Below are positions 1-64,000 of a DNA stretch of 64,000 nt, one piece after another. The notes under the pieces are model-generated. The model did not search any database. It was not told the origin of the DNA and saw only the letters and a list, made by a program, of their open reading frames with translations. The position numbers and the translations under genes are program-made. Source of the stretch: Kineosporia sp. NBRC 101731 (lineage in GTDB: Bacteria; Actinomycetota; Actinomycetes; Actinomycetales; Kineosporiaceae); NCBI RefSeq assembly GCF_030269305.1, contig NZ_BSTC01000008.1:1-64000 (forward strand), written 5' to 3'. Numbering within the stretch: position 1 is the stretch's first letter; the number at the start of each line of letters is the position of its first letter.

Positions 1-1
1 G

Positions 2-94
2 GTCCTGCCCAAGATCCTGCGCCTGCCCACCAGCGCCTGGATCAACAAGCCCGCCGAACCCGAACCCGAACCCCGCCTGACACCAGTCGGTTAA
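2..94 (+). CDS. C-terminal tail of an unidentified ORF cut by the window edge
   Basis: An open frame enters from the left edge and stops at TAA 92-94. Only about 30 codons are visible, ending in a Glu-Pro alternation (PAEPEPEP) followed by a short tail. The codon use is GC-rich and consistent with coding DNA. The fragment is too short to assign a family. It lies upstream of the integrase remnant, so it may belong to the same integrated element. Confidence 0.25.
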   Translation, partial: VLPKILRLPTSAWINKPAEPEPEPRLTPVG

Positions 95-148
95 CACCCG
101 CTGGCCTCAATCCCTTGACACTTACCGGATGACGGTGCTCCGAACGAG

Positions 149-616
149 GTGCGCGGATTGAAGTGGCGTGCTCGAAAAGAGGTGCGGGCCGTCCCGATAC
201 CTCCCGTGCTCGTGGAGCTAGTCAGAGCGCATATCGACCGCTACGGGGTCGGCCAGGGGGGAAGGCTGTTCCGAACGGCAACGGGCGGTCGTTACAGCCA
301 GACGGCTTACAACACCGTGTGGGCCGAGGCTCGGAGGTACGCCCTTACCCCGAAGCTGTTTGCCGGTCCGCTTGGTCAACGGCCGTACGATCTTCGGCAC
401 GGGGGCGTCACGCTATGGCTCAACTCGGGCGTCCCTATCCCCGAAGTGGCGCGGCGCGCCGGTCATAGTGCCGATGTCCTGTTGAAGATCTATGCCGGAT
501 GCATCGACAACCAATCGGATTCGGCTAACGCGAGGATTGCCCGGGCGCTTGCGGGAGAGACAGATGGCGAAGAAGGGCTTCAGCTGATTGGTGCTGATGG
601 CAACCCCGCCGCTTAG
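149..616 (+). pseudogene. Truncated tyrosine integrase (C-terminal catalytic half)
   Basis: The 155 residues match the C-terminal part of actinobacterial phage/ICE integrases. VPIPPVLVELVRAHI is followed by YDLRHGGVTLWLNSG (the HxxR box, with Tyr in place of the first His), AGHS, and KIYAG with the candidate nucleophilic Tyr. The N-terminal arm-binding and core-binding domains and the first catalytic Arg are missing, because a TGA at 116-118 closes this frame just upstream. The GTG at 149 is only the first available start; no convincing Shine-Dalgarno precedes it. Full-length relatives are about 380-450 residues, so this is a remnant. It converges on tRNA-Thr 200 bp away, the usual position of an integrase relative to its tRNA attachment site. 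Confidence 0.8.
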
Positions 617-646
617 TCGCAGCCGGTGAGCGGCGCTACCTGACAC

Positions 647-677
647 GGCGTGGGGGAGGGGAGTCCTCCCCCACGCC
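647..677. terminator. Perfect 13-bp hairpin after the integrase remnant
   Basis: The arms GGCGTGGGGGAGG and CCTCCCCCACGCC are perfect complements around a 5-nt loop. The hairpin starts 31 bp after the integrase stop. There is no T tract, as is common in actinobacterial terminators. It could serve either strand, since the integrase and the tRNA gene converge here. Confidence 0.65.
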
Positions 678-812
678 CTGCGAGTTAGGGGCAAGCATGG
701 GGTAAGCCGAGTGGCATTCGGTCGCCCAAAGCAGCAATAGGTGGCACACGACTCGTGTACCACCGATTGGCGTTCCTGCTGGTCATCCGCCCTTTCGGGC
801 CTCTGACCTCTG

Positions 813-885
813 AGCCACCTATCGGACTCGAACCGATGACCTGCTCATTACGAATGAGCTGCTCTACCAACTGAGCTAAGGTGGC
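813..885 (-). tRNA. tRNA-Thr (anticodon CGT)
   Basis: The minus strand folds as a complete cloverleaf. The acceptor arms are GCCACCT and AGGTGGC. The D arm contains AGCTCAGTTGGTAGAGC, the anticodon loop is TTCGTAA with anticodon CGT, and the T loop is GGTTCGAGTCC. The discriminator base is T and CCA is not encoded. The 3' end faces the integrase remnant, consistent with use as an integration site. The region 617-812 between them holds the hairpin at 647-677 and an imperfect inverted repeat around 740-765, but no gene. Confidence 0.95.
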
Positions 886-975
886 GCCTCGCCAAACCGG
901 TAGCGAACCACCGGAGCGACGATGCAAGAGTATACGGGCTTTGCGGAGTGCGCGTGACCGGCCCGCCGCCGGGTC

Positions 976-2562
976 CTACTTACAGGTCGTTCCGTCGGCC
1001 GGCAGAGCCCCGGTGAGCATGTAGTCCTCGACCTTCTCGTCCACGCAGGCGCTGCCCTGGCGGTAGGCCGTGTGCACGGTTCCCTTCCAGGTCAGCAGGT
1101 GGCCCGAGTCGAGCTGGGAGGAGAGGGCCTTGGCCCACTCGTACGGGGTGGCCGGGTCGTCGACCGTGCCCAGCACCAGGATCGGGGCCGCGCCCTTGGC
1201 GTGTAGTTCCTTACGCTCCATCACGGCCTTGTACGGCCACTGCGAACAGCCCAGGCCGCCCCAGCCGATCGAGCCGCCCAGGGGCGGGAACTGCTGGTTC
1301 AGCTTCTCCGCGGCCTCGGCGATCTGGTCGGGGGTGCGGGTCTCGGGCACGTCGAGGCAGAAGATGGCCGGGTTCGCGGCCAGGGTCTGGCCGTAGGTGC
1401 CGTTGTCGTTGCGCTCCAGGTACGCGTCGGCCAGGGTGAGCAGGCCGCTGCCGTCGCCCGAGACGGCCTGGGTCAGGCCGGTCGTCAGCATCGGCCACAG
1501 CTGCTGCGCGTACAGCGCCTGGGCGATGCCGGTGAGCATGAGGGCCTGGGTCAGAGGACGCGCGGGGTCACCGGTGTCGAGCGCGCTGGAGTCGGCGCGG
1601 TCCACCAGGGTGGCGAGCTGGTTGAGCCCGTCGTCGACCGATCCCCGCAGCGGGCAGTCACCACCGTCCTGGCAGTCCGTGACGTAGGCCCGCAGCGCCC
1701 GGGAGAAGCCCTCGGCCTGGCCGGCCACGTACTCCTCGGCCGTGGTGGAGGGATCGATGGCGCCGTCGAGTGTCATCCGGCCCACGCGCCACGGGAAGGT
1801 CTCCGCATACCAGGCGCCGAGGTAGGTGCCGTACGAGGCACCGTGGTACGAGAGCACCTGGTCGCCGAGGAGGGCACGCAGCACGTCCATGTCCTTGATC
1901 GTGCTCAGCGTGTCGACGTGCTCGAGCAGGTCGTGGTTCGTGTTCGCCTGGCAGGCCGCGGCGAAGTCTTTCGACCCGGCGACCGCGGCATCGATCTCGG
2001 CCTGGTCGTCGGGGGTGCTCTCGGACGACGTGTACTGGTCGTACTGCTGGTTGTCGTAGCACTTGATCGGGTCGGACTCGCCGATCCCGCGCGGGTCGAA
2101 GCCGACCACCGCGTAGCTGCGCAGGATGCTCTCGCCGAACGCCTGGCGGGCCACCTTCGCGTAGTCCAGGCCGGAAACGCCCGGCCCGCCCGGGTTGACC
2201 AGCATCGACCCGATCGGTTCGTCACCGGAGGCGGGGAGCTTGTTCACCGAGATATGGATTTTCTCGCCGGTGGGATCGTCCCAGTCGGTGGGCACCTCGT
2301 ACTTCATGCACTGGAAGCCGTCGCCGCAGTCCGACCAGTTGACCTTCTGGTCGTAGAACTTCGAGTACTGCGGGTCCGTCGCGGGATCGGTCACCCCCGA
2401 GGGCACCTCACCGGGGCTCGGCAGGGCCGTCGGAGTCGCCGTCGAACCACCGTCCGACCCGGAACTGGGGAACGAACACGATGCTGTGCCCAGAAGGGCC
2501 ACCGTGAGGAGGATCAGGGACCGGACGGCGGGTCGGTGCTCCCGCCGGTCGCTGCGGAACAT
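976..2562 (-). CDS. Secreted alpha/beta hydrolase, S33 tripeptidyl aminopeptidase-like
   Basis: This 528-residue exported serine hydrolase probably removes short peptides from N termini outside the cell. The N terminus has arginines, a hydrophobic stretch (SLILLTVALLG) and a Cys near residue 29, so it may be a lipoprotein, although TASC is a weak lipobox. The S33 motifs are NPGGPG (oxyanion region), GFDPRGIGES, the nucleophile elbow GASYG (Ser about 243), an Asp in VLGTVDDP (about 468) and a His near 497. I chose ATG 2562 because GAGGAG lies 5 nt upstream; an in-frame extension to 2625 lacks this. It is the last gene of the topA/tmk/holB run, 75 bp after holB, the same neighbourhood as in streptomycetes. 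Confidence 0.85.
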   Translation of the reverse strand: MFRSDRREHRPAVRSLILLTVALLGTASCSFPSSGSDGGSTATPTALPSPGEVPSGVTDPATDPQYSKFYDQKVNWSDCGDGFQCMKYEVPTDWDDPTGEKIHISVNKLPASGDEPIGSMLVNPGGPGVSGLDYAKVARQAFGESILRSYAVVGFDPRGIGESDPIKCYDNQQYDQYTSSESTPDDQAEIDAAVAGSKDFAAACQANTNHDLLEHVDTLSTIKDMDVLRALLGDQVLSYHGASYGTYLGAWYAETFPWRVGRMTLDGAIDPSTTAEEYVAGQAEGFSRALRAYVTDCQDGGDCPLRGSVDDGLNQLATLVDRADSSALDTGDPARPLTQALMLTGIAQALYAQQLWPMLTTGLTQAVSGDGSGLLTLADAYLERNDNGTYGQTLAANPAIFCLDVPETRTPDQIAEAAEKLNQQFPPLGGSIGWGGLGCSQWPYKAVMERKELHAKGAAPILVLGTVDDPATPYEWAKALSSQLDSGHLLTWKGTVHTAYRQGSACVDEKVEDYMLTGALPADGTTCK

Positions 2563-2637
2563 CGCACTCCTCGGCATAACTGGTGATCGACCGGACCAGA
2601 ACGCTATCGGACCCCGCTGGGCCACGGGGGCGGTACG

Positions 2638-3864
2638 TCAGGCGGCGGGGCGCAACTGCACCATCAGCGACTCCAGAGCCATCAGTGGCGACACATTGGC
2701 TTCGATCCGTTCCCGGGCCACCCCGATCGCCTCCATCCGTCGCAGCGTCGCCGTGGCGGAACTGTGCCGTGCCTCCGCCTCGATGAGCTCGGCCATCTCG
2801 GCGTTCACCAGCTCGATGCTGTCTTCCCGCCCATTGGCACCGAGCTGCAGCACGAGGACATCGCGGTACAGCGAGAGCAGGTCGATCAGCGAGCGGTCGA
2901 GCACGTCGCGCTGAGCCCGGGTGGCCCGGCGCTTCTGGTTCTCTTCCAGCTGCTTCACCTGCGTGCGCACGGCCGGGGGCAGGGTGGACAGACCTTCGGC
3001 GCCGAGAGACCTCAGCAGGCTGGACTTCTCCTCGGCGTCACGTTCGGTGGTGCGCGCCTTCGACTCCTCGGCACAGACCTCGACCAGCTGCCCGGCAGCC
3101 AGTACGGCGGCTCCCACACTGCGCAGGGTCGAGGGCAGCTTCAGTACCTCACGGCGGCGGATCCGCGCGGCCTCGTCGAGCGCCAGCCGGCGGGCCAGCC
3201 CGATGTGGCTCTGTGCAGAGCGGGCCGCGAACGCGGCGATGGCCGGGTCGGCACCGTCGCGCCGCACCAGCAGGTCGGCGACCGCGGCGACCGGTGGGAT
3301 GCGCAGGCCGATACGGCGGCACCGGGAACGAATAGTGGTGAGGACGTCGTCGGCACCCGGGGCGCACAGCAGCCACACGGTGCGGGGCGGGGGTTCCTCG
3401 ATGGCCTTGAGCAGCACGTTTCCCGAGGAGTCGTTGAGCCGATCGGCGTCTTCGATCACGATCACCCGCCAGCGGCCCGCGGACGGGCTGCGCTGCGCGA
3501 GCTGGATCAACGGACGCACGTCGTCCACCCGTAGCTGCACATGTTCCGTGGCGACCAGGCTGACGTCGGCGTGGGCCCCGGAGAGCGACGTGGTGCAGGC
3601 GTGGCAGATGCCGCAGCCACCCTCGGGGCACTGCAGCGCCGCCGCGAAGGCCCGGGCCGCGGTGGAACGGCCGGAACCGGGTGGGCCGGTGATCAGCCAG
3701 GCGTGGGTCATGCCGCCGGAGACAGCGGCGGCCTCACCGGCGTCCTCGGCCGAGTCGACACCGAGCCCGCGCCCGGCCCGGACCAGCTCGGCGGCGGCCC
3801 CGACCGCCCGCCGCAGAATGCCGATCGCGGCTTCCTGCCCGACCACGTCGTCCCAGACGCTCAT
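2638..3864 (-). CDS. holB: DNA polymerase III delta' subunit
   Basis: This is the clamp-loader subunit that, with DnaX and delta, opens the beta clamp for the replicative polymerase. Its 408 residues begin MSVWDDVVGQEAA, then Walker A GPPGSGRST, a four-Cys zinc module (CPEGGCGICHAC), a Walker B-like VIEDADRL, and the sensor-1 motif SRC. The C-terminal 200 residues are the helical collar domain. The ATG overlaps the stop of the upstream tmk fusion by four bases (ATGA), so the two are translationally coupled. Delta' proteins usually do not hydrolyse ATP; whether this one does cannot be judged from sequence alone. Confidence 0.93.
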   Translation of the reverse strand: MSVWDDVVGQEAAIGILRRAVGAAAELVRAGRGLGVDSAEDAGEAAAVSGGMTHAWLITGPPGSGRSTAARAFAAALQCPEGGCGICHACTTSLSGAHADVSLVATEHVQLRVDDVRPLIQLAQRSPSAGRWRVIVIEDADRLNDSSGNVLLKAIEEPPPRTVWLLCAPGADDVLTTIRSRCRRIGLRIPPVAAVADLLVRRDGADPAIAAFAARSAQSHIGLARRLALDEAARIRRREVLKLPSTLRSVGAAVLAAGQLVEVCAEESKARTTERDAEEKSSLLRSLGAEGLSTLPPAVRTQVKQLEENQKRRATRAQRDVLDRSLIDLLSLYRDVLVLQLGANGREDSIELVNAEMAELIEAEARHSSATATLRRMEAIGVARERIEANVSPLMALESLMVQLRPAA

Positions 3865-6635
3865 GCCTGCCGCCGTCCGCGCCGGCGCAACGGGCCGGTC
3901 TCAGGGTTGTTCTCGCTGTCGGGAAGGACGATGGTGCGGTCGTCCGCCGGATCCTCGTCGGGCAGGTGGATCGTACGCGGCGGCGCCTGTAAGTCCTGTT
4001 CAGGCTGGTACCGCGGCTCGAGTGGCTCGACCGGCTCGACCGGCTCAGGCGGCGGACCCTGCGGCACCGGGTTGGTCTGGCCCTCGTACGACTCGAACGT
4101 CTCGTACGGCTGGGGCCGAGGGGTCTGGACGGGCTGGGTCAGGTCGGCCGGGGGAGCCCAGAGATCCTGCTCCTGCGGCTCGAACGACTCCTGGATCGGT
4201 TCCTGCTCCGGTTCCTGGACGGGCAGGTGCCCGGTCAGCGGGTCGGTCGGCGGCTCGACCGGACGGCGCCCCGGGTACCGGCCCGGCATCTGCACCGGCT
4301 CGGTGACCGGCCCCAGAGCTGCGGCCGCCGCAGCCTCGCTGGCCCGCCGGTCGACCTCCTCGCGGTTACGCCGGGACTCCTGGGCGCGCAGTTCACGCTC
4401 GGCCTCTTCCTGGAGCTGACGTTCGGCCTCGTCCCGGGCCCGGCGCCGCGACTCCTCGCGCTCACGGGCCTCTTCGACACGACGACGGCGCAGGTCGGCG
4501 TCCATCCGCAGGACCTCGGCCTCGGCTGCCGCCCGACGCTCACGGGACTGGTCTTCATCGGCGAGCCGCTCATTCAGCTCGGCCCGGCGGCGGGCCGACA
4601 CCGGCAGCACCTGGCGCACCCGCTCACGGATCAGCTGCTGCACCTGATCGGCACCCAGCCCGGCGTCGACGACCAGATAGCGGTGCGGCGCGCGGCGGGC
4701 CAGGGCGAGGAATTCGGCCCGCACCCGGTCGTGGAAGTCGTCGGCGAGCGATTCCAGCCGGTCTTCGCCACCACGGGAGGCGTCGCGGGTCCGGCGGACC
4801 TTGCTGATCACCGGGTCGACGTCGAGCAGCACGGTCAGGGCGGGCACCAGGTCGTCGGTGGCCCACTGGGACAGCCGGAGCACCTCTTCACCGTCCAGCT
4901 CCCGTCCGGCGCCCTGGTAGGCCACGGAAGAATCGATGTACCGGTCGGTGACGACGACCGCACCGCGTTGCAGCGCCGGCCGCACCACGGCCTCGACGTG
5001 ATGGGCCCGATCGGCCGCGAACAACAGTGCCTCAGCCCGGTTGCCCAGGTCGGAAGCGTTGCTGAGCAGCACCTCCCGCAGGCGCACCCCGGCCGGGGTG
5101 GCCCCGGGCTCGCGGGTGAGCACCACGTCGTGGCCCTGGTCGGAGCGCAGCCAGTCGCCGAGCAGACGGGCCTGGGTGGACTTACCGCTGCCGTCACCAC
5201 CCTCCAGCGCCACGAACACGCCGGGGTAGGCGGGCTGAGGCGCCACCGGACGGGGGCTGCGTGAGGACCGGAGAGAACGCAGATCCTGCAGCAGGCCGGT
5301 GCCCGGGCGGTCGTCCAGCCGTCGGTAGGCGGCCACGCCCAGCGCCACCACCAGGACGGCGGCGATCAGGAAGACGAACGCGGCGCCGTTGTAGCTGAGG
5401 ACGCGGGAGTCGGTGAAGTGGATCGTGTGCCGGCCGATCACCGCGGCCAGGACCGGGCCGAGCGCCAGCACGAGCAGCAGCACCACCCGGGACGCCGCGG
5501 CCAGGAAGTTGAAGGTGCGGGTGCGCACGCTGTCGTCGACGGCGAGTCCGAGCAACGTGTGACCGGTGTTCCAGGCGATACCGCCGCAGGCGCCCAGGCC
5601 CACGGCGAGCAGAGCGGCCATCACCATGTTGGGGATCAGCGCGATCGTGGCGAGGAAGAGCCCGGCGCCGATCAGGGACAGGCCGAACAGCCGGAAGGGG
5701 GAGAGCCCGTCGGGTCGTCGTGAGCCCGCTGCCAGTCCGAGAGCCAGGCCGAGGAAGACCGCGGCGAACAGCACGCCGTATCCGGGCCGGCCGGCGCCCA
5801 GGTCGTGCACGTAGGTCGGGGAGAGACCGAGGACGAAACCGGCGGCCGCGAAGGCCCCGAGCAGGCCGGAGACCAGGCCGCGGGCGACCGGGACGGAGCC
5901 GATCAGCTGCCGGCCGGTGGTGATGGAGCGGATCACCGACTCCTGCTCGGCGGTCTCGCCCGGGCGGCGGCCGGGGATCGGTGCCCGCGAGGCCAGTCCA
6001 CCGGCGACGACGAAGGCCAGTGCGCAGGCGTACAGCGCGAGATCGACCGGGTGGGTGCCCAGCCGGTCGACCGCGTTGTCGAGCACGCCGCTGAGCAGGC
6101 TCAGCCCGGAGAACACCAGGGCCGCGACCGGGGCCGTGCCGTAGGTGATGACCAGGTACGGGCGCCGGTCGGCCGGGGTCAGGGCGGCGACCGCCGCCCC
6201 GGCGGCCGAGGTCCAGAGCAGCGCCAGCCCACCGAGCAGGACGGTGGCGACGTAGAGCCAGGCGAGCGAGCCGATCAGGGGGATGCTGACGATCACCGCG
6301 GCCCGCAGCACATCGGCCGCGATCATGACGACCTTGCGGCTCGTCCGGTCGGTCAGCGCACCCGCCACCGGTCCGAGCAGCACGGCCGGGGTGAGCCGGA
6401 GTGCCAGCACGCCGGCCACGGCCAGGTTGGTCTTCGCGTACGAACCGTCGGTCAGTGTGCCGGCCGCCGCGATGACGGCGAGCAGCGCCAGCCAGTCCGC
6501 GAAGGACGACCCCCCGAGCGCCGGCCGCAACCGCCGGAACGGTTCGGCCGCGACGTCGTGGTGCTGGTCAGGCACGCCGGTGTGGGACGGCCCGGCTTCC
6601 CGGCGCCCGTTCTCGTGCTGTCCGCTGGCTGTCAC
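3861..6635 (-). CDS. tmk: MFS-like membrane protein fused to thymidylate kinase
   Basis: This 924-residue protein joins three parts. Residues about 45-440 form a 12-helix major-facilitator-like region. Residues about 470-680 are a complete thymidylate kinase (dTMP to dTDP) with P-loop GGDGSGKST at 479-487, the DR(Y) motif DRYIDSSVAYQG at about 564, and TREPG. Residues 690-924 are a Glu/Arg-rich coiled coil followed by a Pro/Gln/Glu-rich disordered tail. The kinase motifs are intact, so it is probably the essential Tmk, tethered to the membrane. The same fusion beside holB and topA is known in streptomycetes. The start is GTG 6635. The 277 bp back to topA contain no evident gene. Confidence 0.9.
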   Translation of the reverse strand: MTASGQHENGRREAGPSHTGVPDQHHDVAAEPFRRLRPALGGSSFADWLALLAVIAAAGTLTDGSYAKTNLAVAGVLALRLTPAVLLGPVAGALTDRTSRKVVMIAADVLRAAVIVSIPLIGSLAWLYVATVLLGGLALLWTSAAGAAVAALTPADRRPYLVITYGTAPVAALVFSGLSLLSGVLDNAVDRLGTHPVDLALYACALAFVVAGGLASRAPIPGRRPGETAEQESVIRSITTGRQLIGSVPVARGLVSGLLGAFAAAGFVLGLSPTYVHDLGAGRPGYGVLFAAVFLGLALGLAAGSRRPDGLSPFRLFGLSLIGAGLFLATIALIPNMVMAALLAVGLGACGGIAWNTGHTLLGLAVDDSVRTRTFNFLAAASRVVLLLVLALGPVLAAVIGRHTIHFTDSRVLSYNGAAFVFLIAAVLVVALGVAAYRRLDDRPGTGLLQDLRSLRSSRSPRPVAPQPAYPGVFVALEGGDGSGKSTQARLLGDWLRSDQGHDVVLTREPGATPAGVRLREVLLSNASDLGNRAEALLFAADRAHHVEAVVRPALQRGAVVVTDRYIDSSVAYQGAGRELDGEEVLRLSQWATDDLVPALTVLLDVDPVISKVRRTRDASRGGEDRLESLADDFHDRVRAEFLALARRAPHRYLVVDAGLGADQVQQLIRERVRQVLPVSARRRAELNERLADEDQSRERRAAAEAEVLRMDADLRRRRVEEAREREESRRRARDEAERQLQEEAERELRAQESRRNREEVDRRASEAAAAAALGPVTEPVQMPGRYPGRRPVEPPTDPLTGHLPVQEPEQEPIQESFEPQEQDLWAPPADLTQPVQTPRPQPYETFESYEGQTNPVPQGPPPEPVEPVEPLEPRYQPEQDLQAPPRTIHLPDEDPADDRTIVLPDSENNPETGPLRRRGRRQA

Positions 6636-6912
6636 TCGGTCAGGGTAACGGCCACCCCGGACACTCCTGGGAAACGTTCACCCGTGCCGCCCGGACCGGC
6701 GCGGGGCGTTTTGGGCCGGATACGTTACGCACGCCCCTGAACGGCGTCCCCCAAAGAGTTTTCATCCCTGGCGGACGCCGAACACCTCGGCCTTCACGGC
6801 CGGGAACCGGCGATTGCGTGCCGGGCCGGGACAGGTCCACCCGAACCGGACGGCACCCGAACGACACTCGGGCACCGACCGGGCGGGCCGGCGTCCACTG
6901 TTACCGAATGTC

Positions 6913-9711
6913 TTACTCGGACGTGGCTTTCGCTGTTTTCTTGGCCGCCGAAGTGGTCTTCTTCGCCGTCGTCTTCTTGGCCGTGGTGGTCTTCTTGGCG
7001 GCCGTCTTCTTGGTTGCCGTGGTCTTCTTCGCGGGAGCCTTGGTGGTCTTCTTCGCCGTCTTCTTGGCGCGCGGCGCGGCGGCCCGCTTCTCGGCGAGCA
7101 GTTCGGCGGCCCGCTCCAGGGTCACCGACTCGACCTCGTCCCCCTTGCGCAGGGTGGCGTTGGTGGTGCCGTCGGTGACGTAGGCGCCGAACCGGCCTTC
7201 CTTGATCACGATCGGCGACTTGGACTCCGGGTCCTCGCCGAGCTCGCGCAGCGGCGGCGCCGCGGCCCGGCGGCCACGCTGCTTCGGCTGGGCGTAGATG
7301 ACCTTGGCCTCGTCCATCGTGATCGTGAAGATCTGGTCCTCGGTCTCCAGCGACCGGGAGTCGGTGCCCCGCTTCAGGTACGGGCCGTAGCGGCCGTTCT
7401 GCGCGGTGACCTCCTCGTTGGTCTCCGGGTCGACCCCGACCAGACGCGGCAGGGACAGCAGCCGGAGGGCGTCCTCCAGGCCCACGGACTGCACCTCCAT
7501 GCTCTTGAACAGGCTGCCGGTGCGGGGTTTGGCCGACTTCGGGGCGTCGTCGGGCAGGATCTCGGTGACGTACGGGCCGAACCGGCCGTTGCGGGCCACG
7601 ATCTCCCGCCCGGTGTCCGGGTCCTTGCCCAGCTCACGGTCGCCGTCGGCCTGCGTCTCCAGCAGCTCGCGGGCCTTCTCCACGGTGAGTTCGTCCGGGG
7701 CCACGTCGTCCGGCACGCTGGCCCGCCGGGCCTCGCCGTCCTCACCCGGAACCTCCAGGTAGGGCCCGTAGCGCCCGACCCGCAGCACGATCCCCTCACC
7801 GAGCGGCACCGAGTTGATGTCGCGGGCATCGATGTCACCCAGGTCGTCCACCAGCGGCTTCAGACCGTGCATCACGTCCGGCCCGGTCGAGGGGGCGGCG
7901 TCGGAGCCCGTCGCCTGACCGTCACCGAAGTAGAACCGGGCCAGCCATTCCTTGCGGTCCTGCTCACCGGAGGCGATCTGGTCGAGATCGGCCTCCATCG
8001 AGGCGGTGAAGTCGTAGTCCACCAGCCCGCCGAAGTGTTCCTCCAGCAGTCGCGTCACGGCGAACGCCAGCCAGGTCGGCACCAGGGCATTGCCCTTATG
8101 ACCCACATATCCACGGTCGACGATCACGCTGATCGTGGCGGCGTAGGTGGAGGGACGGCCGATGCCCCGCTCCTCCAGCGCCTTCACCAGGCTCGCCTCG
8201 GTGTAGCGCGGGGGCGGTGAGGTGGTGTGACCGTCGGCCGTCAGGTCGCGGGCGTCCAGCTGGTCACCGACCGCGAGTTCCGGCAGTCGTCGCTCGTCGT
8301 CGTCCCCGCCGTGGCGCTCCTCGTCCCGGCCCTCCTCGTAGGCGGCCAGGAAGCCCCGGAAGGTGATCACGGTGCCGGAGGCACCGAAGACCGCGTCCCG
8401 TCCGTCACCGGTGCGTGCTCCCAGGCGGATCGTCGCGGTCGAGCCCCGCGCGTCTTCCATCTGCGAGGCCACGGTGCGCTTCCAGATCAGCTCGTAGAGC
8501 CGGAACTCGTCGCCGCGCAGCTCGTTCGAGACCTGCGCCGGGGTGCGGAAGTGATCACCGGCCGGGCGGATCGCCTCGTGCGCCTCCTGGGCGTTCTTCG
8601 ACTTGCTGGTGTACACCCGCGGTTTCGCCGGGATGTACTCCGCGCCGTACAGGTCGGTGGCCTGCTGCCGGGCGGCGTTGACGGCCTCGTCCGACAGCGT
8701 CACGGAGTCGGTACGCATGTAGGTGATGTAGCCGTTCTCGTACAACGACTGCGCCACGCGCATCGCCTGCCGCGCCGAGAACCGGAGCTTGCGCCCGGCC
8801 TCCTGCTGCAGGGTCGAGGTGGTGAAGGGGGCCGCCGGCCGGCGGCGGTAGGGCTTCTCCTCCACACTGCGGACGTCGGTGGGGGCGCCGTCGAGCGCCC
8901 GCACCAGGACGTTCGCGGCCTCTTCGTCCAGGTGCACGACATCGGTCGAGGTCAGCTGGCCGATGTCGCTGAAGTCCCGGCCGGTGGCGACCCGGCGGTC
9001 GTCCAGGCTGACCAGGCGGGCGCCGAACCAGCGCCCGGCCTGGGCGTGGCCCTCGGAGGCCGCGAAGTCACCGGTGATGTCCCAGTACGAGGCGGTGCGG
9101 AAGGCCATCCGCTCACGCTCGCGCTCCACGACCAGACGGGTGGCGACGGACTGCACCCGTCCGGCGGACAGTCCCGCCCGCACCTTGCGCCACAGGACGG
9201 GGGAGACCTCGTAGCCGTACAGCCGGTCCAGGATCCTCCGTGTCTCCTGGGCGTCGACGAGGCGTTCGTCGAGGTCTCGGGTCTGCTCCAGGGCGCGGCG
9301 GATCGCTTCCCGGGTGATCTCGTGGAAGACCATCCGGTGCACCGGGATCTTCGGCTGCAGAACCTGGAGGAGGTGCCAGGCGATGGCCTCACCCTCGCGG
9401 TCCTCATCGGTGGCGAGATAGAGCTCGTCCGCGTCTTTCAGAGCCCGTTTGAGCTCGTTGACCTTCTTCTTCTTGTCCGCGTCGACCACGTAGTAGGCCT
9501 CGAAGCCGTTGTCCACGTCGACGGCGAACTTGCCGAAGGGGCCCTTTTTCATCTCCGGTGGCAGTTCGCTGGGCTGGGGCAGGTCGCGGATGTGGCCGAC
9601 ACTCGCCTCGACGTCGAACTCCGGGCCGAGGTACTCGGCGATCTTCCGGGCCTTCGTGGGCGACTCAACGATCACGAGCCGCCTGACGGTCGCGGTCTTG
9701 CTGGCGGCCAC
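6913..9711 (-). CDS. topA: DNA topoisomerase I
   Basis: This type IA topoisomerase relaxes negatively supercoiled DNA. Its 932 residues begin with the Toprim domain (RLVIVESPTKARKI; acidic triad TDEDREGE at 101-108). The nucleophile Tyr331 lies in TYMRTDSV. After about residue 590 come several C-terminal repeats of the form GRFGPYV/GRYGPYL that replace the zinc-finger domains of E. coli TopA. The last 50-60 residues are a Lys/Ala/Thr tail (KKTTAKK repeats), typical of actinobacterial TopA and thought to aid DNA binding. The start GTG has AGGAAAGG upstream. It leads the minus-strand replication block. Confidence 0.96.
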   Translation of the reverse strand: MAASKTATVRRLVIVESPTKARKIAEYLGPEFDVEASVGHIRDLPQPSELPPEMKKGPFGKFAVDVDNGFEAYYVVDADKKKKVNELKRALKDADELYLATDEDREGEAIAWHLLQVLQPKIPVHRMVFHEITREAIRRALEQTRDLDERLVDAQETRRILDRLYGYEVSPVLWRKVRAGLSAGRVQSVATRLVVERERERMAFRTASYWDITGDFAASEGHAQAGRWFGARLVSLDDRRVATGRDFSDIGQLTSTDVVHLDEEAANVLVRALDGAPTDVRSVEEKPYRRRPAAPFTTSTLQQEAGRKLRFSARQAMRVAQSLYENGYITYMRTDSVTLSDEAVNAARQQATDLYGAEYIPAKPRVYTSKSKNAQEAHEAIRPAGDHFRTPAQVSNELRGDEFRLYELIWKRTVASQMEDARGSTATIRLGARTGDGRDAVFGASGTVITFRGFLAAYEEGRDEERHGGDDDERRLPELAVGDQLDARDLTADGHTTSPPPRYTEASLVKALEERGIGRPSTYAATISVIVDRGYVGHKGNALVPTWLAFAVTRLLEEHFGGLVDYDFTASMEADLDQIASGEQDRKEWLARFYFGDGQATGSDAAPSTGPDVMHGLKPLVDDLGDIDARDINSVPLGEGIVLRVGRYGPYLEVPGEDGEARRASVPDDVAPDELTVEKARELLETQADGDRELGKDPDTGREIVARNGRFGPYVTEILPDDAPKSAKPRTGSLFKSMEVQSVGLEDALRLLSLPRLVGVDPETNEEVTAQNGRYGPYLKRGTDSRSLETEDQIFTITMDEAKVIYAQPKQRGRRAAAPPLRELGEDPESKSPIVIKEGRFGAYVTDGTTNATLRKGDEVESVTLERAAELLAEKRAAAPRAKKTAKKTTKAPAKKTTATKKTAAKKTTTAKKTTAKKTTSAAKKTAKATSE

Positions 9712-10226
9712 AAGCTCACCTTTCCTGACGCATTTTCCTGACGCTCACGACGACGCCCGCTCCCGGCGTCCGTCATTCCGGCAGCCGGGCCGGGGCAGAT
9801 CCTTCAGATGCGGCTGCGGCGGGACGCTACACAACCCGCATCGGTGAAGCACCGTAACCCGACAGCGACCCTCGTGGGTGTTCACGGTCCCCGGCGGTGA
9901 TCACATCGCCGTTGCGAGAGTGGCACGCAAAGTGACGAGAGGCCACCCCCGGCTCAAACGGGCCAAGTCCATCTGGGTGTGATCAGCATCACAACCGAAG
10001 CAACTTATTGGAGCTTGCCCAGGCCGGGGCCCATGGGCATGAGCCGCTATTCCTGCCGGGTTGCCGGGAGGCGCTAGGGTGATTTGAGCACGAGTGCGAA
10101 GAATAAGGCCCTCATGTTGGCAGTGCGGGTCGAGGCCGGGTTCGTCGAAGGTCGGTATCGGGACGTAGCCTCTGGGCGAGACCTTCTGCCACGATCAGCA
10201 CACGCTGGACAACGAGGTGGGTCGAA
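9712..10226. other. Divergent intergenic region between topA and the conservon
   Basis: These 515 bp between two divergently transcribed units hold no convincing gene. The only clear motif is the CRP-type box at 9978-9993. A ribosome-binding site (GAGGTGGG) precedes the conservon start at 10227. Confidence 0.6.
9978..9993. promoter_or_regulatory. Perfect CRP/GlxR-type palindrome
   Basis: TGTGATCAGCATCACA matches the CRP consensus TGTGA-N6-TCACA at all ten defined positions. It lies 234 bp before the conservon start and 267 bp before topA. Actinobacterial Crp/GlxR proteins recognise this type of site. Which promoter it serves is not visible from the sequence. Confidence 0.6.
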
Positions 10227-13200
10227 ATGCCTGGGATTAGCCGTGTCGACGAAGACGCGGAAAGATCACTGAGCGGACGGCCAGATTACCGGATGCCACT
10301 TGAAAGTGGCCGCAGGGAGGATCGCGTGCCGCGACACGGTTCGGTCGAACCGGGGGCCGACGTCGAAAGCGTCCCGGACGCGCCCCGTCGCTCGTCTATT
10401 GCCGGATGGTCCATCCGCCGCAAGCTGACGCTTCTGGTCACCATTCCGCTCGTCGTGCTGCTCATCGGTGGTGGCGTGCTGGTCGCATCACTGGTCAGCA
10501 CCTACCGGGATGCGCACACGGCGCGGCTCGACGCCGAGCTGATGGAGCCTTCGCTGCGCCTGAGCCGAGTGCTGTTCAACGAGCTCGGTATGCCCGGTGC
10601 GAAGACCGACAAGGCGACGCTGACCAAGGCTCGTACCGAGACGGACCGGGAGGTTGTAGCGATCCGGCCCAAGCTGGAAGAGCTCGCCGACCGCGACACC
10701 GCCGGTTCCTCTCTCCCCGCCAGCGCCAAGAACCTGCTGGCGCAGCTCGACAACCTCCCGGCTTACCGGGAGACGGTCGACCTTCTGATCAAGGAAGGGA
10801 CGCTGAACAGCAACTCCGGCGTCAACCAGGTCTCCACCCGCACGGAAACCATGTTCAGCCTGGTCCGGCAGCTCCCCCAGGGGCTGTCCACCGACATCGC
10901 GGTCACGGCCAGCAGTCGTTCCACCATCGCCTCGGGAACGCTGTTCGCCAACGTCTCCCAGACCGGCTTCGCGTCGGCCGAGGAGATCGTCGTCTTCTCG
11001 AACGTGTTCACCGGCCAGGCCGTGGTCAACACCGACCGCATCCGTGAGCTGGAAGGCCTGATCGCGCAGCAGCAGCTAGGCCTGACCCAGGCCCAGCGAG
11101 TGGCTGACGCCGACCAGAACAAGCAGCTCCTAGCGCTGGGCAACCGCACCGCGGCGATGACCAGCTGGCGGGTTGCCCTCGAGGGCAACATCGGTAAGCG
11201 CGACGCCAGCTTCGGTGACTCCTCCAAGTTCGCCGATCTCGCCTCGAACCGTCTGGCCGAGATCGAGTCGGTCGCCACGGAGAGCGCCCGCACCACGCTG
11301 AAGTCCGCACAGGACTCCGAGACCGGCGCCCTCTTCCGGGTCGCCCTGGTCGCCGGCGCCGTGCTCCTCACCATCGTCGTCGTCAGCACGCTGCTGACCA
11401 CGATCGCCCGTACCGTCACCGCCCCGCTGCGCCGCCTGCGCGCCGGTGCCGTCGAGGTCGCCAGCGTGCAGCTGCCGGCCGCGGTGGCCCGCATCGAGCA
11501 GGACGGTGTCGGCGCCGACATCTCCCTCCCACCGGTGCTGCCGGCCAACTTCAACCCGGGTCCGGAAACCCTCGAGGTGGCCCACGCGGTCGACGACCTG
11601 GGTGCCGAGGCGGTCCGGTTGGCCACCGCGCAGGTTCGCCTGCGGCGCGCGCTGGACGAGGCATTCGTCAGCATGTCGCGCCGTAGCCAGTCGATGGTGG
11701 AGAAGCAGCTCGCCATCATCGACAGCCTGGAGAGCCAGGAGCAGGATCCGGACCAGCTGCGCAACCTGTTCCGGCTGGACCACCTGGCCGCCCGGATGCG
11801 CCGCTACAACGACAACCTGCTGGTGCTCGCCGGTTCGGCGGTGCGTACCCGCGCCACCGCGCCGGTCAAGATTGCCGAGCTCTTCCGCGCCGCCACCTCC
11901 GAGATGGAGCAGTACGAGCGGGTCCGCCTGCAGCCCGTCAGCGGCGCCTCCATCGCCGGTACGGTCGCGGGTGAGCTCGTCCACCTGCTGGCCGAGCTGC
12001 TCGACAACGCGGCGATGTACTCACCGCCGTCCAGCGCGATCGTGCTCTCCGCGGCCTTCACCGCCGACGGGGGCCTGCAGATCGAGGTTCTGGACGCTGG
12101 CGTCGGTATCAGCCCCGGTGAGCTCGACCGCCTGAACTCCCGTCTCACCCAGCCCGAGTCGATCGACACGCAGGTCCCGTCCCGCATGGGTCTCTTCGTG
12201 GTCGCCCGCCTGGCCCGCCGTGGCACCTTCGGGGTGCAGCTGCAGGCCCGGCCCGATGCCTCCGGCACGATCGCTCTGGTGCGGGTTCCCGCGTCACTGG
12301 TCATCGGCGCGCCGGGTGGTACCGGCGAGAACCCGACCGGTGCGCACCCGACGATGCGGCCGCTCACCCCGGCCGCCGGTCTGCCCCGCCCGCAGCTCCC
12401 GCAGAGCCCCAGCAAGGCACAGGGCAACCAGGGCAACCAGGGCAAACAGGGCAACTACGACACGTTCGGCGCGATCGGCATGACCGACCAGTTGCCGCAG
12501 CGTGACCAGCAGCGCGAGCAGCAGCAGCGTGACCAGGGTGCGCTCTCGGCCGCGGCTGCCGCCGCCGGGGTCGCGGCCCAGGCCGCCGCCGGTGTCCGCT
12601 CGGTCGCCGACACGGACGACTCCGAGCTGCCGCGTCGTCGTCGGGTACCGGGGGGCCAGAACGCGGGCCTGCCGCCCGAGGCCAACGCCATCCCGGAGAC
12701 CGGCTCGACGGGTCTGTTCACCCCGAACGTCCCGGCCGCCGCCGGGGAGACCGGCGAGCACGGTGTGGCCGGCCGTGGCCAGGCCAAGCCGCAGTCCGGT
12801 TTCGGTCAGCAGGAGCAGCAGCCGGCCTTCGGTTTCGGTCAGCAGGAGCAGCAGCCCGCCTTCGGTTTCGACCAGCAGGAGCAGGGTGGTTACAGCCGCC
12901 CGCCGCTCCAGCCCGGTCGAGGTGGCCACTTCACTCCTCCTCCGCCGGAGACCACCCCGGGTGGACTCCCCAGCCTGCCCACCCGCACCCCGGGTGAGCG
13001 CACGCCTCAGCCCCCGAGCGGGTTCGGCGCCCAGGGCCTCCTGAGCCCGAACAACCAGGGCAACCAGGGCAACCCCAACAGCCAGGGCAACCAGGGCTTC
13101 GGCCAGAACAACTTCGGCCGGAACAACGGTGCGGCTCCCGCCCCGAACGAACAGGGCTTCGGCCGCAGCGACCTGGGCTTCGCGCCCCGGCCGGGGCAGC

Positions 13201-14084
13201 CTCTCGGCCAGCAGCAGGGTCCCGGCCCCGAGAACCGTCAGGCGCCGGCCCGTCCGGTCCCGTTCGGCAACGGCGACAGCACCCCGGCGGCCGGAATCTC
13301 CGGTCTCCCCGGTCTGGCCCGGCGTCCGATCGAGAGTGGTCCGGCGACCGGTTCGCAGAGCCTCACAGACCCGCTGTCGGCTCCGACCGGATCCTTCCGC
13401 GCCGCCCCCAACCAGGGGTTGCCGACCGGTGAGATCTCCCAGGGCTGGCAGGACGACAACCTGCCCAGCGAATTAGCAGCACGTGCCTCGGCTGCGGCGG
13501 CCTACCGCCCGGCCGAGACCCAGGCGCCGCTCATCGGTGACGGCCCTGGCGACGACTTCGATGACCCGACGCCGATCTTCGACCAGATCTCGGTCTGGTT
13601 CAGTTCGGAGCCGGCGCAGGCCGCCCCCTCGATCTCCGTCGAGAACGGCGACCAGCGGATCATCGATCTGCGCGACCACGAACGGGAGCGCAACAAGCAG
13701 TCCAGCCGCTGGGCGACGCTCGGGGACCAGCGATGGCTGGCCACGAACGCTCGTGCAGCATCGGCCCCCGAGACGGACGGCCGCTCCGAGGCGGGTCTCC
13801 CGACCCGTCGACCCGGTGCCAACCTTCTGCCTTCCACGGCAGGGGCAGTCACCGAAACCACACCGGCGCGTTCTCGTCCGGTGGCGCGAAGCCAGCCAGC
13901 AGACGCAACTGTCGTCCGTGGCCGGCTGGGCAGCTACCAGCGTGGTCTTGCCAATGCACGTAAGGCACGGGCGAAATCAGACCCGGCATCGGCCTTCAAT
14001 CCGGTCGGTGCAAGCCTTTTCACCACCAACAGCGACGGCGGTGCCGATAATGGCTCCTCCGCAGAGCAGGGAGGGGACCAGTGA
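10227..14084 (+). CDS. Conservon sensor-kinase-like protein (CvnA type)
   Basis: This 1285-residue membrane protein is the first gene of a conservon. TM1 is at about 67-90, followed by an extracellular NIT-like helical sensor domain (about 95-365), TM2 at 369-394 and a HAMP segment. The dimerisation helix has [10 protein letters not shown] near 517. The ATPase domain has N box ELLDNA (590-595), G1 DAGVGI (623-628) and G2 MGLFVVA (654-660). Residues 700-1285 are a low-complexity tail rich in Gln, Gly, Pro and Asn. No receiver protein accompanies it; CvnA proteins are thought to signal to the roadblock/GTPase partners instead. The start ATG has GAGGTGGG upstream. The stop overlaps the next gene by four bases. 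Confidence 0.9.
12798..12884 (+). repeat. 33-bp in-frame tandem repeat in the CvnA tail
   Basis: Two full copies and one partial copy of a 33-bp unit run from 12798 to 12884. They encode [22 protein letters not shown] and GFDQQEQ. The DNA copies are nearly identical, so the expansion is recent or under homogenisation. Short GNQ repeats (GGCAACCAG) occur in the same tail at about 12422-12452 and 13060-13100. Confidence 0.85.
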
Positions 14085-14503
14085 GCACGGGCACCGGCAC
14101 CGACGTCACCTGGCTGGTCGACGGGTTCGCACAGCGGGTACCAGGAGTGGCTCACGCTGCCGTGGTCTCGGCCGACGGTCTTCTGGTGGCGAGTTCCGCA
14201 GGACTGCCACGCGACCGAGCCGACCAGCTGTCCGCAGTGGCCTCCGGGCTGGGTAGCCTCACGAACGGCGCGGCCATGTGCTTCGCCGCGGGTGCGGTTG
14301 TTCAGACGGTTGTCGAGATGCAGGGTGGATTCCTGCTTCTCATGGCCATCTCGGACGGCTCGTGGTTGGCAGTTCTGGCGGCTCCGACCTCCGACATCGG
14401 ATTGGTCGGATACGAGATGACGCTTCTGGTCGACCGCGTTGGCCAGCACCTGTCGCCGGAGATCCGTCACAACGGCCACGGCGGCTCGCTGCCACAGATG
14501 TGA
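14081..14503 (+). CDS. Conservon roadblock/LC7 protein (CvnB type)
   Basis: This 140-residue protein has the roadblock/LC7 fold: [29 protein letters not shown], then [20 protein letters not shown]. Such proteins bind small GTPases and act as regulators or scaffolds, so its likely partner is the GTPase two genes downstream. The GTG start overlaps the CvnA stop (GTGA). CvnC follows after 13 bp, so all four genes form one transcript. Confidence 0.92.
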
Positions 14504-14516
14504 GCAGATTGCCGAG

Positions 14517-14897
14517 ATGACCGATTATTCAGCTCATGAGGGCGGGGACCCGCCACCGTCGATGGTGCGTCCATACGCCAGAACCGGTGGGCGGACCCGC
14601 CCGGTGCACGACCTCGATCTCGAGGCCCTGGTGGTGACCACGGTCACCGGTCAGGACCCCGGAATGAACGACTTGCTCTCGCCGGAACACAGCACGGTGA
14701 TCGAGTTGTGTGAGGGAACGATCTCCGTCGCCGAGATCGCTGCCCGACTCCACACCCCGCTCGGCGTTGCCCGCGTGATCATCGCGGACATGGTCGAACT
14801 GGGTCTGGTCGAGGTGCTGTCCACGGCGAACGCTTCTGGTGACGAACGTGATCCAGCTTTCTTGAGGAGGGTGCTCAGTGGCCTTCAGCGGCTCTGA
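14517..14897 (+). CDS. Conservon DUF742 protein (CvnC type)
   Basis: This 126-residue protein of the DUF742 family has the motifs VRPYARTGGRTRP, DLDLEALV and a C-terminal winged-helix-like segment (ISVAEIAARLHTPLGVARVIIADM). The ATG at 14517 is chosen because the family starts just before the VRPY motif; the longer frame to 14439 would overlap CvnB. The end overlaps the GTPase gene by 20 bp. Its biochemical role is unknown; it is always found with CvnA, CvnB and CvnD. Confidence 0.9.
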   Translation: MTDYSAHEGGDPPPSMVRPYARTGGRTRPVHDLDLEALVVTTVTGQDPGMNDLLSPEHSTVIELCEGTISVAEIAARLHTPLGVARVIIADMVELGLVEVLSTANASGDERDPAFLRRVLSGLQRL

Positions 14898-15453
14898 GAC
14901 CAGGGCCACCCGATCGACGAAGATCGTCATCTCGGGTGGATTCGGTGCGGGCAAGACCACGTTCGTGGGTGCGGTATCCGAGATCATGCCGCTACGGACC
15001 GAGGCAGTCATGACCTCGGCGAGTGTCGGCGTCGATGATCTGACGGCCACGCCGAACAAGACCACCACCACGGTCGCCATGGACTTCGGTCGTATCAGCA
15101 TTGACCAGGAGCTTGTGCTCTACCTGTTCGGCTCCCCGGGGCAGAACAGGTTCTGGTTCATGTGGGACGACCTCGTCCGTGGCGCGATCGGTGCGGTGGT
15201 CCTGGTAGACACCCGCCGACTCGAGGACTGCTTCGGGCCGATCGATTTCTTCGAGGCCCGCAACCTTCCTTTCGTGGTCGCGATCAACGCCTTCGACGGT
15301 CTGCTCCGGCACCGGCCGGAGGACGTCCGCGAGGCGCTGCAGCTCAGTCAGGACGTTCCCGTCCTGGTCTGTGACGCACGTGAGCGGGAGTCTGCCAAGC
15401 AGACGCTGATCTCGGTGGTCGAGCATGCTCTGGCGACCTGGAGCCGGGCCTAG
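14878..15453 (+). CDS. Conservon small GTP-binding protein (CvnD type)
   Basis: The 191 residues carry P-loop GGFGAGKTT near residue 21, a switch-region Asp in GSPGQNRFW, and VAINAFDG in place of NKxD. This is the conservon GTPase family, thought to cycle between GTP and GDP under control of the roadblock and kinase-like partners, forming a membrane-associated complex. The start is GTG 14878 behind GAGGAGG. It is the last gene of the conservon; a small hairpin over its stop codon separates it from a convergent methyltransferase. Confidence 0.92.
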   Translation: MAFSGSETRATRSTKIVISGGFGAGKTTFVGAVSEIMPLRTEAVMTSASVGVDDLTATPNKTTTTVAMDFGRISIDQELVLYLFGSPGQNRFWFMWDDLVRGAIGAVVLVDTRRLEDCFGPIDFFEARNLPFVVAINAFDGLLRHRPEDVREALQLSQDVPVLVCDARERESAKQTLISVVEHALATWSRA

Positions 15454-15462
15454 AAGCCCGGC
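15443..15462. terminator. Hairpin between convergent cvnD and methyltransferase genes
   Basis: GCCGGGC and GCCCGGC pair around a 6-nt loop that contains the cvnD stop codon. The position between two converging genes suggests a bidirectional terminator. The stem is short and no T tract follows. Confidence 0.45.
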
Positions 15463-15484
15463 CCCAGGGCCCGCTCAGAACGGT

Positions 15485-17029
15485 TCAGTCGGTCGGTTCC
15501 AGCAGACCGTCCCGCAGGAGATTGCGGGCATCACTGAGCAGCTCGGTACGCAACGCCTGACCGTCGACCTCCAGCAGTGATGCCAGGGCGGCGATCAGGC
15601 GGCCCACCGGGATGTCGCCGGAGCATGCTCCGACGAAACCCGCCAGAGCGGTGCCGGCCTGCACCACGCGGCCGGCCCCGCCGCCCTGCCTCAGAAGGAT
15701 CACGCTCGGGTCTTCGGCCCCGGGCAGGTGATGGCGTTCTTCGGTGACGTCCGGGGCCACCTTCAGCATGGCCGCGAGCAGCGCGTCGTCGTCGTGCGCG
15801 GCCAGCCAGTCCTGACGCTCCAGCGTGGAGATCACCTCGTCACCCCAGGGCAGGCCCGGGCCGCTGCGGCGTTCCTCCACCCTGCGCAGATGCGGTTCCC
15901 CGGACACCGGACGCCGCAGCGTGATCAGGCCGAACCCGACCCCGTCCACGCCTCGCGACGCGAAGTCGGACAGCCACGCGGCGTACAGGTCGTCGGCGTC
16001 CTTCCCGAGGTGCTGCCCGGAATCGCGGATCCAGGTCTCGGCGTACTCGGCCGGGTCTTGCCATTCACGCTGCACCACCCAGCCGTCCAGCCCGGACGCC
16101 TCCAGCCAGGACGACACCCGGTCGGTCCAGCCCTCGTCGCGGCGCCCCTCCCAGTTGCCGAGGAACTGAGCGACCCCACCCGGGGCGAGCACGGTGCCGA
16201 CCGACTCGATCAGGTGCCGCACCAGGTCGTCCCCCACCATTCCGCCGTCGCGGTACTCGAACGTGGCGGCCGGTACCGAGCGCGGGGTGATGACGAACGG
16301 GGGGTTGCTGACGACCAGGTCGAACAGCTCACCGGCCACCGGTTGGAGCAGGCTGCCGGGTCGTCCCTCGAACACCGAGCCGGGCACGGTACCGGCGTTG
16401 AGCGCCCAGTTGATCCGGGCCAGGCGCAGGGCCCGGGCGGAGATGTCGGTGCCGATCACGTGCTGGGCGTGCCGGGCGGCGTGCAGGGCCTGGATACCGC
16501 AGCCGGTACCGAGGTCGAGAACCCGTCCGGTCGGCCGCCGGATCGTGCAGCGGGCCAGGGTGAGGGAGGCGCCGCCCACGCCGAGCACGTGGTCCTCGTT
16601 CAGCGGGCGTCCGGTGGCGACCTCGGAGAAGTCCGAGATCAGCCACCAGTCGGCCGGGCCGAGCGCGTCCACGGTGGAGTAGGGGCGCAGGTCGAGGAGG
16701 GCCCGAACCGGGTCACCCGGGTCGTGGCCGGCCGTGGTGATCAGTCCGAGCTCGGCCAGGCCGGCCAGGCCGATGGTCGGCACGGCCGCGGCCAGGCGTT
16801 CGGCCGGTACCTCGAGACCGAGCAGGAACACGGCGACCAGGGCGGCGAGGGGTTCGTCCGGGTGCCGGGACACCACGATGCGGGCCGGCAACGTCTGCTC
16901 GCGCCCCAGCGCGGCCTGCGCCACGGGGCCGAGGAGGTCGTTGACCGTGTCCACGGTGAAGCCGGCCAGGTCGGTGCGCAGCCGCTCGACCAGTTCGCCC
17001 GTGCGGGGGTCAGTGACGTCAGCTGTCAT
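15485..17029 (-). CDS. Class I SAM-dependent methyltransferase (NPPF type)
   Basis: The 514-residue protein has a central Rossmann methyltransferase domain. The SAM-binding motif is DLGTGCGIQALHAARHA, and the catalytic NPPF sits in VVSNPPFVITPR, as in N-methyltransferases of the HemK/RsmC type. About 150 N-terminal residues and a C-terminal domain of some 200 residues have no family I can name with certainty; similar architecture is common in actinobacteria. The substrate (rRNA, protein or other) is not evident. It lies downstream of hppA, separated from it by the hairpin at 17058-17098. Confidence 0.8.
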   Translation of the reverse strand: MTADVTDPRTGELVERLRTDLAGFTVDTVNDLLGPVAQAALGREQTLPARIVVSRHPDEPLAALVAVFLLGLEVPAERLAAAVPTIGLAGLAELGLITTAGHDPGDPVRALLDLRPYSTVDALGPADWWLISDFSEVATGRPLNEDHVLGVGGASLTLARCTIRRPTGRVLDLGTGCGIQALHAARHAQHVIGTDISARALRLARINWALNAGTVPGSVFEGRPGSLLQPVAGELFDLVVSNPPFVITPRSVPAATFEYRDGGMVGDDLVRHLIESVGTVLAPGGVAQFLGNWEGRRDEGWTDRVSSWLEASGLDGWVVQREWQDPAEYAETWIRDSGQHLGKDADDLYAAWLSDFASRGVDGVGFGLITLRRPVSGEPHLRRVEERRSGPGLPWGDEVISTLERQDWLAAHDDDALLAAMLKVAPDVTEERHHLPGAEDPSVILLRQGGGAGRVVQAGTALAGFVGACSGDIPVGRLIAALASLLEVDGQALRTELLSDARNLLRDGLLEPTD

Positions 17030-17057
17030 GCCTGAGTTTCTACCTCAGGGCGGACAT

Positions 17058-17098
17058 GACACCGGCCACGCGGGCAGGTAGCCCGCGTGGCCGGTGTC
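17058..17098. terminator. Strong 18-bp hairpin downstream of hppA
   Basis: GACACCGGCCACGCGGGC pairs perfectly with GCCCGCGTGGCCGGTGTC around the loop AGGTA. It lies 14 bp past the hppA stop on the minus strand and before the methyltransferase start. It is a likely factor-independent terminator without a T tract. Confidence 0.8.
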
Positions 17099-17112
17099 GT
17101 TCCGGGAGCTGC

Positions 17113-19542
17113 TTACTGCGTGGTGCTGCGGCCCGTGGACGCGGAGGGCGCGGTCTCGTCGACGTCCACCGTCTGAGCCACCGGCCGGCGTTCCACCGGA
17201 CTCGTCACCGACGTGGCCGGATGGCCGGCCGTCACCGGTGCCCCCGTGCCGGAGGACGCGTCGTCGCCGTAGTCGACCGTCCGGCCCTTGGTGATGAACA
17301 GGGCGATCACGATGATCGCCACGGCCGTCCCGGCGATCGTGTAACGCAGTCCGGCGGAGGCGTCCTGGCCCACGCTGAGCTGCACGACGGCCGGCGCGAT
17401 CAGCACCGCGACCAGGTTCATCACCTTGATCAGCGGGTTGATGGACGGGCCCGCGGTGTCCTTGAACGGATCACCGACCGTGTCACCGATCACCGCGGCG
17501 GCGTGGGCCGGAGAGCCCTTTCCACCGTGGTGGCCGTCTTCCACGATCTTCTTCGCGTTGTCCCAGGCGCCACCGGCGTTGGCCAGGAACACCGCCATCA
17601 GGGCACCGGCCCCGATGGCCCCGGCCAGGTACCCGGCGAGCGGGCCGATGCCCAGGCCGAAGCCGACGGCGACCGGGGCCAGGGCGGCGAGCAGACCGGG
17701 GGTGGCCAGCTCGCGCAGCGAGTCGCGGGTGCAGATGTCCACCACCCGGCCGTAGTCCGGTTTCTCGCTGTAGTCCATGATCCCGGGGTGCTCCCGGAAC
17801 TGGCGCCGCACCTCGACCACGATGGCCCCGGCGGCCCGGGTGACGGCGTTGATCGCCAGACCGGAGAAGAGGAAGACCACCGCCGCACCCAGCATCAGGC
17901 CGACCAGGGTATTGGGCTGGACGATCTCGAGGCTGAAGCTGCGCCCGAGCTCGTCCAGGGCCACGCCGCTCTCGGCGAGCGCCGTCTGCCAGGCGTCGGT
18001 GTAGGAACCGAACAGGGCGGTCGCCGCGAGCACGGCCGTGGCGATCGCGATGCCCTTGGTGATGGCCTTGGTGGTGTTGCCGACGGCGTCGAGCTCGGTG
18101 AGGATCTGCGCGCCCTCCCCGTCCACGTCGCCGGACATCTCGGCGATGCCCTGGGCGTTGTCGCTGACCGGGCCGAAGGTGTCCATCGCGACGATGACGC
18201 CGACCGTGGTCAGCAGACCGCAACCGGCCAGCGCGATGAGGAACAGCGACAGCCAGACCGAGACGCCGCCCAGGCTGAAGGCCAGGAACACGGCGCCGGC
18301 GATGACCGCGGTGGTGTAGACCGCAGACTCCAGACCGAGCCCGATGCCCGAGAGCACCACGGTGGCCGCACCGGTCGTGGTGGTGGCCGCGACGTCCTTG
18401 GTGGGGCGCTTGTCGGTACCCGTGTAGTACCCGGTGAGCCACAGGATCACGCCGGCCAGGACGATCCCGACCATCACCGCGGCGAAGGCGATCAGGCGGG
18501 GGTTGCCCTCCAGACCCTGCACGACGGTGTCGCCGCCGGTGAACTCGCCGAAGGACGAGGGCAGGTAGGTGAAGGAGGCGATCCCGCAGAGCACGGCCGA
18601 GACCACGGCCGAGATGCCGAAGCCCCGGTTGATGGCGGTCAGACCACTCTCGCCCGGCCGGGTGCGGGTGATGACGACGCCCAGCACCGCGGTGAGCGCG
18701 CCCAGCGCGGGCACGATCAGCGGGAAGACCAGACCTTCGACGCCGAAGGCGGCCTTGCCGAGGATCAGTGCCGCGACCAGGGTGACGGCGTAGGACTCGA
18801 ACAGGTCGGCGGCCATACCGGCGCAGTCACCGACGTTGTCGCCCACGTTGTCCGCGATGGTCGCGGCGTTGCGCGGGTCGTCTTCCGGGATGTTCTGCTC
18901 GACCTTGCCGACCAGGTCGGCCCCGACGTCCGCGGCCTTGGTGAAGATGCCACCGCCGACACGCATGAACATGGCCAGCAGGGCGGCGCCGAAGCCGAAG
19001 CCCTCCAGGACCGAGGGGGCGTCGCCGCCGTAGATCAGCACCACGGACGAGGCTCCGAGCAGGCCCAGACCGACGGTGCACATGCCGACGAATCCACCGG
19101 TGCGGAAGGCCAGCTGCATGCCTCCGTCGCGATCACCGTTGCGCGCGGCCTCGGCGACGCGGACGTTTGCCCGGACCGCCAGGGACATGCCCAGGTAGCC
19201 GATGGCGGCGGAGAAGAGCGCACCGACGATGAAGAAGATTCCCCGGCCGATCCGTATCTCCGTATCCCCGGGGAGAAGGAAGAGGACGATCAGGACGAGG
19301 ACGACGAAGGCAGCCAGGGTGCGGAACTGCCGGCGCAGGTAGGCGGCGGCGCCTTCCTGCACGGCAGTGCCGATCTCGACCATGCTTCTTGTGCCGTCAG
19401 GGGCCGCCAGGACGAGCCGGCGGAATGCCGCCGCCACTCCGAGCGCGATGATCGAGATCACGAAGACCACGACCACCAACGTCAGATTTCGTCCTTCGAG
19501 ATTCACATCTGCCGTAGTGGTGGCAGCCAGAGAGCCTTGCAT
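17113..19542 (-). CDS. hppA: Membrane proton-translocating pyrophosphatase
   Basis: This integral membrane enzyme hydrolyses pyrophosphate and pumps protons. It has 809 residues and about 16 membrane helices. The catalytic loop KAADVGADLVGKVE and the acidic motif DNVGDNVGDCAGMAAD are intact. The GNTTK motif has Lys where K+-dependent enzymes have Ala, so it should be the K+-independent type. ATG 19542 is chosen because GAGGAGG lies 6 nt upstream; an extension to 19578 adds only 12 residues without a ribosome site. It lies downstream of bldG and its partner on the same strand, as in streptomycetes, with a 283-bp gap that holds no gene. Confidence 0.96.
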   Translation of the reverse strand: MQGSLAATTTADVNLEGRNLTLVVVVFVISIIALGVAAAFRRLVLAAPDGTRSMVEIGTAVQEGAAAYLRRQFRTLAAFVVLVLIVLFLLPGDTEIRIGRGIFFIVGALFSAAIGYLGMSLAVRANVRVAEAARNGDRDGGMQLAFRTGGFVGMCTVGLGLLGASSVVLIYGGDAPSVLEGFGFGAALLAMFMRVGGGIFTKAADVGADLVGKVEQNIPEDDPRNAATIADNVGDNVGDCAGMAADLFESYAVTLVAALILGKAAFGVEGLVFPLIVPALGALTAVLGVVITRTRPGESGLTAINRGFGISAVVSAVLCGIASFTYLPSSFGEFTGGDTVVQGLEGNPRLIAFAAVMVGIVLAGVILWLTGYYTGTDKRPTKDVAATTTTGAATVVLSGIGLGLESAVYTTAVIAGAVFLAFSLGGVSVWLSLFLIALAGCGLLTTVGVIVAMDTFGPVSDNAQGIAEMSGDVDGEGAQILTELDAVGNTTKAITKGIAIATAVLAATALFGSYTDAWQTALAESGVALDELGRSFSLEIVQPNTLVGLMLGAAVVFLFSGLAINAVTRAAGAIVVEVRRQFREHPGIMDYSEKPDYGRVVDICTRDSLRELATPGLLAALAPVAVGFGLGIGPLAGYLAGAIGAGALMAVFLANAGGAWDNAKKIVEDGHHGGKGSPAHAAAVIGDTVGDPFKDTAGPSINPLIKVMNLVAVLIAPAVVQLSVGQDASAGLRYTIAGTAVAIIVIALFITKGRTVDYGDDASSGTGAPVTAGHPATSVTSPVERRPVAQTVDVDETAPSASTGRSTTQ

Positions 19543-19825
19543 CCGTCCTCCTCGACGTGCGCAGACGACCCCCTTCACCCGTCGCGGGTGGGAGGTCTCC
19601 AGTGCAGGCGACAGGGTGGAACGGGGCGGTGGCTTGCGTGGGACGCCTGACCTCCGGCGGAAGTTCCCACTCCGCGGAGTCTATGTACTGTGATGCGCGC
19701 CACCAAACGTCTGACGCGTGGCTCTTTTCACTTTGTGGTGATTCGTCCGTTTTAATATCACCGAAGTGCCGGGTCCAAAGCAGGTAACAGTGGACGCCGG
19801 TCGCGGGCCGAAGTGGGGTGGCCGG

Positions 19826-20227
19826 TTACCGGCCAGGTTCGAAAGACGCTGGCGGCCACCACTCCAGGTGCACCTGGGCGCCGGAAATGCCCTGATGGGT
19901 GCGGACCTCGACGTAGTCGGCCAAGCCCTCGATCAGGGAGAGCGACACCTGCTCGGGCTCGGTCTGAGGTGATGGGGCGATCTTCGCCGCGTCGGTCACC
20001 TCGACCACGAGGCGGGGACCGGTGTCGTCCACGAACATCGTCACCGGCTCGTCGCAGTCGGCCGCGTCGCAGCGCCGCACGGCCCGGGCGCAGACCTCGC
20101 CCACGGCCAGGCGCAGCTCTTCCAGGTCGTGCGTCAATCCGGCACGGCGAGCCACCGCGACGGCGACCAGCCGTGCCGTGCGGACATATTCAGCAGCCGG
20201 TGGGAACCGCAGCTCGACACCGGCCAC
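19826..20227 (-). CDS. Anti-sigma factor of RsbW/SpoIIAB fold, ATP site degenerate
   Basis: This 133-residue protein sits 23 bp downstream of bldG and corresponds to the anti-sigma partner encoded next to bldG in streptomycetes. The GHKL fold is recognisable, but key ATP-site residues look lost. The N box reads AVGEVCARAV where RsbW has AVSEAVTNAV (Asn to Arg), and the G1 box (DxGxG) reads DAAKI. It may bind BldG or a sigma factor without phosphorylating anything. The GTG/ATG start is not certain; MAGVELRF is preceded by the bldG stop region. Confidence 0.8.
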   Translation of the reverse strand: MAGVELRFPPAAEYVRTARLVAVAVARRAGLTHDLEELRLAVGEVCARAVRRCDAADCDEPVTMFVDDTGPRLVVEVTDAAKIAPSPQTEPEQVSLSLIEGLADYVEVRTHQGISGAQVHLEWWPPASFEPGR

Positions 20228-20250
20228 CGGCGTTCCCGGCCCGGACCCGG

Positions 20251-20688
20251 TTATGGCGTGCCTCGGGAGGACTCCCCGTTCGGCGCGCCGTCGAGCGATT
20301 TCTCGGTGGTGCTGTCGAGCGAGATCGTGACCGGCCCGGGAGGATCGCCGGCCGGTTCGGCCAGGGCCTCCGCGAGCGAGGCATGAATCGGGAAAACCTT
20401 GGTCAGCCCGGTGATCCGGAAGACCTTGAGAATCTTTTCCTGGTCGCAGACCAGTCGCAGCGAACCGTCGTGCGAGCGGGCCCGCTTCAGCCCTCCGACC
20501 AGGACCCCGAGCCCGGTGGAGTCGAGGAAGTCGACCCCACCCATGTCCACCACCAGGTGGTACTCGCCGTCCGTGACCAGCTCGTTGAGCCGTTCCCTCA
20601 GGGTGGGAGCCGTGTACACGTCAATCTCGCCAGCCACGCTGATGACCGTCTGGACACCTTCGCGCCGTGTCGCCACGGTGAGCTCCAC
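20251..20688 (-). CDS. bldG: Anti-sigma factor antagonist BldG
   Basis: This 145-residue STAS-domain protein closely follows streptomycete BldG, which controls differentiation and stress responses by partner switching. The phospho-acceptor is Ser57 in [14 protein letters not shown], the same number as in Bld[27 protein letters not shown] is the conserved C-terminal half. The GTG at 20688 is used because the family begins at this position and GGGGAGG lies 4 nt upstream. The protein is about 30 residues longer than BldG, ending in a Pro/Gly/Ser-rich tail. The anti-sigma gene follows after 23 bp. Confidence 0.93.
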
Positions 20689-20892
20689 ATCGCCTCCCCG
20701 GGAAGTCCTGTGCCCGTATCGCGGTGTACGAATCTGTTGTTCAGCCCTCGCCATGGGGGCGCGCCTCTGGCATTCAATCATCTGACGGTCACTCCAATGG
20801 TCCACACCGCCCACTGGGTGTCACCAATTTGGCCGACAAGCTTTCCCGGAGCTGGGCGAGGCGCCTGTCCCGCGCCCGGTTCTTCCGCTCGT

Positions 20893-21549
20893 TCAACCCG
20901 TTCGGGGTGACATCGATGCAGGTCCGGGCCCCGCACGGGCGCTGCCGAGGACATCTCGGTGCAGTCCCGGTGCCGCGACCGCGACGTTCACGACAACGGT
21001 CCCGTCTCTTTCGGGGACGCATCGCACCAGCCGGGCGCCGTTGGCCGTCGCGATGTCGGCCGCCGCCGAACAGCCCGAGGGGGAGTCCACGGCGGCCAGT
21101 GCCGCCAGGTCGGCAGCCGCCGCGGCCCGGTGCCGCGCCGACACCGCCGAGCCGAGGGCGAGCACGGCCGTCATCAGGAGGGCGGCGGTGGCGATCAGCG
21201 CCAGATGCAGCACCGTGCCCGATCCCCGGTCGTCGAGTACGCCGATCAGGGGAGAACACCTGGACTGCGGGCCGGCCGGAGGGCAGTGGCTCGGGAGGCC
21301 CCCGGTGCCAGGCTCCGGCCGGGAAACGGCTACCCGGCCCGGGCGGGGCAACACCCGGGAACTGGGGCCGGATGCGGTCTGAGGGCTCTGGCGCGATACC
21401 GCCCGGGGGCTCCGGGCGGGCGAGGCCCCGGTCCCCGGGTGGTACCCCGTGCCGGTGCTGGCACGAGGTGGGATTCCCGGTGCCGGTTCGGGGCCGGTGT
21501 CGCCGCGGCGGGGACCGTGCCGTCGGTCGGCACCGATTCTGGCGGTCAT
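20893..21549 (-). CDS. TadE/Rv3654c-like pseudopilin-type protein with long N-terminal extension
   Basis: The 218-residue last gene of the Tad operon has one membrane helix at about 111-133 preceded by DRGSG, then SARHRAAAAADLAALAA, the hallmark of the TadE-like protein of actinobacterial secretion loci. Relatives usually begin within about 20-30 residues of the helix. Here about 105 Pro/Arg/Ser/Gly-rich residues precede it. The ATG overlaps the upstream stop (ATGA at 21546-21549), which supports the long start. A shorter GTG/ATG start inside cannot be ruled out. Confidence 0.75.
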   Translation of the reverse strand: MTARIGADRRHGPRRGDTGPEPAPGIPPRASTGTGYHPGTGASPARSPRAVSRQSPQTASGPSSRVLPRPGRVAVSRPEPGTGGLPSHCPPAGPQSRCSPLIGVLDDRGSGTVLHLALIATAALLMTAVLALGSAVSARHRAAAAADLAALAAVDSPSGCSAAADIATANGARLVRCVPERDGTVVVNVAVAAPGLHRDVLGSARAGPGPASMSPRTG

Positions 21550-21995
21550 GGGCCGGCCTCCGGTTCCACCTGGGCGGTGCTCTCCGCCCCCACCGTGATG
21601 TGTGGATGCCAGGGCAGTGGAAGTGACACCTCGTCCGACACCCGGACCGTGACCGAGCCGGTCCCGTCCGACACGGCCACCTGCGCTCCCTCCGGGCCGA
21701 CAGCGGTCGCGGCCGGCCGGGCGTCGTCGTGACGTGCTGCGGCCCGGGCTCCGGCCCGGGCCGCGTCGATGCACTGCAGCTGTCGCACCCCGGCCGTGGC
21801 GGCACTGAGGATCGCCGTCAGTAACACCACGAGAACCGGCAGAAGAAGCGCAAACTCGGCGGTGATGCTGCCGCGGTCGGTCTGGGTGTCGTCTACTGGC
21901 CAGGCGTTGCGGGGCCGCCCCGGGGCGGAACGGAACCGCGCGGCCGGGCGGGCCGGGGTGGCGTGCTCGCCACCCCGGCCGTCCAGTTGATTCAT
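21546..21995 (-). CDS. TadE-family pilus assembly protein
   Basis: This 149-residue protein has TDRGSITAEFALLLPVL followed by a membrane helix (about 45-67) and QCIDAARAGARAAARHD, the TadE signature (ITAEFALLLP). It is probably a minor pseudopilin inserted in the membrane. The start ATG at 21995 shares its A with the upstream stop (TGATG), so translation is coupled; the longer frame to 22394 would run through the neighbouring gene. Confidence 0.88.
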   Translation of the reverse strand: MNQLDGRGGEHATPARPAARFRSAPGRPRNAWPVDDTQTDRGSITAEFALLLPVLVVLLTAILSAATAGVRQLQCIDAARAGARAAARHDDARPAATAVGPEGAQVAVSDGTGSVTVRVSDEVSLPLPWHPHITVGAESTAQVEPEAGP

Positions 21996-22237
21996 CAGAT
22001 ACTCAGCGCCTTCTGGATGATCGCGAGCACCAGGCCCTTCACCGCGCTGCTGCGGATGATGGCCAGTAGTACGCCCGCGAAGGCGCACGCGGCGAGCATG
22101 GTCATGGCGTACTCCGCGGTGCTGGCGCCCCTCTCGCGCATCTGACGGATGGATCCGACGCAGTCGCGCCGGCGGCGCAGAGCGGCCGAAAACCGTTCCT
22201 GGAAATGGTGACCCGACTTCACCGCACGAACCTGCAT
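21995..22237 (-). CDS. DUF4244 small membrane protein (Flp-pilin-like)
   Basis: The 80-residue protein carries the DUF4244 signature GASTAEYAMTMLAACAFAGVL and a single membrane helix. Glu at position +5 of the hydrophobic segment recalls Flp prepilins, so it is the likely major pilin-like subunit. ATG 22237 is preceded by GGGGAGAGGA. It sits between the TadC-like gene and TadE; the gap from the TadC stop is 153 bp, the largest inside this operon, so it may have its own promoter. Confidence 0.88.
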   Translation of the reverse strand: MQVRAVKSGHHFQERFSAALRRRRDCVGSIRQMRERGASTAEYAMTMLAACAFAGVLLAIIRSSAVKGLVLAIIQKALSI

Positions 22238-22390
22238 GGCTGTCCTCTCCCCGTGGCCGGTGCCCCCGGCCGGGTCGGCCGCCCCGATGTCGGCCATCAC
22301 CAGACTGCCTGGCGAAGGGGTCCTGCCCCGTGGGAAAAGCGCTGCCTGTGGATGGAATACGGATCGTGCAGGCTGTGGATGAAGAGATGG

Positions 22391-22888
22391 TCATCCCGTC
22401 ACCAGCCGGATCACCAGAGGGGCGATACCGAGCAGAACGAAGGCGGGCAGGAGACAGACGGCCCCCGGGATCACGAGCAGCACCTCCAGCCGGTGGATCG
22501 CCGCCGCCCGGGCCGTCGCCTGACGCCGTCGTTCCTCGGTCGCCGCCCGGCGGATCAGGGCCGAGGGCGGCAGCCCCGAACGTGCGGCGAGAGTCAGGGC
22601 CTCGGTCAGGGCGGCGGTCACCGCGTCGGGCTCGGGAAAGTCCGGCTCCGGCATCGGGCCGGTGACCAGATCGCTGAGCCGCAGCAGCTTCTCGCCGCGG
22701 GGGTCACCGAGATCGGCAAGTACGGCACCAGCTCCCCGCAGCGCCGCGGCCGGGGGTGCGCCGCTCTCCACCAGCGCCGCGATCAGGTCGAGCACCAGTG
22801 GCCCGGGCATCACCGCGGCGACCGGGCCCGCCGGGCTCTCGGCCGACCGCCGGTGCGGCCGTAGGGCCCGGTCCAGCCGGACGCTCAC
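22391..22888 (-). CDS. Type II secretion F-domain protein, TadC-like
   Basis: The 165-residue inner-membrane protein has GPLVLDLIAALVESGAPPAAALR near the N terminus and LLVIPGAVCLLPAFVLLGIAPLV helices at the C terminus, a minimal T2SSF unit. It should form the platform for the Tad ATPase together with the preceding TadB-like protein. The GTG at 22888 overlaps the TadB stop (GTGA). The upstream part of the longer open frame is Gly/Arg nonsense antisense to nothing recognisable, so it is excluded. Confidence 0.85.
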   Translation of the reverse strand: MSVRLDRALRPHRRSAESPAGPVAAVMPGPLVLDLIAALVESGAPPAAALRGAGAVLADLGDPRGEKLLRLSDLVTGPMPEPDFPEPDAVTAALTEALTLAARSGLPPSALIRRAATEERRRQATARAAAIHRLEVLLVIPGAVCLLPAFVLLGIAPLVIRLVTG

Positions 22889-23505
22889 GACCGTTCCCGT
22901 GAGGCCGAGCGGACGAGGTGGGCGCTCCACCGCCGCCCCACCCACCAGAACCCGGCGCCGGCCATCAGGCAGGCCAGACCGGGGCCGGTACCGAGCAGCA
23001 CGCCGAGGGTGTTCACCCCGAGCACCGCGCCCAGCAGCAGGCCGATCACCGGCAGGGCCGCCAGCACGCGGGCGGTGGTGCGCGGCCCGGCCAGAGCCAC
23101 TTCCCGTTCGTCCGACTCCGCGATCTGGGCCAGTAACCCGTCGCCGATCCCGTCGAAGATCGCCGCCGCCGGGGCCCCCGACCGCCGCACCACCTCGGCG
23201 GTGGCGGCCAGCCACTCCAGCGCTTCGACCCCCGGCCCGTCGCACCCGGCCGCCGCCAGTCGCAGTCCGTCCGCCGTGGTCCCACCGACGGCCAGCATCC
23301 CGGCCACGGTCGCGGCCACCCGGGCGTCCGGGCCCCGTCCGGCGGCCAGAACCTCCCAGGTCCGTCCCGGTGGCACCCCGGCCCGGGACAGGGCCGAGAC
23401 CCGCCCGCACAACTGGGCGGCATCGTTGCGCCCGATCCCCGCCGTCGACACCCCCGGGAGCTTCCGGGAACCGAAACCGGGAAAAGGAGAACCCGCCCCA
23501 CTCAT
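22885..23505 (-). CDS. Type II secretion F-domain protein, TadB-like
   Basis: This 206-residue platform protein has a cytoplasmic helical region with RVSALSRAGVPPGRTWEVLA, then two membrane helices (ARVLAALPVIGLLLGAVLG and GLACLMAGAGFWWVG). It pairs with the TadC-like protein. ATG 23505 overlaps the TadA stop (ATGA); an ATG two codons upstream is equally possible. Confidence 0.85.
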   Translation of the reverse strand: MSGAGSPFPGFGSRKLPGVSTAGIGRNDAAQLCGRVSALSRAGVPPGRTWEVLAAGRGPDARVAATVAGMLAVGGTTADGLRLAAAGCDGPGVEALEWLAATAEVVRRSGAPAAAIFDGIGDGLLAQIAESDEREVALAGPRTTARVLAALPVIGLLLGAVLGVNTLGVLLGTGPGLACLMAGAGFWWVGRRWSAHLVRSASRERS

Positions 23506-24695
23506 CCGCATCCTCCGTCCAGCCGTTCGGCCAGTGCCGGCCACCCCGGCCCCCGTGAACCCTCGGCGGAGGGATGTCGCGGGTCGGCCGTCAGCGCGGG
23601 CAGCATGGTCAATGCCCCTCGTCCATCCCGCCGGGCCACCGCGATCTGCGTGACCTGGCGCCGGTTCCCGCGCCGTTCCACATGCACCACCGCGTCGAGC
23701 GCGGCAGCGGCCTGGGCCCGCACCGCATCGGCCGAGAGCCCGGCGAGCGCCCCCAGGGCCTCGAGCCGGGCGGGTACATCGGCGGGAGCGTTCGCGTGCA
23801 CCGTGCCGCACCCGCCCGCGTGCCCGGTGTTGAGGGCGGCCAGCAGGTCACGCACCTCGGCGCCCCGGCACTCGCCCACCACCACCCGGTCGGGTCGCAT
23901 GCGCAGCGCCTGACGCACCAGGGCCTCCAGCGAAACCTCGCCCGCTCCCTCGACGTTGGCGTGCCGGGCTTCCAGGCGAACGAGATGGGGGTGAGCGGGG
24001 CGGAGCTCACCGACGTCTTCGACCAGCACGATCCGCTCGGCGGCCGGTACGAGTGACAGCAGGGAGGTCAGCAAGGTCGTCTTCCCGGCGCCGGTGCCCC
24101 CACTGACCAGGAACGCAGCCCGTGCGGCGATCATCGACCGCAGCACCGGCGCCCAGCCGGCGGGTAGCGAACCGGTCTCGACCAGTGTCTCCAGACGCAG
24201 CGGCTCCGCCCGGAGCACCCGCAGCGAGATCAGCGTGCCGGTCGGGGCGATCGGCGGAATCACCGCGTGGAGCCGGATTCCGCCCTCCAGCCGGGCATCG
24301 GCGTAGGGCGCGGCGTCGTCGAGCCGACGGCCCCCGGCCGACGCCAGCCGGGTGGCGAGCGCCCGCACCGCGCTCTCGTGCGACAGCGCGGCCGGGCAGG
24401 GCACCCGGGCGAGTCCTTCGCCCCGATCGATCCAGACCTCGCCCGGGCCGTTCACCAGTACGTCGGTGACACCCGGCAGACGCAGGAACGGCTGCAGCGG
24501 GCCGAGTCCCCACAGTTCTGCGCTGATTCGCTCGGTCACCGCGAGCACGTCGTCCCGCCCGAGCACCTGCCCCAGCCCGGCCGACGTGGCCGCGACCATC
24601 GCCGCGAGTTCGTGCTGTCCCGGGCGGTCGTGACCGGCCAGGCCGCCCCGCAACCGGGTGACGACCGCCGAGAGGGCCGCCTCGGACGTCCTCAC
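23502..24695 (-). CDS. Tad/CpaF-type secretion ATPase
   Basis: The 397-residue type II/IV secretion ATPase energises pilin export. It has the N-terminal domain (ELWGLGPLQPFL, VTDVLVNGPGEVWIDR), Walker A SGGTGAGKTT at 198-207, an Asp box VEDVGELRP, Walker B VVVGECRGAEV, and the His box GHAGGCGTVHANAP. All catalytic motifs are intact. The start overlaps the upstream ParA-like gene by four bases. Confidence 0.93.
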   Translation of the reverse strand: MRTSEAALSAVVTRLRGGLAGHDRPGQHELAAMVAATSAGLGQVLGRDDVLAVTERISAELWGLGPLQPFLRLPGVTDVLVNGPGEVWIDRGEGLARVPCPAALSHESAVRALATRLASAGGRRLDDAAPYADARLEGGIRLHAVIPPIAPTGTLISLRVLRAEPLRLETLVETGSLPAGWAPVLRSMIAARAAFLVSGGTGAGKTTLLTSLLSLVPAAERIVLVEDVGELRPAHPHLVRLEARHANVEGAGEVSLEALVRQALRMRPDRVVVGECRGAEVRDLLAALNTGHAGGCGTVHANAPADVPARLEALGALAGLSADAVRAQAAAALDAVVHVERRGNRRQVTQIAVARRDGRGALTMLPALTADPRHPSAEGSRGPGWPALAERLDGGCG

Positions 24696-25522
24696 GCCAG
24701 CTCCTCGAGCAGTTCCCGGCAGAACCGGGCCAGCGGCCCCCGGCGGCGCAGCCCGGGAGGCTCACCCCGGTCCAGGGCCGCCTTCAGCCCCGGTTCGGGC
24801 GACAGCAGCCCGGCCGGGGGCAGGCCGAGTGCGGTGCCGATGCTGTTCGGATCGAGACCGGCCGGTACGGGCCCGCGGAGCACGACGCGCAGATCGGCCA
24901 CTCGCGGCCTCAGGGAGGCCACCACACGCCTCGCTGCGGCCGTCGCGCGGACCTCGGCGGGCACAACTACCAATCCCGCGTCCACGACCCGCACAGCGGT
25001 ACTGGCGGCCTCGTCCAGATGCCGGGGCAGATCCAGCACCACCACGGCGTACTCGGCCCCGGCCGAGTCCAGCACGGCGGTCACGGCGGCGGCGGAGGGA
25101 CCGGTGGCCGGTCCGGAACGGGCCGTGGCCAGCACATGCACGCCGTCGATCAGCGGCAACGAGCCCGACAGGCTGCCCGGCAGCAACCGGCCCCGGGCCG
25201 AGGTCAGATCGGGCCAGCGCAGGCCGGGTTCGTCTTCCGCGCCGAGCAGCAGGTCGGCCCCGCCACCGAGCTGGTCGATCTCGACCAGGAGGGTCGGGCC
25301 GGTGCGGGCCGACGCCCGGGCCAGGGCCGCTGCCAGCACACTCGCCCCGGCGCCCCCGCAACCACCGATGATCCCGACGACCAGGGCCCGGCGACCCGCG
25401 GCGGTGCGGTGCGGATGGAGGAGCGGCGCCACCTGCGGCGCCCGCTGGGGAGCCCTCACGAGCAAGGGCCTTCTCACGAGTGAGGGCGGGTGGAGCGCGA
25501 CCGGCGGGAGGAGAAGAGCCAT
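24692..25522 (-). CDS. CpaE/Ssd-type MinD-like protein
   Basis: This 276-residue member of the MinD/ParA superfamily matches the septum-site-determining (Ssd/CpaE-like) protein that opens actinobacterial Tad operons. VVGIIGGCGGAGASVLAAALA is a deviant Walker A: the usual Lys of GKGGxGKT is absent (GCGGAGAS). VVVLDLPRHLDEA is the Walker B region. It may localise the secretion machine at the pole or septum. ATG 25522 is used; the frame extends to 25780 but the extra part is Pro-rich and crosses a strong hairpin. Confidence 0.8.
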   Translation of the reverse strand: MALLLPPVALHPPSLVRRPLLVRAPQRAPQVAPLLHPHRTAAGRRALVVGIIGGCGGAGASVLAAALARASARTGPTLLVEIDQLGGGADLLLGAEDEPGLRWPDLTSARGRLLPGSLSGSLPLIDGVHVLATARSGPATGPSAAAVTAVLDSAGAEYAVVVLDLPRHLDEAASTAVRVVDAGLVVVPAEVRATAAARRVVASLRPRVADLRVVLRGPVPAGLDPNSIGTALGLPPAGLLSPEPGLKAALDRGEPPGLRRRGPLARFCRELLEELA

Positions 25523-25649
25523 GGGCCCAGATTCCGCATCCGGCGATGTCCCGGCCGGGTCGGGGCCCGGTCTGTGGATAACCGGGTGATCGTGCCGACC
25601 TGTGGAGAACTGGTCGGCCAGCGGTGGGAGAAATCCACCGGCAAAATGC

Positions 25650-25682
25650 GACGGCCCCCGCTGGGGGGGAGCGGGGGCCGTC
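25650..25682. other. Perfect 13-bp hairpin between divergent genes
   Basis: GACGGCCCCCGCT pairs with AGCGGGGGCCGTC around seven G. It lies 128 bp upstream of the Tad operon start, within a 498-bp divergent spacer (25523-26020) that otherwise shows no gene. Because neither flanking gene ends here it is not an ordinary terminator. It may be a leader structure or attenuator of the Tad transcript. Confidence 0.6.
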
Positions 25683-26020
25683 TGGCCGGTCCGGCTCGGG
25701 GGGGAGGAGTCGGACCGGGCGGGCACGGCAATTAAGCCGGCAACGTCAGTCTGTACCCCCCGTGGCGTCGAGTGCAACACCTACGCCACCGGACAGCGGC
25801 AACTCCACAGGAATGAGACAGCTAAAGGGCGGTTCTAGTGACAGCCAAGTACTTTGCGTCACACCCTAAAGAGATGTGGCAATAGCCGCTCACCGTGTGT
25901 CATGGGTGATTCTGTCGACCCGGGGTCGCAATTCCCTAGGGCCGAACGTCTGAAAATTCTTGCAGAAAGCAGTCCTGCCTTTACTACGGGTGATTTGGGT
26001 GTGCACTTATCCTGATCGGC

Positions 26021-26872
26021 ATGGGTGAAGGCGCGGTCGGTCCGGGGCTCGAGGCGGCGTTCTTCGATCTGGACAAGACGGTTATCGCCAGATCGAGCAC
26101 GGTGGCGTTCTCCCGGCCGCTGCACGCCGGGGGTCTGCTGACCCGGTCCGCGATGCTCCGCAGCGCCTACGCGCATTTCATCTACCACGCGAGTGGTGCC
26201 GATCACACTCAGATGGAACACATGCGCGACCTGGTCTCGCGCATGGTCATCGGCTGGGAGGTGCAGCAGGTGAGTGACATCGTCGCCACCACGCTGGCCG
26301 AGCTGATCGCGCCGATCGTCTACGAGGAGGCCACGGCCCTCATCGCCGAGCACAAGGCGGCGGGCCGCGACGTCGTCATCGTCTCCGCCTCCGGGATCGA
26401 GCTGGTCGAGCCGATCGGGGCCCTGCTGGGGGTCGATCACGTGGTTGCCACCCGGATGGTCATCGACGAGGGGCGCTACACCGGCGCCATCGAGTACTAC
26501 GCCTACGGCGTGAACAAGGCCGAGGCCATCCGCGAACTGGCGGCCGAGCGCGGCTACCACCTCGAGCGCTGTTACGCCTACAGCGACTCGATCACCGATC
26601 TGCCGATGCTCGAGACGGTCGGGCATCCCGTCGTGGTCAATCCCGACAAGGGCCTACGGCGCGAGGCGATGATCCGGGACTGGCCGGTGCAGGACTTCGT
26701 CCGTCCCGTCAGTCTGCGTCCGCGGTTCCCGGCGCAGAAGACCGGAACCGCGGCTCTGGGTACCGCCGCGGCCGGAGCTGCAGCCGGCCTGGTCTGGTAT
26801 GCCAGCCGGCGCAAGGATTCCGGCCGGGAGGCCGCCCGCGTGCGTCGGGCGCCGTCCCGGCCGGAATCGTAA
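26021..26872 (+). CDS. HAD-IB family phosphatase with C-terminal membrane helix
   Basis: The 283 residues belong to the HAD superfamily, subfamily IB (SerB-like). Motif I is FFDLDKTVIARSS, motif II lies in VIVSAS, and motif III/IV is YAYSDSITDLPMLETVG. A C-terminal alanine-rich helix (TAALGTAAAGAAAGLVWYAS) could anchor it to the membrane. Substrates of this group include phosphoserine and phospholipid-type phosphates; none can be chosen here. A TATCCT box ends 9 nt before the ATG and no Shine-Dalgarno is visible, so the mRNA may be leaderless. Confidence 0.85.
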   Translation: MGEGAVGPGLEAAFFDLDKTVIARSSTVAFSRPLHAGGLLTRSAMLRSAYAHFIYHASGADHTQMEHMRDLVSRMVIGWEVQQVSDIVATTLAELIAPIVYEEATALIAEHKAAGRDVVIVSASGIELVEPIGALLGVDHVVATRMVIDEGRYTGAIEYYAYGVNKAEAIRELAAERGYHLERCYAYSDSITDLPMLETVGHPVVVNPDKGLRREAMIRDWPVQDFVRPVSLRPRFPAQKTGTAALGTAAAGAAAGLVWYASRRKDSGREAARVRRAPSRPES

Positions 26873-27280
26873 ACCTGTTTTCAGGGGCGACTTTTCATAG
26901 GCTGCCTCGATCTTCTGACGGGGTACGGCACACCGTGTTCTGGGTGACGGTGCCCCGCAGCAGGGCGTCACCACCCGGAGCACGGTTCCCGGCTACCAAG
27001 CGCGCAAAGGCAATTCGCCGGAGCGGTGCAAGCCCGTCCAGGCGGGTCCTCACGTGGACTGCTCGCGCGTGGGTACCGATCAACCGTGCTGTCCGTGCGG
27101 ATCCGGAGAACCTCCGTTCCTTCCGGTGTTTCGGATCCTGGGTACAGGTGTACTCCTGAATTCCCGGGCGCAACAGGGGCTACCGGCCGTTCGTGCGATC
27201 CGGGGTGATCGCGTCAGTCTTCTGGGCGAAGGTTCTGGTCAAAACTTCCAGCAATGGACGTCAACCCGCCCCTACTCCCC
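26873..27280. other. Spacer of 408 bp without a recognised gene
   Basis: This gap lies between the convergent HAD and Fic-like genes. Short open frames exist on both strands but show no ribosome site or recognisable sequence. I see no strong terminator hairpin. Confidence 0.5.
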
Positions 27281-28132
27281 CTACTCCGAGGTGCCGGACA
27301 CGCGTCCCCTCGTGACCGCGTCGCAGACCACGCGGCCCTCGCCCGCCCCCTTGACCACCGCGTCCGCACACTGCACCAGCCAGTCCGCCACCGCGTCCAC
27401 CCGTCCGCTCGTGTACGCCTGGAGACTGCGGTGGTAGGCCGGGCCGGCGTCCAGGTGGGCGGCCTCCCACACCACCACGCCCATCGGGTCCAGCCCCCGC
27501 CCGACCATCACCGCGTGGGCGACGGCCCGGGCGACCAGCCCGTTGCCCGCCACGAAGGGCCGGGCGGTGAGAATCTCGGCGTGCACCAGGGCGGCCACCA
27601 CCAGGGCCGGGGCCGAGTCGGGCGCGGCGAGCAGATCGGTGATCCCCTCCAGCCGGGCTCCCAGAGCCCGGCCCACGGGCGCGGTCGAGGGCTCCCCGAT
27701 GCCGTCGGCGGGAAGTTCGGTGCCCTGACGCGGGCGACCCACCTGCTCGGCCGGCAGCAGACCGCCGGCCGCCGACAGGTGCAACCGGGCCAGCGCCTGG
27801 GCCGGGGCGGCGGAGAGAGACTTCTCCAGCTGGGCGGCCTCCGAGTAGACCCGCACCGCGGCCAGGGCCAGGCGGCCGGAGGCGTCGTCCGGGAGGACGG
27901 AGGCGCCCCGGGCGATATCCCGGATCAGGTCGACGGGATAGCGGGCACCCTCCAGCGCGGCGGAGCTGCGGGCCGAGCGCACCGTGGCCTCGGCCCGGGC
28001 CTCGGCCGAGCGGCGGCGCAGGGCGTTGTGCCACCGGATCTCGGTGCAGGCCGTGCGGGCCGACTGCACCGCCGCGGCCACGCCCGGCAGGTTCTCCAGG
28101 GCAGCCAGGCTCTCGCCCAGGGAAACAGTCAC
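27281..28132 (-). CDS. Fic-domain protein with degenerate catalytic motif
   Basis: Fic enzymes transfer AMP or similar groups to protein side chains through the motif HPFxxGNGRxxR. This 283-residue protein has RPFVAGNGLVAR at 191-202: the catalytic His is Arg, the acidic residue is Ala and the phosphate-binding Arg is Leu. The N-terminal inhibitory-helix motif SAALEG (57-62) matches [S/T]xxxE[G/N]. The fold is kept but AMPylation by the usual mechanism is unlikely. GTG 28132 is chosen because it lies 11 bp after the GtrA stop; the longer frame runs antisense over nothing meaningful. The two genes look like one transcript. Confidence 0.75.
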   Translation of the reverse strand: MTVSLGESLAALENLPGVAAAVQSARTACTEIRWHNALRRRSAEARAEATVRSARSSAALEGARYPVDLIRDIARGASVLPDDASGRLALAAVRVYSEAAQLEKSLSAAPAQALARLHLSAAGGLLPAEQVGRPRQGTELPADGIGEPSTAPVGRALGARLEGITDLLAAPDSAPALVVAALVHAEILTARPFVAGNGLVARAVAHAVMVGRGLDPMGVVVWEAAHLDAGPAYHRSLQAYTSGRVDAVADWLVQCADAVVKGAGEGRVVCDAVTRGRVSGTSE

Positions 28133-28143
28133 AGCCCCCGAGC

Positions 28144-28602
28144 CTAACCAGCCTTCGGCAGCCTCATCCGGAGGGCGATGAACCGCAGCACCGTGGAGAT
28201 CGCGTTGGCCACCGTCAGCACGACCACCTCGACCCAGTGCGCGTCCACACCGACCCCGTGGATGACCGCCAGCGAGCCGTTCGTCAGCGCCAGCCCGACG
28301 GCGAACGCCAGCAGCCCGACGGCGTGGTCCCCGGCCAGACCTTCGTTGCCCCTGACCCCGAAAGTGACCCGCCGGTTGGCCGCGGTGTTGGCAACTGCGG
28401 TGATCAGGAGGGCCAGCGTGTTGGCGGCGAAGGAGTTCATGAAACTGCGCAAGATCAGGTAGAGCACCGAGTAGGCCAGGGTGCTGAGCACGCCGACCCC
28501 GGCGAAGCGGATCAGCTGACCGATCGTCTTGCGGCGCTGACCTGCGACTTTGTGCCTGCCACCGGTGCTTGTGGCGAAGTCCGGGCTGGTCGGTGCGGTC
28601 AT
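28144..28602 (-). CDS. GtrA-family membrane protein
   Basis: This 152-residue protein has four predicted helices and the family motifs QLIRFAGVGVLST and NTAANRRVTFG. GtrA-like proteins are linked to flipping of lipid-linked sugars (undecaprenyl-phosphate-glucose) or to cell-surface polysaccharide synthesis. No glycosyltransferase lies next to it in this window. It probably starts the transcript with the Fic-like gene; its promoter region is shared with the divergent LytTR gene. Confidence 0.88.
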   Translation of the reverse strand: MTAPTSPDFATSTGGRHKVAGQRRKTIGQLIRFAGVGVLSTLAYSVLYLILRSFMNSFAANTLALLITAVANTAANRRVTFGVRGNEGLAGDHAVGLLAFAVGLALTNGSLAVIHGVGVDAHWVEVVVLTVANAISTVLRFIALRMRLPKAG

Positions 28603-28646
28603 GGGTCCGAGCGTGCGCCCGGAAACTCAAAGTCCCCTGTGTGTGA

Positions 28647-28664
28647 CTTATGGAAATTCATAGG
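28647..28664. promoter_or_regulatory. Imperfect palindrome in the GtrA/LytTR divergent promoter
   Basis: CTTATGGAAATTCATAGG forms a dyad (CTTATG-N6-CATAGG) in an unusually AT-rich 98-bp spacer. It lies just upstream of a candidate promoter for the LytTR gene (TTCACA, 16-17 bp, TACTCT, then ATG). It may be the regulator's own site; this is inference. Confidence 0.35.
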
Positions 28665-28700
28665 TTCACAGGAACACGGTGCGTCCTTACTCTTGTCCGT

Positions 28701-29540
28701 ATGGCAACGGCGCCTGGGAACGTGACGGCAATTGGTCGGGGCAGAACTACCGGTCCGCGATGGACCCATCCCCCGGACCCGGCTCCGCTACGGGCACTCA
28801 TCGTTGACCCGGACGGAGCGGCACTCGCTCGGATGACACAGTTCCTCCGGGCCGATCCGCGGATCAGTGCTGTGCGCACCACGCGTAACCGCGCGGGAGC
28901 GTTACAGATACTTCGCGACGATCCGGTCGACCTTCTGGTCTGCGACGTGTCCACACCCGGGCTGGACGGGCCGCACCTGGCCCGTGCCCTCGCCCGGATA
29001 GACCGACATCCACATCTGGTGTTCACGGTTCCGGCCCGGCAGCATCCACCCCGTTCGTTCGAGCTGGACTCGGTGGAGTACGTCGACAAGCCGGTGACCG
29101 CCGAGCGTCTGGCCGAGGCGGTGCGACGCACGGTCGCGGCCTCGACGGACGAGACCATCGCCGTGGAACTGGCGGGCGTCACCCGGTTCATCCGGCGCTC
29201 GCAGATCCTGTTCGTACAGGCCCAGGGCGATTACGCCCGCCTGCACACGGCGACGGGCAGCCATCTCATCCGGGTGCCCCTGACCACCCTCGAAGAGCGC
29301 TGGGAACCCTACGGTTTCCTGCGTATCCACCGCAGCACGATGGTCGCGCTGCCGCATGTGGACGAGGTGCGCACGGTCGGGGGACGCATGCGGGTCCGGC
29401 TGCGTGGTCGCACGCTCCAGGTCAGCCGGCGCCAGGGCCGGCACGTGCGCGAGGTGCTGCTCGCCGGGGCCGGCGAACCACCGCCGCGCGCCGACCACGC
29501 GGAGAGAACCCAGCAGCCGCGGGTCGCTGACGCCGGCTGA
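28701..29540 (+). CDS. LytTR-family response regulator
   Basis: The 279-residue protein has an N-terminal receiver domain (ALIVDPDGAAL; phospho-acceptor Asp in LLVCDVSTPGLDG; conserved Lys in EYVDKPV) and a C-terminal LytTR DNA-binding domain (ILFVQAQGDYARLHT through YGFLRIHRSTMVALPHVDEV). No histidine kinase is adjacent, so its input is unknown. ATG 28701 is chosen because family members start near it and a -10-like TACTCT sits at the right distance for a leaderless message. A strong hairpin follows, separating it from acs. Confidence 0.88.
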   Translation: MATAPGNVTAIGRGRTTGPRWTHPPDPAPLRALIVDPDGAALARMTQFLRADPRISAVRTTRNRAGALQILRDDPVDLLVCDVSTPGLDGPHLARALARIDRHPHLVFTVPARQHPPRSFELDSVEYVDKPVTAERLAEAVRRTVAASTDETIAVELAGVTRFIRRSQILFVQAQGDYARLHTATGSHLIRVPLTTLEERWEPYGFLRIHRSTMVALPHVDEVRTVGGRMRVRLRGRTLQVSRRQGRHVREVLLAGAGEPPPRADHAERTQQPRVADAG

Positions 29541-29554
29541 ATCCACCCCCGTCC

Positions 29555-29599
29555 GACGGGGCAGGTCTCTTCTCCTGACGGGGAGAGACCTGCCCCGTC
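29555..29599 (+). terminator. 16-bp hairpin after the LytTR gene
   Basis: GACGGGGCAGGTCTCT pairs perfectly with AGAGACCTGCCCCGTC around a 13-nt loop, starting 14 bp after the stop. There is no T tract. It should end the regulator transcript before acs. Confidence 0.8.
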
Positions 29600-29651
29600 G
29601 CCGTGTCGCCGGCGGTCCGGGGCGATTAGGGTCAGTGAGCACGACCACACC

Positions 29652-29667
29652 TGTGACTTAGATGACG
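29652..29667. promoter_or_regulatory. Partial CRP/GlxR-like site before acs
   Basis: TGTGACTTAGATGACG matches TGTGA-N6-TCACA at 8 of 10 positions and has the central TA of GlxR sites. It ends 22 bp before the acs start, a position that would favour repression. It could be chance. Confidence 0.3.
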
Positions 29668-29689
29668 CGAACGTCTTGAAGGGGATCCG

Positions 29690-31645
<1,956 letters not shown>

Positions 31646-31650
31646 TCTCC

Positions 31651-31694
31651 CGTGATCATGCAAAGGTTCCCCGTGGAACCTTTGCATGATCACG
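31651..31694. repeat. Dispersed palindromic element, copy 1 (possible terminator)
   Basis: CGTGATCATGCAAAGGTTCC is followed by CCGT and its exact reverse complement, a perfect 20-bp stem. It lies between acs and the VOC gene. The outer CGTGATCATGCAAA recurs as the arms of three other intergenic structures in this window (50949, 55535, 63433). Confidence 0.85.
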
Positions 31695-31708
31695 ACGAAG
31701 GAGAGTAG

Positions 31709-32116
31709 ATGACGCAGACCCCGGTTCCCCGTGGACTCCTGCACCACGTCGAGCTCTGGGTGCCTGACCTTGCCCGGGCGGTTGTCGAATGGGGCTGGCT
31801 GCTGGGCGAACTCGGCTACGAGCAGTTCCAGGACTGGCCGGCCGGGCGCAGCTGGACCCAGCACGGCACCTATCTGGTGGTCGAGCAGAGCAAGGCCATG
31901 ACGCCGGACCGGCACGAGCGCCTACGGCCGGGCCTGAACCATCTGGCCTTCCACGCCGGTCCCCGGGACCAGCTCGACGAACTCATGGCCCAGGCGCCGC
32001 AGCAGGGCTGGAAGCCGCTCTTCGGGGAGAAGTATCCCTTCGCGGGCGGCCCCCAGCACTACGCGGGCTATCTGGAGAACAGCGACGGGTTCGAGGTCGA
32101 GCTGGTCGCGTTCTAG
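31709..32116 (+). CDS. VOC-family (glyoxalase-like) protein
   Basis: The 135-residue protein has a beta-alpha-beta-beta-beta repeat with candidate metal ligands at the N-terminal HHVELWV, the central LNHLAFHA and the C-terminal FEVELVAF. VOC enzymes act in glyoxal detoxification, ring cleavage or antibiotic resistance; the substrate is not evident. GAAGGAGAG lies just before the ATG. Its TAG stop overlaps the stop of the converging gene within one CTAG palindrome. Confidence 0.85.
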   Translation: MTQTPVPRGLLHHVELWVPDLARAVVEWGWLLGELGYEQFQDWPAGRSWTQHGTYLVVEQSKAMTPDRHERLRPGLNHLAFHAGPRDQLDELMAQAPQQGWKPLFGEKYPFAGGPQHYAGYLENSDGFEVELVAF

Positions 32117-32886
32117 CTGTCGGTCTTCTCCTCGAAGATCCATGCGGTGGAGTCGTTCTCGGTGTTCGACCAGGTGAGGGAACGGCCGTTGGCAGCCAGG
32201 TAGGCCGTCATGGTCGACTCACTGACCACCGACGAGATCGTGTAGGTCGTACCGTCGTCCGACAACGTCATCCGGAAGTGCTGCTTCTCGTCATCGTCGT
32301 CACAGATCTCCTGGCGGAAATCGGCCTCACCGTTCGTCACACACATCAGGTCGGCGTCGCTGGACGGATCAGCCATCTCCCAGACGCTCTTCGTGCCCGG
32401 CACCGGGATGAGCAGCATCTGCCCGGAGTAGCCGATCCAGGTCTCCTTGCGGTTCGACGTGGTGAGGTCGAGCTCGCTGGTCTTCGGGCCGTACGACAGC
32501 ATCCGGCTGCCCGGTCCGGTGTTCGCCGCCCAGATCCAATACTGGGCATTTCCCTTCGCCGCACTGAGCCGGTCCGTGCGGGCGGGGATCTTCACGGTGC
32601 TGCCCGAGGACGGCGCCGGGGTGCTGGAGGACGTGTCGGTACCGGTTGGTGTCGGGGTGATCGGGGACGAGACGGCCGGGACGGCGGGGACGATCTGGGC
32701 GCGGGTGTTCCCCTGGCTCACCCAGGCCGTCACCCCGCCGGCAATGAGCGCGACCACGGCGAAGGTACCGACGGCCAGGCGGGTGCGCTGCGCCCGGCGT
32801 TTACGGTCGCCCCGGCCACGCAGCTCGCCGGAGGACTGCGCGACCCCGTCGAGGTCGCGCCGGCGCTGCTCCACTTCGTCCACCAT
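32113..32886 (-). CDS. Single-pass membrane protein of unknown function
   Basis: The 257 residues start with a charged cytoplasmic part (RGDRKRRAQR), one membrane helix (TRLAVGTFAVVALIAGGVTAWV, about 35-56), a Thr/Pro/Ser linker and an extracellular domain of about 160 residues. That domain includes DDDDE and two Cys near MCVTNG and EICDD that may form a disulfide. I do not recognise the family. The ATG overlaps by one base the stop of a 17-codon ORF that has a far better ribosome site, suggesting coupled translation. Confidence 0.7.
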   Translation of the reverse strand: MVDEVEQRRRDLDGVAQSSGELRGRGDRKRRAQRTRLAVGTFAVVALIAGGVTAWVSQGNTRAQIVPAVPAVSSPITPTPTGTDTSSSTPAPSSGSTVKIPARTDRLSAAKGNAQYWIWAANTGPGSRMLSYGPKTSELDLTTSNRKETWIGYSGQMLLIPVPGTKSVWEMADPSSDADLMCVTNGEADFRQEICDDDDEKQHFRMTLSDDGTTYTISSVVSESTMTAYLAANGRSLTWSNTENDSTAWIFEEKTDS

Positions 32887-32939
32887 TATTCGCTTCTCCC
32901 GCCGTAGAAGTTGTCGAAGCCCGAGTCCGTGTCGTTCAT
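32886..32939 (-). CDS. 17-residue leader ORF coupled to the membrane protein gene
   Basis: ATG at 32939 is preceded by GGAGGTGA with 7 nt from GGAGG to the start, one of the best ribosome sites in the window. The peptide is MNDTDSGFDNFYGGRSE, acidic and aromatic. Its TAA overlaps the ATG of the next gene by one base (TAATG). It could be a translational-coupling leader or a small regulatory peptide. Nothing outside the sequence supports expression. Confidence 0.5.
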   Translation of the reverse strand: MNDTDSGFDNFYGGRSE

Positions 32940-33075
32940 CCGGTCACCTCCACCCCTCGGCCGGCCGGCGGCGCGTTGGCATTCACACCAGCAAACACGT
33001 GCGACGGGACCGTGCGGTTGCAGTTGTCCCGAGAAAAATCAATGGTGGACGTCGGCCCGCGACTCTCGGGTGGGG

Positions 33076-34059
33076 TCAGAGCAGCTGTGAGAGGGCGGCC
33101 TGTCCTGATGCGGTGAGGCGCCGGACCCGGGAGAGCGGCACCGTGCAGGTGACCTCGAACAGGTCGGCCCGCTCACGCGCGGTCAGCAGGTAGTCGTCGC
33201 TGGTGCGCAGTTCGTCGACCAGGTTCAGGTCGAGAGCATCGCTGCCGTACCAGTACTCGCCCGTTGCAACCCGCTCCAGGTCGATGCCGGGGCGCTGCTC
33301 GATCACGAAAGTCTTGAACAGGTCGTGAATCTCGTTGACCTGCTCGGTGACCTTGGCCCGGTCCTCGTCGGTGTTGCGGCCGAACATCGTCACGGTGCGC
33401 TTGAACTCGCCACCGGTGAACTGCTCGACGTCGACCCCGAGCCGGTCGAGCAGCCGGTGGAAGTTGGGGATCTGCGAGACCACGCCGATCGACCCGATGA
33501 TCGCGAACGGTGCCGCCACGATGCGGTCGGCCACGCAGGCCATCATGTAGCCGCCCGATGCCGCGACGGTGTCGACGCAGACGGTGAGCGGGATGTCGCG
33601 GTGCCGCACGCGCTGCAGCTGCGAGGCGGCTAGTCCCTGGTCGTGGACGGTGCCACCCGGGTTGGTCAGGCGCAGCACCACCTCGTCGGCCGGGGTGGCC
33701 AGACTGAGGACGGCCGTGATCTCTTCCCGCAGGCCACCCACCCGGGAGGCGCGCAGGTCGCCGTGGAAGTCGAGCACGAACACCCGGGGCCGGGCCGGAG
33801 TCTTTCCCCGGGCGGCCAGTTTGCGCTGTGACTTCTGCGCCCGGCGCCGCTCGCGCAGTGCCCTCTTCGGAAGGATCGCCTCGGCGAGCTTGTCGCGCAG
33901 GTGGTCGTAGTGGTCGTTGAGGTTCTTCACACGGAGTCGGGACGGGGGCTTTCTCGGGGTGGCGAGCCGGGCCACCCCCACCACGAGAGCTCCCAGCAGC
34001 GCGACCACGGTCACGCCCTGGGCCAGGAACAGCAAATAGTCCGTCAAGGCGTGGTGCAT
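33076..34059 (-). CDS. SohB/SppA-type S49 peptidase
   Basis: The 327-residue membrane-anchored protease resembles SohB. It has an N-terminal membrane helix (YLLFLAQGVTVVALLGALVVG), a basic linker, then FVLDFHGDLRASRV and the catalytic Ser in CVDTVAASGGYMMACVADRIVA, with a Lys in GEFKRTVTM. The site probably faces the outside and degrades misfolded or signal peptides. ATG 34059 is chosen because the helix follows at once and GTGGGGT lies upstream; the frame opens further to 34179. No partner gene is adjacent. Confidence 0.88.
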   Translation of the reverse strand: MHHALTDYLLFLAQGVTVVALLGALVVGVARLATPRKPPSRLRVKNLNDHYDHLRDKLAEAILPKRALRERRRAQKSQRKLAARGKTPARPRVFVLDFHGDLRASRVGGLREEITAVLSLATPADEVVLRLTNPGGTVHDQGLAASQLQRVRHRDIPLTVCVDTVAASGGYMMACVADRIVAAPFAIIGSIGVVSQIPNFHRLLDRLGVDVEQFTGGEFKRTVTMFGRNTDEDRAKVTEQVNEIHDLFKTFVIEQRPGIDLERVATGEYWYGSDALDLNLVDELRTSDDYLLTARERADLFEVTCTVPLSRVRRLTASGQAALSQLL

Positions 34060-34472
34060 ACCCCACTTTAAACCGCCAGGTGACGGGTGTGATGGTGAAT
34101 CACGGCCTCGCCGGAGAAGGGCCCGGAGAAATCCACCGTGATCCGGGTCACACGGCCGGTCGACCTGGACGATTGTCAAGAATTCCCCTGGTCAGATGTC
34201 CAGTAATTCTGGCGAAGTTCATTGTGTTGCACTATTTCCGGTGGGCGGAGGCAGCTTTCGACAAAGCCTGGGGATTCGCCGTTCAGCTGATTCCCGGGAA
34301 CCGTGGGACGCCACGGCCGGGAAGAAGGGGTAAAACCCATACCGTTCGCCGCTTCCAGCTGGTTGGAGGAGGGGGCAACGTGGCAGGACGGGGTGCTGCG
34401 GCGCCGCTATCGTGCGGTTCGACGGCCAGAGTGACGTACGGACGCGAGCGACGAGATCCCACGGGGGAGAGT
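34060..34472. other. Divergent 413-bp spacer before the TetR gene
   Basis: The region separates the SohB-like gene from the TetR regulator. It includes a relatively AT-rich stretch near 34190-34240 that could hold promoters. I see no gene, hairpin or clear operator. Confidence 0.4.
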
Positions 34473-35141
34473 GTGGCTGAGCCAACGGGGCAATGCGTGG
34501 CAGCCGGTGACGAAAGACCTGCACGCCGCGAGGGCCGGGGGCGCGGAAGTGGGAAATTCGAGCAACGTCGCACCGAACTCGCCGACGCCGCTCTGAAAAC
34601 TCTCTCGGAACTGGGATATGCACGCACCAGTCTGCGGGAGATAGCCCAGAATTCTGAGTTCTCGCACGGAGTGCTGCATTACTACTTCATCGACAAGGTC
34701 GATCTGATCACCCAGTGCGTGCGCCAGTACAAGAATCGGTGCATGTGCCGGTACGACGACATCGTCGCGGCCGCCACCACCGGGTCTCAGCTGCGGCACG
34801 ATTTCGCCCTGGCGATGGCCGAGTCGATGGTGCAGGACGCCGACCTGCACCGGCTCTGGTACGACCTGCGCTCGCAGTCGATGTTCGACGACGCGTTCCG
34901 CGCCGACGTGTCCGCGATCGATACCGGATTGCAAGACATGACCTGGCGCGTCGCGACCCGCATCGGTGAACTCGCGTCCGTACCGCTGCCGTTCGGCGCC
35001 GAAGTGATCTACGGTCTGCTGGACGGCCTGTTCCAGCAGGCACTGCTACGGCACTGTGGTGGCGATGCAACGGCGTCCGACTACCTGATCGGGGCCATCG
35101 ACGAGGTGATGGCGAGGTTCATGCCGCTGGCGCCGGTTTGA
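34473..35141 (+). CDS. TetR-family transcriptional regulator
   Basis: The 222 residues have a TetR helix-turn-helix: ADAALKTLSELGYARTSLREIAQNSEFSHGVLHYYFIDKVDLI. The ligand domain ends in DGLFQQALLRHCGG. GTG 34473 has GGGGGAGAG immediately upstream; about 25 polar residues precede the DNA-binding domain. The aldo/keto reductase begins about 25 bp downstream and may be co-transcribed, making it a candidate target. Confidence 0.88.
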   Translation: MAEPTGQCVAAGDERPARREGRGRGSGKFEQRRTELADAALKTLSELGYARTSLREIAQNSEFSHGVLHYYFIDKVDLITQCVRQYKNRCMCRYDDIVAAATTGSQLRHDFALAMAESMVQDADLHRLWYDLRSQSMFDDAFRADVSAIDTGLQDMTWRVATRIGELASVPLPFGAEVIYGLLDGLFQQALLRHCGGDATASDYLIGAIDEVMARFMPLAPV

Positions 35142-35166
35142 GCTGGAGGCCCTATCGTTGCGAGCT

Positions 35167-36156
35167 ATGGAGAAACGGACCCTGGGCCGGACCGGCCGCA
35201 GTGTGGGAGTCATCGGGCTGGGAGCCTGGCAGCTCGGTGCCGACTGGGGTTCGGTGAGCACGCAGGACGCGCTGGCCACCCTGCACGCCGCCGTCGAGGC
35301 CGGGGTGACTTTCATCGACACCGCCGACGTCTACGGCGACGGGCGCAGCGAGAAGGTCATCGGCAAGCTGCTGAAAGAGCTGCCCGACGCCGGGCTGACG
35401 GTCGCCACCAAGCTGGGCCGCCGCGCCCAGCCCTTCGAACCGGCCTCGTTCACCAAGGACAACATGAAGGCGTGGGTCGACCGCAGCCGGTCGAACCTCG
35501 GCGTCGACACGCTGGACCTGGTGCAGCTGCACTGCCCACCGACCCCGGTCTACTCGACGGACAAGGTCTACGACGCGCTCGACTCGATGGTGTCGAAGGG
35601 CCGGATCGCGGCCTACGGCGTCAGCGTCGAGACCTGCGCCGAGGCCGTCACCGCGATCGCCCGCCCGAACGTGGCGAGCGTGCAGATCATCCTCAACCCG
35701 CTGCGGCAGAAGCCGCTGGAGCAGGTGCTGCCCGCGGCCGAGGCCGCCGGCGTCGGCATCATCGCCCGGGTGCCCCTGGCCAGCGGCCTGCTGTCCGGCC
35801 GCTACACCGAGGACACGGTCTTCGCCGACGACGACCACCGCACCTTCAACCGCTCCGGTGAGGCGTTCGACGTCGGCGAGACCTTCGCCGGCGTGCCTTT
35901 CCGGGCTGGGGTGCGTGCGGTTCGCCGTCTGCAGCAGCAGCTTCCGGACGACGAGGGCACCCTCGCCCAGACCGCCCTGCGCTGGATCCTCGACCAGCCG
36001 GGGGTCACCACGGTGATCCCGGGCGCCCGCTCGCCCGAGCAGGCCCGGGCCAACGCCGCCGCCGCCGAACTGCCCGAGCTCAGTGACGACGTGCGCGGCG
36101 TGATCCGGCGGGTCTACGACGAGGACATCCGTCCGCTCGTGCACAACCGCTGGTAG
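35167..36156 (+). CDS. Aldo/keto reductase
   Basis: The 329-residue NAD(P)H-dependent oxidoreductase is a TIM barrel with the catalytic tetrad Asp (FIDTADVYGDG), Tyr (same motif), Lys (VATKLG) and His (LVQLHCP), and NADP-binding PGARSPEQ at the C terminus. Family members start at MEKRTLGRTG, the ATG used here. A TTG three codons upstream (35158) has a better-spaced GGAGG and may be the true start. The substrate is not evident. Confidence 0.88.
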   Translation: MEKRTLGRTGRSVGVIGLGAWQLGADWGSVSTQDALATLHAAVEAGVTFIDTADVYGDGRSEKVIGKLLKELPDAGLTVATKLGRRAQPFEPASFTKDNMKAWVDRSRSNLGVDTLDLVQLHCPPTPVYSTDKVYDALDSMVSKGRIAAYGVSVETCAEAVTAIARPNVASVQIILNPLRQKPLEQVLPAAEAAGVGIIARVPLASGLLSGRYTEDTVFADDDHRTFNRSGEAFDVGETFAGVPFRAGVRAVRRLQQQLPDDEGTLAQTALRWILDQPGVTTVIPGARSPEQARANAAAAELPELSDDVRGVIRRVYDEDIRPLVHNRW

Positions 36157-36163
36157 GAAATCT

Positions 36164-37075
36164 CTACGCCGAGGCCGTGGTGAGTTCGTCCACCTCGGCC
36201 TCGGTCAGTTCCACCTGCTGCATGAGCGCCGGAAGCTGTTCCACCGTGCGGGCACTCGCGATCGGGGCGAGCACGTTCGGGCGACTGAGCAGCCAGGCCA
36301 GGGCGATGGTGGTGAGCTGCGCCCCATGCGCCGCCGCCACCCGGTCGAGTGCGTCGAGCACCCGGAAACCCCGCTCGTCCAGGTAGTTCCCGGCCCGGTC
36401 GCCGCGCTCGCGGCCGACCACATCGTCCACCGTGCGGTACTTGCCGGTGAGGAAGCCACTGGCCAGTGAGTAGTAGGGGAAGACCGCCAGGTCTTCCCCC
36501 GCCACCAGCGCGGCCAGCTCGCCCTCCACGATGTCGCGCTCGAGGAGGTTGTAGTGCGGCTGCAGGGCGACGTACCGGGCCACCCCCAGGTCGTCGGCGA
36601 TGCGCAGGGAACTCTTCAGGCGGTCGGCGGTGAAGTTCGACGCCGCCAGGTACCGCACCTTGCCCTCGGTGACGAGTTCGCCGAGGGCAGCCACCGTCTC
36701 TTCCTGGGGCGCGGCCGGGTCGTCGTAGTGCGCGTAGTACAGGTCGATGTGATCGGTCTGCAGACGCCGCAGCGAGGCCTCCACGTTCTGGCGGATGCTG
36801 TCCCGGGTGAGACCCTTCAACTTGGTCGCGATCACCACGTCGTCGCGGCGCCCGCGCCGGGCCAGCCAGTTACCGATGATCGTCTCGGACTCCCCGCCCA
36901 CATTGCCCGGTACCCAGTGTGAGTAGCCCTCCGCCGTGTCGATGAAGTTGCCCCCGGCGTCGGTGTACGCGTCCAGCACGGCGAACGACTGCTGCTCGTC
37001 GGCGGTCCAGCCGAAGACGTTCCCCCCGAGGCAGAGCGGGAAGACATCGAGGTCGGTGCGGGGGATCAAGGACAC
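36164..37075 (-). CDS. Aldo/keto reductase (second)
   Basis: The 303-residue TIM-barrel reductase has LCLGGNVFGW, FIDTAEGYSHW (Asp and Tyr), ATKLKG (Lys) and LYYAHYDDP (His), and a C-terminal SARTVEQL cofactor motif. It converges with the first reductase but is only distantly related to it, so it is not a recent duplicate. The AraC regulator lies upstream on the same strand with a 69-bp gap. Confidence 0.88.
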   Translation of the reverse strand: MSLIPRTDLDVFPLCLGGNVFGWTADEQQSFAVLDAYTDAGGNFIDTAEGYSHWVPGNVGGESETIIGNWLARRGRRDDVVIATKLKGLTRDSIRQNVEASLRRLQTDHIDLYYAHYDDPAAPQEETVAALGELVTEGKVRYLAASNFTADRLKSSLRIADDLGVARYVALQPHYNLLERDIVEGELAALVAGEDLAVFPYYSLASGFLTGKYRTVDDVVGRERGDRAGNYLDERGFRVLDALDRVAAAHGAQLTTIALAWLLSRPNVLAPIASARTVEQLPALMQQVELTEAEVDELTTASA

Positions 37076-37144
37076 GAGGGAACCTCCTGGGCGGGGTCTG
37101 GGCGGGTAGCGACTACCGGAAGCGACAACGCATCACTCACGACG

Positions 37145-37945
37145 TCATTCCCGTCCCGCCGAAGCCGTGAACCGGCCCGGGGTGGTGCCCAGCATCCGCC
37201 GGAAGTGCCGGGCCAGGTGCGACTGGTCGTAGAACCCGGCCAGCACCGCCACCCGGGCCGGGGGCTCGCCGGACAGCAGGAGCCCGCGGGCCTTCTCCAC
37301 CCGCCGCCCGGTCAGGTACAGGTGCGGCGGCATGCCGAACTCGCGGGTGAAGGACCGCACCAGGTGGGTCGGGTCGCGGTGCAGGGTCCGGGCCGCTTCT
37401 TCCAGTGAAAGACCCTCCACCACATGAGCTTCCAGGAGGTCGCGGAGATCGTGGGCGAGGCTCGCGCGGTGTTCGGGGCGTTCCGGGGTCGAGCCCAGCA
37501 TCTCCTGGACGCGTTCGCGGATCAGGGCCAGACGGCTGGCGGCCTCCAGATCTTCCGTGCGGCGCCCCAGCACCACGTTCAGCTGGTGCACGCGCAGCCT
37601 CAGCACCGGATCGTCCAGGGACGGCCGGCGCAGTGCGGCGTCCACGAGGGCGGGGCCGAACTGGGTCTCGTCCAGGTAGAGCACCCGCTTGCGGAAGCCG
37701 CCGGGCCCGGCGGCCCGCCCGTCGTGCGGCACTCCCGGCGGCAACACGGTGACCGTGCTGGTCAGGGCTCCGTGCTCATGGCGGGCGAGGTGGTAGCGCA
37801 CCGCCCCGGAGTCGATGAGCATGAGAATCCACGCGTCGTGTGCGTGCATCGGGTAGGCGTGCTGGTGGAAGCGGGCATGCAGGACTTCCCGGACGCCGTG
37901 CAGGCCCGGTTGCCACGCCGTGAGTTCCGGCGCCTCGTCCGCCAT
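37145..37945 (-). CDS. AraC-family transcriptional regulator
   Basis: The 266-residue regulator has an N-terminal cupin (FHQHAYPMHAHDAWILMLIDSGAVRYH) and a C-terminal pair of helix-turn-helix motifs (LSLEEAARTLHRDPTHLVRSFTREFGMPPHLYLTGRRV and RVAVLAGFYDQSHLARHFRRMLGTTPGRF). It is divergent from a DUF2000 gene only 50 bp away, a pairing often seen when the regulator controls its neighbour. ATG 37945 lacks a Shine-Dalgarno, so the message may be leaderless. Confidence 0.88.
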   Translation of the reverse strand: MADEAPELTAWQPGLHGVREVLHARFHQHAYPMHAHDAWILMLIDSGAVRYHLARHEHGALTSTVTVLPPGVPHDGRAAGPGGFRKRVLYLDETQFGPALVDAALRRPSLDDPVLRLRVHQLNVVLGRRTEDLEAASRLALIRERVQEMLGSTPERPEHRASLAHDLRDLLEAHVVEGLSLEEAARTLHRDPTHLVRSFTREFGMPPHLYLTGRRVEKARGLLLSGEPPARVAVLAGFYDQSHLARHFRRMLGTTPGRFTASAGRE

Positions 37946-37995
37946 GTCAAGAACGTACAAGAGCCGGCTGGTGGACGCGGGGCACCATCGGTTGC

Positions 37996-38430
37996 GTGAG
38001 TACAGCAGAACTGGCGCCCATCCGTTTCGACACCAAGATCGCCGTGCTCCTGCGCGACGACCTGGCCCCCTGGCAGCGCCTCAATGTGTGCGCCTTCCTG
38101 GTCAGCGGTATCACCGCGGGCCAGCCCCACCTGATCGGCGAGCCCTACGCGGACGCCGACGGCACCGGCTACCTGGGCATGCTGCGGCAGCCCGTGCTGG
38201 TGTTCCAGGGGTCGAAAGACGTGATCACCGCGGCGCACGGAAAAGCCCTGGGCCGCGAGCTGCCGATGGCGATCTTCACGGCCGACCTGTTCGCCTCGGG
38301 CAACGACCGGGACAACCGCGCCGCCGTGGCCGCCGTGCCCCGGGCCGAGCTCGACCTGGTCGGGATCGCCGTGCACGGCCCCAAGAACGCCGTCGACAAG
38401 GTGCTCAAGGGCGCGGTCATGCACCCCTGA
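37996..38430 (+). CDS. DUF2000 family protein
   Basis: The 144-residue protein matches DUF2000 (DTKIAVLLRDDLAPWQRLNVCAFLVSG; FTADLFASGNDRDNRAAV), a fold related to peptidyl-tRNA hydrolase II but of unknown activity. The GTG start follows the divergent AraC promoter region. It converges with the diguanylate cyclase gene with only 14 bp between stops. Confidence 0.82.
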   Translation: MSTAELAPIRFDTKIAVLLRDDLAPWQRLNVCAFLVSGITAGQPHLIGEPYADADGTGYLGMLRQPVLVFQGSKDVITAAHGKALGRELPMAIFTADLFASGNDRDNRAAVAAVPRAELDLVGIAVHGPKNAVDKVLKGAVMHP

Positions 38431-38444
38431 CCCAGGGCATGAAG

Positions 38445-39578
38445 TCATGGAGTTGGGGGGTCACGGACTGTTGGGGGATTGCGGACGAGTGGCGGCGTTG
38501 GGGTGGCCGCCTCGCGAGGGGCGATGGGTGAGGCGGTGCGGGTCGGCCCGACCTGCCCGCGCCCGGCGTGCTTGGCCGCGTACAGCGAGGCGTCCGCGGC
38601 CGCGTACAGGTCGCGCAGCGGCATCGGGCCGGGACTGTGCCCCACCCCGACACTGATCCCCAGCGGCAGGTCCGCACCGGTGGGCATCGGCAGGGGGTGG
38701 CTCAGCACGCGGGCCAGCAGCGCCCGGGCCCACTCCTGCGCGGTGGGAGCGGTGCACCGGGGCAGCAGCACCGCCATTTCGTCCCCGCCCAGCCGGGCGA
38801 TCACCACGTCCGTCCCGGTGTCGTGGTGCAGCAGCGTGGCCAGGTGCACCAGGGCGTCGTCCCCGACCGGATGGCCGTAGGTGTCGTTGATGGCCTTGAA
38901 GTGGTCCAGATCGAGCAGCACCAGTGCCGTCCCCCGGGCGTCACCGCCCTGCCGGGGGACCGGTGGCATCAGCGCCCGGTGCATGGCCTCGTCCAGGATT
39001 CGCCGGGTGACCAGACCGGTGAGCGGGTCGCGGGAGGCCTGGGCCTCGAGCATGGCGATCAGACGGTCGTGCCGCCGGCCGCCGAGCAGCATCACGCCGG
39101 TCATCAGGCCGATCACCAGGGACACGTCGAACCAGTCGTACAGGCCACCGCCGTTGGGCCGCAGCATCGCGACGTTCAGCGCGACCCCGAACATGCAGAA
39201 CACGGCCACGATCAGCGCGCCCAGGGTTTTCAGGTGGGTGGCCGCGAACAGAGCCGGCAGGCACAACATCACCTGGGCCCCGGCCGAAGGGTCGTGGGTG
39301 GCGATGTTCAGCGTCACCACGCCGGCGACGCCGAGGAGCGGGGCGACGATGAGCAGGATGCCCTGCACCGCGGTGGGTAGGGACCTGATCATCAGTACAC
39401 CGGCCAGAACGACGAAGATGACGGGTGTACCGATCAACAGGGTCCACTGCCCCGTCGTCCTCGGCATGGCGAAACCGGTGACCGGGATGGCGGCGGCACA
39501 GAGCAGGAGGATCCAGCTCGCGGTCTGGGCCGCGGCTCTCGGATTCCGGGCGCCGAGTCCCGAACGCGCCCAGTCCAC
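38445..39578 (-). CDS. Membrane diguanylate cyclase (GGDEF domain)
   Basis: The 377-residue protein has about six N-terminal helices (residues 15-170) and a GGDEF domain (DPLTGLVTRRILDEAM; LLDLDHFKAINDTYGHPVGDDAL; RLGGDEM). The signature reads GGDEM instead of GGDEF, with catalytic Gly-Gly-Asp-Glu intact. The inhibitory I-site Arg (RxxD) is absent (TGTD), so product feedback should be lost. The start GTG has AGGAGG. It begins 31 bp after the dimethylglycine oxidase-like stop and could be on that transcript. Confidence 0.87.
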   Translation of the reverse strand: MDWARSGLGARNPRAAAQTASWILLLCAAAIPVTGFAMPRTTGQWTLLIGTPVIFVVLAGVLMIRSLPTAVQGILLIVAPLLGVAGVVTLNIATHDPSAGAQVMLCLPALFAATHLKTLGALIVAVFCMFGVALNVAMLRPNGGGLYDWFDVSLVIGLMTGVMLLGGRRHDRLIAMLEAQASRDPLTGLVTRRILDEAMHRALMPPVPRQGGDARGTALVLLDLDHFKAINDTYGHPVGDDALVHLATLLHHDTGTDVVIARLGGDEMAVLLPRCTAPTAQEWARALLARVLSHPLPMPTGADLPLGISVGVGHSPGPMPLRDLYAAADASLYAAKHAGRGQVGPTRTASPIAPREAATPTPPLVRNPPTVRDPPTP

Positions 39579-39609
39579 ACCTCCTACTCGGCCGCCACGC
39601 CCCCGGACT

Positions 39610-42069
39610 TCAGCCGCGCAGGCGCTTCATCTCCGGGTCGAACAAGGGCTCCGCCGCCACCGTGGCGGACAGGCGACGGTCGAAGTAGCCGATCTCGACC
39701 CGCTGCCCCGGCACCGACAACGACGCCGGCAACCAGGCGTAGGCGATCGGGGCGTCCACCGTGTACCCGTAGGCGGCGCTGGTGACGTAGCCGACGCAGG
39801 CGCCGTCGCGGTACACCGGTTCCTTGCCCAGGGGCTGGTCGTAGGTGGAAGCGGTCTCGTCGACGTCGACCAGCAGGCAGGTCAGGCGGCGGGAGACGGA
39901 CTCCTGGCGGGCCACCACCGCTTCCCGTCCCAGGAACGACTCCTTCTGCAGCCGCACCGCGAAGTCCACCCCGGCCTCCCAGGGGTCGTGCTCGAACGTC
40001 ATGTCCGTGCCGAACGACCGATAGCCCTTCTCCAGGCGCAGGCTGTTGAAGGCCCCCCGCCCGGCGGCGATCAGGCCGTGCTCCTGACCGGCGGCCCAGA
40101 TCGTGTCCCAGAGCTTCTGACCCTGGTCGGAGGTGGTGTAGAGCTCCCATCCGAGTTCCCCGACGTACGACAGGCGCATCGCGGTGACCGGGATGTAGCC
40201 GATCTGAATATCCTTGGCCCGGAAGTACTTCAGTCCTGCGTTCGAGATGTCGTCGCGGGTCAGGCCGGCCAGCACGTCGCGGGCCCGGGGGCCCCACAGG
40301 CCGATGCAGCAGGTGCCGGGCGTGATGTCGCGGACCTGGGTGAGGCCGTCGTCCGGCAGGTGCCGTGAGAACCAGGCCTCGTCGAGAGCCCCGTTGGCTC
40401 CCACCTGGTAGCGGTCGCGCCCGAGCCGGGCGATGGTGACGTCGCTGCGGATGCCGCCGTCGGCGTCGAGCAGCAGCCCGTACGTCACCGAGCCGATCGA
40501 CTTGTCCACGTTGCCGGTGAACATCGTCTGCAGGAACGCGGTGGCACCGCGCCCGGTGACCTCCAGCCGCTTCAGCGCGGTCATGTCGAACATCGACACC
40601 TGCTCGCGGGTGTGCTGTGCCTCGGCCGCGACGATCGGCGACCAGTAGCGCGAGGCCCAGGCGTCCGGCGTGCGCGTCGGGTACTTCGCCACGAGAGGGG
40701 CGTTCGAGCGGTACCACTGCGGGCGCTCCCAGCCCGAGGCCTCCAGGAACATGCCGCCCAGTTCCTGCTGACGGTGGTAGAAGGGCGTGGTGCGCAGCGG
40801 CCGCGGATCTTCCATCGGCTGCAGCGGGTGCTTGATGTCGTAGACCTCGACGAAGTTCTGGCAGTCCCGGGCCAGCACGTAGTCGGGCGTCAGCTGATGC
40901 TTCTCGAACCGGTTGACATCGCACTCGTGCAGATCGAACGTCGAGCAGTGGCCCTCGACCAGCCATTCGGCCATCGCCGCGCCGACCCCGGCCGAGTGCG
41001 TCACCCAGACTGCCTCGGCCACCCAGAAGCCCTCCACCTCGGTCGAGGGCCCGAGCAGCGGGAAGTCGTCGGTGGTGAACGAGAAGATGCCGTTGATGGC
41101 CTCGCCCACCGAGGTGTTGGTCAGATCGGGCAGCAAGCGCTGGCTTTCGGACCAGGCCGGGGCGAAGTCGTCGGGGGTGAACTCCAGCACCGAGGGCATG
41201 TCCTCGGCCTCGCCGACGGAAAGGATCTCGTCCTGGGCGACGGGCATCGGCCGGTGCCCGTAGTAGCCGATGCCGACACCCTCGAAGTTCTCCCGGTAGT
41301 ACAGGTCGCCGTCCTGGTGCCGCAGGATCGGGCGCGTCGCCTCGACGGTGGAGCCGGCCAGTGAGGGAACCGGTTCGGTCCAGGCCAGCTGGTGCCCGAG
41401 CGGGGTCAGCGGCAGGGTCATGCCCACCATCGCGGCAACCTTCGGACCCCAGAACCCGGCGCAGCAGACCACCAGATCGGCCTCGATGTCGCCCTGGTCG
41501 GTGCGTACCCCGGTGACCTTGCGGCCGTCGTCGGTGCGCAGCACGTCGAGCACCTCGTGCTGGTCGAGCACCTTCACCCCCCGCGACCGGGCCCGCCGCA
41601 ACTGCGCCTCCACGGCCCGCACGGCCTTCGCCAGGCCGTCGGTGGGCAGGTGCAGGCCTCCGAGTACCAATGACTCGTCGAGCATCGGCCACAGGGCCGT
41701 ACATTCGGCCGGGCTGATCACCGTGGCGTCGATGCCCCAGGCCGTGGCCCAGCCGGCCCGGCGGTGCAGCTCGGCCAGGCGTTCCGGGGTGGTCGCGACC
41801 TCCAGGCCACCGACCTGGAGGAAGCACGGCTCGCCGTCGAGGTCGAGTGAGACCAGCTTTTCCACAGTGTATTTCGCCAGCTGCGCCATGGTCTTGGACG
41901 AGTTGGTCTGGAACACCAGGCCGGGTGCGTGCGAGGTCGACCCGCCTGGTCTGGGTAGTTCGCCCTGCTCGACCACCGTGATCTCGGTCCAGCCCCGGCC
42001 GGACAGCTCGTCGGCGAGGGCGGCTCCGACGACGCCTGCTCCGATGATGACGACGCGCGGTCCGGTCAT
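39610..42069 (-). CDS. Dimethylglycine oxidase/dehydrogenase-like flavoprotein
   Basis: The 819-residue enzyme combines an N-terminal FAD-dependent amine oxidase domain (VVIIGAGVVGAALADEL; GGSTSHAPGLVFQTN with the His about 47 that carries covalent FAD in Arthrobacter dimethylglycine oxidase) with C-terminal GcvT folate-binding domains. It should demethylate dimethylglycine to sarcosine, passing the methyl group to tetrahydrofolate. Sarcosine dehydrogenase is the main alternative; the neighbouring betaine oxygenase favours dimethylglycine. GGAGG precedes the ATG. A perfect TGCGTA-T-TACGCA operator lies 18 bp upstream. Confidence 0.88.
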   Translation of the reverse strand: MTGPRVVIIGAGVVGAALADELSGRGWTEITVVEQGELPRPGGSTSHAPGLVFQTNSSKTMAQLAKYTVEKLVSLDLDGEPCFLQVGGLEVATTPERLAELHRRAGWATAWGIDATVISPAECTALWPMLDESLVLGGLHLPTDGLAKAVRAVEAQLRRARSRGVKVLDQHEVLDVLRTDDGRKVTGVRTDQGDIEADLVVCCAGFWGPKVAAMVGMTLPLTPLGHQLAWTEPVPSLAGSTVEATRPILRHQDGDLYYRENFEGVGIGYYGHRPMPVAQDEILSVGEAEDMPSVLEFTPDDFAPAWSESQRLLPDLTNTSVGEAINGIFSFTTDDFPLLGPSTEVEGFWVAEAVWVTHSAGVGAAMAEWLVEGHCSTFDLHECDVNRFEKHQLTPDYVLARDCQNFVEVYDIKHPLQPMEDPRPLRTTPFYHRQQELGGMFLEASGWERPQWYRSNAPLVAKYPTRTPDAWASRYWSPIVAAEAQHTREQVSMFDMTALKRLEVTGRGATAFLQTMFTGNVDKSIGSVTYGLLLDADGGIRSDVTIARLGRDRYQVGANGALDEAWFSRHLPDDGLTQVRDITPGTCCIGLWGPRARDVLAGLTRDDISNAGLKYFRAKDIQIGYIPVTAMRLSYVGELGWELYTTSDQGQKLWDTIWAAGQEHGLIAAGRGAFNSLRLEKGYRSFGTDMTFEHDPWEAGVDFAVRLQKESFLGREAVVARQESVSRRLTCLLVDVDETASTYDQPLGKEPVYRDGACVGYVTSAAYGYTVDAPIAYAWLPASLSVPGQRVEIGYFDRRLSATVAAEPLFDPEMKRLRG

Positions 42070-42086
42070 GGCCCAGCCTCCTGTGG

Positions 42087-42102
42087 GTGCGTATTACGCA
42101 AC
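42087..42102. promoter_or_regulatory. Operator-like palindrome A upstream of the dimethylglycine oxidase gene
   Basis: GTGCGTATTACGCAAC contains the perfect palindrome TGCGTA-T-TACGCA. It ends 17 bp before the gene start. The same pattern TGCGT-N3-ACGCA occurs at 46468 and 48536. Confidence 0.7.
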
Positions 42103-42261
42103 TCAAATCATCAAGCGCAACTCGACTGTCCAACGTCGAACGCACTGAGTCAAGAGGCAAGTACAGCCAAAGTTCCACACCGACCGATAGAAGCTCAACG
42201 ACGTCCAAAATTGTTGCCCTGAAACGCAACCGGAACATCGAGGCGACGTGGCCGCAAAACG

Positions 42262-42297
42262 CGAGCGGGGCAGTGGCCGCAGCCACTGCCCCGCTCG
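42262..42297 (-). terminator. 16-bp hairpin after the betaine-binding protein gene
   Basis: CGAGCGGGGCAGTGGC and GCCACTGCCCCGCTCG pair perfectly around CGCA. It lies 9 bp past the binding-protein stop on the minus strand and ends the importer transcript. Confidence 0.8.
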
Positions 42298-42305
42298 TGA
42301 AAGAT

Positions 42306-43277
42306 CTACTTGATCCAGGCGTCGACCTTGGCCTGGTTCGCGTCGACCCACTTCTTCGCCGCGTCCTCGTCGTCCATCTTGTCCTCGGCGATGTACTTGG
42401 CCACGACGTTCTGGTCGTCGTTGGTCCAGCTGAAGTTCTTCACCAGCTTGGCGGCCGGGCTGCCCGATTCCATGAACTCGGTCCGGGCGAACTTGATCAG
42501 CGGGGTCTCCGGGTAGTCGCAGTCGACCTTCTCCGGGTCGGCGTCGCAGCCCTCGCTGTACTCGGGCAGGTTCACCTTCACCAGGGGTACCTCGGAGAGG
42601 AACCACTGCGGGGTGTAGAAGTAGCCCAGCAGAGGGGTCTTCTTCTCCTCGGCCTGGCGGAAGGCCGTGATCAGCGCGGCCTCGCTGCCCGCATAGACCA
42701 CCTTGTAGTCGAGGTCCAGGTTCTTCACCAGGGCCTCGTCATTGGTGACGTACGACGGGTCACCGTCCAGAACCTGACCCTTGCCGCCCGACTCGGAGGT
42801 CTTGAACAGGTCGGCATACTTGTTCAGATTCTTGTAATCCGTGATGTCCGGGTACTTCTCGGCCATCCACGGCGGAACGAACCAGCCGATCTGCCCGACG
42901 TTGCCGGTCTCGCCGACCTTGGTGGCGACCTTCTGCTCGTCGACGTACTGCTTCTCCAGGTCCGGGTGGCCCCAGTCTTCCATGATCACGTCGATCTCAC
43001 CGGAGGCGAATCCCTGCCAGGAAACCTCCTCGGTGAGGTCTTTCGTGGTCACCGTGCAGCCGAGTTCCTTCTCGGCCACGTACTTGACCACGGCGACGTC
43101 AGCCTCGAAGCCGACCCACGGGTTCACGGCCATGTTCACGGTGCCGCAGTCTTCGGCGGAGCCACCGCCCGACCCGGTGCTGCCGGACTCCACGGTCGCG
43201 CCACCACAGCCGGACAGCGCCAGACCGAGGGCTGCCGCCCCCAAGACGGCCCTCCTGGCCTTGTTATTGTCTAGCAA
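42306..43277 (-). CDS. Glycine betaine/choline ABC transporter substrate-binding lipoprotein
   Basis: The 323-residue protein is an OpuAC/ProX-type binding protein. It has a signal peptide with KARR, a hydrophobic core and lipobox LSGC, then VNMAVNPWVGFEADVAVVKYV. Trp residues in NPWVGF, EDWGHP and GWFVPPWM could form the aromatic cage that binds a quaternary ammonium group. The start appears to be TTG at 43277, 10 nt after AGGAGG; an ATG closer to the ribosome site is out of frame. It follows the permease and ATPase genes on the same strand. Confidence 0.9.
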   Translation of the reverse strand: MLDNNKARRAVLGAAALGLALSGCGGATVESGSTGSGGGSAEDCGTVNMAVNPWVGFEADVAVVKYVAEKELGCTVTTKDLTEEVSWQGFASGEIDVIMEDWGHPDLEKQYVDEQKVATKVGETGNVGQIGWFVPPWMAEKYPDITDYKNLNKYADLFKTSESGGKGQVLDGDPSYVTNDEALVKNLDLDYKVVYAGSEAALITAFRQAEEKKTPLLGYFYTPQWFLSEVPLVKVNLPEYSEGCDADPEKVDCDYPETPLIKFARTEFMESGSPAAKLVKNFSWTNDDQNVVAKYIAEDKMDDEDAAKKWVDANQAKVDAWIK

Positions 43278-43332
43278 GGGTTTTCATCCTCCTGATGGGC
43301 ATGCTTCAGTTTAGAACGGCACGCACTTACTG

Positions 43333-45300
43333 TCAGGCCGTGCGCCGACGCTCGGCGGCGGCCTGAGTGATCCGGTTGAGCATGATGCCCAGGATGACGA
43401 TGGCAAACCCGGCGGTGAGGCCCTTGCCGAACAGCTCACCCTGCGAGAAGCCCGCCACCACGTCGTATCCCAGCGCGCCGGCGCCGACCAGGCCACCGAC
43501 CACGATCATCGCGAGCACGTAGCAGATGCCCTGGTTGGCCGCGAGGACCAGCGCCTGCCGGGCCATCGGGATCTGCACCTTCCAGATGATCTGGGCGCTG
43601 CTGGAGCCCGAGGCGGTCGCCGCCTCGACGGTGGTCGCCGAGACCCCGGCGATACCGTCGGCCACCACCTTGATCACCACCGGCGCAGCGTAGAGCACGG
43701 CGGCCAGGATGGCGGTGAACCGGCTGGCGGCGAACAGTGCCAGGAACGGCACCAGGTAGACGAACGGCGGCATGACCTGAAGCGCGTCGAGCACCGGCCG
43801 GATCACCATGTCGGCGCGCCGGCTGCGGGCCATCCAGACGCCGACCACGATCCCGATCAGCATCGTGGCGGCGGTGGCGATCAGGGTGGCGGCCAGCGTG
43901 GTCATGCTGTCCTGCCAGAGCCCGCTGAACACCAGACCGGCCACGCAGAACGCGGTGAGCACGGTGACCTTGAGGTTGCCGAGCAGGTAGGCGATCGCCA
44001 GCAGCAGGGCCGCGACCAGCCACCACGGCGACTCCACCAGCAGCGTCTGCAACGGGTCGATCAGCAGCAGGCTGGTGGTGTCTTTCATCCAGCCGGTCAC
44101 GTCCGACGCCTGAGTCGTGAACCACTCGGCGAAATTGCCGCTGATACGGGCAATGTCGTTGCCGATGTTGATGTCGGTGGTGCCCACGGTGTCCGGGAAC
44201 TCGGCCGCCCAGATGAAGGTGCGGGAGAGATAGATGGCGAACAGAGTGAGGATGCCCGCCACCCCCAGGAGGGGGAGCCGGAGTTTGGAGGGTCGATGGG
44301 AGCGGGACCGCTGACTGGCGGCCGTGGTCAGTCGGTCCAGCACGATCGCCATCACCACGATCGCCAGCCCGGCGTTGAACGAGGTGCCGACATCGAGCGT
44401 CTGCAGGGCCTTGAGGATGGTCTTGCCCAGGCCGGGCGCGTCGATCAGCGAGGCCACGGTGGCCATCGAGAGCGCGGCCATGATGGTCTGGTTCAGACCG
44501 AGCACGATCGTGCGGGTCGACATCGGCAGCAGCACACCGGTCAGCCGCTGGAACCCGTTGGCACCCAGTGACTCGGAGGCCTCCACGCTGGCCCGCGGCA
44601 CCGACCGGATGCCGTGCGCGGTGTACCGCACGGCCGGCGGCAGTGCGTAGACCAGGGTGACGAGGGTGGCCGAGGCCGGGCCGATGAGGAACAGCAGGGC
44701 GAACGGGGAGAGGTAGACGAAGGTCGGCATCGTCTGCAGGAAGTCCAGTACCGGCGTGACCACCGAGTTGACCCGGTCGGACAGCCCGGCCCAGATGCCC
44801 AGAGGGATACCGATCAACAGGGCCAGCAGCACGGCGGAGAGGGTGAGGGCGAGCGTGTCCATGCTCTCTTCCCACAGCCCCTGCAGGCCGATGAAACCGA
44901 AGCCGGCGATCACCAGCAGCGCCACCCGAAGGTTGGCGAAGGCCACCGCGAGCAGCGTGATGATCGAGACCACACCCAGCCAGCCGATCACCGGCACCGG
45001 GCGGCCGTAACTCGGCTGCGCGATGAGGTTCTGGATGAGCGTGGTGAGACCGTCGACGAAAGCCCGGATCTCGTTGAAGAAGTAGAGGAAGAGCGGGCTG
45101 TCGTTGCGGTTGGTGGTGACCCAGTGGTTCACGTCGTTGAACCAGCGGTGCAGTGCCGTGGTGTCCGAGGGGACCAGCGAGAGCGTGTTCTGGCCGCGGA
45201 ACACGGCGGCCAGCACCACGAAAACCACCAGCACGGCTGCGAGGATCCGGCCGCGGCCAGGTTTTGCGATGGCCGCCCGGGAGGCCGTCAGCACGGTCAC
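43333..45300 (-). CDS. Betaine-type ABC permease, two permease domains fused
   Basis: The 655-residue membrane protein has two tandem ProW-like permease units. The first carries the EAA loop [17 protein letters not shown] and the second [18 protein letters not shown]; both have the upstream pattern [10 protein letters not shown] / [10 protein letters not shown]. Usual ProW proteins have one unit and dimerise, so this gene encodes both halves. It overlaps the ATPase gene by four bases upstream and the binding protein follows after 55 bp. Confidence 0.92.
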
Positions 45301-46397
45301 CGGGCGCCTGCCACGATCGCGAGAATCTCTTCCTGGCCGACGATTCCGAGCAGCTTGCCGGCCTTGTCCACCACCTTCACGGGTTTGTGGCTCTCCAGCA
45401 CCACGCGGGTGGCGTCGCGCACCACCACCTCCGGCCCCAGTTCCGGGCCGTCGGTCTGGTCGGTGTCGTTGACCGGCCGCATGATCCAGCGCAGGGTGAG
45501 CACGTCACCCTTCGGCACGTCCGAGACGAAGTCCCGCACGTAGTCGTCGGCGGGGGCCCCGACCAGCTCGTCGCCCGTGCCGATCTGGACCGGCCGGCCG
45601 TCGCGCATGATCAGGATGCGGTCGCCGAGTTTCAGCGCCTCGGAGAGATCGTGAGTGATGAAGATCATGGTCTTGCCCAGCTCGCGGTGCAGCCGGATGA
45701 CCTCGTTCTGCATGTCCCGCCGGATCAGCGGGTCGAGTGCGGAGAACGGCTCGTCGAAGAGCATCAGGTCGGGCTCCACGGCCAGCGCCCGGGCCAGACC
45801 CACCCGCTGCTGCATACCGCCGGACAGCTGATCGGGATAGGAGTTTTCGTAACCCGCCAGCCCGACCAGCTCGATCACCTCGTCGGCGCGCCGGCGTCGC
45901 TCGGCCCGGCCGGCGCCGCGCACCTCGAGGCCGTAGGCCACGTTGTCGGCCACCCGGCGGTGGGGGAGCAGACCGAAATTCTGGAACACCATGGAGAACT
46001 TGTGACGACGAAGGTCTCGCAGGCGCTTCGCGTCGGCCTCGAGCAGATTCTCGCCCTCGAAGACCACCGAACCACTGGTGGGTTCGATGAGTCGCGTGAG
46101 ACACCGCACCAGCGTGGACTTACCGGAGCCGGACAGGCCCATCACCACGAACACCTCGCCGGGAGCCACGTCGAACGAGACGTCGCGCACCGCGATGGTG
46201 TTACCTGTGCGCTGCATCAGCTCCCGGCGCGGGAGCTCACACAGTTCTTTATTTGCCGGTACGGCAGCGGCTTTCGGGCCGAAGACCATCCACAGGTCGC
46301 GCACCGAGATCAGTGGTGCGGCGGGGGTGGCGGTCGGTTCGGCGCTCGTTCCGGGCACTACGGCCAGGTCTTGACTGTCCCCGGTGACGGCGGCCAT
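45297..46397 (-). CDS. Glycine betaine/choline ABC transporter ATPase
   Basis: The 366-residue ProV/OpuAA-type ATPase has Walker [10 protein letters not shown], signature [15 protein letters not shown], Walker [14 protein letters not shown], and an H loop in FITHD. The C-terminal part has only a partial CBS-like region (residues about 300-360), shorter than the two CBS domains of ProV. An insertion near [15 protein letters not shown] matches the OpuA-type segment between strands. It is the first gene of the importer operon, with an operator-like palindrome 71 bp upstream. Confidence 0.92.
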
Positions 46398-46467
46398 CGC
46401 TCACCTTTCTGGTGATCCACAACGGATGGGCCCAATGGCCCTGGGTAAGCTACGGACTTCATGAAAT

Positions 46468-46483
46468 GTTGCGTATGACGCAC
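46468..46483. promoter_or_regulatory. Operator-like palindrome B upstream of the importer operon
   Basis: GTTGCGTATGACGCAC fits TGCGT-N3-ACGCA, shared with sites at 42087 and 48536. It lies 71 bp before the ATPase start, a typical promoter position. Confidence 0.7.
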
Positions 46484-46624
46484 TACAATTCTTCTTGAGG
46501 GACACACTGTGCCCGCGGCGAGGTCATGGTCAAGGTATGCGGTCGTTTCGGTGTGGTTAATCTAGCCAAAGCCGTAGCTGTAACCGGTTCTCCGTCGCCC
46601 AATCGTGACATGACGCAGAGTTGA

Positions 46625-46658
46625 TCGTCCGTACACACTGGGTAGTGAGTACGGACGA
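46625..46658. terminator. 10-bp hairpin between choline dehydrogenase and importer genes
   Basis: TCGTCCGTAC and GTACGGACGA pair perfectly around 14 nt. It lies 137 bp past the choline dehydrogenase stop on the minus strand, so it may be its terminator, but it could also be a protein-binding dyad. Confidence 0.4.
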
Positions 46659-46794
46659 CCAACAGGCACTTTGCACATCGTGCGGTGCGCGGGTGGTCCC
46701 GTGGGGCGGCTTGAGCCGAACGGTTTTCGGGCCACCGGTTGAAGGTGGATTGAAAGGCGTTGAAGGCGGGCGTCGCCGCTTTCCCGGCCGCCGG

Positions 46795-48492
46795 TCAGGC
46801 CGACTGCTCGCTACCCACTCCGTGCCGATAGAAGGGCACCTGCTGCGCCTCCAGGGGAGTGTTTCCGCCGATCAGGTCGGCCGCCTTCTCGGCCAGCATG
46901 ATGACCGGCGCGTAGATGTTTCCGTTGGTGACGTAGGGCATGACCGAGGCGTCTGCGACGCGGAGGCCGGGAACCCCGTGCACGCCCATCGTCAGCGGGT
47001 CGACGACGGCCAGGTCGTCGGTGCCCATCTTCGCCGTGCAGGACGGGTGGTAGGCGGTCTCGGCGTCGCGGGCGACCCAGTCCAGGATCTCCTCGTCGGT
47101 GCTCACGTCGGGGCCGGGGGAGAGCTCCCCGTCGCTGAAGTCGGCGAAGGCCGGCTGGGCGAGGATCTCGCGGGCCACGTGGATCGCCTCCACCCATTCC
47201 CGCCGGTCCTGATCGGTGGAGAGATAGTTGAAGGTCATGGCGGGGGCCTGGCGCGGATCGGCGCTGGTGATCCTCACGCTGCCCCGGGCGTCGGAGTACA
47301 TCGGGCCGATGTGCACCTGGTAGCCGTGGTCGGCGGCCGGGGAGCTGCCGTCGTAGCGCACGGCCACCGGCAGGAAGTGGAACATCAGGTTGGGGTAGCT
47401 GACGTCGTCGTTGCTCCGGGCGAACCCGCCGCCCTCGAAATGGTTGGTGGAAGCCGGCCCGGTCTTGCGCAGCAGCCACTCCAGGCCGATCGCCGGCCGG
47501 CGCCACAGCTTGAGGGAGGGGTTCAGTGACACCGGCTGCTTGCAGGCGTGCTGGACGTAGACCTCGAGGTGGTCCTGCAGGTTCTCCCCCACCCCGGGCA
47601 GGTCGGCGACCACGTCGATGCCGAGCTTGCCCAGTTCGGCGGCGTTCCCGATGCCGGACAGCTGCAGCAGCTGCGGGGTGTTGATCGCACCGCCGGCCAG
47701 GACGACCTCACCGGCCTCCACCCGCTTCACGCCCGATCCGACCCGGCCCAGGGGCCCGCCGAACGGGAGGGAGCGCGTGTACTCCACCCCGACCGCGCGT
47801 CCGTCCTTGAAGATCACCCGGTGGACCAGTGAAAGCGTTCTCACCGTAAGGTTTTTGCGGATCTTCCGAACGGGGTGCAGATAGGCGCGGGAGGCGGACA
47901 GCCGTCGGCCGTTCCGGATCGTGCGGTCGAACTCGTGGAAACCCTCTTGCTGGTAGCCGTTCACGTCGTCGGTGAGCGGGTGGCCGGCCTGCTGCACGGC
48001 CTCGAAGAACGCCGAGAACAGGGGGTTGGTGGCCGGGCCGCGCTCCAGTTCCAGGGGGCCGTCACCGCCGCGCCACTCGTCCGCGCCGGCCAGGCAGTTC
48101 TCCATTTTCTTGAAATACGGTAGACAATGCGCATAATCCCAGGACTGCATGCCCGGGTCCGCGCCCCACCGGTCGAAGTCCAGGGGGTTGCCGCGCTGGA
48201 AGATCATGCCGTTGATGCTCGACGAGCCACCGAGCACCTTCCCCCGGCCGTGCGACACGCGCCGCCCGTGCATGAAGGGTTCCGGTTCGCTCTTGTACCG
48301 CCAGTCGTACAGCGGATTCCCGATCACCATGGTCAGGGCTGCGGGCATGTGGATCAGCAGGTCCCAGGCGAAGTCCGATCTGCCGGCCTCCAGCACCAGC
48401 ACGCTGGTGGAAGGGTCTTCACTCAGCCGGTTCGCCAGCACACACCCGGCGGAACCACCGCCGACGATGACGTAGTCGTACCGCTCGACCAT
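46795..48492 (-). CDS. betA: Choline dehydrogenase (GMC oxidoreductase)
   Basis: This FAD enzyme of the GMC family oxidises choline to betaine aldehyde. Its 565 residues begin [24 protein letters not shown] (FAD motif); the GMC signatures are [15 protein letters not shown] and [16 protein letters not shown], and the catalytic His is in [11 protein letters not shown]. Other GMC alcohol oxidases look similar, but the divergent betaine aldehyde dehydrogenase supports this call. ATG 48492 has AGGAGG upstream; the longer frame to 48615 would overlap the divergent gene. Confidence 0.9.
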
Positions 48493-48535
48493 GCCTGACC
48501 TCCTGATGACCGGGGCGGTCAAACCGCCTACCATC

Positions 48536-48551
48536 GTTGCGTCATACGCAC
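48536..48551. promoter_or_regulatory. Operator-like palindrome C in the betA/betB divergent promoter
   Basis: GTTGCGTCATACGCAC fits TGCGT-N3-ACGCA. It lies midway in the 116-bp spacer, 44 bp from the betA start and 57 bp from the betB start, so one bound regulator could control both directions. Confidence 0.7.
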
Positions 48552-48608
48552 TGCGTTCCAGACAATGCAACGGCCACAGTGAATCATCACGATTGGTGAG
48601 GGGTCTAG

Positions 48609-50120
48609 ATGTCATCCGCGGCTACTCAGCTCGCAGTCTCCCTCGACGGCACGCCCACGGTGCCCGGCACGCTCTACATCGGTGGGCGGTGGCGCTCCGC
48701 GTCCGAACATCGCGTGGTGCTGAATCCCGCTGATGCCAGCGAGATCTGCCAGGTGGACGAGGCCTCGGCCGCCGATGTGGAGGCGGCCGTCGCCGCCGCC
48801 CGGGCGGCCTTCGACGCGGGGGAGTGGAGCTCGACCTCACAGGCCGAACGCAGTGCGATTCTCGGGAGAGTCGCCGACCTGCTGCAGGCCAACCGGGCCC
48901 AGATCGCCCGCATCGAGACGCTCGACACCGGAAAAACCTTGCGCGAGAGCGAGATAGATGTCGATGACGTGACATCTGTGTTTCGTTACTACGCAGCCCT
49001 GGCCCTCGGCGATCCGGGTCGGCTGGTCGATGCCGGCAACCCCACCGTCATCAGCCGGGTCGTGTACGAGCCGGTCGGGGTCTGCGCGCTGATCGGTCCG
49101 TGGAACTATCCGCTGCTGCAGATCTCCTGGAAGATTGCCCCCGCTCTCGCGGCCGGCTGCACCGCCGTGCTCAAACCCAGCGAGGTCACGCCGCTCACCA
49201 CGATCGTACTGGTGGGTTTGCTGGAAGACGCGGGGGTGCCTGCGGGGGTGGTGAACCTGCTGCTCGGGTCGGGTGCGGTGGCGGGCGCGGGTCTCGTCGA
49301 GAGCGAAGACGTCGACCTGGTCTCGTTCACCGGTGGGCTGAGCACGGGGCGCTCGATCATGCGCACGGCGGCGGACACGGTGAAGAAGGTTGCCCTTGAG
49401 CTGGGGGGTAAGAACCCGCACATCGTCTTCGCCGACGCCGACCTGGAGGCCGCCCTCGACGCCGCCCTGACCGGCGTCTTCCTGCACGCCGGGCAGGTCT
49501 GCTCGGCCGGTACCCGGCTGATCCTCGAAGACGGCATCCACGACGACTTCGTCGCCGAGCTGGTGCGCCGGGCCGAGCTGATCCGCATCGGTGACGGTCT
49601 CTCCGAAGCGACGCAGATGCCGCCGCTGGTCTCCGCCCAGCATCTGGCCAAGGTGGAGGACCACGTGCGGGTCGGTCTGGAGGAGGGCGCCAAGCTGCTC
49701 ACCGGCGGCACCCGGCTCGCCGATGACCAGGCGGGGTATTTCTACCGGCCAACGGTATTCGTCAACTGCACGGGTGCGATGCGGATCGTTCAGGAAGAGA
49801 CGTTCGGGCCCATCGTGACCGTCGAGCGCTTCAGCGGTGAGGACGAGGCGGTTCACCTGGGCAACGACACCCGGTACGGGCTCGCCGGTGGCGTCTGGAC
49901 GTCGGACCGGGGTAAGGCGCACCGCGTGGCCGGTCGGCTGCGGCACGGCACGATCTGGATCAACGACTTCGGCCCGTACCTGCCACAGGCCGAGTGGGGC
50001 GGTTTCAAGCTGTCCGGCACCGGGCGTGAGCTGGGCCCCTCCGGGCTCGCGGAGTACCGCGAGGCCAAGCACGTGTACGAGAACACCGAGCCGGCCGCCC
50101 AGCACTGGTTCTCCAGCTGA
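48609..50120 (+). CDS. betB: Betaine aldehyde dehydrogenase
   Basis: The 503-residue NAD(P)-dependent aldehyde dehydrogenase converts betaine aldehyde to glycine betaine. The catalytic Glu is in [19 protein letters not shown], the nucleophile Cys in [12 protein letters not shown], and [21 protein letters not shown] is the conserved cofactor region. Substrate specificity rests on the divergent choline dehydrogenase and the shared promoter. The ATG is preceded by GAGGGG. Confidence 0.92.
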
Positions 50121-50258
50121 TCACGAATTCACGCGCCGTGCTGCAACGCTGCTCCATCGGTTGACGTCGGGGTGTTGGTGCTGGTCAAAGGGCTGCTAGG
50201 TTCGCGCGACCCTGACCACCAGCACCATCCCTTGACACTGAGATCATGGAGAAACCGC

Positions 50259-50894
50259 GTGTCGATTCAGGAAGCCGTGAGAACGGTTCTGACCCAGAAG
50301 TACGCCACCTTCGCAGGCCGGGCCCGGCGGTCGGAGTACTGGTGGTGGTACCTCGCCTACACGATCGGCTTCATCGCGGCCCTGATCGTCGCCGGAATTC
50401 TCTACGCGATCCTTCCGGAAAGCGCCGGCAATGCGCTGTTCGGCCTGATCTACCTGGCGATGATCTTCGGTTTCATCATCCCGAACCTGGCGGTGACCGT
50501 CCGGCGCCTGCACGACACCGGCCGTTCCGGCTGGTGGTTCCTGATCTCGGCCGTCCCGTTCATCGGTCCTCTGGTAATGCTGGTCTTCACGGTGCTCGAC
50601 AGCCAGCCCGGTGCCAACCAGTACGGCCCCAACCCGAAGGGCGTCGACGGGGGCTTCGGCGGGCAGGGCTACGGGCAGCAGGGGCACAACCAGCAGGGCT
50701 ACGGCCAGCCGCAGTACGACCAGCAGGGGCCGGGGCAGCAGTACGGGCAGCAGGGTTACGGCCAGCAGCCCGGTTACGGCCAGCAGCCCGGTTACGGCCA
50801 GCAGCCCGGCTACGGCCAGCAGCCCGGCTACGGCCAGCAGCCCGGCTACGGCCAGCAGAACCCCTCGGATCAGCAGGGCTACGGCCAGGGCTGA
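50259..50894 (+). CDS. DUF805 membrane protein with GYGQQP repeat tail
   Basis: The 211-residue protein begins [29 protein letters not shown], the DUF805 start, followed by about four membrane helices and the [18 protein letters not shown] motif. After NQYGPNPKG the last 70 residues are Gly/Tyr/Gln-rich with perfect GYGQQP repeats and are probably disordered. DUF805 has no known activity. GTG 50259 is chosen by family start and GGAG upstream. A paralogue lies 350 bp downstream. A TTGACA box is at 50231. Confidence 0.87.
50754..50861 (+). repeat. 18-bp tandem repeat encoding GYGQQP
   Basis: Six consecutive 18-bp units of the form GGYTACGGCCAGCAGCCC (the last diverging at its final codons) run without interruption. 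The first three carry GGT and the next carry GGC at the first codon, otherwise they are identical. Slippage could change copy number in frame. Confidence 0.92.
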
Positions 50895-50948
50895 GCTCCG
50901 CCCGAACCGATGTGATCGCGGCGCCCTCCGGCCGAGCACCATTTCCTC

Positions 50949-51031
50949 CGTGATCATGCAAAATGTCCCCGGAGTTCTAGAACTGTCAATGGCGGTGTTC
51001 TAGAACGCTGGGGACACTTTGCATGATCACG
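50949..51031. repeat. Dispersed palindromic element, copy 2 (composite, 83 bp)
   Basis: The arms start with CGTGATCATGCAAA and continue TGTCCCC, then a TTCTAGAAC block. The two arms match over about 35 bp with four or so differences, around a 12-nt centre (near TCAATGGCGG). Each arm contains its own TTCTAGAA palindrome. The outer 14 bp are identical to those of the element at 31651. It lies between the two DUF805 genes. Confidence 0.85.
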
Positions 51032-51076
51032 ATGAAGGTGGGGGGCGCCGCCGGCCGCGTCCCCCAACGCCGACAC

Positions 51077-51120
51077 ACCGAGGCGCCGCTCTCCTCCTGG
51101 AGAACGGCGCCTCGGTTTTT
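51077..51120 (+). terminator. Rho-independent terminator with T tract
   Basis: ACCGAGGCGCCG pairs with CGGCGCCTCGGT, with an inner small stem TCTCC/GGAGA, followed by TTTTT at 51116-51120. It is the only hairpin in the window with a classical T tract on the plus strand. It ends transcription from the first DUF805 gene. Confidence 0.88.
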
Positions 51121-51240
51121 CCCCAAATTCCGACTTGCGACGTTCCGGACAAACCATAATCTTGCCGATCAACAGGACTGATGATCATCGTCAGCGCTGA
51201 TCTCGTCCACGCGCGCCCCTTCCGACTCAGGAGTTGCCAA

Positions 51241-51627
51241 GTGTCGTTCCAAGACGCCGTCAGAACTGTGCTCACCAAGAAGTATGTGGACTTCAGCGGC
51301 CGGGCCCGGCGTTCGGAGTACTGGTTCTGGACGCTCTTCGCCGTCATCGTCACCGTGGTCGCGGCCATCATTGACGCGGTCATCGGGTTCCAGATCGTCA
51401 CGTACATCGCTTTCGTGGCGCTGCTCCTGCCCGGTATCGCGGTGACGGTGCGCCGCCTGCACGACACCGGCCGCTCGGGCTTCTGGTACCTCATCGTCTT
51501 CGTGCCGTTCGTGGGCGGCCTGGTGCTGTTCGTCTTCACGCTGCTGGACAGCGAGGCGGGCAGCAATGCCTACGGCCCGAACCCGAAGGGCCTGGAGGGC
51601 GGATTCGGCGCCCAGGCCGCTTACTGA
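51241..51627 (+). CDS. DUF805 membrane protein (paralogue without repeat tail)
   Basis: The 128-residue protein shares with its upstream neighbour [47 protein letters not shown] and NAYGPNPKG, but ends soon after the last motif and lacks the GYGQQP tail. It is a tandem duplicate, diverged. GTG 51241 has GGAG upstream. Function unknown. Confidence 0.87.
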   Translation: MSFQDAVRTVLTKKYVDFSGRARRSEYWFWTLFAVIVTVVAAIIDAVIGFQIVTYIAFVALLLPGIAVTVRRLHDTGRSGFWYLIVFVPFVGGLVLFVFTLLDSEAGSNAYGPNPKGLEGGFGAQAAY

Positions 51628-51653
51628 GAAGACTGAGAGGACGGAGAAACATT

Positions 51654-51691
51654 CATCGGTGCACCGCTCCGAAGGGGGCGGTGCACCGATG
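51654..51691. terminator. 17-bp hairpin between convergent DUF805 and IclR genes
   Basis: CATCGGTGCACCGCTCC pairs with GGGGCGGTGCACCGATG (one G-T pair) around GAAG. It sits between two gene ends and can act in both directions. Confidence 0.8.
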
Positions 51692-51734
51692 TATTTCAGC
51701 CGGATGGCGGGCGGCGAACATCCCCGTGACTTTT

Positions 51735-52532
51735 TCAGTCGCCGTAATACCCGAGTCGTGAACTGATCTCGTCCGCGCCACTGATCAGTCTCCCGGCCAC
51801 CGCCTCGAACCGGTCCGGGGTCAGACGGAACGAGGGGCCGGAAGCACTGACGGCCGCGATCACCCGTCCGCCGCCGTCCCGCACGGGTGCGGCGACCGCG
51901 GTGAGGCCGATCTCCAGCTCCTCGTTCGTCGAGGCCCAGCCCTTCTCGGCCACCTCGTGCAGCTGACTGAGGAGCTCGTCGGGGTTGCTGAAGGTGTTCG
52001 GGGTGAGGTGTTCCAGATCTCTCGTCAGCGTGCGCTTGCGCACGGCCTCGTCGCAGAAGGCCAGCAGCACCTTCCCGCTCGACGTGGCGTGCAGCGGGGT
52101 GCGCCGCCCGATCCAGTTGCGGGTCATCACCGAGGCGTCGCCGTACTCCTGCAGCACGTTGACGGCCGACGTGTCGTCCATGATCGCGATGTTGACGGTC
52201 TCACCGAGCTCGTGGGCCAGCCGCTCGCAGACGTCACGCCCTTCTCGGCTGACCTCGAGCTGGCCGGTCGTGGCCGAGGCCAGGCGAAGAATGCCCAGGC
52301 CAAGGCGGTATTTGCCGCGGTCGCCGATCTGTTGCACCAGGTCGCGGCGCTCCAGGGCGGTCACCAGGCGGAACGCCGTGGACTTGTGCACGGCGAGTTC
52401 GGCGGCCAGCTCGGTCACGCCCAGCTCGCCTCTTCTGGCCAGTAGATCGAGCACCATCAGCGCCCGGTCGACAGACTGCACCTGTGAGGCGTCGCCTCCG
52501 GCGCGGGTCGTCTCCCCCATGAACGAAACCAT
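51735..52532 (-). CDS. IclR-family transcriptional regulator
   Basis: The 265-residue regulator has an N-terminal winged helix (VQSVDRALMVLDLLARRGELGVTELAAELAVHKSTAFRLVTALERRDLV) and a C-terminal IclR effector domain (RRTPLHATSSGKVLLAF; TNEELEIGLTAVAAPVRD). It is divergent from the Rieske ferredoxin gene and is the only regulator inside the betaine locus, so it is the best candidate to bind the TGCGT-N3-ACGCA sites. An ATG four codons in (52520) is an alternative start; neither has ideal ribosome-site spacing. Confidence 0.88.
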   Translation of the reverse strand: MVSFMGETTRAGGDASQVQSVDRALMVLDLLARRGELGVTELAAELAVHKSTAFRLVTALERRDLVQQIGDRGKYRLGLGILRLASATTGQLEVSREGRDVCERLAHELGETVNIAIMDDTSAVNVLQEYGDASVMTRNWIGRRTPLHATSSGKVLLAFCDEAVRKRTLTRDLEHLTPNTFSNPDELLSQLHEVAEKGWASTNEELEIGLTAVAAPVRDGGGRVIAAVSASGPSFRLTPDRFEAVAGRLISGADEISSRLGYYGD

Positions 52533-52590
52533 AGCTCCCCACCAGTAACCCCGTTATGTCTTGACGCGCGGTATCCGTGGGCCGCACGCT

Positions 52591-52626
52591 GTTGCATATC
52601 GCACTTCGCGTTGTGCAAGGCGCAAC
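52591..52626. promoter_or_regulatory. 36-bp dyad in the IclR/ferredoxin divergent promoter
   Basis: GTTGC-N5-GCAC, 8 bp, then GTGC-N5-GCAAC: two inverted half units arranged symmetrically. Outer and inner blocks match the ends of the GTTGCGT-N3-ACGCAC sites near betA, the importer and the dimethylglycine oxidase gene, though with a shorter core. Its position, 60 bp from the IclR start and 52 bp from the ferredoxin start, suits autoregulation plus control of the oxygenase genes. Confidence 0.6.
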
Positions 52627-52677
52627 AAATGCAGCGAGTACTTCCTTCAGTCCTTCCGTCTTGAGATGAGGCGTGCC

Positions 52678-53013
52678 GTGATTCGGGTCTGTGCGGTCGA
52701 GGAGATCCCCGAGGGTGAAGCGGTCCGGGTCGAGAGTGGTCCGGACGGCGTCCCGGTAGCGGTGTTCAACGTGGGTGGCAACTACTACGCCATCGACGAC
52801 ACCTGCTCACACCAGGATGCCTCGCTCGCCGAAGGTTATGTCGAGGAGGATGACTGTGCGGTCGAGTGCCCGCTGCACGCCACCTGCTTCGATCTGCGTA
52901 CGGGGCAACCCAGTGGGCCACCGGCCCGGGTTCCGGTGCGCACGCACACCGTGGTGATCGAGAACGGCGATGTGCACGTGGCGCTGTCCCAGGCCACCGC
53001 ACAGGTCGCCTAG
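52678..53013 (+). CDS. Rieske [2Fe-2S] ferredoxin
   Basis: The 111-residue soluble ferredoxin has the Rieske ligands in CSHQDAS (CxH) and CPLHATCF (CxxH), as in ferredoxins of multicomponent dioxygenases. It should carry electrons from the FAD reductase to the terminal oxygenase. GTG 52678 is chosen because GAGG lies 6 nt upstream and the family starts at IRVCAVEEIPEG; a nearby ATG at 52666 would add four residues. The reductase gene starts 27 bp after its stop. Confidence 0.9.
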   Translation: MIRVCAVEEIPEGEAVRVESGPDGVPVAVFNVGGNYYAIDDTCSHQDASLAEGYVEEDDCAVECPLHATCFDLRTGQPSGPPARVPVRTHTVVIENGDVHVALSQATAQVA

Positions 53014-53039
53014 GCCGGACGCGAGCAGGAGCAGGATTG

Positions 53040-54266
53040 ATGACGACGGAGCAGACCGCGAGCACCATGCAGGTGGTGGCGGTGGTCGGGACCGGCCTGG
53101 CCGGGCTGTCCTCGGCGCGGGCGCTGCGGGAACTCGGCTTCACCGGCCGGATCGTGCTGATCGGTGACGAGAAGCACGACCCGTACGACCGTCCGCCCCT
53201 GTCCAAGGCCTTCCTGGCCGGGGAGTGGGACCCGGCGAAGATCGCGCTGGGCCTGCCCACCGACGCCGGGCTCGACCTGGACTGGCGTCTCGGGGAGCAG
53301 GCTGTCGGTCTGAGCCCCGAGGGTTCGGGCTGGGTGGTCGACCTCGAGCACGGTGAAGGTGTGCGCGCCGACGGGGTGGTGATCGCCACCGGGGCGCGGG
53401 CGCGGAAGCTTCCCGGTCAGGTGCTGGCGGGGGTGCACACACTGCGCACCCTCGACGATGCCCTGGCCCTGAAGGCCGAGCTGGTTCCCGGGGCTCGTCT
53501 GGTGATCGTCGGAGGCGGCTTCATCGGGGCCGAGATTGCCTCCACCGCAGTCATGCTCGGGATCGATACGACGGTGGTCGAGATGGCCCCCGCCTTGCTG
53601 GCCGGGCCGCTCGGTGATGCCGCGGGGGCCGCGATGGCTCGCATTCACGAGGCGCACGGCGTGAAAGTTCTGACGGGTGTCGGTGTCTCCGGTCTGACCG
53701 GCGAATCGGGTCGGGTCGCCGGCGTGTCGCTGGCCGACGGGCGATCACTGATGGCGGACGTCGTGGTCGTCGGGATCGGTTCGGTCCCGAACACCGAGTG
53801 GCTGGCGGGGTCGGGGCTGACCGGGCCCGATGGAGATCTCGCCGGAGGCGTTCTGACCGAAGAAGACGGTCGCACCGCCCTTCCCGGAGTCGTCGCGACC
53901 GGCGACTGCACCGCCACGCACCACCCCTTCGCCGGCCGCGTGACCCGCCAGGAGCACTGGACCCATGCCGCGCAGCACCCGACGCAGGCCGTGGCGGTCC
54001 TGATCGGTGCTCCGGCGCCGGTCGTGGCTCCGGCGATGAGGGTGCCCTATGTCTGGTCCGAGCAGTACGGCCAGCACTTCCAGTTCGCCGGTCACCATCA
54101 GCCGGGTGACGAGGCGGAGGTGGTGGACGGTGATCTCGAGGATCTGACCGATCCCGCCTTCACGGTCGTCTACCGGCGTGAGGGTGAGCCGGTCGGGGTG
54201 TTCGGCGTGGGTCGGCCCAAGGTGTTCGGGCGCTGGAGAAGAGAACTGGCCAAGCGGCTTTCGTAG
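53040..54266 (+). CDS. FAD-dependent ferredoxin reductase (oxygenase-coupled)
   Basis: The 408-residue NAD(P)H:ferredoxin reductase is of the type found with Rieske and P450 systems. It has the FAD site VVGTGLAGLSSARALRELG, YDRPPLSKAFL, the NAD(P) site LVIVGGGFIGAEIASTA, and the second FAD motif VVATGDCTA. ATG 53040 has AGGAGCAGG upstream; an in-frame extension over the ferredoxin gene is discarded. It links NAD(P)H to the Rieske ferredoxin just upstream. Confidence 0.9.
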   Translation: MTTEQTASTMQVVAVVGTGLAGLSSARALRELGFTGRIVLIGDEKHDPYDRPPLSKAFLAGEWDPAKIALGLPTDAGLDLDWRLGEQAVGLSPEGSGWVVDLEHGEGVRADGVVIATGARARKLPGQVLAGVHTLRTLDDALALKAELVPGARLVIVGGGFIGAEIASTAVMLGIDTTVVEMAPALLAGPLGDAAGAAMARIHEAHGVKVLTGVGVSGLTGESGRVAGVSLADGRSLMADVVVVGIGSVPNTEWLAGSGLTGPDGDLAGGVLTEEDGRTALPGVVATGDCTATHHPFAGRVTRQEHWTHAAQHPTQAVAVLIGAPAPVVAPAMRVPYVWSEQYGQHFQFAGHHQPGDEAEVVDGDLEDLTDPAFTVVYRREGEPVGVFGVGRPKVFGRWRRELAKRLS

Positions 54267-54283
54267 TCACCCGTTGCGTACTG

Positions 54284-54312
54284 CGGTGTGATCGCGGGGA
54301 AACAAACTCCCG
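54284..54312 (+). terminator. Hairpin between reductase and oxygenase genes
   Basis: ATCGCGGG and CCCGCGAT pair around ten nucleotides within 54290-54315, about 25 bp after the reductase stop. It suggests that the oxygenase gene, 131 bp downstream, is at least partly transcribed from its own promoter. A half site GTTGCGT at 54273 resembles one arm of the local operator. Confidence 0.5.
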
Positions 54313-54396
54313 CGATAATGTTCAATGCCACCATTCCGCCTGTCGGTCATGACATTTCGGCGGACTCTGCGCGGAAATCGTTGATAGGAGCTCGAC

Positions 54397-55518
54397 ATGA
54401 CCAGTGTCAGTTTGCCGCCGAGCCTCGTGGCGACCCTGCCGGGAAGTATCTACGCAGACCCGGGCGTGTTCGCCCAGGAGCAGGAGAAGATTTTCGAGCG
54501 GATGTGGTTCGCGGCCGCGCGCTCCAGCGATCTGGCCGAGACCGGCAAGTTCGTCACCAAGCAGGTCGGCCGCGAGAACGTCGTCATCGTCCGGGGTCGC
54601 GACAAGCAGTTGCGGGCCTTCCTCAACGTCTGCCGTCACCGCGGGGCCAAGCTCTGCACCGAGGAAGAAGGGCAGCTGCGCCGCAACATCCAGTGCATGT
54701 ACCACGCCTGGACCTACGGCCTGGACGGCAAGCTCGTCGCCGCCCCCAACCTGACCAAGATGCAGGACATCGACCGTGGCGAGTACGGCCTGATCAACGT
54801 CGCGCTGCGCGAATGGCTCGGCTACGTCTGGGTCTGCCTGGCCGACGAGCCGCCGTCGTTCGAGACCGACGTCATCGCCGCGGCTGACGAGAGGCTGGGC
54901 GGCGAAGGGGTGATCGGCGGCTGGCAGGTGGACGAACTGGCCGTGGGCAAGCGCATCACCTACGACGTGAAGGCCAACTGGAAGCTCATCATCGAGAACT
55001 TCATGGAGTGCTACCACTGCGCCACGATCCACCCCGAGCTCACCGAGATGCTGCCCGAGTTCGCCGGTGGGTACGCAGCCCAGGCCTTCGTCGGTCACGG
55101 GGCCGAGTTCCGGGACGACGCGCAGGCCTTCACCATCGACGGGGCCGGCGGGCACGAGCGCATCCCGGGTGTCGACGAGGACCACGACCGTCGCTACTAT
55201 GCCATCACGGTGCGCCCGCAGGTCTTCATCAACCTGGTGCCCGACCACGTCATCTTCCACCGCATGTACCCGGTGACCGTCGACCGCACCATCGTCGAGT
55301 GTGACTGGCTCTACCTGCCTGGCGTCGTCGAGTCCGGTGCCGACCTGACCCGCTCGGTGGAGCTCTTCGACCGCGTCAACCGCCAGGACTTCGAGGCCTG
55401 CGAGGTCACCCAGCCCGGCATGTCCAGCCGGGCCTACCGGGCCGGCGGGGTGCTCGTGCCGAGCGAGCACCACATCGCCGAGTTCCACGAGTGGGTCCAG
55501 GCCCGGCTCCTGGACTGA
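54397..55518 (+). CDS. Rieske-type terminal oxygenase, probable glycine betaine monooxygenase
   Basis: The 373-residue aromatic-ring-hydroxylase-type oxygenase has Rieske ligands in CRHRGAKL and CMYHAW, and a mononuclear iron site in ENFMECYHCATIHPEL with a distal Asp. The length and motifs resemble GbcA-like enzymes that demethylate quaternary amines. With betA/betB, the betaine importer and the dimethylglycine oxidase in the same locus, glycine betaine to dimethylglycine is the likely reaction. Stachydrine or carnitine oxygenases are alternatives. AGGAG precedes the ATG. Confidence 0.85.
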   Translation: MTSVSLPPSLVATLPGSIYADPGVFAQEQEKIFERMWFAAARSSDLAETGKFVTKQVGRENVVIVRGRDKQLRAFLNVCRHRGAKLCTEEEGQLRRNIQCMYHAWTYGLDGKLVAAPNLTKMQDIDRGEYGLINVALREWLGYVWVCLADEPPSFETDVIAAADERLGGEGVIGGWQVDELAVGKRITYDVKANWKLIIENFMECYHCATIHPELTEMLPEFAGGYAAQAFVGHGAEFRDDAQAFTIDGAGGHERIPGVDEDHDRRYYAITVRPQVFINLVPDHVIFHRMYPVTVDRTIVECDWLYLPGVVESGADLTRSVELFDRVNRQDFEACEVTQPGMSSRAYRAGGVLVPSEHHIAEFHEWVQARLLD

Positions 55519-55534
55519 CGGCCGCCGACCTGTT

Positions 55535-55566
55535 CGTGATCAGGCAATATCTCCCCGGTGATCAAG
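55535..55566. repeat. Dispersed palindromic element, copy 4 (short/partial)
   Basis: CGTGATCAGGCAAT begins 17 bp after the oxygenase stop and is followed by CTCCCC and GGTGATCA, a decayed second arm. The left arm has G in place of T in GATCATGC, the same variant as one arm of the copy at 63433. Confidence 0.6.
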
Positions 55567-55594
55567 GAGGCGGCGTTCGCCGGGGGAACGTGAG

Positions 55595-55649
55595 TCATGA
55601 TCGGATGACTTCAGTGCGGTCAGGGTGCCGGGAAGTCATCCGGTCATGG
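55595..55649. terminator. 18-bp hairpin between convergent oxygenase and ABC exporter genes
   Basis: TCATGATCGGATGACTTC and GAAGTCATCCGGTCATGG pair with two mismatches (one terminal) around 19 nt. Both flanking genes end here, so it is a likely bidirectional terminator. Confidence 0.7.
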
Positions 55650-55714
55650 ATCCGGGGGAGAGCAGTTCGCGCGCCGGGGATGTCTCCGGCCCCGCGCGCG
55701 GGAGAGGCCCGGCC

Positions 55715-57769
55715 TCAGACTCCGGAATCGGCTGTCGCGCTGCCGGTCTCGAGTACCCGGCCGTCGGTGAGCTGGAAGCCGTCGGCGGTGCGGGCCTCGA
55801 CCAGGCCGCCGCCGAACTGCTGCTCGTACAGTCGAGCGTAGGCGCCGTCGAGCTCCAGAAGGCTTTCGTGGGTGCCCTTCTCGACCACGCGACCGGCGTC
55901 CATCACGAAGATGACGTCGGCCGAGCGGATCGTGCTCAGCCGGTGGGCGATCGCGATGGTGGTGCGGCCGGTCATCAGGGGTTCCAGGGCGGCCTGCACC
56001 CGGCGCTCGCTCAGCGTGTCGAGCGCGCTCGTGGCCTCGTCGAGCACCAGCACCCGCGGATCTTTCAGCAGCACCCGGGCAATGGCCAGCCGCTGTTTCT
56101 CGCCGCCCGACAGCCGGTATCCCCGCTCGCCCACCACCGTGTCGTAGCCGTTCTCCAGCTCGAGGATGCGCTCGTGGATGAACGCCGCCTGGGCCGCCGC
56201 GACCACCTCGTCGTGCGTGGCCTCGGGCCGGGCGTAGGCCAGGTTGTCGCGCACCGTGGCGTGGAACAGGTACGTCTCCTGCGTGACCATACCGATCGCC
56301 CCGGCCAGCGACTCCAGCGACAGGGTGCGCACGTCGTGGCCATCGAGCCGCACCGCCCCGGACGTGACGTCGTACAGCCGGGGGATCAGATAGCTCAGGG
56401 TGGTCTTGCCCGCCCCGCTGGCGCCGACGATCGCGGCCAGTTGCCCCGGCTGCACCGTGAGGTCGAGTCCTCGTAACGCCCAGCGCCGCCCGCCCGAGGC
56501 CTCATCTGAGTGCTCGCCCGGTGTCTCGTCGTCAGGGAGTTCTGTGGAACCCTCGCCCACCCCGTAACTGAACCAGACATCGTCCAGGTGGATCTCGCCG
56601 CGGAGCCGCTCGGGATCCAGGCGGGTGGGTGAGTCGGGCTCGACGATCTCGGGACGTAGGTCGAGGTAGCCGAAGACCCGGGCGAACAGGGCCAGGCTGC
56701 TCGACACCTCGGTGCTCGTCTGCAGCACCTGGCCGATCGGCATGAACAACCGCGACTGCAGCGTGGTGAAGGCGATGATCGTGCCGGCGCTCGGGCCGCT
56801 GCCGCCGGACAGCTGCAGCCCGGCCACCAGATAGACCAGCACCGGGGTGATCGAGAAGAACGTGGACACCACCGCGAAGAACGCCCGGCCCACGATCTGC
56901 TGCCGCACCTGAAGGGCGGCCAGCTTCTCGTTCTGCCGGTGGTAGCGGTCGGCGTCGCGGTCCTGCCGGCCGAAAACCTTCGACAACAGCACCCCGGAGA
57001 CCGACAGCGACTCCTGCGTGATGGCGCTCATCTCGGCCAGGGCGGACTGCGTCTCACCGGTGATCTGACGGCGGATGCGACCGACCCGGCCGGTCAGCCA
57101 GATGAAGAGCGGCATCATCACCAGCGACAGCAGGGTGAGCTGCCAGGACAGCACGAACATCGCGATCAGGGTGGAGATCAGGATGACGCTGTTGCTGAGC
57201 AGTGTGCTCGCGGTGTCGGTGATGACGGTCTGCAGGCCACCGACGTCGTTCTGCAGACGGCTCTGGATCTCGCCGGTGCGGGTGCCGGTGAAGAACCGCA
57301 GCGACAGACTTTGCAAGTGGGTGAACAGATTTCCACGCAGATCGCGCATGATCTGCTGGCCGACGTAGTTGGTCTGGTAGGCCTGCACGACGCCCAGGAC
57401 ACTGGACCCGGCGGGAATGGCGACCATGATCGCGCACAGAATGACCAGCAGGGACACGTCGGGGCCGCCGGAGACGAACAGCGCCTTGTCGAAGACCTCG
57501 CGGATCAGCAGCGGGTTGGCCACCCCGAGCCCGGCCGTGAGCAGGATCAGCCCGGCCACCATCAGCACCCGGCGGCGGTAGGGCCGGAACAGGGCCACCA
57601 CGCGGCGCAGCAACGGCCGGTCGGCCGCGGCCGCGCGCAGCCCGGCGGCGGCCTCGGACACGGTGGCCCCCGGATGACGCCCGGCATGGCCCTGCCCCCG
57701 CACACCCCCGCCCGGCATACCCCGGCTGCCCCGGCTGCCCGGACCCGCAGATCGTTCGTTGCTGCTCAC
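55715..57769 (-). CDS. ABC exporter, fused membrane and ATPase domains
   Basis: The 684-residue half-transporter has six membrane helices (residues about 60-350) and an ATPase domain with Walker A GASGAGKTT, Q loop MVTQETYLF, signature LSGGEKQRLAIARVL, Walker B VLVLDEATSALD and the H loop AIAHRLST. This is the MsbA/LmrA-type multidrug or lipid exporter family; the substrate is unknown. GTG 57769 has GGAGAGGGG upstream. The protein starts with a Gly/Pro/Arg-rich stretch of about 40 residues. It is divergent from the oxidoreductase gene. Confidence 0.9.
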   Translation of the reverse strand: MSSNERSAGPGSRGSRGMPGGGVRGQGHAGRHPGATVSEAAAGLRAAAADRPLLRRVVALFRPYRRRVLMVAGLILLTAGLGVANPLLIREVFDKALFVSGGPDVSLLVILCAIMVAIPAGSSVLGVVQAYQTNYVGQQIMRDLRGNLFTHLQSLSLRFFTGTRTGEIQSRLQNDVGGLQTVITDTASTLLSNSVILISTLIAMFVLSWQLTLLSLVMMPLFIWLTGRVGRIRRQITGETQSALAEMSAITQESLSVSGVLLSKVFGRQDRDADRYHRQNEKLAALQVRQQIVGRAFFAVVSTFFSITPVLVYLVAGLQLSGGSGPSAGTIIAFTTLQSRLFMPIGQVLQTSTEVSSSLALFARVFGYLDLRPEIVEPDSPTRLDPERLRGEIHLDDVWFSYGVGEGSTELPDDETPGEHSDEASGGRRWALRGLDLTVQPGQLAAIVGASGAGKTTLSYLIPRLYDVTSGAVRLDGHDVRTLSLESLAGAIGMVTQETYLFHATVRDNLAYARPEATHDEVVAAAQAAFIHERILELENGYDTVVGERGYRLSGGEKQRLAIARVLLKDPRVLVLDEATSALDTLSERRVQAALEPLMTGRTTIAIAHRLSTIRSADVIFVMDAGRVVEKGTHESLLELDGAYARLYEQQFGGGLVEARTADGFQLTDGRVLETGSATADSGV

Positions 57770-58104
57770 GCCGCCCCTCTCCGATCTGACGGATGCCGGA
57801 TGAACCGTCGGGGCGACCGTACCCGGCACCCCCGACAATTCGCGCGCCGGAGTGTTCCGGAGACCTCCCCACCAACGTCCACCCGCACTCGTCCCTTCCG
57901 CTGTTCACCACCAGCCGAAGCGAGCCCCGACCGGCCTCCGGCGAGGTGTACACCTGGTACATCCGGTACCCGGTGTACGAGGTGTACACGTCGCGCACCC
58001 TCTGCCCACGGGTCGGGGGCCGGCCTCCCCGGAAAATCGACGGACCCGGCCCACGGATCGAGCCCCGCCCGGCAGGTCCGGGCCCGGCTGCATACGATCG
58101 ACCC
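57770..58104. other. Divergent 335-bp spacer with GTAC array
   Basis: The spacer separates the ABC exporter and the Gfo/Idh/MocA gene. Its centre carries the GTAC array at 57943-57989. A TACGAT box ends 6 nt before the oxidoreductase GTG, suggesting a leaderless transcript. No gene is recognised. Confidence 0.5.
57943..57989. repeat. Five GTAC motifs at exact 9-bp spacing
   Basis: GTAC occurs at 57948, 57957, 57966, 57975 and 57984. The outer units read GAGGTGTAC and the two inner ones xxxGGTAC; the first and last are followed by AC, giving GTGTACAC palindromes at both ends. The array is nearly symmetrical and lies in a divergent promoter region, so it is a candidate multi-site operator. Confidence 0.7.
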
Positions 58105-59148
58105 GTGACGGATGACGTAAAGATCGGTCTGGTCGGTTTCGGCTTCGGCGGGAAGTATTTCCACGCCCCCCTGATCGCCGCCGCGCCGGGCGTGGAGTTC
58201 GCCGGTGTGGTCACCCGGTCACCGGAACGCCAGGCGGAGGTCGCGCAGCTCCACCCGGGCGTACCCACCTTCGGGTCGCTGGCCGAGCTGAAGGCGGCCG
58301 GTGCGCAGGCGGTGGCCATCTCGACCCCGGCGGCCACCCACATCCCCCTGGTGCACGAGGCCGTCGGGCTGGGTCTGGCCGTGGTCTCGGACAAGCCCTT
58401 CGCTCTCGACGCCGCCGCCGCCCGCGGCGCCGTCGAGGCTGCGGAGCAGGCCGGTGTGGTGTTGTCGGTCTACCAGAACCGCCGGTGGGACGCCGACCTG
58501 CTCACGGTCAAGAAGCTGGTCGAGGCCGGTGGGCTGGGCACCGTGTTCCGGTTCGAGTCCCGGTTCGAGCGCTTCGACCCGACCGGCAAGCCCCCGGCGG
58601 CCGGTGGCGGCATCCTGCTCGACTTCGGCAGTCACCTCGTCGACCAGGCGCTGTACCTCTTCGGCCCCGCGGACTCGGTCTACGCCGAGCTGGACGCGAC
58701 CGGCCCGGACGAGCTGGAGTCCCGGGTCTTCGTCGCGATCACGCACACCAACGGCGTGATCTCCCACCTGATCGGCAACTGGCTGGAGGGCGCCCCGGGC
58801 CCGCGCTACCGGGTCAGCGGCTCGACCGGCTCGTTCGTGCTGGAGGCGCCGATGGAGGGCCAGGAGGCGCTGCTGCTCAAGGGCCTCAACCCGGCGACCG
58901 CCGCCGCCGACTGGGGCGTGGAGCCGGAGAGCGACTGGGGCAAGATCTACCGAGGTGACGACGGCACCCCGGTCCCGACCGAGCGCGGGAGCTGGGACAC
59001 CTACTACCCGGCCTTCGCCGCCGCGGTGCGGGGCGAGGGCGAGGTCCCGGTCGACCCGCGCGACGCCATCGCCTCGATGGAGGTGCTCGACGCGGCCCGC
59101 CGCAGTGCAGCTACGGGGCAGATCGTCTCCCTCGGGGCGGCCGGATAG
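58105..59148 (+). CDS. Gfo/Idh/MocA-family oxidoreductase
   Basis: The 347-residue NAD(P)-dependent dehydrogenase has the Rossmann motif LVGFGFGGKYFHAPLI, the conserved Lys in VVSDKPFAL (EKP variant) and the C-terminal beta-sheet domain with GGGILLDFGSHLVDQALYL. Substrates of the family are sugars, inositols and related polyols. GTG 58105 is preceded by a -10-like box rather than a Shine-Dalgarno. A longer frame to 57793 would cross the GTAC array and is not used. The acetyltransferase follows after 30 bp. Confidence 0.88.
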   Translation: MTDDVKIGLVGFGFGGKYFHAPLIAAAPGVEFAGVVTRSPERQAEVAQLHPGVPTFGSLAELKAAGAQAVAISTPAATHIPLVHEAVGLGLAVVSDKPFALDAAAARGAVEAAEQAGVVLSVYQNRRWDADLLTVKKLVEAGGLGTVFRFESRFERFDPTGKPPAAGGGILLDFGSHLVDQALYLFGPADSVYAELDATGPDELESRVFVAITHTNGVISHLIGNWLEGAPGPRYRVSGSTGSFVLEAPMEGQEALLLKGLNPATAAADWGVEPESDWGKIYRGDDGTPVPTERGSWDTYYPAFAAAVRGEGEVPVDPRDAIASMEVLDAARRSAATGQIVSLGAAG

Positions 59149-59178
59149 CGACGGCCGCGGCGTCGTACCCTGACCCCC

Positions 59179-59721
59179 GTGAGTTCACCTGGTACCAGCG
59201 GAGTGACGGTCCGGATCGTGCGTGAGGAAGACGCCGAGCCGTTCGCCCGGGTCGTCGCGGAGAACCGGGACTTCCTGCAGCCGTGGGAGCCCATCCGGGG
59301 CGAGGAGTACTTCAGCGTCGAGGGCCAGCGCCGGATGCTCGACGATGCCCTCCTCCTCTACTCGGGCGGGATCCTGCTGCCCTGCACCATCATCGAGAAG
59401 GGTGAGGTGGTGGGGCGGATCAACATCAACAACATCATCCGGGGCGCCCTGCAGTCCGGCGACATCGGTTACTGGGTGGCCGAGTCGGCGGGCGGCCGGG
59501 GAGTGGCCACGGCCGCCGTCGCCGGCGTGGTGCGGATCGCCTTCGACACCCTGGGCCTGCACCGGCTCGCGGCCAGCACGCTGGTGAACAACGTGCGGTC
59601 GCAGCGGGTGCTGGAGAAGAACGGGTTCGAGCGCATCGGGATGGCCCCGAAGTTCCTGAAGATCAACGGGACCTGGTCGGACTCGGTCCTCTTCCAGCGG
59701 CTGAACGAGGCCTACGACTGA
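59179..59721 (+). CDS. GNAT acetyltransferase (RimJ-like)
   Basis: The 180-residue protein is of the RimJ/RimL type: [58 protein letters not shown] (acetyl-CoA loop) and [17 protein letters not shown]. It may acetylate an N terminus or a small amine. The GTG start lacks a ribosome site. Its end overlaps the converging hutI gene by 10 bp. Confidence 0.88.
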
Positions 59722-60905
59722 AAGGCCCGGGCCAGGGGCACCCCCGGCCGGTAGGCCAGGTGCACGTACGACGGCGCATCGATCACGGCCAGGTCCGCCC
59801 GGGCGCCCACCCGGATCCGGCCGATGTCGCTCCGTCGTAGGGCGATCGCCCCGCCCCGGGTGGCGGCCCAGAGCGCCTGGGCCGGGCTCATGTTCATCTC
59901 CCGCACGGCCAGCGCCATCACCAGCGGCATGGACGAGGTGAAGCAGCTGCCCGGGTTGCAGTCACTGGCCAGCGCGACCACGGCCCCGGCGTCCAGCAGG
60001 CGCCGCGCGTCCGGGTAGGGCGAGCGGGTGGAGAACTCGACCCCCGGCAAGAGCGTGGCGACCGTTCCGGCGACCGGGTTCTCCTGGTCGATCCGCCGCC
60101 CGGCCGCCCCCAGCGCGGCCACGTCGTCATCCGTCAGGTGCGTGCAGTGGTCCACGCTCGCGGCGTCCAGCTCCACCGCGATCTGCGCACCCGGCCCCTC
60201 GGAGAGCTGGTTGCCGTGCACCCGCAGCTCCAGACCCGCCGCGGCGCAGGCCTTCAGCACCGTCCGGGTCTCGTCGCCGTCGAACGCGTAGGCACTCGCC
60301 GGTTCGCAGAACACGTCGGCCCAGCGGGCGTGCGGGGCGCACGCCTCGAGCATCTCGCCGGCCACCAGCCGCACGTAGTCGTCCCGCCGGTCCCGCATCA
60401 CCGGGGGGACGACGTGCGCACCCAAGTAGGTCACCTCACTGGTCACCTGCGCGGCGATGCGCAGGGCCCGCGCCTCCTGCTCGACGTCGAGCCCGTAACC
60501 GCTCTTGATCTCGACCGTCGTGGTGCCCTGGGAACGCATTTCCGCCAGCAGGGAGGTGACATGCGTGAGCAGCTCTTCGTCGCTCGCCGCACGGGTCGCG
60601 GCCATCGTGGTCGCGATACCCCCGCCGGTGTACGGCTCACCCGTCATCCGGGCGGCGAACTCACCCGCGCGGTCGCCGGCGAAGACGAGGTGGGAGTGGG
60701 AATCGACGAAACCAGGTATGACGGTGCGCCCGGCCAGGTCGGTCACCTGGTCCGCCGCCGGAGCCTGCGCGGCGTTCCCGACCCAGGCGATCGAGGAGTT
60801 CTCGATCACGAGAGCGGCGTTCTCGAGCAGGCCCAGCTCCGAACCGTCGCCGATCGCGGGGTCGTTGGTGACGAGCTGGCCGATTCCGGTGACCAGGTGG
60901 CTCAC
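59712..60905 (-). CDS. hutI: Imidazolonepropionase
   Basis: The 397-residue metal amidohydrolase opens imidazolone-propionate to N-formimidoyl-glutamate in histidine breakdown. Metal ligands are in [17 protein letters not shown] (HxH); substrate residues are in YLGAHVVPP and [11 protein letters not shown], and [18 protein letters not shown] carries the final Asp. The GTG start lies 11 bp after hutF, with GGGAAGATC upstream. It is the last gene of the hut operon. Confidence 0.94.
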
Positions 60906-60916
60906 GGATCTTCCCT

Positions 60917-62236
60917 TCAGTCCGAAAGTGTTGCGAGGGCTGTCTGCAGGAGCACCCCGACGTCGCCGAGCCGGTGCCGGCCGGCGCTGACCACGACCTC
61001 GCCGCCCACGATCACCGTGTCCACGTCGGGCGCGGTGGCGCTCAGGGCCACCTGCTCCGGCCGCGTCCCGGCCGTGCGCACCGAGTCCAGGCGCACGGCG
61101 ATCAGGTCGGCGGGGACGCCGGTCTCGAGGCGGCCCAGTTCCGGCCAGCCCAGGCTGCGGTGCCCGTCACCGGTCAGCGCGGAGAGCAGCTCGGCGGGGG
61201 AGAAGCGGCCACGGGCCCGGGTGGCGAGCCGTTCGTGCATCTCCAGACCGCGCGCCTCCTCGAACAGGTCGATCACGGCGTGCTGGTCGCTGCCCAGCGT
61301 GAGCGTCGCCCCCGCGTCGGCCAGGGCCCGCGCCGGGCCGATCCCGTCGGCCAGGTCGCGTTCGGTGGTGGGGCAGAAACAGGCGTACGTGCCGCTCAGA
61401 TCGGTGATGTCGGTGGCGGTCAGGTGGGTGGCGTGAACCAGGGACGTCCGTGGCCCCAGAACACCGGCCCGCTTCAGTAACGCGGTGGGCGTCATACCGT
61501 GGTGGGCCCGGCAGGCCTCGTTCTCGGCCGGCTGCTCGGAGAGGTGCACATGCAACGGAAGGTTTTCCTGGCGGGTGAATACGGCCACGGAGCCCAGCTG
61601 GTCGGCAGGCACCGCGCGCACCGAGTGAATCGCCGCGCCGACCCGCAGACCCCCGGAGGACGTGAGGCCGGACACCCGGGAGGCCCACGCGTCCGCCGTC
61701 CCGTCGCCGAACCGCCGTTGCACCCCGTCCAGCGGCGTGTACCCGTCGGCGGTGAGACCGCCTGCCAGGTAGCAGGTGTCGAGCAGAGTCAGGCGGATCC
61801 CGGCCTCGTTCGCGGCCTGGCGCAGGGCCTCGCCCATGGCGTTCGGATCGGCGTACGGCCGGCCGTCGCGATCGTGGTGCAGGTAGTGGAACTCGCCCAC
61901 GGTGGTGATACCGGCCAGCGCCATCTCCGCGTAGACCGCCCGGGCCAGGGCGAGGTAGGAGTCCGGGTTGAGCCGGCTCGCGATGTCGTACATCACCGTG
62001 CGCCAGGTCCAGAACGACCCACCGTCGGCGTGGGTGCGACCCCGCAGCGCCCGGTGGAAGGCGTGCGAGTGGGCATTGGCCAGACCGGGTAGGAGGACGC
62101 CCGGGAGCCTGCGGTCGGTCGGCTGCGGCTGGGCTCCCGCGCGGATCGAGGTGATCAGGCCGTCGGTGACGGAAATCTGCACATCGTCGGCAATTCCGGA
62201 GGGAAGCCAGGCGTGGGGGGCCCAGTAGGAGGTCAC
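60917..62236 (-). CDS. hutF: Formimidoylglutamate deiminase
   Basis: The 439-residue amidohydrolase converts N-formimidoyl-glutamate to N-formyl-glutamate and ammonia. Motifs are [19 protein letters not shown] (HxH metal ligands), [27 protein letters not shown], and [23 protein letters not shown] 62236 overlaps the upstream stop by four bases (GTGA). The frame extends to 62485 but that part overlaps the amidohydrolase gene. Confidence 0.93.
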
Positions 62237-63441
62237 GAGGCCAGCTCCCGCAGCACGGTGGTCAGTGCCTCGACCCCTGCGACACAGTCGGCCTCCTGCG
62301 CGAACTCCGCCGGGGAGTGCGAGATCCCGGTCGGGTTGCGGACGAACAGCATGCCGGTGCTGACGCCCGCCGTGGCCAGGATGCCGGCGTCGTGCCCGGC
62401 GCCGGTGCCCAGCAGGGGCGCACCGCCCAGGATCTGGCTCAGGCGGTCGGCCAGTGACGTATCGAAAGCCGTGTTGCCCGTCCATGATTCCTCGGTGACC
62501 GTCGCCCCGAGGTCCCGGGCCGCGGCGGTGAGGTCACGCAGCACGCCCTGCACGCTGCTCTCCGAAGGGGCCCGGGCATCGAGCCAGGCCCGCACCAGCG
62601 AGGGAATGGCGTTCACACCGTTGGGCTCGACCAGCAGCTTGCCGAAGGTCGCGACGGCATCGTGGGCCCCCGCGAACTCCCGGGCCGCCAGCACGGTCGA
62701 GGCGTAGCCGAGCATCGGGTCGTGCCGATCGGCCAGCCGTGTCGTACCGGCGTGGTTGGCCTCGCCCGCGAAGTCGAAACGCCAGCGCCCGTGCGGCCAG
62801 ATCGCCGTACCCACACCGATGGGCGCGTCCCCGTACTCCGGCGTGGCCAGCGCCCGGCCCTGCTCCACATGCAGTTCGACGAAGGTGCCGATGCGTTGCA
62901 GCGTCTCGTCGTCGCGGCCCAGATGCCGGGGGTCCTGACCGGCGCTGCGCATGGCCTCGGGGATCGAGGTTCCGTCGGCATCGCGCAGACCCGCGGCCCG
63001 GTCGGCCGACATCGCCCCGGTGATCAGCCGCGAACCGGCGCAGGCCACCCCGAACCGGGCGCCCTCCTCGTCCACAAAATTGACCACTCCCAGCGGTTTT
63101 CCGGGAGTGAATCCCTCGTCCTTCAGAGCTTCCACCGCCGCCAGGGCGCTGACCACGCCGAGCGGTCCGTCGAAGGCGCCACCGTCCGGCACCGAGTCCA
63201 GGTGGCTGCCGGTGACGATGCCTGGCGTCGCATCCGGGTCTCCCCACCACGCCCACTGGTTCCCGGCCCGGTCCACGGTGAGATCCAGCCCGAGCGCCGC
63301 GGTCTCGCCGGCGAACCACTCGCGCAGCAGAGCATCCTCGGCCGTCCAGGCAAACCGCCGGTACCCACCGGAAGCAGCCCGCCCGACAGGTTCGATCTCG
63401 GCCCAGCGCCTGGCGAAACCCCCACCTTCTGCCGTGATCAT
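62233..63441 (-). CDS. M20 amidohydrolase (allantoate amidohydrolase family), probable hut step
   Basis: The 402-residue zinc peptidase-like amidohydrolase has GSHLDSVPDGGAFDGPLGV (His and Asp ligands), DEEGARFGVACAGS (Glu ligands) and FVELHVEQGRAL. It belongs with allantoate amidohydrolase and N-carbamoyl amino acid hydrolase. Between hutU and hutF in actinobacteria it probably supplies the last hut reaction, release of formate from N-formylglutamate. ATG 63441 is chosen by the family start; it lies inside one arm of the palindromic element. No Shine-Dalgarno is visible there. Confidence 0.85.
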   Translation of the reverse strand: MITAEGGGFARRWAEIEPVGRAASGGYRRFAWTAEDALLREWFAGETAALGLDLTVDRAGNQWAWWGDPDATPGIVTGSHLDSVPDGGAFDGPLGVVSALAAVEALKDEGFTPGKPLGVVNFVDEEGARFGVACAGSRLITGAMSADRAAGLRDADGTSIPEAMRSAGQDPRHLGRDDETLQRIGTFVELHVEQGRALATPEYGDAPIGVGTAIWPHGRWRFDFAGEANHAGTTRLADRHDPMLGYASTVLAAREFAGAHDAVATFGKLLVEPNGVNAIPSLVRAWLDARAPSESSVQGVLRDLTAAARDLGATVTEESWTGNTAFDTSLADRLSQILGGAPLLGTGAGHDAGILATAGVSTGMLFVRNPTGISHSPAEFAQEADCVAGVEALTTVLRELAS

Positions 63442-63503
63442 GCGATCCCCCAGCCCTCGGCCGGGAGATGCCCCCACCCCCGGCGAAAGTTTGCCTGATC
63501 ACG
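63433..63503. repeat. Dispersed palindromic element, copy 3, overlapping a start codon
   Basis: On the plus strand the arms are CGTGATCATGC and GCCTGATCACG, with AAACTTT-type and C/G-rich blocks between (71 bp). On the minus strand the arm GCATGATCACG provides the ATG of the M20 amidohydrolase gene at 63441. The element sits in the 100-bp hutU-amidohydrolase gap. Confidence 0.75.
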
Positions 63504-63541
63504 AAGGAGGTGGAGGGCGCCGCGCCCGGTGTGGAGAGCGT

Positions 63542-64000
63542 TCACGCGTCGTCGCCCTCGCGCATCGGCACCCGCACGCCCCGCTCGGCGGCGACCCGCT
63601 CCGCGATGTCGTAACCCGCGTCCACGTGCCGGATCACACCCATGCCCGGATCGTTCGTGAGCACCCGCTCGAGCTTCTGCGCGGCCAGCGGCGTGCCGTC
63701 GGCGACCGTGACCTGACCGGCGTGCAGCGAGCGGCCGATGCCGACGCCACCGCCATGGTGGATCGACACCCAGGTGGCCCCGGACGAGGCGTTGACCAGG
63801 GCGTTCAGTAGCGGCCAGTCGGCGATCGCGTCGGAGCCGTCGGCCATCGCCTCGGTCTCGCGGTACGGCGAGGCCACGCTGCCGGAGTCCAGGTGGTCGC
63901 GGCCGATGACCAGCGGCGCACTGATCTCGCCGGAGGCGACCAGCTCGTTGAAGCGCAGTCCGGCCTTGTCCCGCTCGCCGTAGCCCAGCCAGCAGATGCG
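63542..64000 (-). CDS. hutU: Urocanate hydratase, C-terminal part (cut by window edge)
   Basis: The frame is open from the right edge to the stop at 63542, giving 152 residues. [77 protein letters not shown] and [11 protein letters not shown] are hallmarks of urocanase, which hydrates urocanate with a tightly bound NAD+. The N-terminal three quarters lie beyond the window. It is the first visible gene of the minus-strand hut operon. Confidence 0.95.

Follow-up and report, generated by a model that had tools for sequence, protein, structure and literature searches.

In REPINs, the closest described counterparts of the elements reported here, two short inverted units together fold into a hairpin, and inverted REPs stand on either side of RAYT genes (PMC3116915, PMC2817692). 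AbiEi proteins bind inverted repeats of 23 bp in pairs, and they do so in the promoters of their own genes (PMC7319586). We have characterized a family of palindromes in the actinomycete Kineosporia sp. NBRC 101731 that almost certainly belongs together with a gene encoding an AbiEi-nuclease. Our preferred reading, to which we give a probability of about 0.6, is that the palindromes are REPIN-like miniature non-autonomous elements spread by this hydrolytic nuclease.

The window, that is, the whole 64,000-nucleotide stretch of contig NZ_BSTC01000008.1 that was analyzed, contains four palindromes (Table 1). All four are as the initial annotation had described them, the copy at 55535 being a remnant and the one at 63433 weaker than the others. 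When folded as single-stranded DNA and compared with shuffled sequence, the 31651 hairpin reaches a z of -12.4 and the 50949 copy, with arms of about 35 bp, a z of -12.2 (-33.8 kcal/mol), while the 63433 copy, which has two and one mismatches in its ends, folds more weakly (z -2.4) and the remnant no better than shuffled sequence (z -0.1). The remnant also stands at the matching place in Kineosporia mesophila. The 31651 copy has a stop codon 5 bp upstream and is followed by the next gene in the same direction. With up to three mismatches, the end motif matches the window 14 times versus 2.33 expected, a number reached in none of 100 shuffles; seven of these matches are the four copies, and the other seven lie elsewhere at two to three mismatches. 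The frame upstream of the 50949 copy (50172-50894) ends in tandem repeats encoding YGQQPG-like units.

Table 1. Palindrome copies in the window, the neighboring hairpin, and the gene-bearing copy (G000, Kineosporia sp. NBRC 101731)
Feature	Coordinates	Strand	Basis or remark
44-bp palindrome copy, perfect 20-bp stem	31651..31694	.	Read in sequence, folded
83-bp palindrome copy, main size class	50949..51031	.	Read in sequence, folded
Terminator-like hairpin with T-run, separate from palindrome	51074..51120	+	Read by eye
Decayed palindrome copy	55535..55566	.	One end left, with 2 mismatches
71-bp palindrome copy, diverged ends, GC-rich segment inside	63433..63503	.	Read in sequence, folded
Gene-bearing copy, 1,184 bp between ends	G000:C1:1543645-1544828 = L036:3646-4829		End-motif pair; outside window
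Enclosed gene, 319 codons	L036:3792-4748, stop to 4751		Single gene in element

The whole-genome search revealed a large family. The exact end motif CGTGATCATGCAAA is found 290 times in G000, a genome of 8,264,356 bases (141 forward hits, 149 reverse), in which the same pattern read backwards never occurs, and 258 times (130 and 128) in K. mesophila JCM 16902 (G002), but it is absent from the four other Kineosporia genomes searched (G001 and G003-G005). Exact carriers thus amount to 2 of 58 genomes, both among the six of the genus, and terminators conserved in position across genera, which according to the initial annotation would have spoken against its reading, were not what we found, the exact motif occurring in 0 of 52 genomes outside the genus. 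With up to three mismatches allowed per end, we read 44 paired copies in 644 kb of G000, which include the window and many stretches picked for exact ends, and 32 in 580 kb of G002; the stretches in both species were selected partly for exact ends, and the pattern search lists the first 100 places of each genome.

Typical copies are hairpins of 44-112 bp with near-invariant ends, partly co-varying stems, and variable centers, with sizes of 83 bp (25 copies), 44 bp (12), and 112 bp (9) the commonest. The 83-bp copies have a consensus in which a variable center is bordered on each side by a GTTCTAGAAC box, with an outer arm of about 24 bases beyond the first box and the other arm beyond the second. 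In the 25 copies of this class the arms are mostly near-invariant and about nine central positions are not, which agrees with the shared ends and differing centers first noticed in the window. In the 112-bp copies that were inspected, one arm is longer by a GC-rich segment of 29 bp (for example, L039:9548-9659). This segment has 97% matches over about 31 bases at G004:C1:1411045-1411076 and G003:C15:84203-84233, and since these two congeners have no palindrome family, it has the appearance of an independent repeat that lies within the element.

Alignment of 72 distinct copies of at least 44 bp reveals how the stem varies. The outer 11 positions are paired and near-invariant, while two-sided changes that preserve the pair are found in 21, 11, and 14 copies at positions 15, 16, and 17, respectively, versus means of 5.5, 3.3, and 3.0 and maxima of 11, 7, and 7 in 300 shuffles; these figures count copies, which are not independent events. 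Positions 12-14 show a smaller excess (3, 7, and 3 versus 0.4, 1.5, and 0.5), and positions 18-22 show none over the shuffles. These patterns suggest recognition of the ends through their sequence and of part of the stem through its pairing. The complementarity of the outer flanks of copies is no better than that of swapped partners. A known RNA family was rejected, the seven Rfam matches at E values up to 1 being all far below gathering scores and mostly to microRNA families. One or another of four end-sequence strings was found in 16 open-licence papers, none of them, judged by title, on actinobacterial repeats.

As for genomic position, determined with our own simple gene finder for 76 copies of G000 and K. 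mesophila, 38 copies lie between tandem genes, 28 between convergent and 2 between divergent genes, and 5 at stretch edges, while spacer DNA on offer comes to 111,570 bp (tandem), 33,752 bp (convergent), and 56,332 bp (divergent). The remaining three are inside genes, and the claim that copies are outside genes or at their edges therefore holds for most of them only. The nearest gene 3' end is at a median of 17 bp and the nearest 5' end at a median of 142 bp, a position behind stop codons that may represent tolerance rather than targeting. The outer 15 bases of the 76 copies are strand-skewed, with a G content of 0.11 on the left and a C content of 0.11 on the right compared with 0.35 each in the window, possibly a preference for certain targets. 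None of the 76 copies is flanked by exact direct repeats of 4-10 bp; a 3-bp repeat flanks one copy, and a 2-bp repeat none. The longest match in the 25-bp flanks does not exceed that of swapped pairs; a target duplication could nevertheless lie further out or vary in place.

The idea of a terminator family, also raised early on, lost ground. A TTTT run within 15 bases, read outward on either side, accompanies 13 of the 76 copies (a count without a control set), and because a separate terminator-like hairpin with a T-run stands behind the 50949 palindrome, this palindrome is shown not to be the terminator of that gene. A similar hairpin, read by eye, is present without the palindrome in G005. 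Both the few T-runs and the separate hairpin disfavor a terminator model. A broader version would have the AbiEi-like protein act as an autoregulator, with the repeats as its binding sites and as 3'-end hairpins with a cellular role (termination, RNA stability, or chromosome organization), spreading slowly by ordinary recombination. While this would accord with the binding of AbiEi proteins to inverted repeats in their own promoters (PMC7319586), with the closeness of copies to gene ends and their scarcity between divergent genes, and with the co-varying stem positions, we consider it improbable: the repeats stand on both sides of the gene and thus beyond the promoter, T-runs are few, the palindrome family is missing from four congeners, and the protein has conserved nuclease residues (see below).

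Comparison of the two repeat-bearing species uncovers differences in occupancy. For ten G000 sites a counterpart was identified within the fetched part of G002, and at three of these the element is missing there (L150:13415, L157:782, and L159:1592); of seven G002 sites matched in G000, one (L167:14645) keeps only a one-end remnant in G000. These absences cover the element plus some flank, and from the sequences at hand gain and loss would look the same. The 50949 copy is common to both species. At this site G005 has a similar upstream gene, and its spacer up to the downstream gene contains the terminator-like hairpin and no palindrome; G004 likewise lacks the palindrome, G001 has a different upstream gene, and no such site was found in G003.

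One copy, outside the window, encloses a gene. In K. mesophila a gene-bearing element stands at the same site with 92% identity, inverted relative to its neighbors. The 29-bp segment is present in both arms of the G000 copy and in neither arm of the K. mesophila copy, so both arms have changed in concert. In G004 the flanks of the site meet, with 16 bases between them and no palindrome. G000 has one strong match to the AbiEi-nuclease protein only, and DNA and PF18741 searches of the six genomes of the genus found the gene in G000 and G002 alone. PF18741 gave 23 matches in the six genomes, most of them in frames of more than 1,400 residues; of seven such loci run by tblastn, only the two gene-bearing ones gave a good match, and the others were set aside. 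A second AbiEi-like gene of G000, at L057 (G000:C9:271558-272124), is not a family member, as it matches at 32% over residues 24-203 only; judged by eye, the adjoining DNA resembles a toxin partner, and this is possibly an ordinary AbiE pair. The frames neighboring the enclosed gene at L036 resemble, again by eye, an adenosyltransferase and a mutase, metabolic genes rather than an AbiEii toxin.

The enclosed gene encodes a two-part protein. Pfam assigns AbiEi_4 to residues 22-58 and, below cut-off, MTES_1575 to residues 238-286 as well as AbiEi_1; it finds no other domain, and so no transposase, and NCBIfam gives no match. In 36 aligned relatives, Pfam matches MTES_1575 33 times, AbiEi_4 26, DUF559 20, and AbiEi_1 14 times; where we saw the gene annotated, it was only as a DUF559 protein. 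MTES_1575 is listed as a Vsr-type restriction endonuclease in PMC3710099. The residues invariant in all 36 relatives include E254, D256, E258, E259, and H261, nuclease residues that a pure regulator would not need. An AlphaFold2 model (mean pLDDT 92.1, pTM 0.88) was compared with the PDB using Foldseek, which ranked the AbiEi antitoxin 6y8q (E 2e-7) and Rv2827c (1zel, E 3e-5) on top, then mitoribosome proteins (E 0.011-0.08, rmsd above 16), and after those, weakly, the catalytic domain of the homing endonuclease I-Bth0305I (3r3p, E 0.099, probability 0.97). PADLOC matched the protein with AbiEi models only. According to Pfam, Foldseek, and PADLOC, the AbiEi fold covers residues about 22-198, the N-terminal two thirds. 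The gene probably encodes a DNA-cutting protein in which an AbiEi-type winged-helix DNA-binding region is fused to a Vsr-fold (MTES_1575/DUF559) nuclease. The binding of AbiEi proteins to pairs of repeats of about 23 bp would be in keeping with recognition of units of about 20 bp by this protein.

The proposal that the palindromes are REP- or MITE-like and mobilized in trans was right in direction, since the family is high in copy number, restricted to a clade, variably present between sister species, and has one gene-bearing copy. Its RAYT component did not survive: Pfam Y1_Tnp (PF01797) has no match in either repeat-bearing genome (G000 and G002), which leaves a RAYT model unsupported in both, and in the genus it matches one of six genomes, G005, itself without the repeats.

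Relatives of the gene across Actinomycetes usually stand between inverted short repeats of their own. We used 49 of 56 relatives in named genomes, omitting seven that are partial matches or near contig ends (L086, L098, L101, L104, L105, L111, and L113), and scored whether a stretch of 20 or more bases from the 350 bp upstream is found again, inverted, in the 350 bp downstream. This flank test was passed by 39 of the 49, versus 146 of 1,287 shifted placements. An alignment search of 296 Actinomycetes genomes yielded 200 matches at E 1e-20, in 91 of 115 genera; for 30 loci from this search, a set that includes the query locus and some loci resembling those of the first set, 25 of 29 usable ones pass, versus 168 of 812 swapped partners, a control raised because some loci share repeats. 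Of 20 lower-scoring, hand-picked loci, 15 pass, versus 35 of 380 swapped partners. About a fifth of relatives fail (10 of 49, 4 of 29, and 5 of 20), some of them where the match stops short of the gene start. The association is directly observed. The flanks often contain units of about 20 bp in opposite orientation on the two sides, which are of TGATCATG type in a number of the closest relatives (L059, L060, L062, L068, and L069), of GTTGAGTTG type in several Nocardioides, and of other types elsewhere; one near relative, L061, has another repeat. In L068 and L069, from Streptomyces sp. NP160, the frame is broken by a stop over the matched range in both relatives, and the flanking repeats look intact.

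Repeat type follows the protein. A usable repeat was obtained from 72 of 83 loci, and among the 66 non-redundant ones, pairs sharing an 8-mer amount to 25/61 at 50-80% protein identity, 22/94 at 45-50%, 47/242 at 40-45%, 30/571 at 35-40%, 28/855 at 30-35%, and 20/322 below 30%. Repeat sharing correlates with protein identity (Mantel r 0.269), with none of 5,000 permutations as high. This co-divergence partly reflects common descent, and by itself it falls short of proving recognition. That the palindromes are moved by some other machinery and that the gene was merely captured between two of them is very unlikely, because chance capture does not predict the same arrangement with unrelated repeats in many genera, even if the gene is single in its genome, no target duplication is seen, Y1 transposases are the only ones that were searched for (and not found), and copies with other cargo could exist beyond the first 100 end motifs listed.

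The repeats of relatives also occur without the gene. Three genomes in which the gene is accompanied by TGATCATG repeats contain GTGATCATG 173, 194, and 272 times, and Cellulomonas phragmiteti, where the gene has a different repeat, contains it 34 times; the motif read backwards gives 0-1 matches, a less fair control since it contains CTAG, which is rare in such genomes. We fetched 20 stretches from five other genomes, selected for closely spaced listed units: 18 have no tblastn match to the Kineosporia protein, the only protein with which absence of the gene was judged, and 16 of these 18 contain compact inverted units without gene. At L198 and L201, inverted units about 0.9-1.6 kb apart flank genes other than the nuclease, possibly as two neighboring elements or with passenger genes. 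In a 400-kb piece of G127, the count of GTTGAGTTG-like units was uninformative (48 versus 30-199 for shuffled motifs); by spacing, there are five clusters, one of which has both strands within 130 bp, a compact inverted cluster without the gene. Phage or plasmid cargo was rejected, matches to the gene family numbering 0 among 50,697 phage records and 5 among 72,556 plasmid records.

A single site in the genus of G127 was found in many states. We searched the gene-bearing site in 118 genomes (taking the genus as Nocardioides), 117 of which match, and read the best 30 matching loci, which are selected by score so that counts are not frequencies. The gene is present in thirteen of these best 30 (two at 25-27% identity only), accompanied by repeats of several families, and L307 has it in inverted orientation. 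A gene-free palindrome stands in L292, its repeat being of a type that accompanies genes at this site; L283 and L305 have other palindromes, and the remaining loci have no such repeat. The gene-free long palindrome of L283 (GGTTGAGGTGC ... GCACCTCAACC) lies directly behind the left gene and likewise has its start at the stop codon of the host gene, so this place may serve further repeat families as well. The host gene ends in CGT-TGA at the repeat start in 9 of 13 gene-bearing loci and in 0 of 17 others. The overall pattern is compatible with recurrent insertion or replacement, or with an ancient presence followed by loss.

It is here that the chief rival to spread by the nuclease must be weighed, namely that a homing-endonuclease-like gene parasitizes an older palindrome family, cutting gene-free palindromes so that break repair copies the gene in and homogenizes the palindromes, while something else spreads them. 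In its favor, one site has gene-bearing and gene-free states, and the gene sits in the middle of a palindrome with arms like those of gene-free copies and has a catalytic part weakly like that of Vsr-fold I-Bth0305I. We nevertheless find this unlikely: gene and repeats share a narrow distribution in Kineosporia and co-diverge across Actinomycetes, so that the repeats look gene-dependent, and G004, the sole comparable species lacking the gene at the gene-bearing site, has no palindrome there at all.

Under the preferred reading, the AbiEi-nuclease would bind the outer ends of an inverted pair, and the paired stem would allow the element to fold out as a hairpin or cruciform. A hydrolytic cut at the ends would then initiate excision or the copying of the element to another location, usually one directly behind a stop codon, and repair that uses the opposite arm as template would preserve the match between the arms. 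Binding, cutting, and cutting as the cause of spread are what we infer, and they are favored by a series of observations: the ends abound in two sister species and are absent from four congeners, with the gene in the same two; the gene is enclosed by the palindrome family's own ends; relatives in many genera are linked to inverted repeats, and repeat sharing tracks protein identity; gene-free copies, sites empty in one sister species, a many-state site, and paired changes at positions 15-17 all exist; and the protein combines an AbiEi fold with a weak match to a Vsr-fold homing endonuclease in two species devoid of Y1 transposase matches. Against it, no mobilization event was seen, and the absences could be losses; target duplications of at least 4 bp are missing from all 76 copies; the gene-bearing copy is single and in the same place in both species, and so shows no recent spread of its own; Y1 transposases are the only alternative machinery excluded; positions 18-22 have no paired excess; a fifth of relatives fail the flank test; and location behind stop codons may be tolerance.

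If this reading is true, many palindromic repeats of Actinomycetes gain an owner, and a very common gene at that; miniature repeats are spread by a restriction-type hydrolytic nuclease rather than a transposase; and a readable code between protein and repeat becomes accessible, with many natural pairs to test. We would give even odds to the wider proposition that this is a new class of mobile DNA in Actinomycetes, in which an AbiEi-nuclease recognizes its own repeats, spreads gene-free hairpins to gene 3' ends, at one site even providing the stop codon of the host gene, and co-diversifies with them, as a solution reached independently of, and similar to, REPIN-RAYT. No description of DUF559/AbiEi genes flanked by repeats was found in the open-licence literature, which does not prove that none exists.

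How does the system compare with those already known? Intrinsic terminators consist of a hairpin and then a T-run, whereas here TTTT is found at the 13 of 76 copies mentioned above, counted without a control set. Type IV toxin-antitoxin AbiEi antitoxins share the N-terminal two thirds of the protein (AbiEi_4, PADLOC AbiEi, PDB 6y8q and 1zel) but not its C-terminal nuclease, and the Kineosporia neighbors look, by eye, metabolic instead of like an AbiEii toxin. Vsr-fold (EDxHD) homing endonucleases such as I-Bth0305I show the weak catalytic-domain match and, according to PMC3943268, are likewise self-favoring nuclease genes with separate DNA-binding parts; in contrast to these, the gene here lies between inverted repeats behind genes, was not seen in an intron or intein, coexists with hundreds of gene-free repeats, and has no phage match. 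As with insertion sequences and their derived MITEs, short gene-free copies share their ends with one longer, one-gene copy, but there is no 4-10 bp target-site duplication (76 copies) and no transposase domain, and the copies are palindromic nearly throughout. The system shows neither the enzyme of RAYT-REPIN nor the duplication and transposase of IS and MITEs, and its protein is no plain AbiEi antitoxin, while it would work like REPIN-RAYT. With the latter, as described in PMC3116915 and PMC2817692, it shares short inverted hairpin doublets with compensatory changes, many copies outside genes, a single gene between two inverted repeats, and an enzyme and repeat that co-diverge, and it differs in relying on an AbiEi region with a Vsr-fold hydrolytic nuclease where REPIN-RAYT has a Y1/HUH (IS200/IS605-like) transposase.
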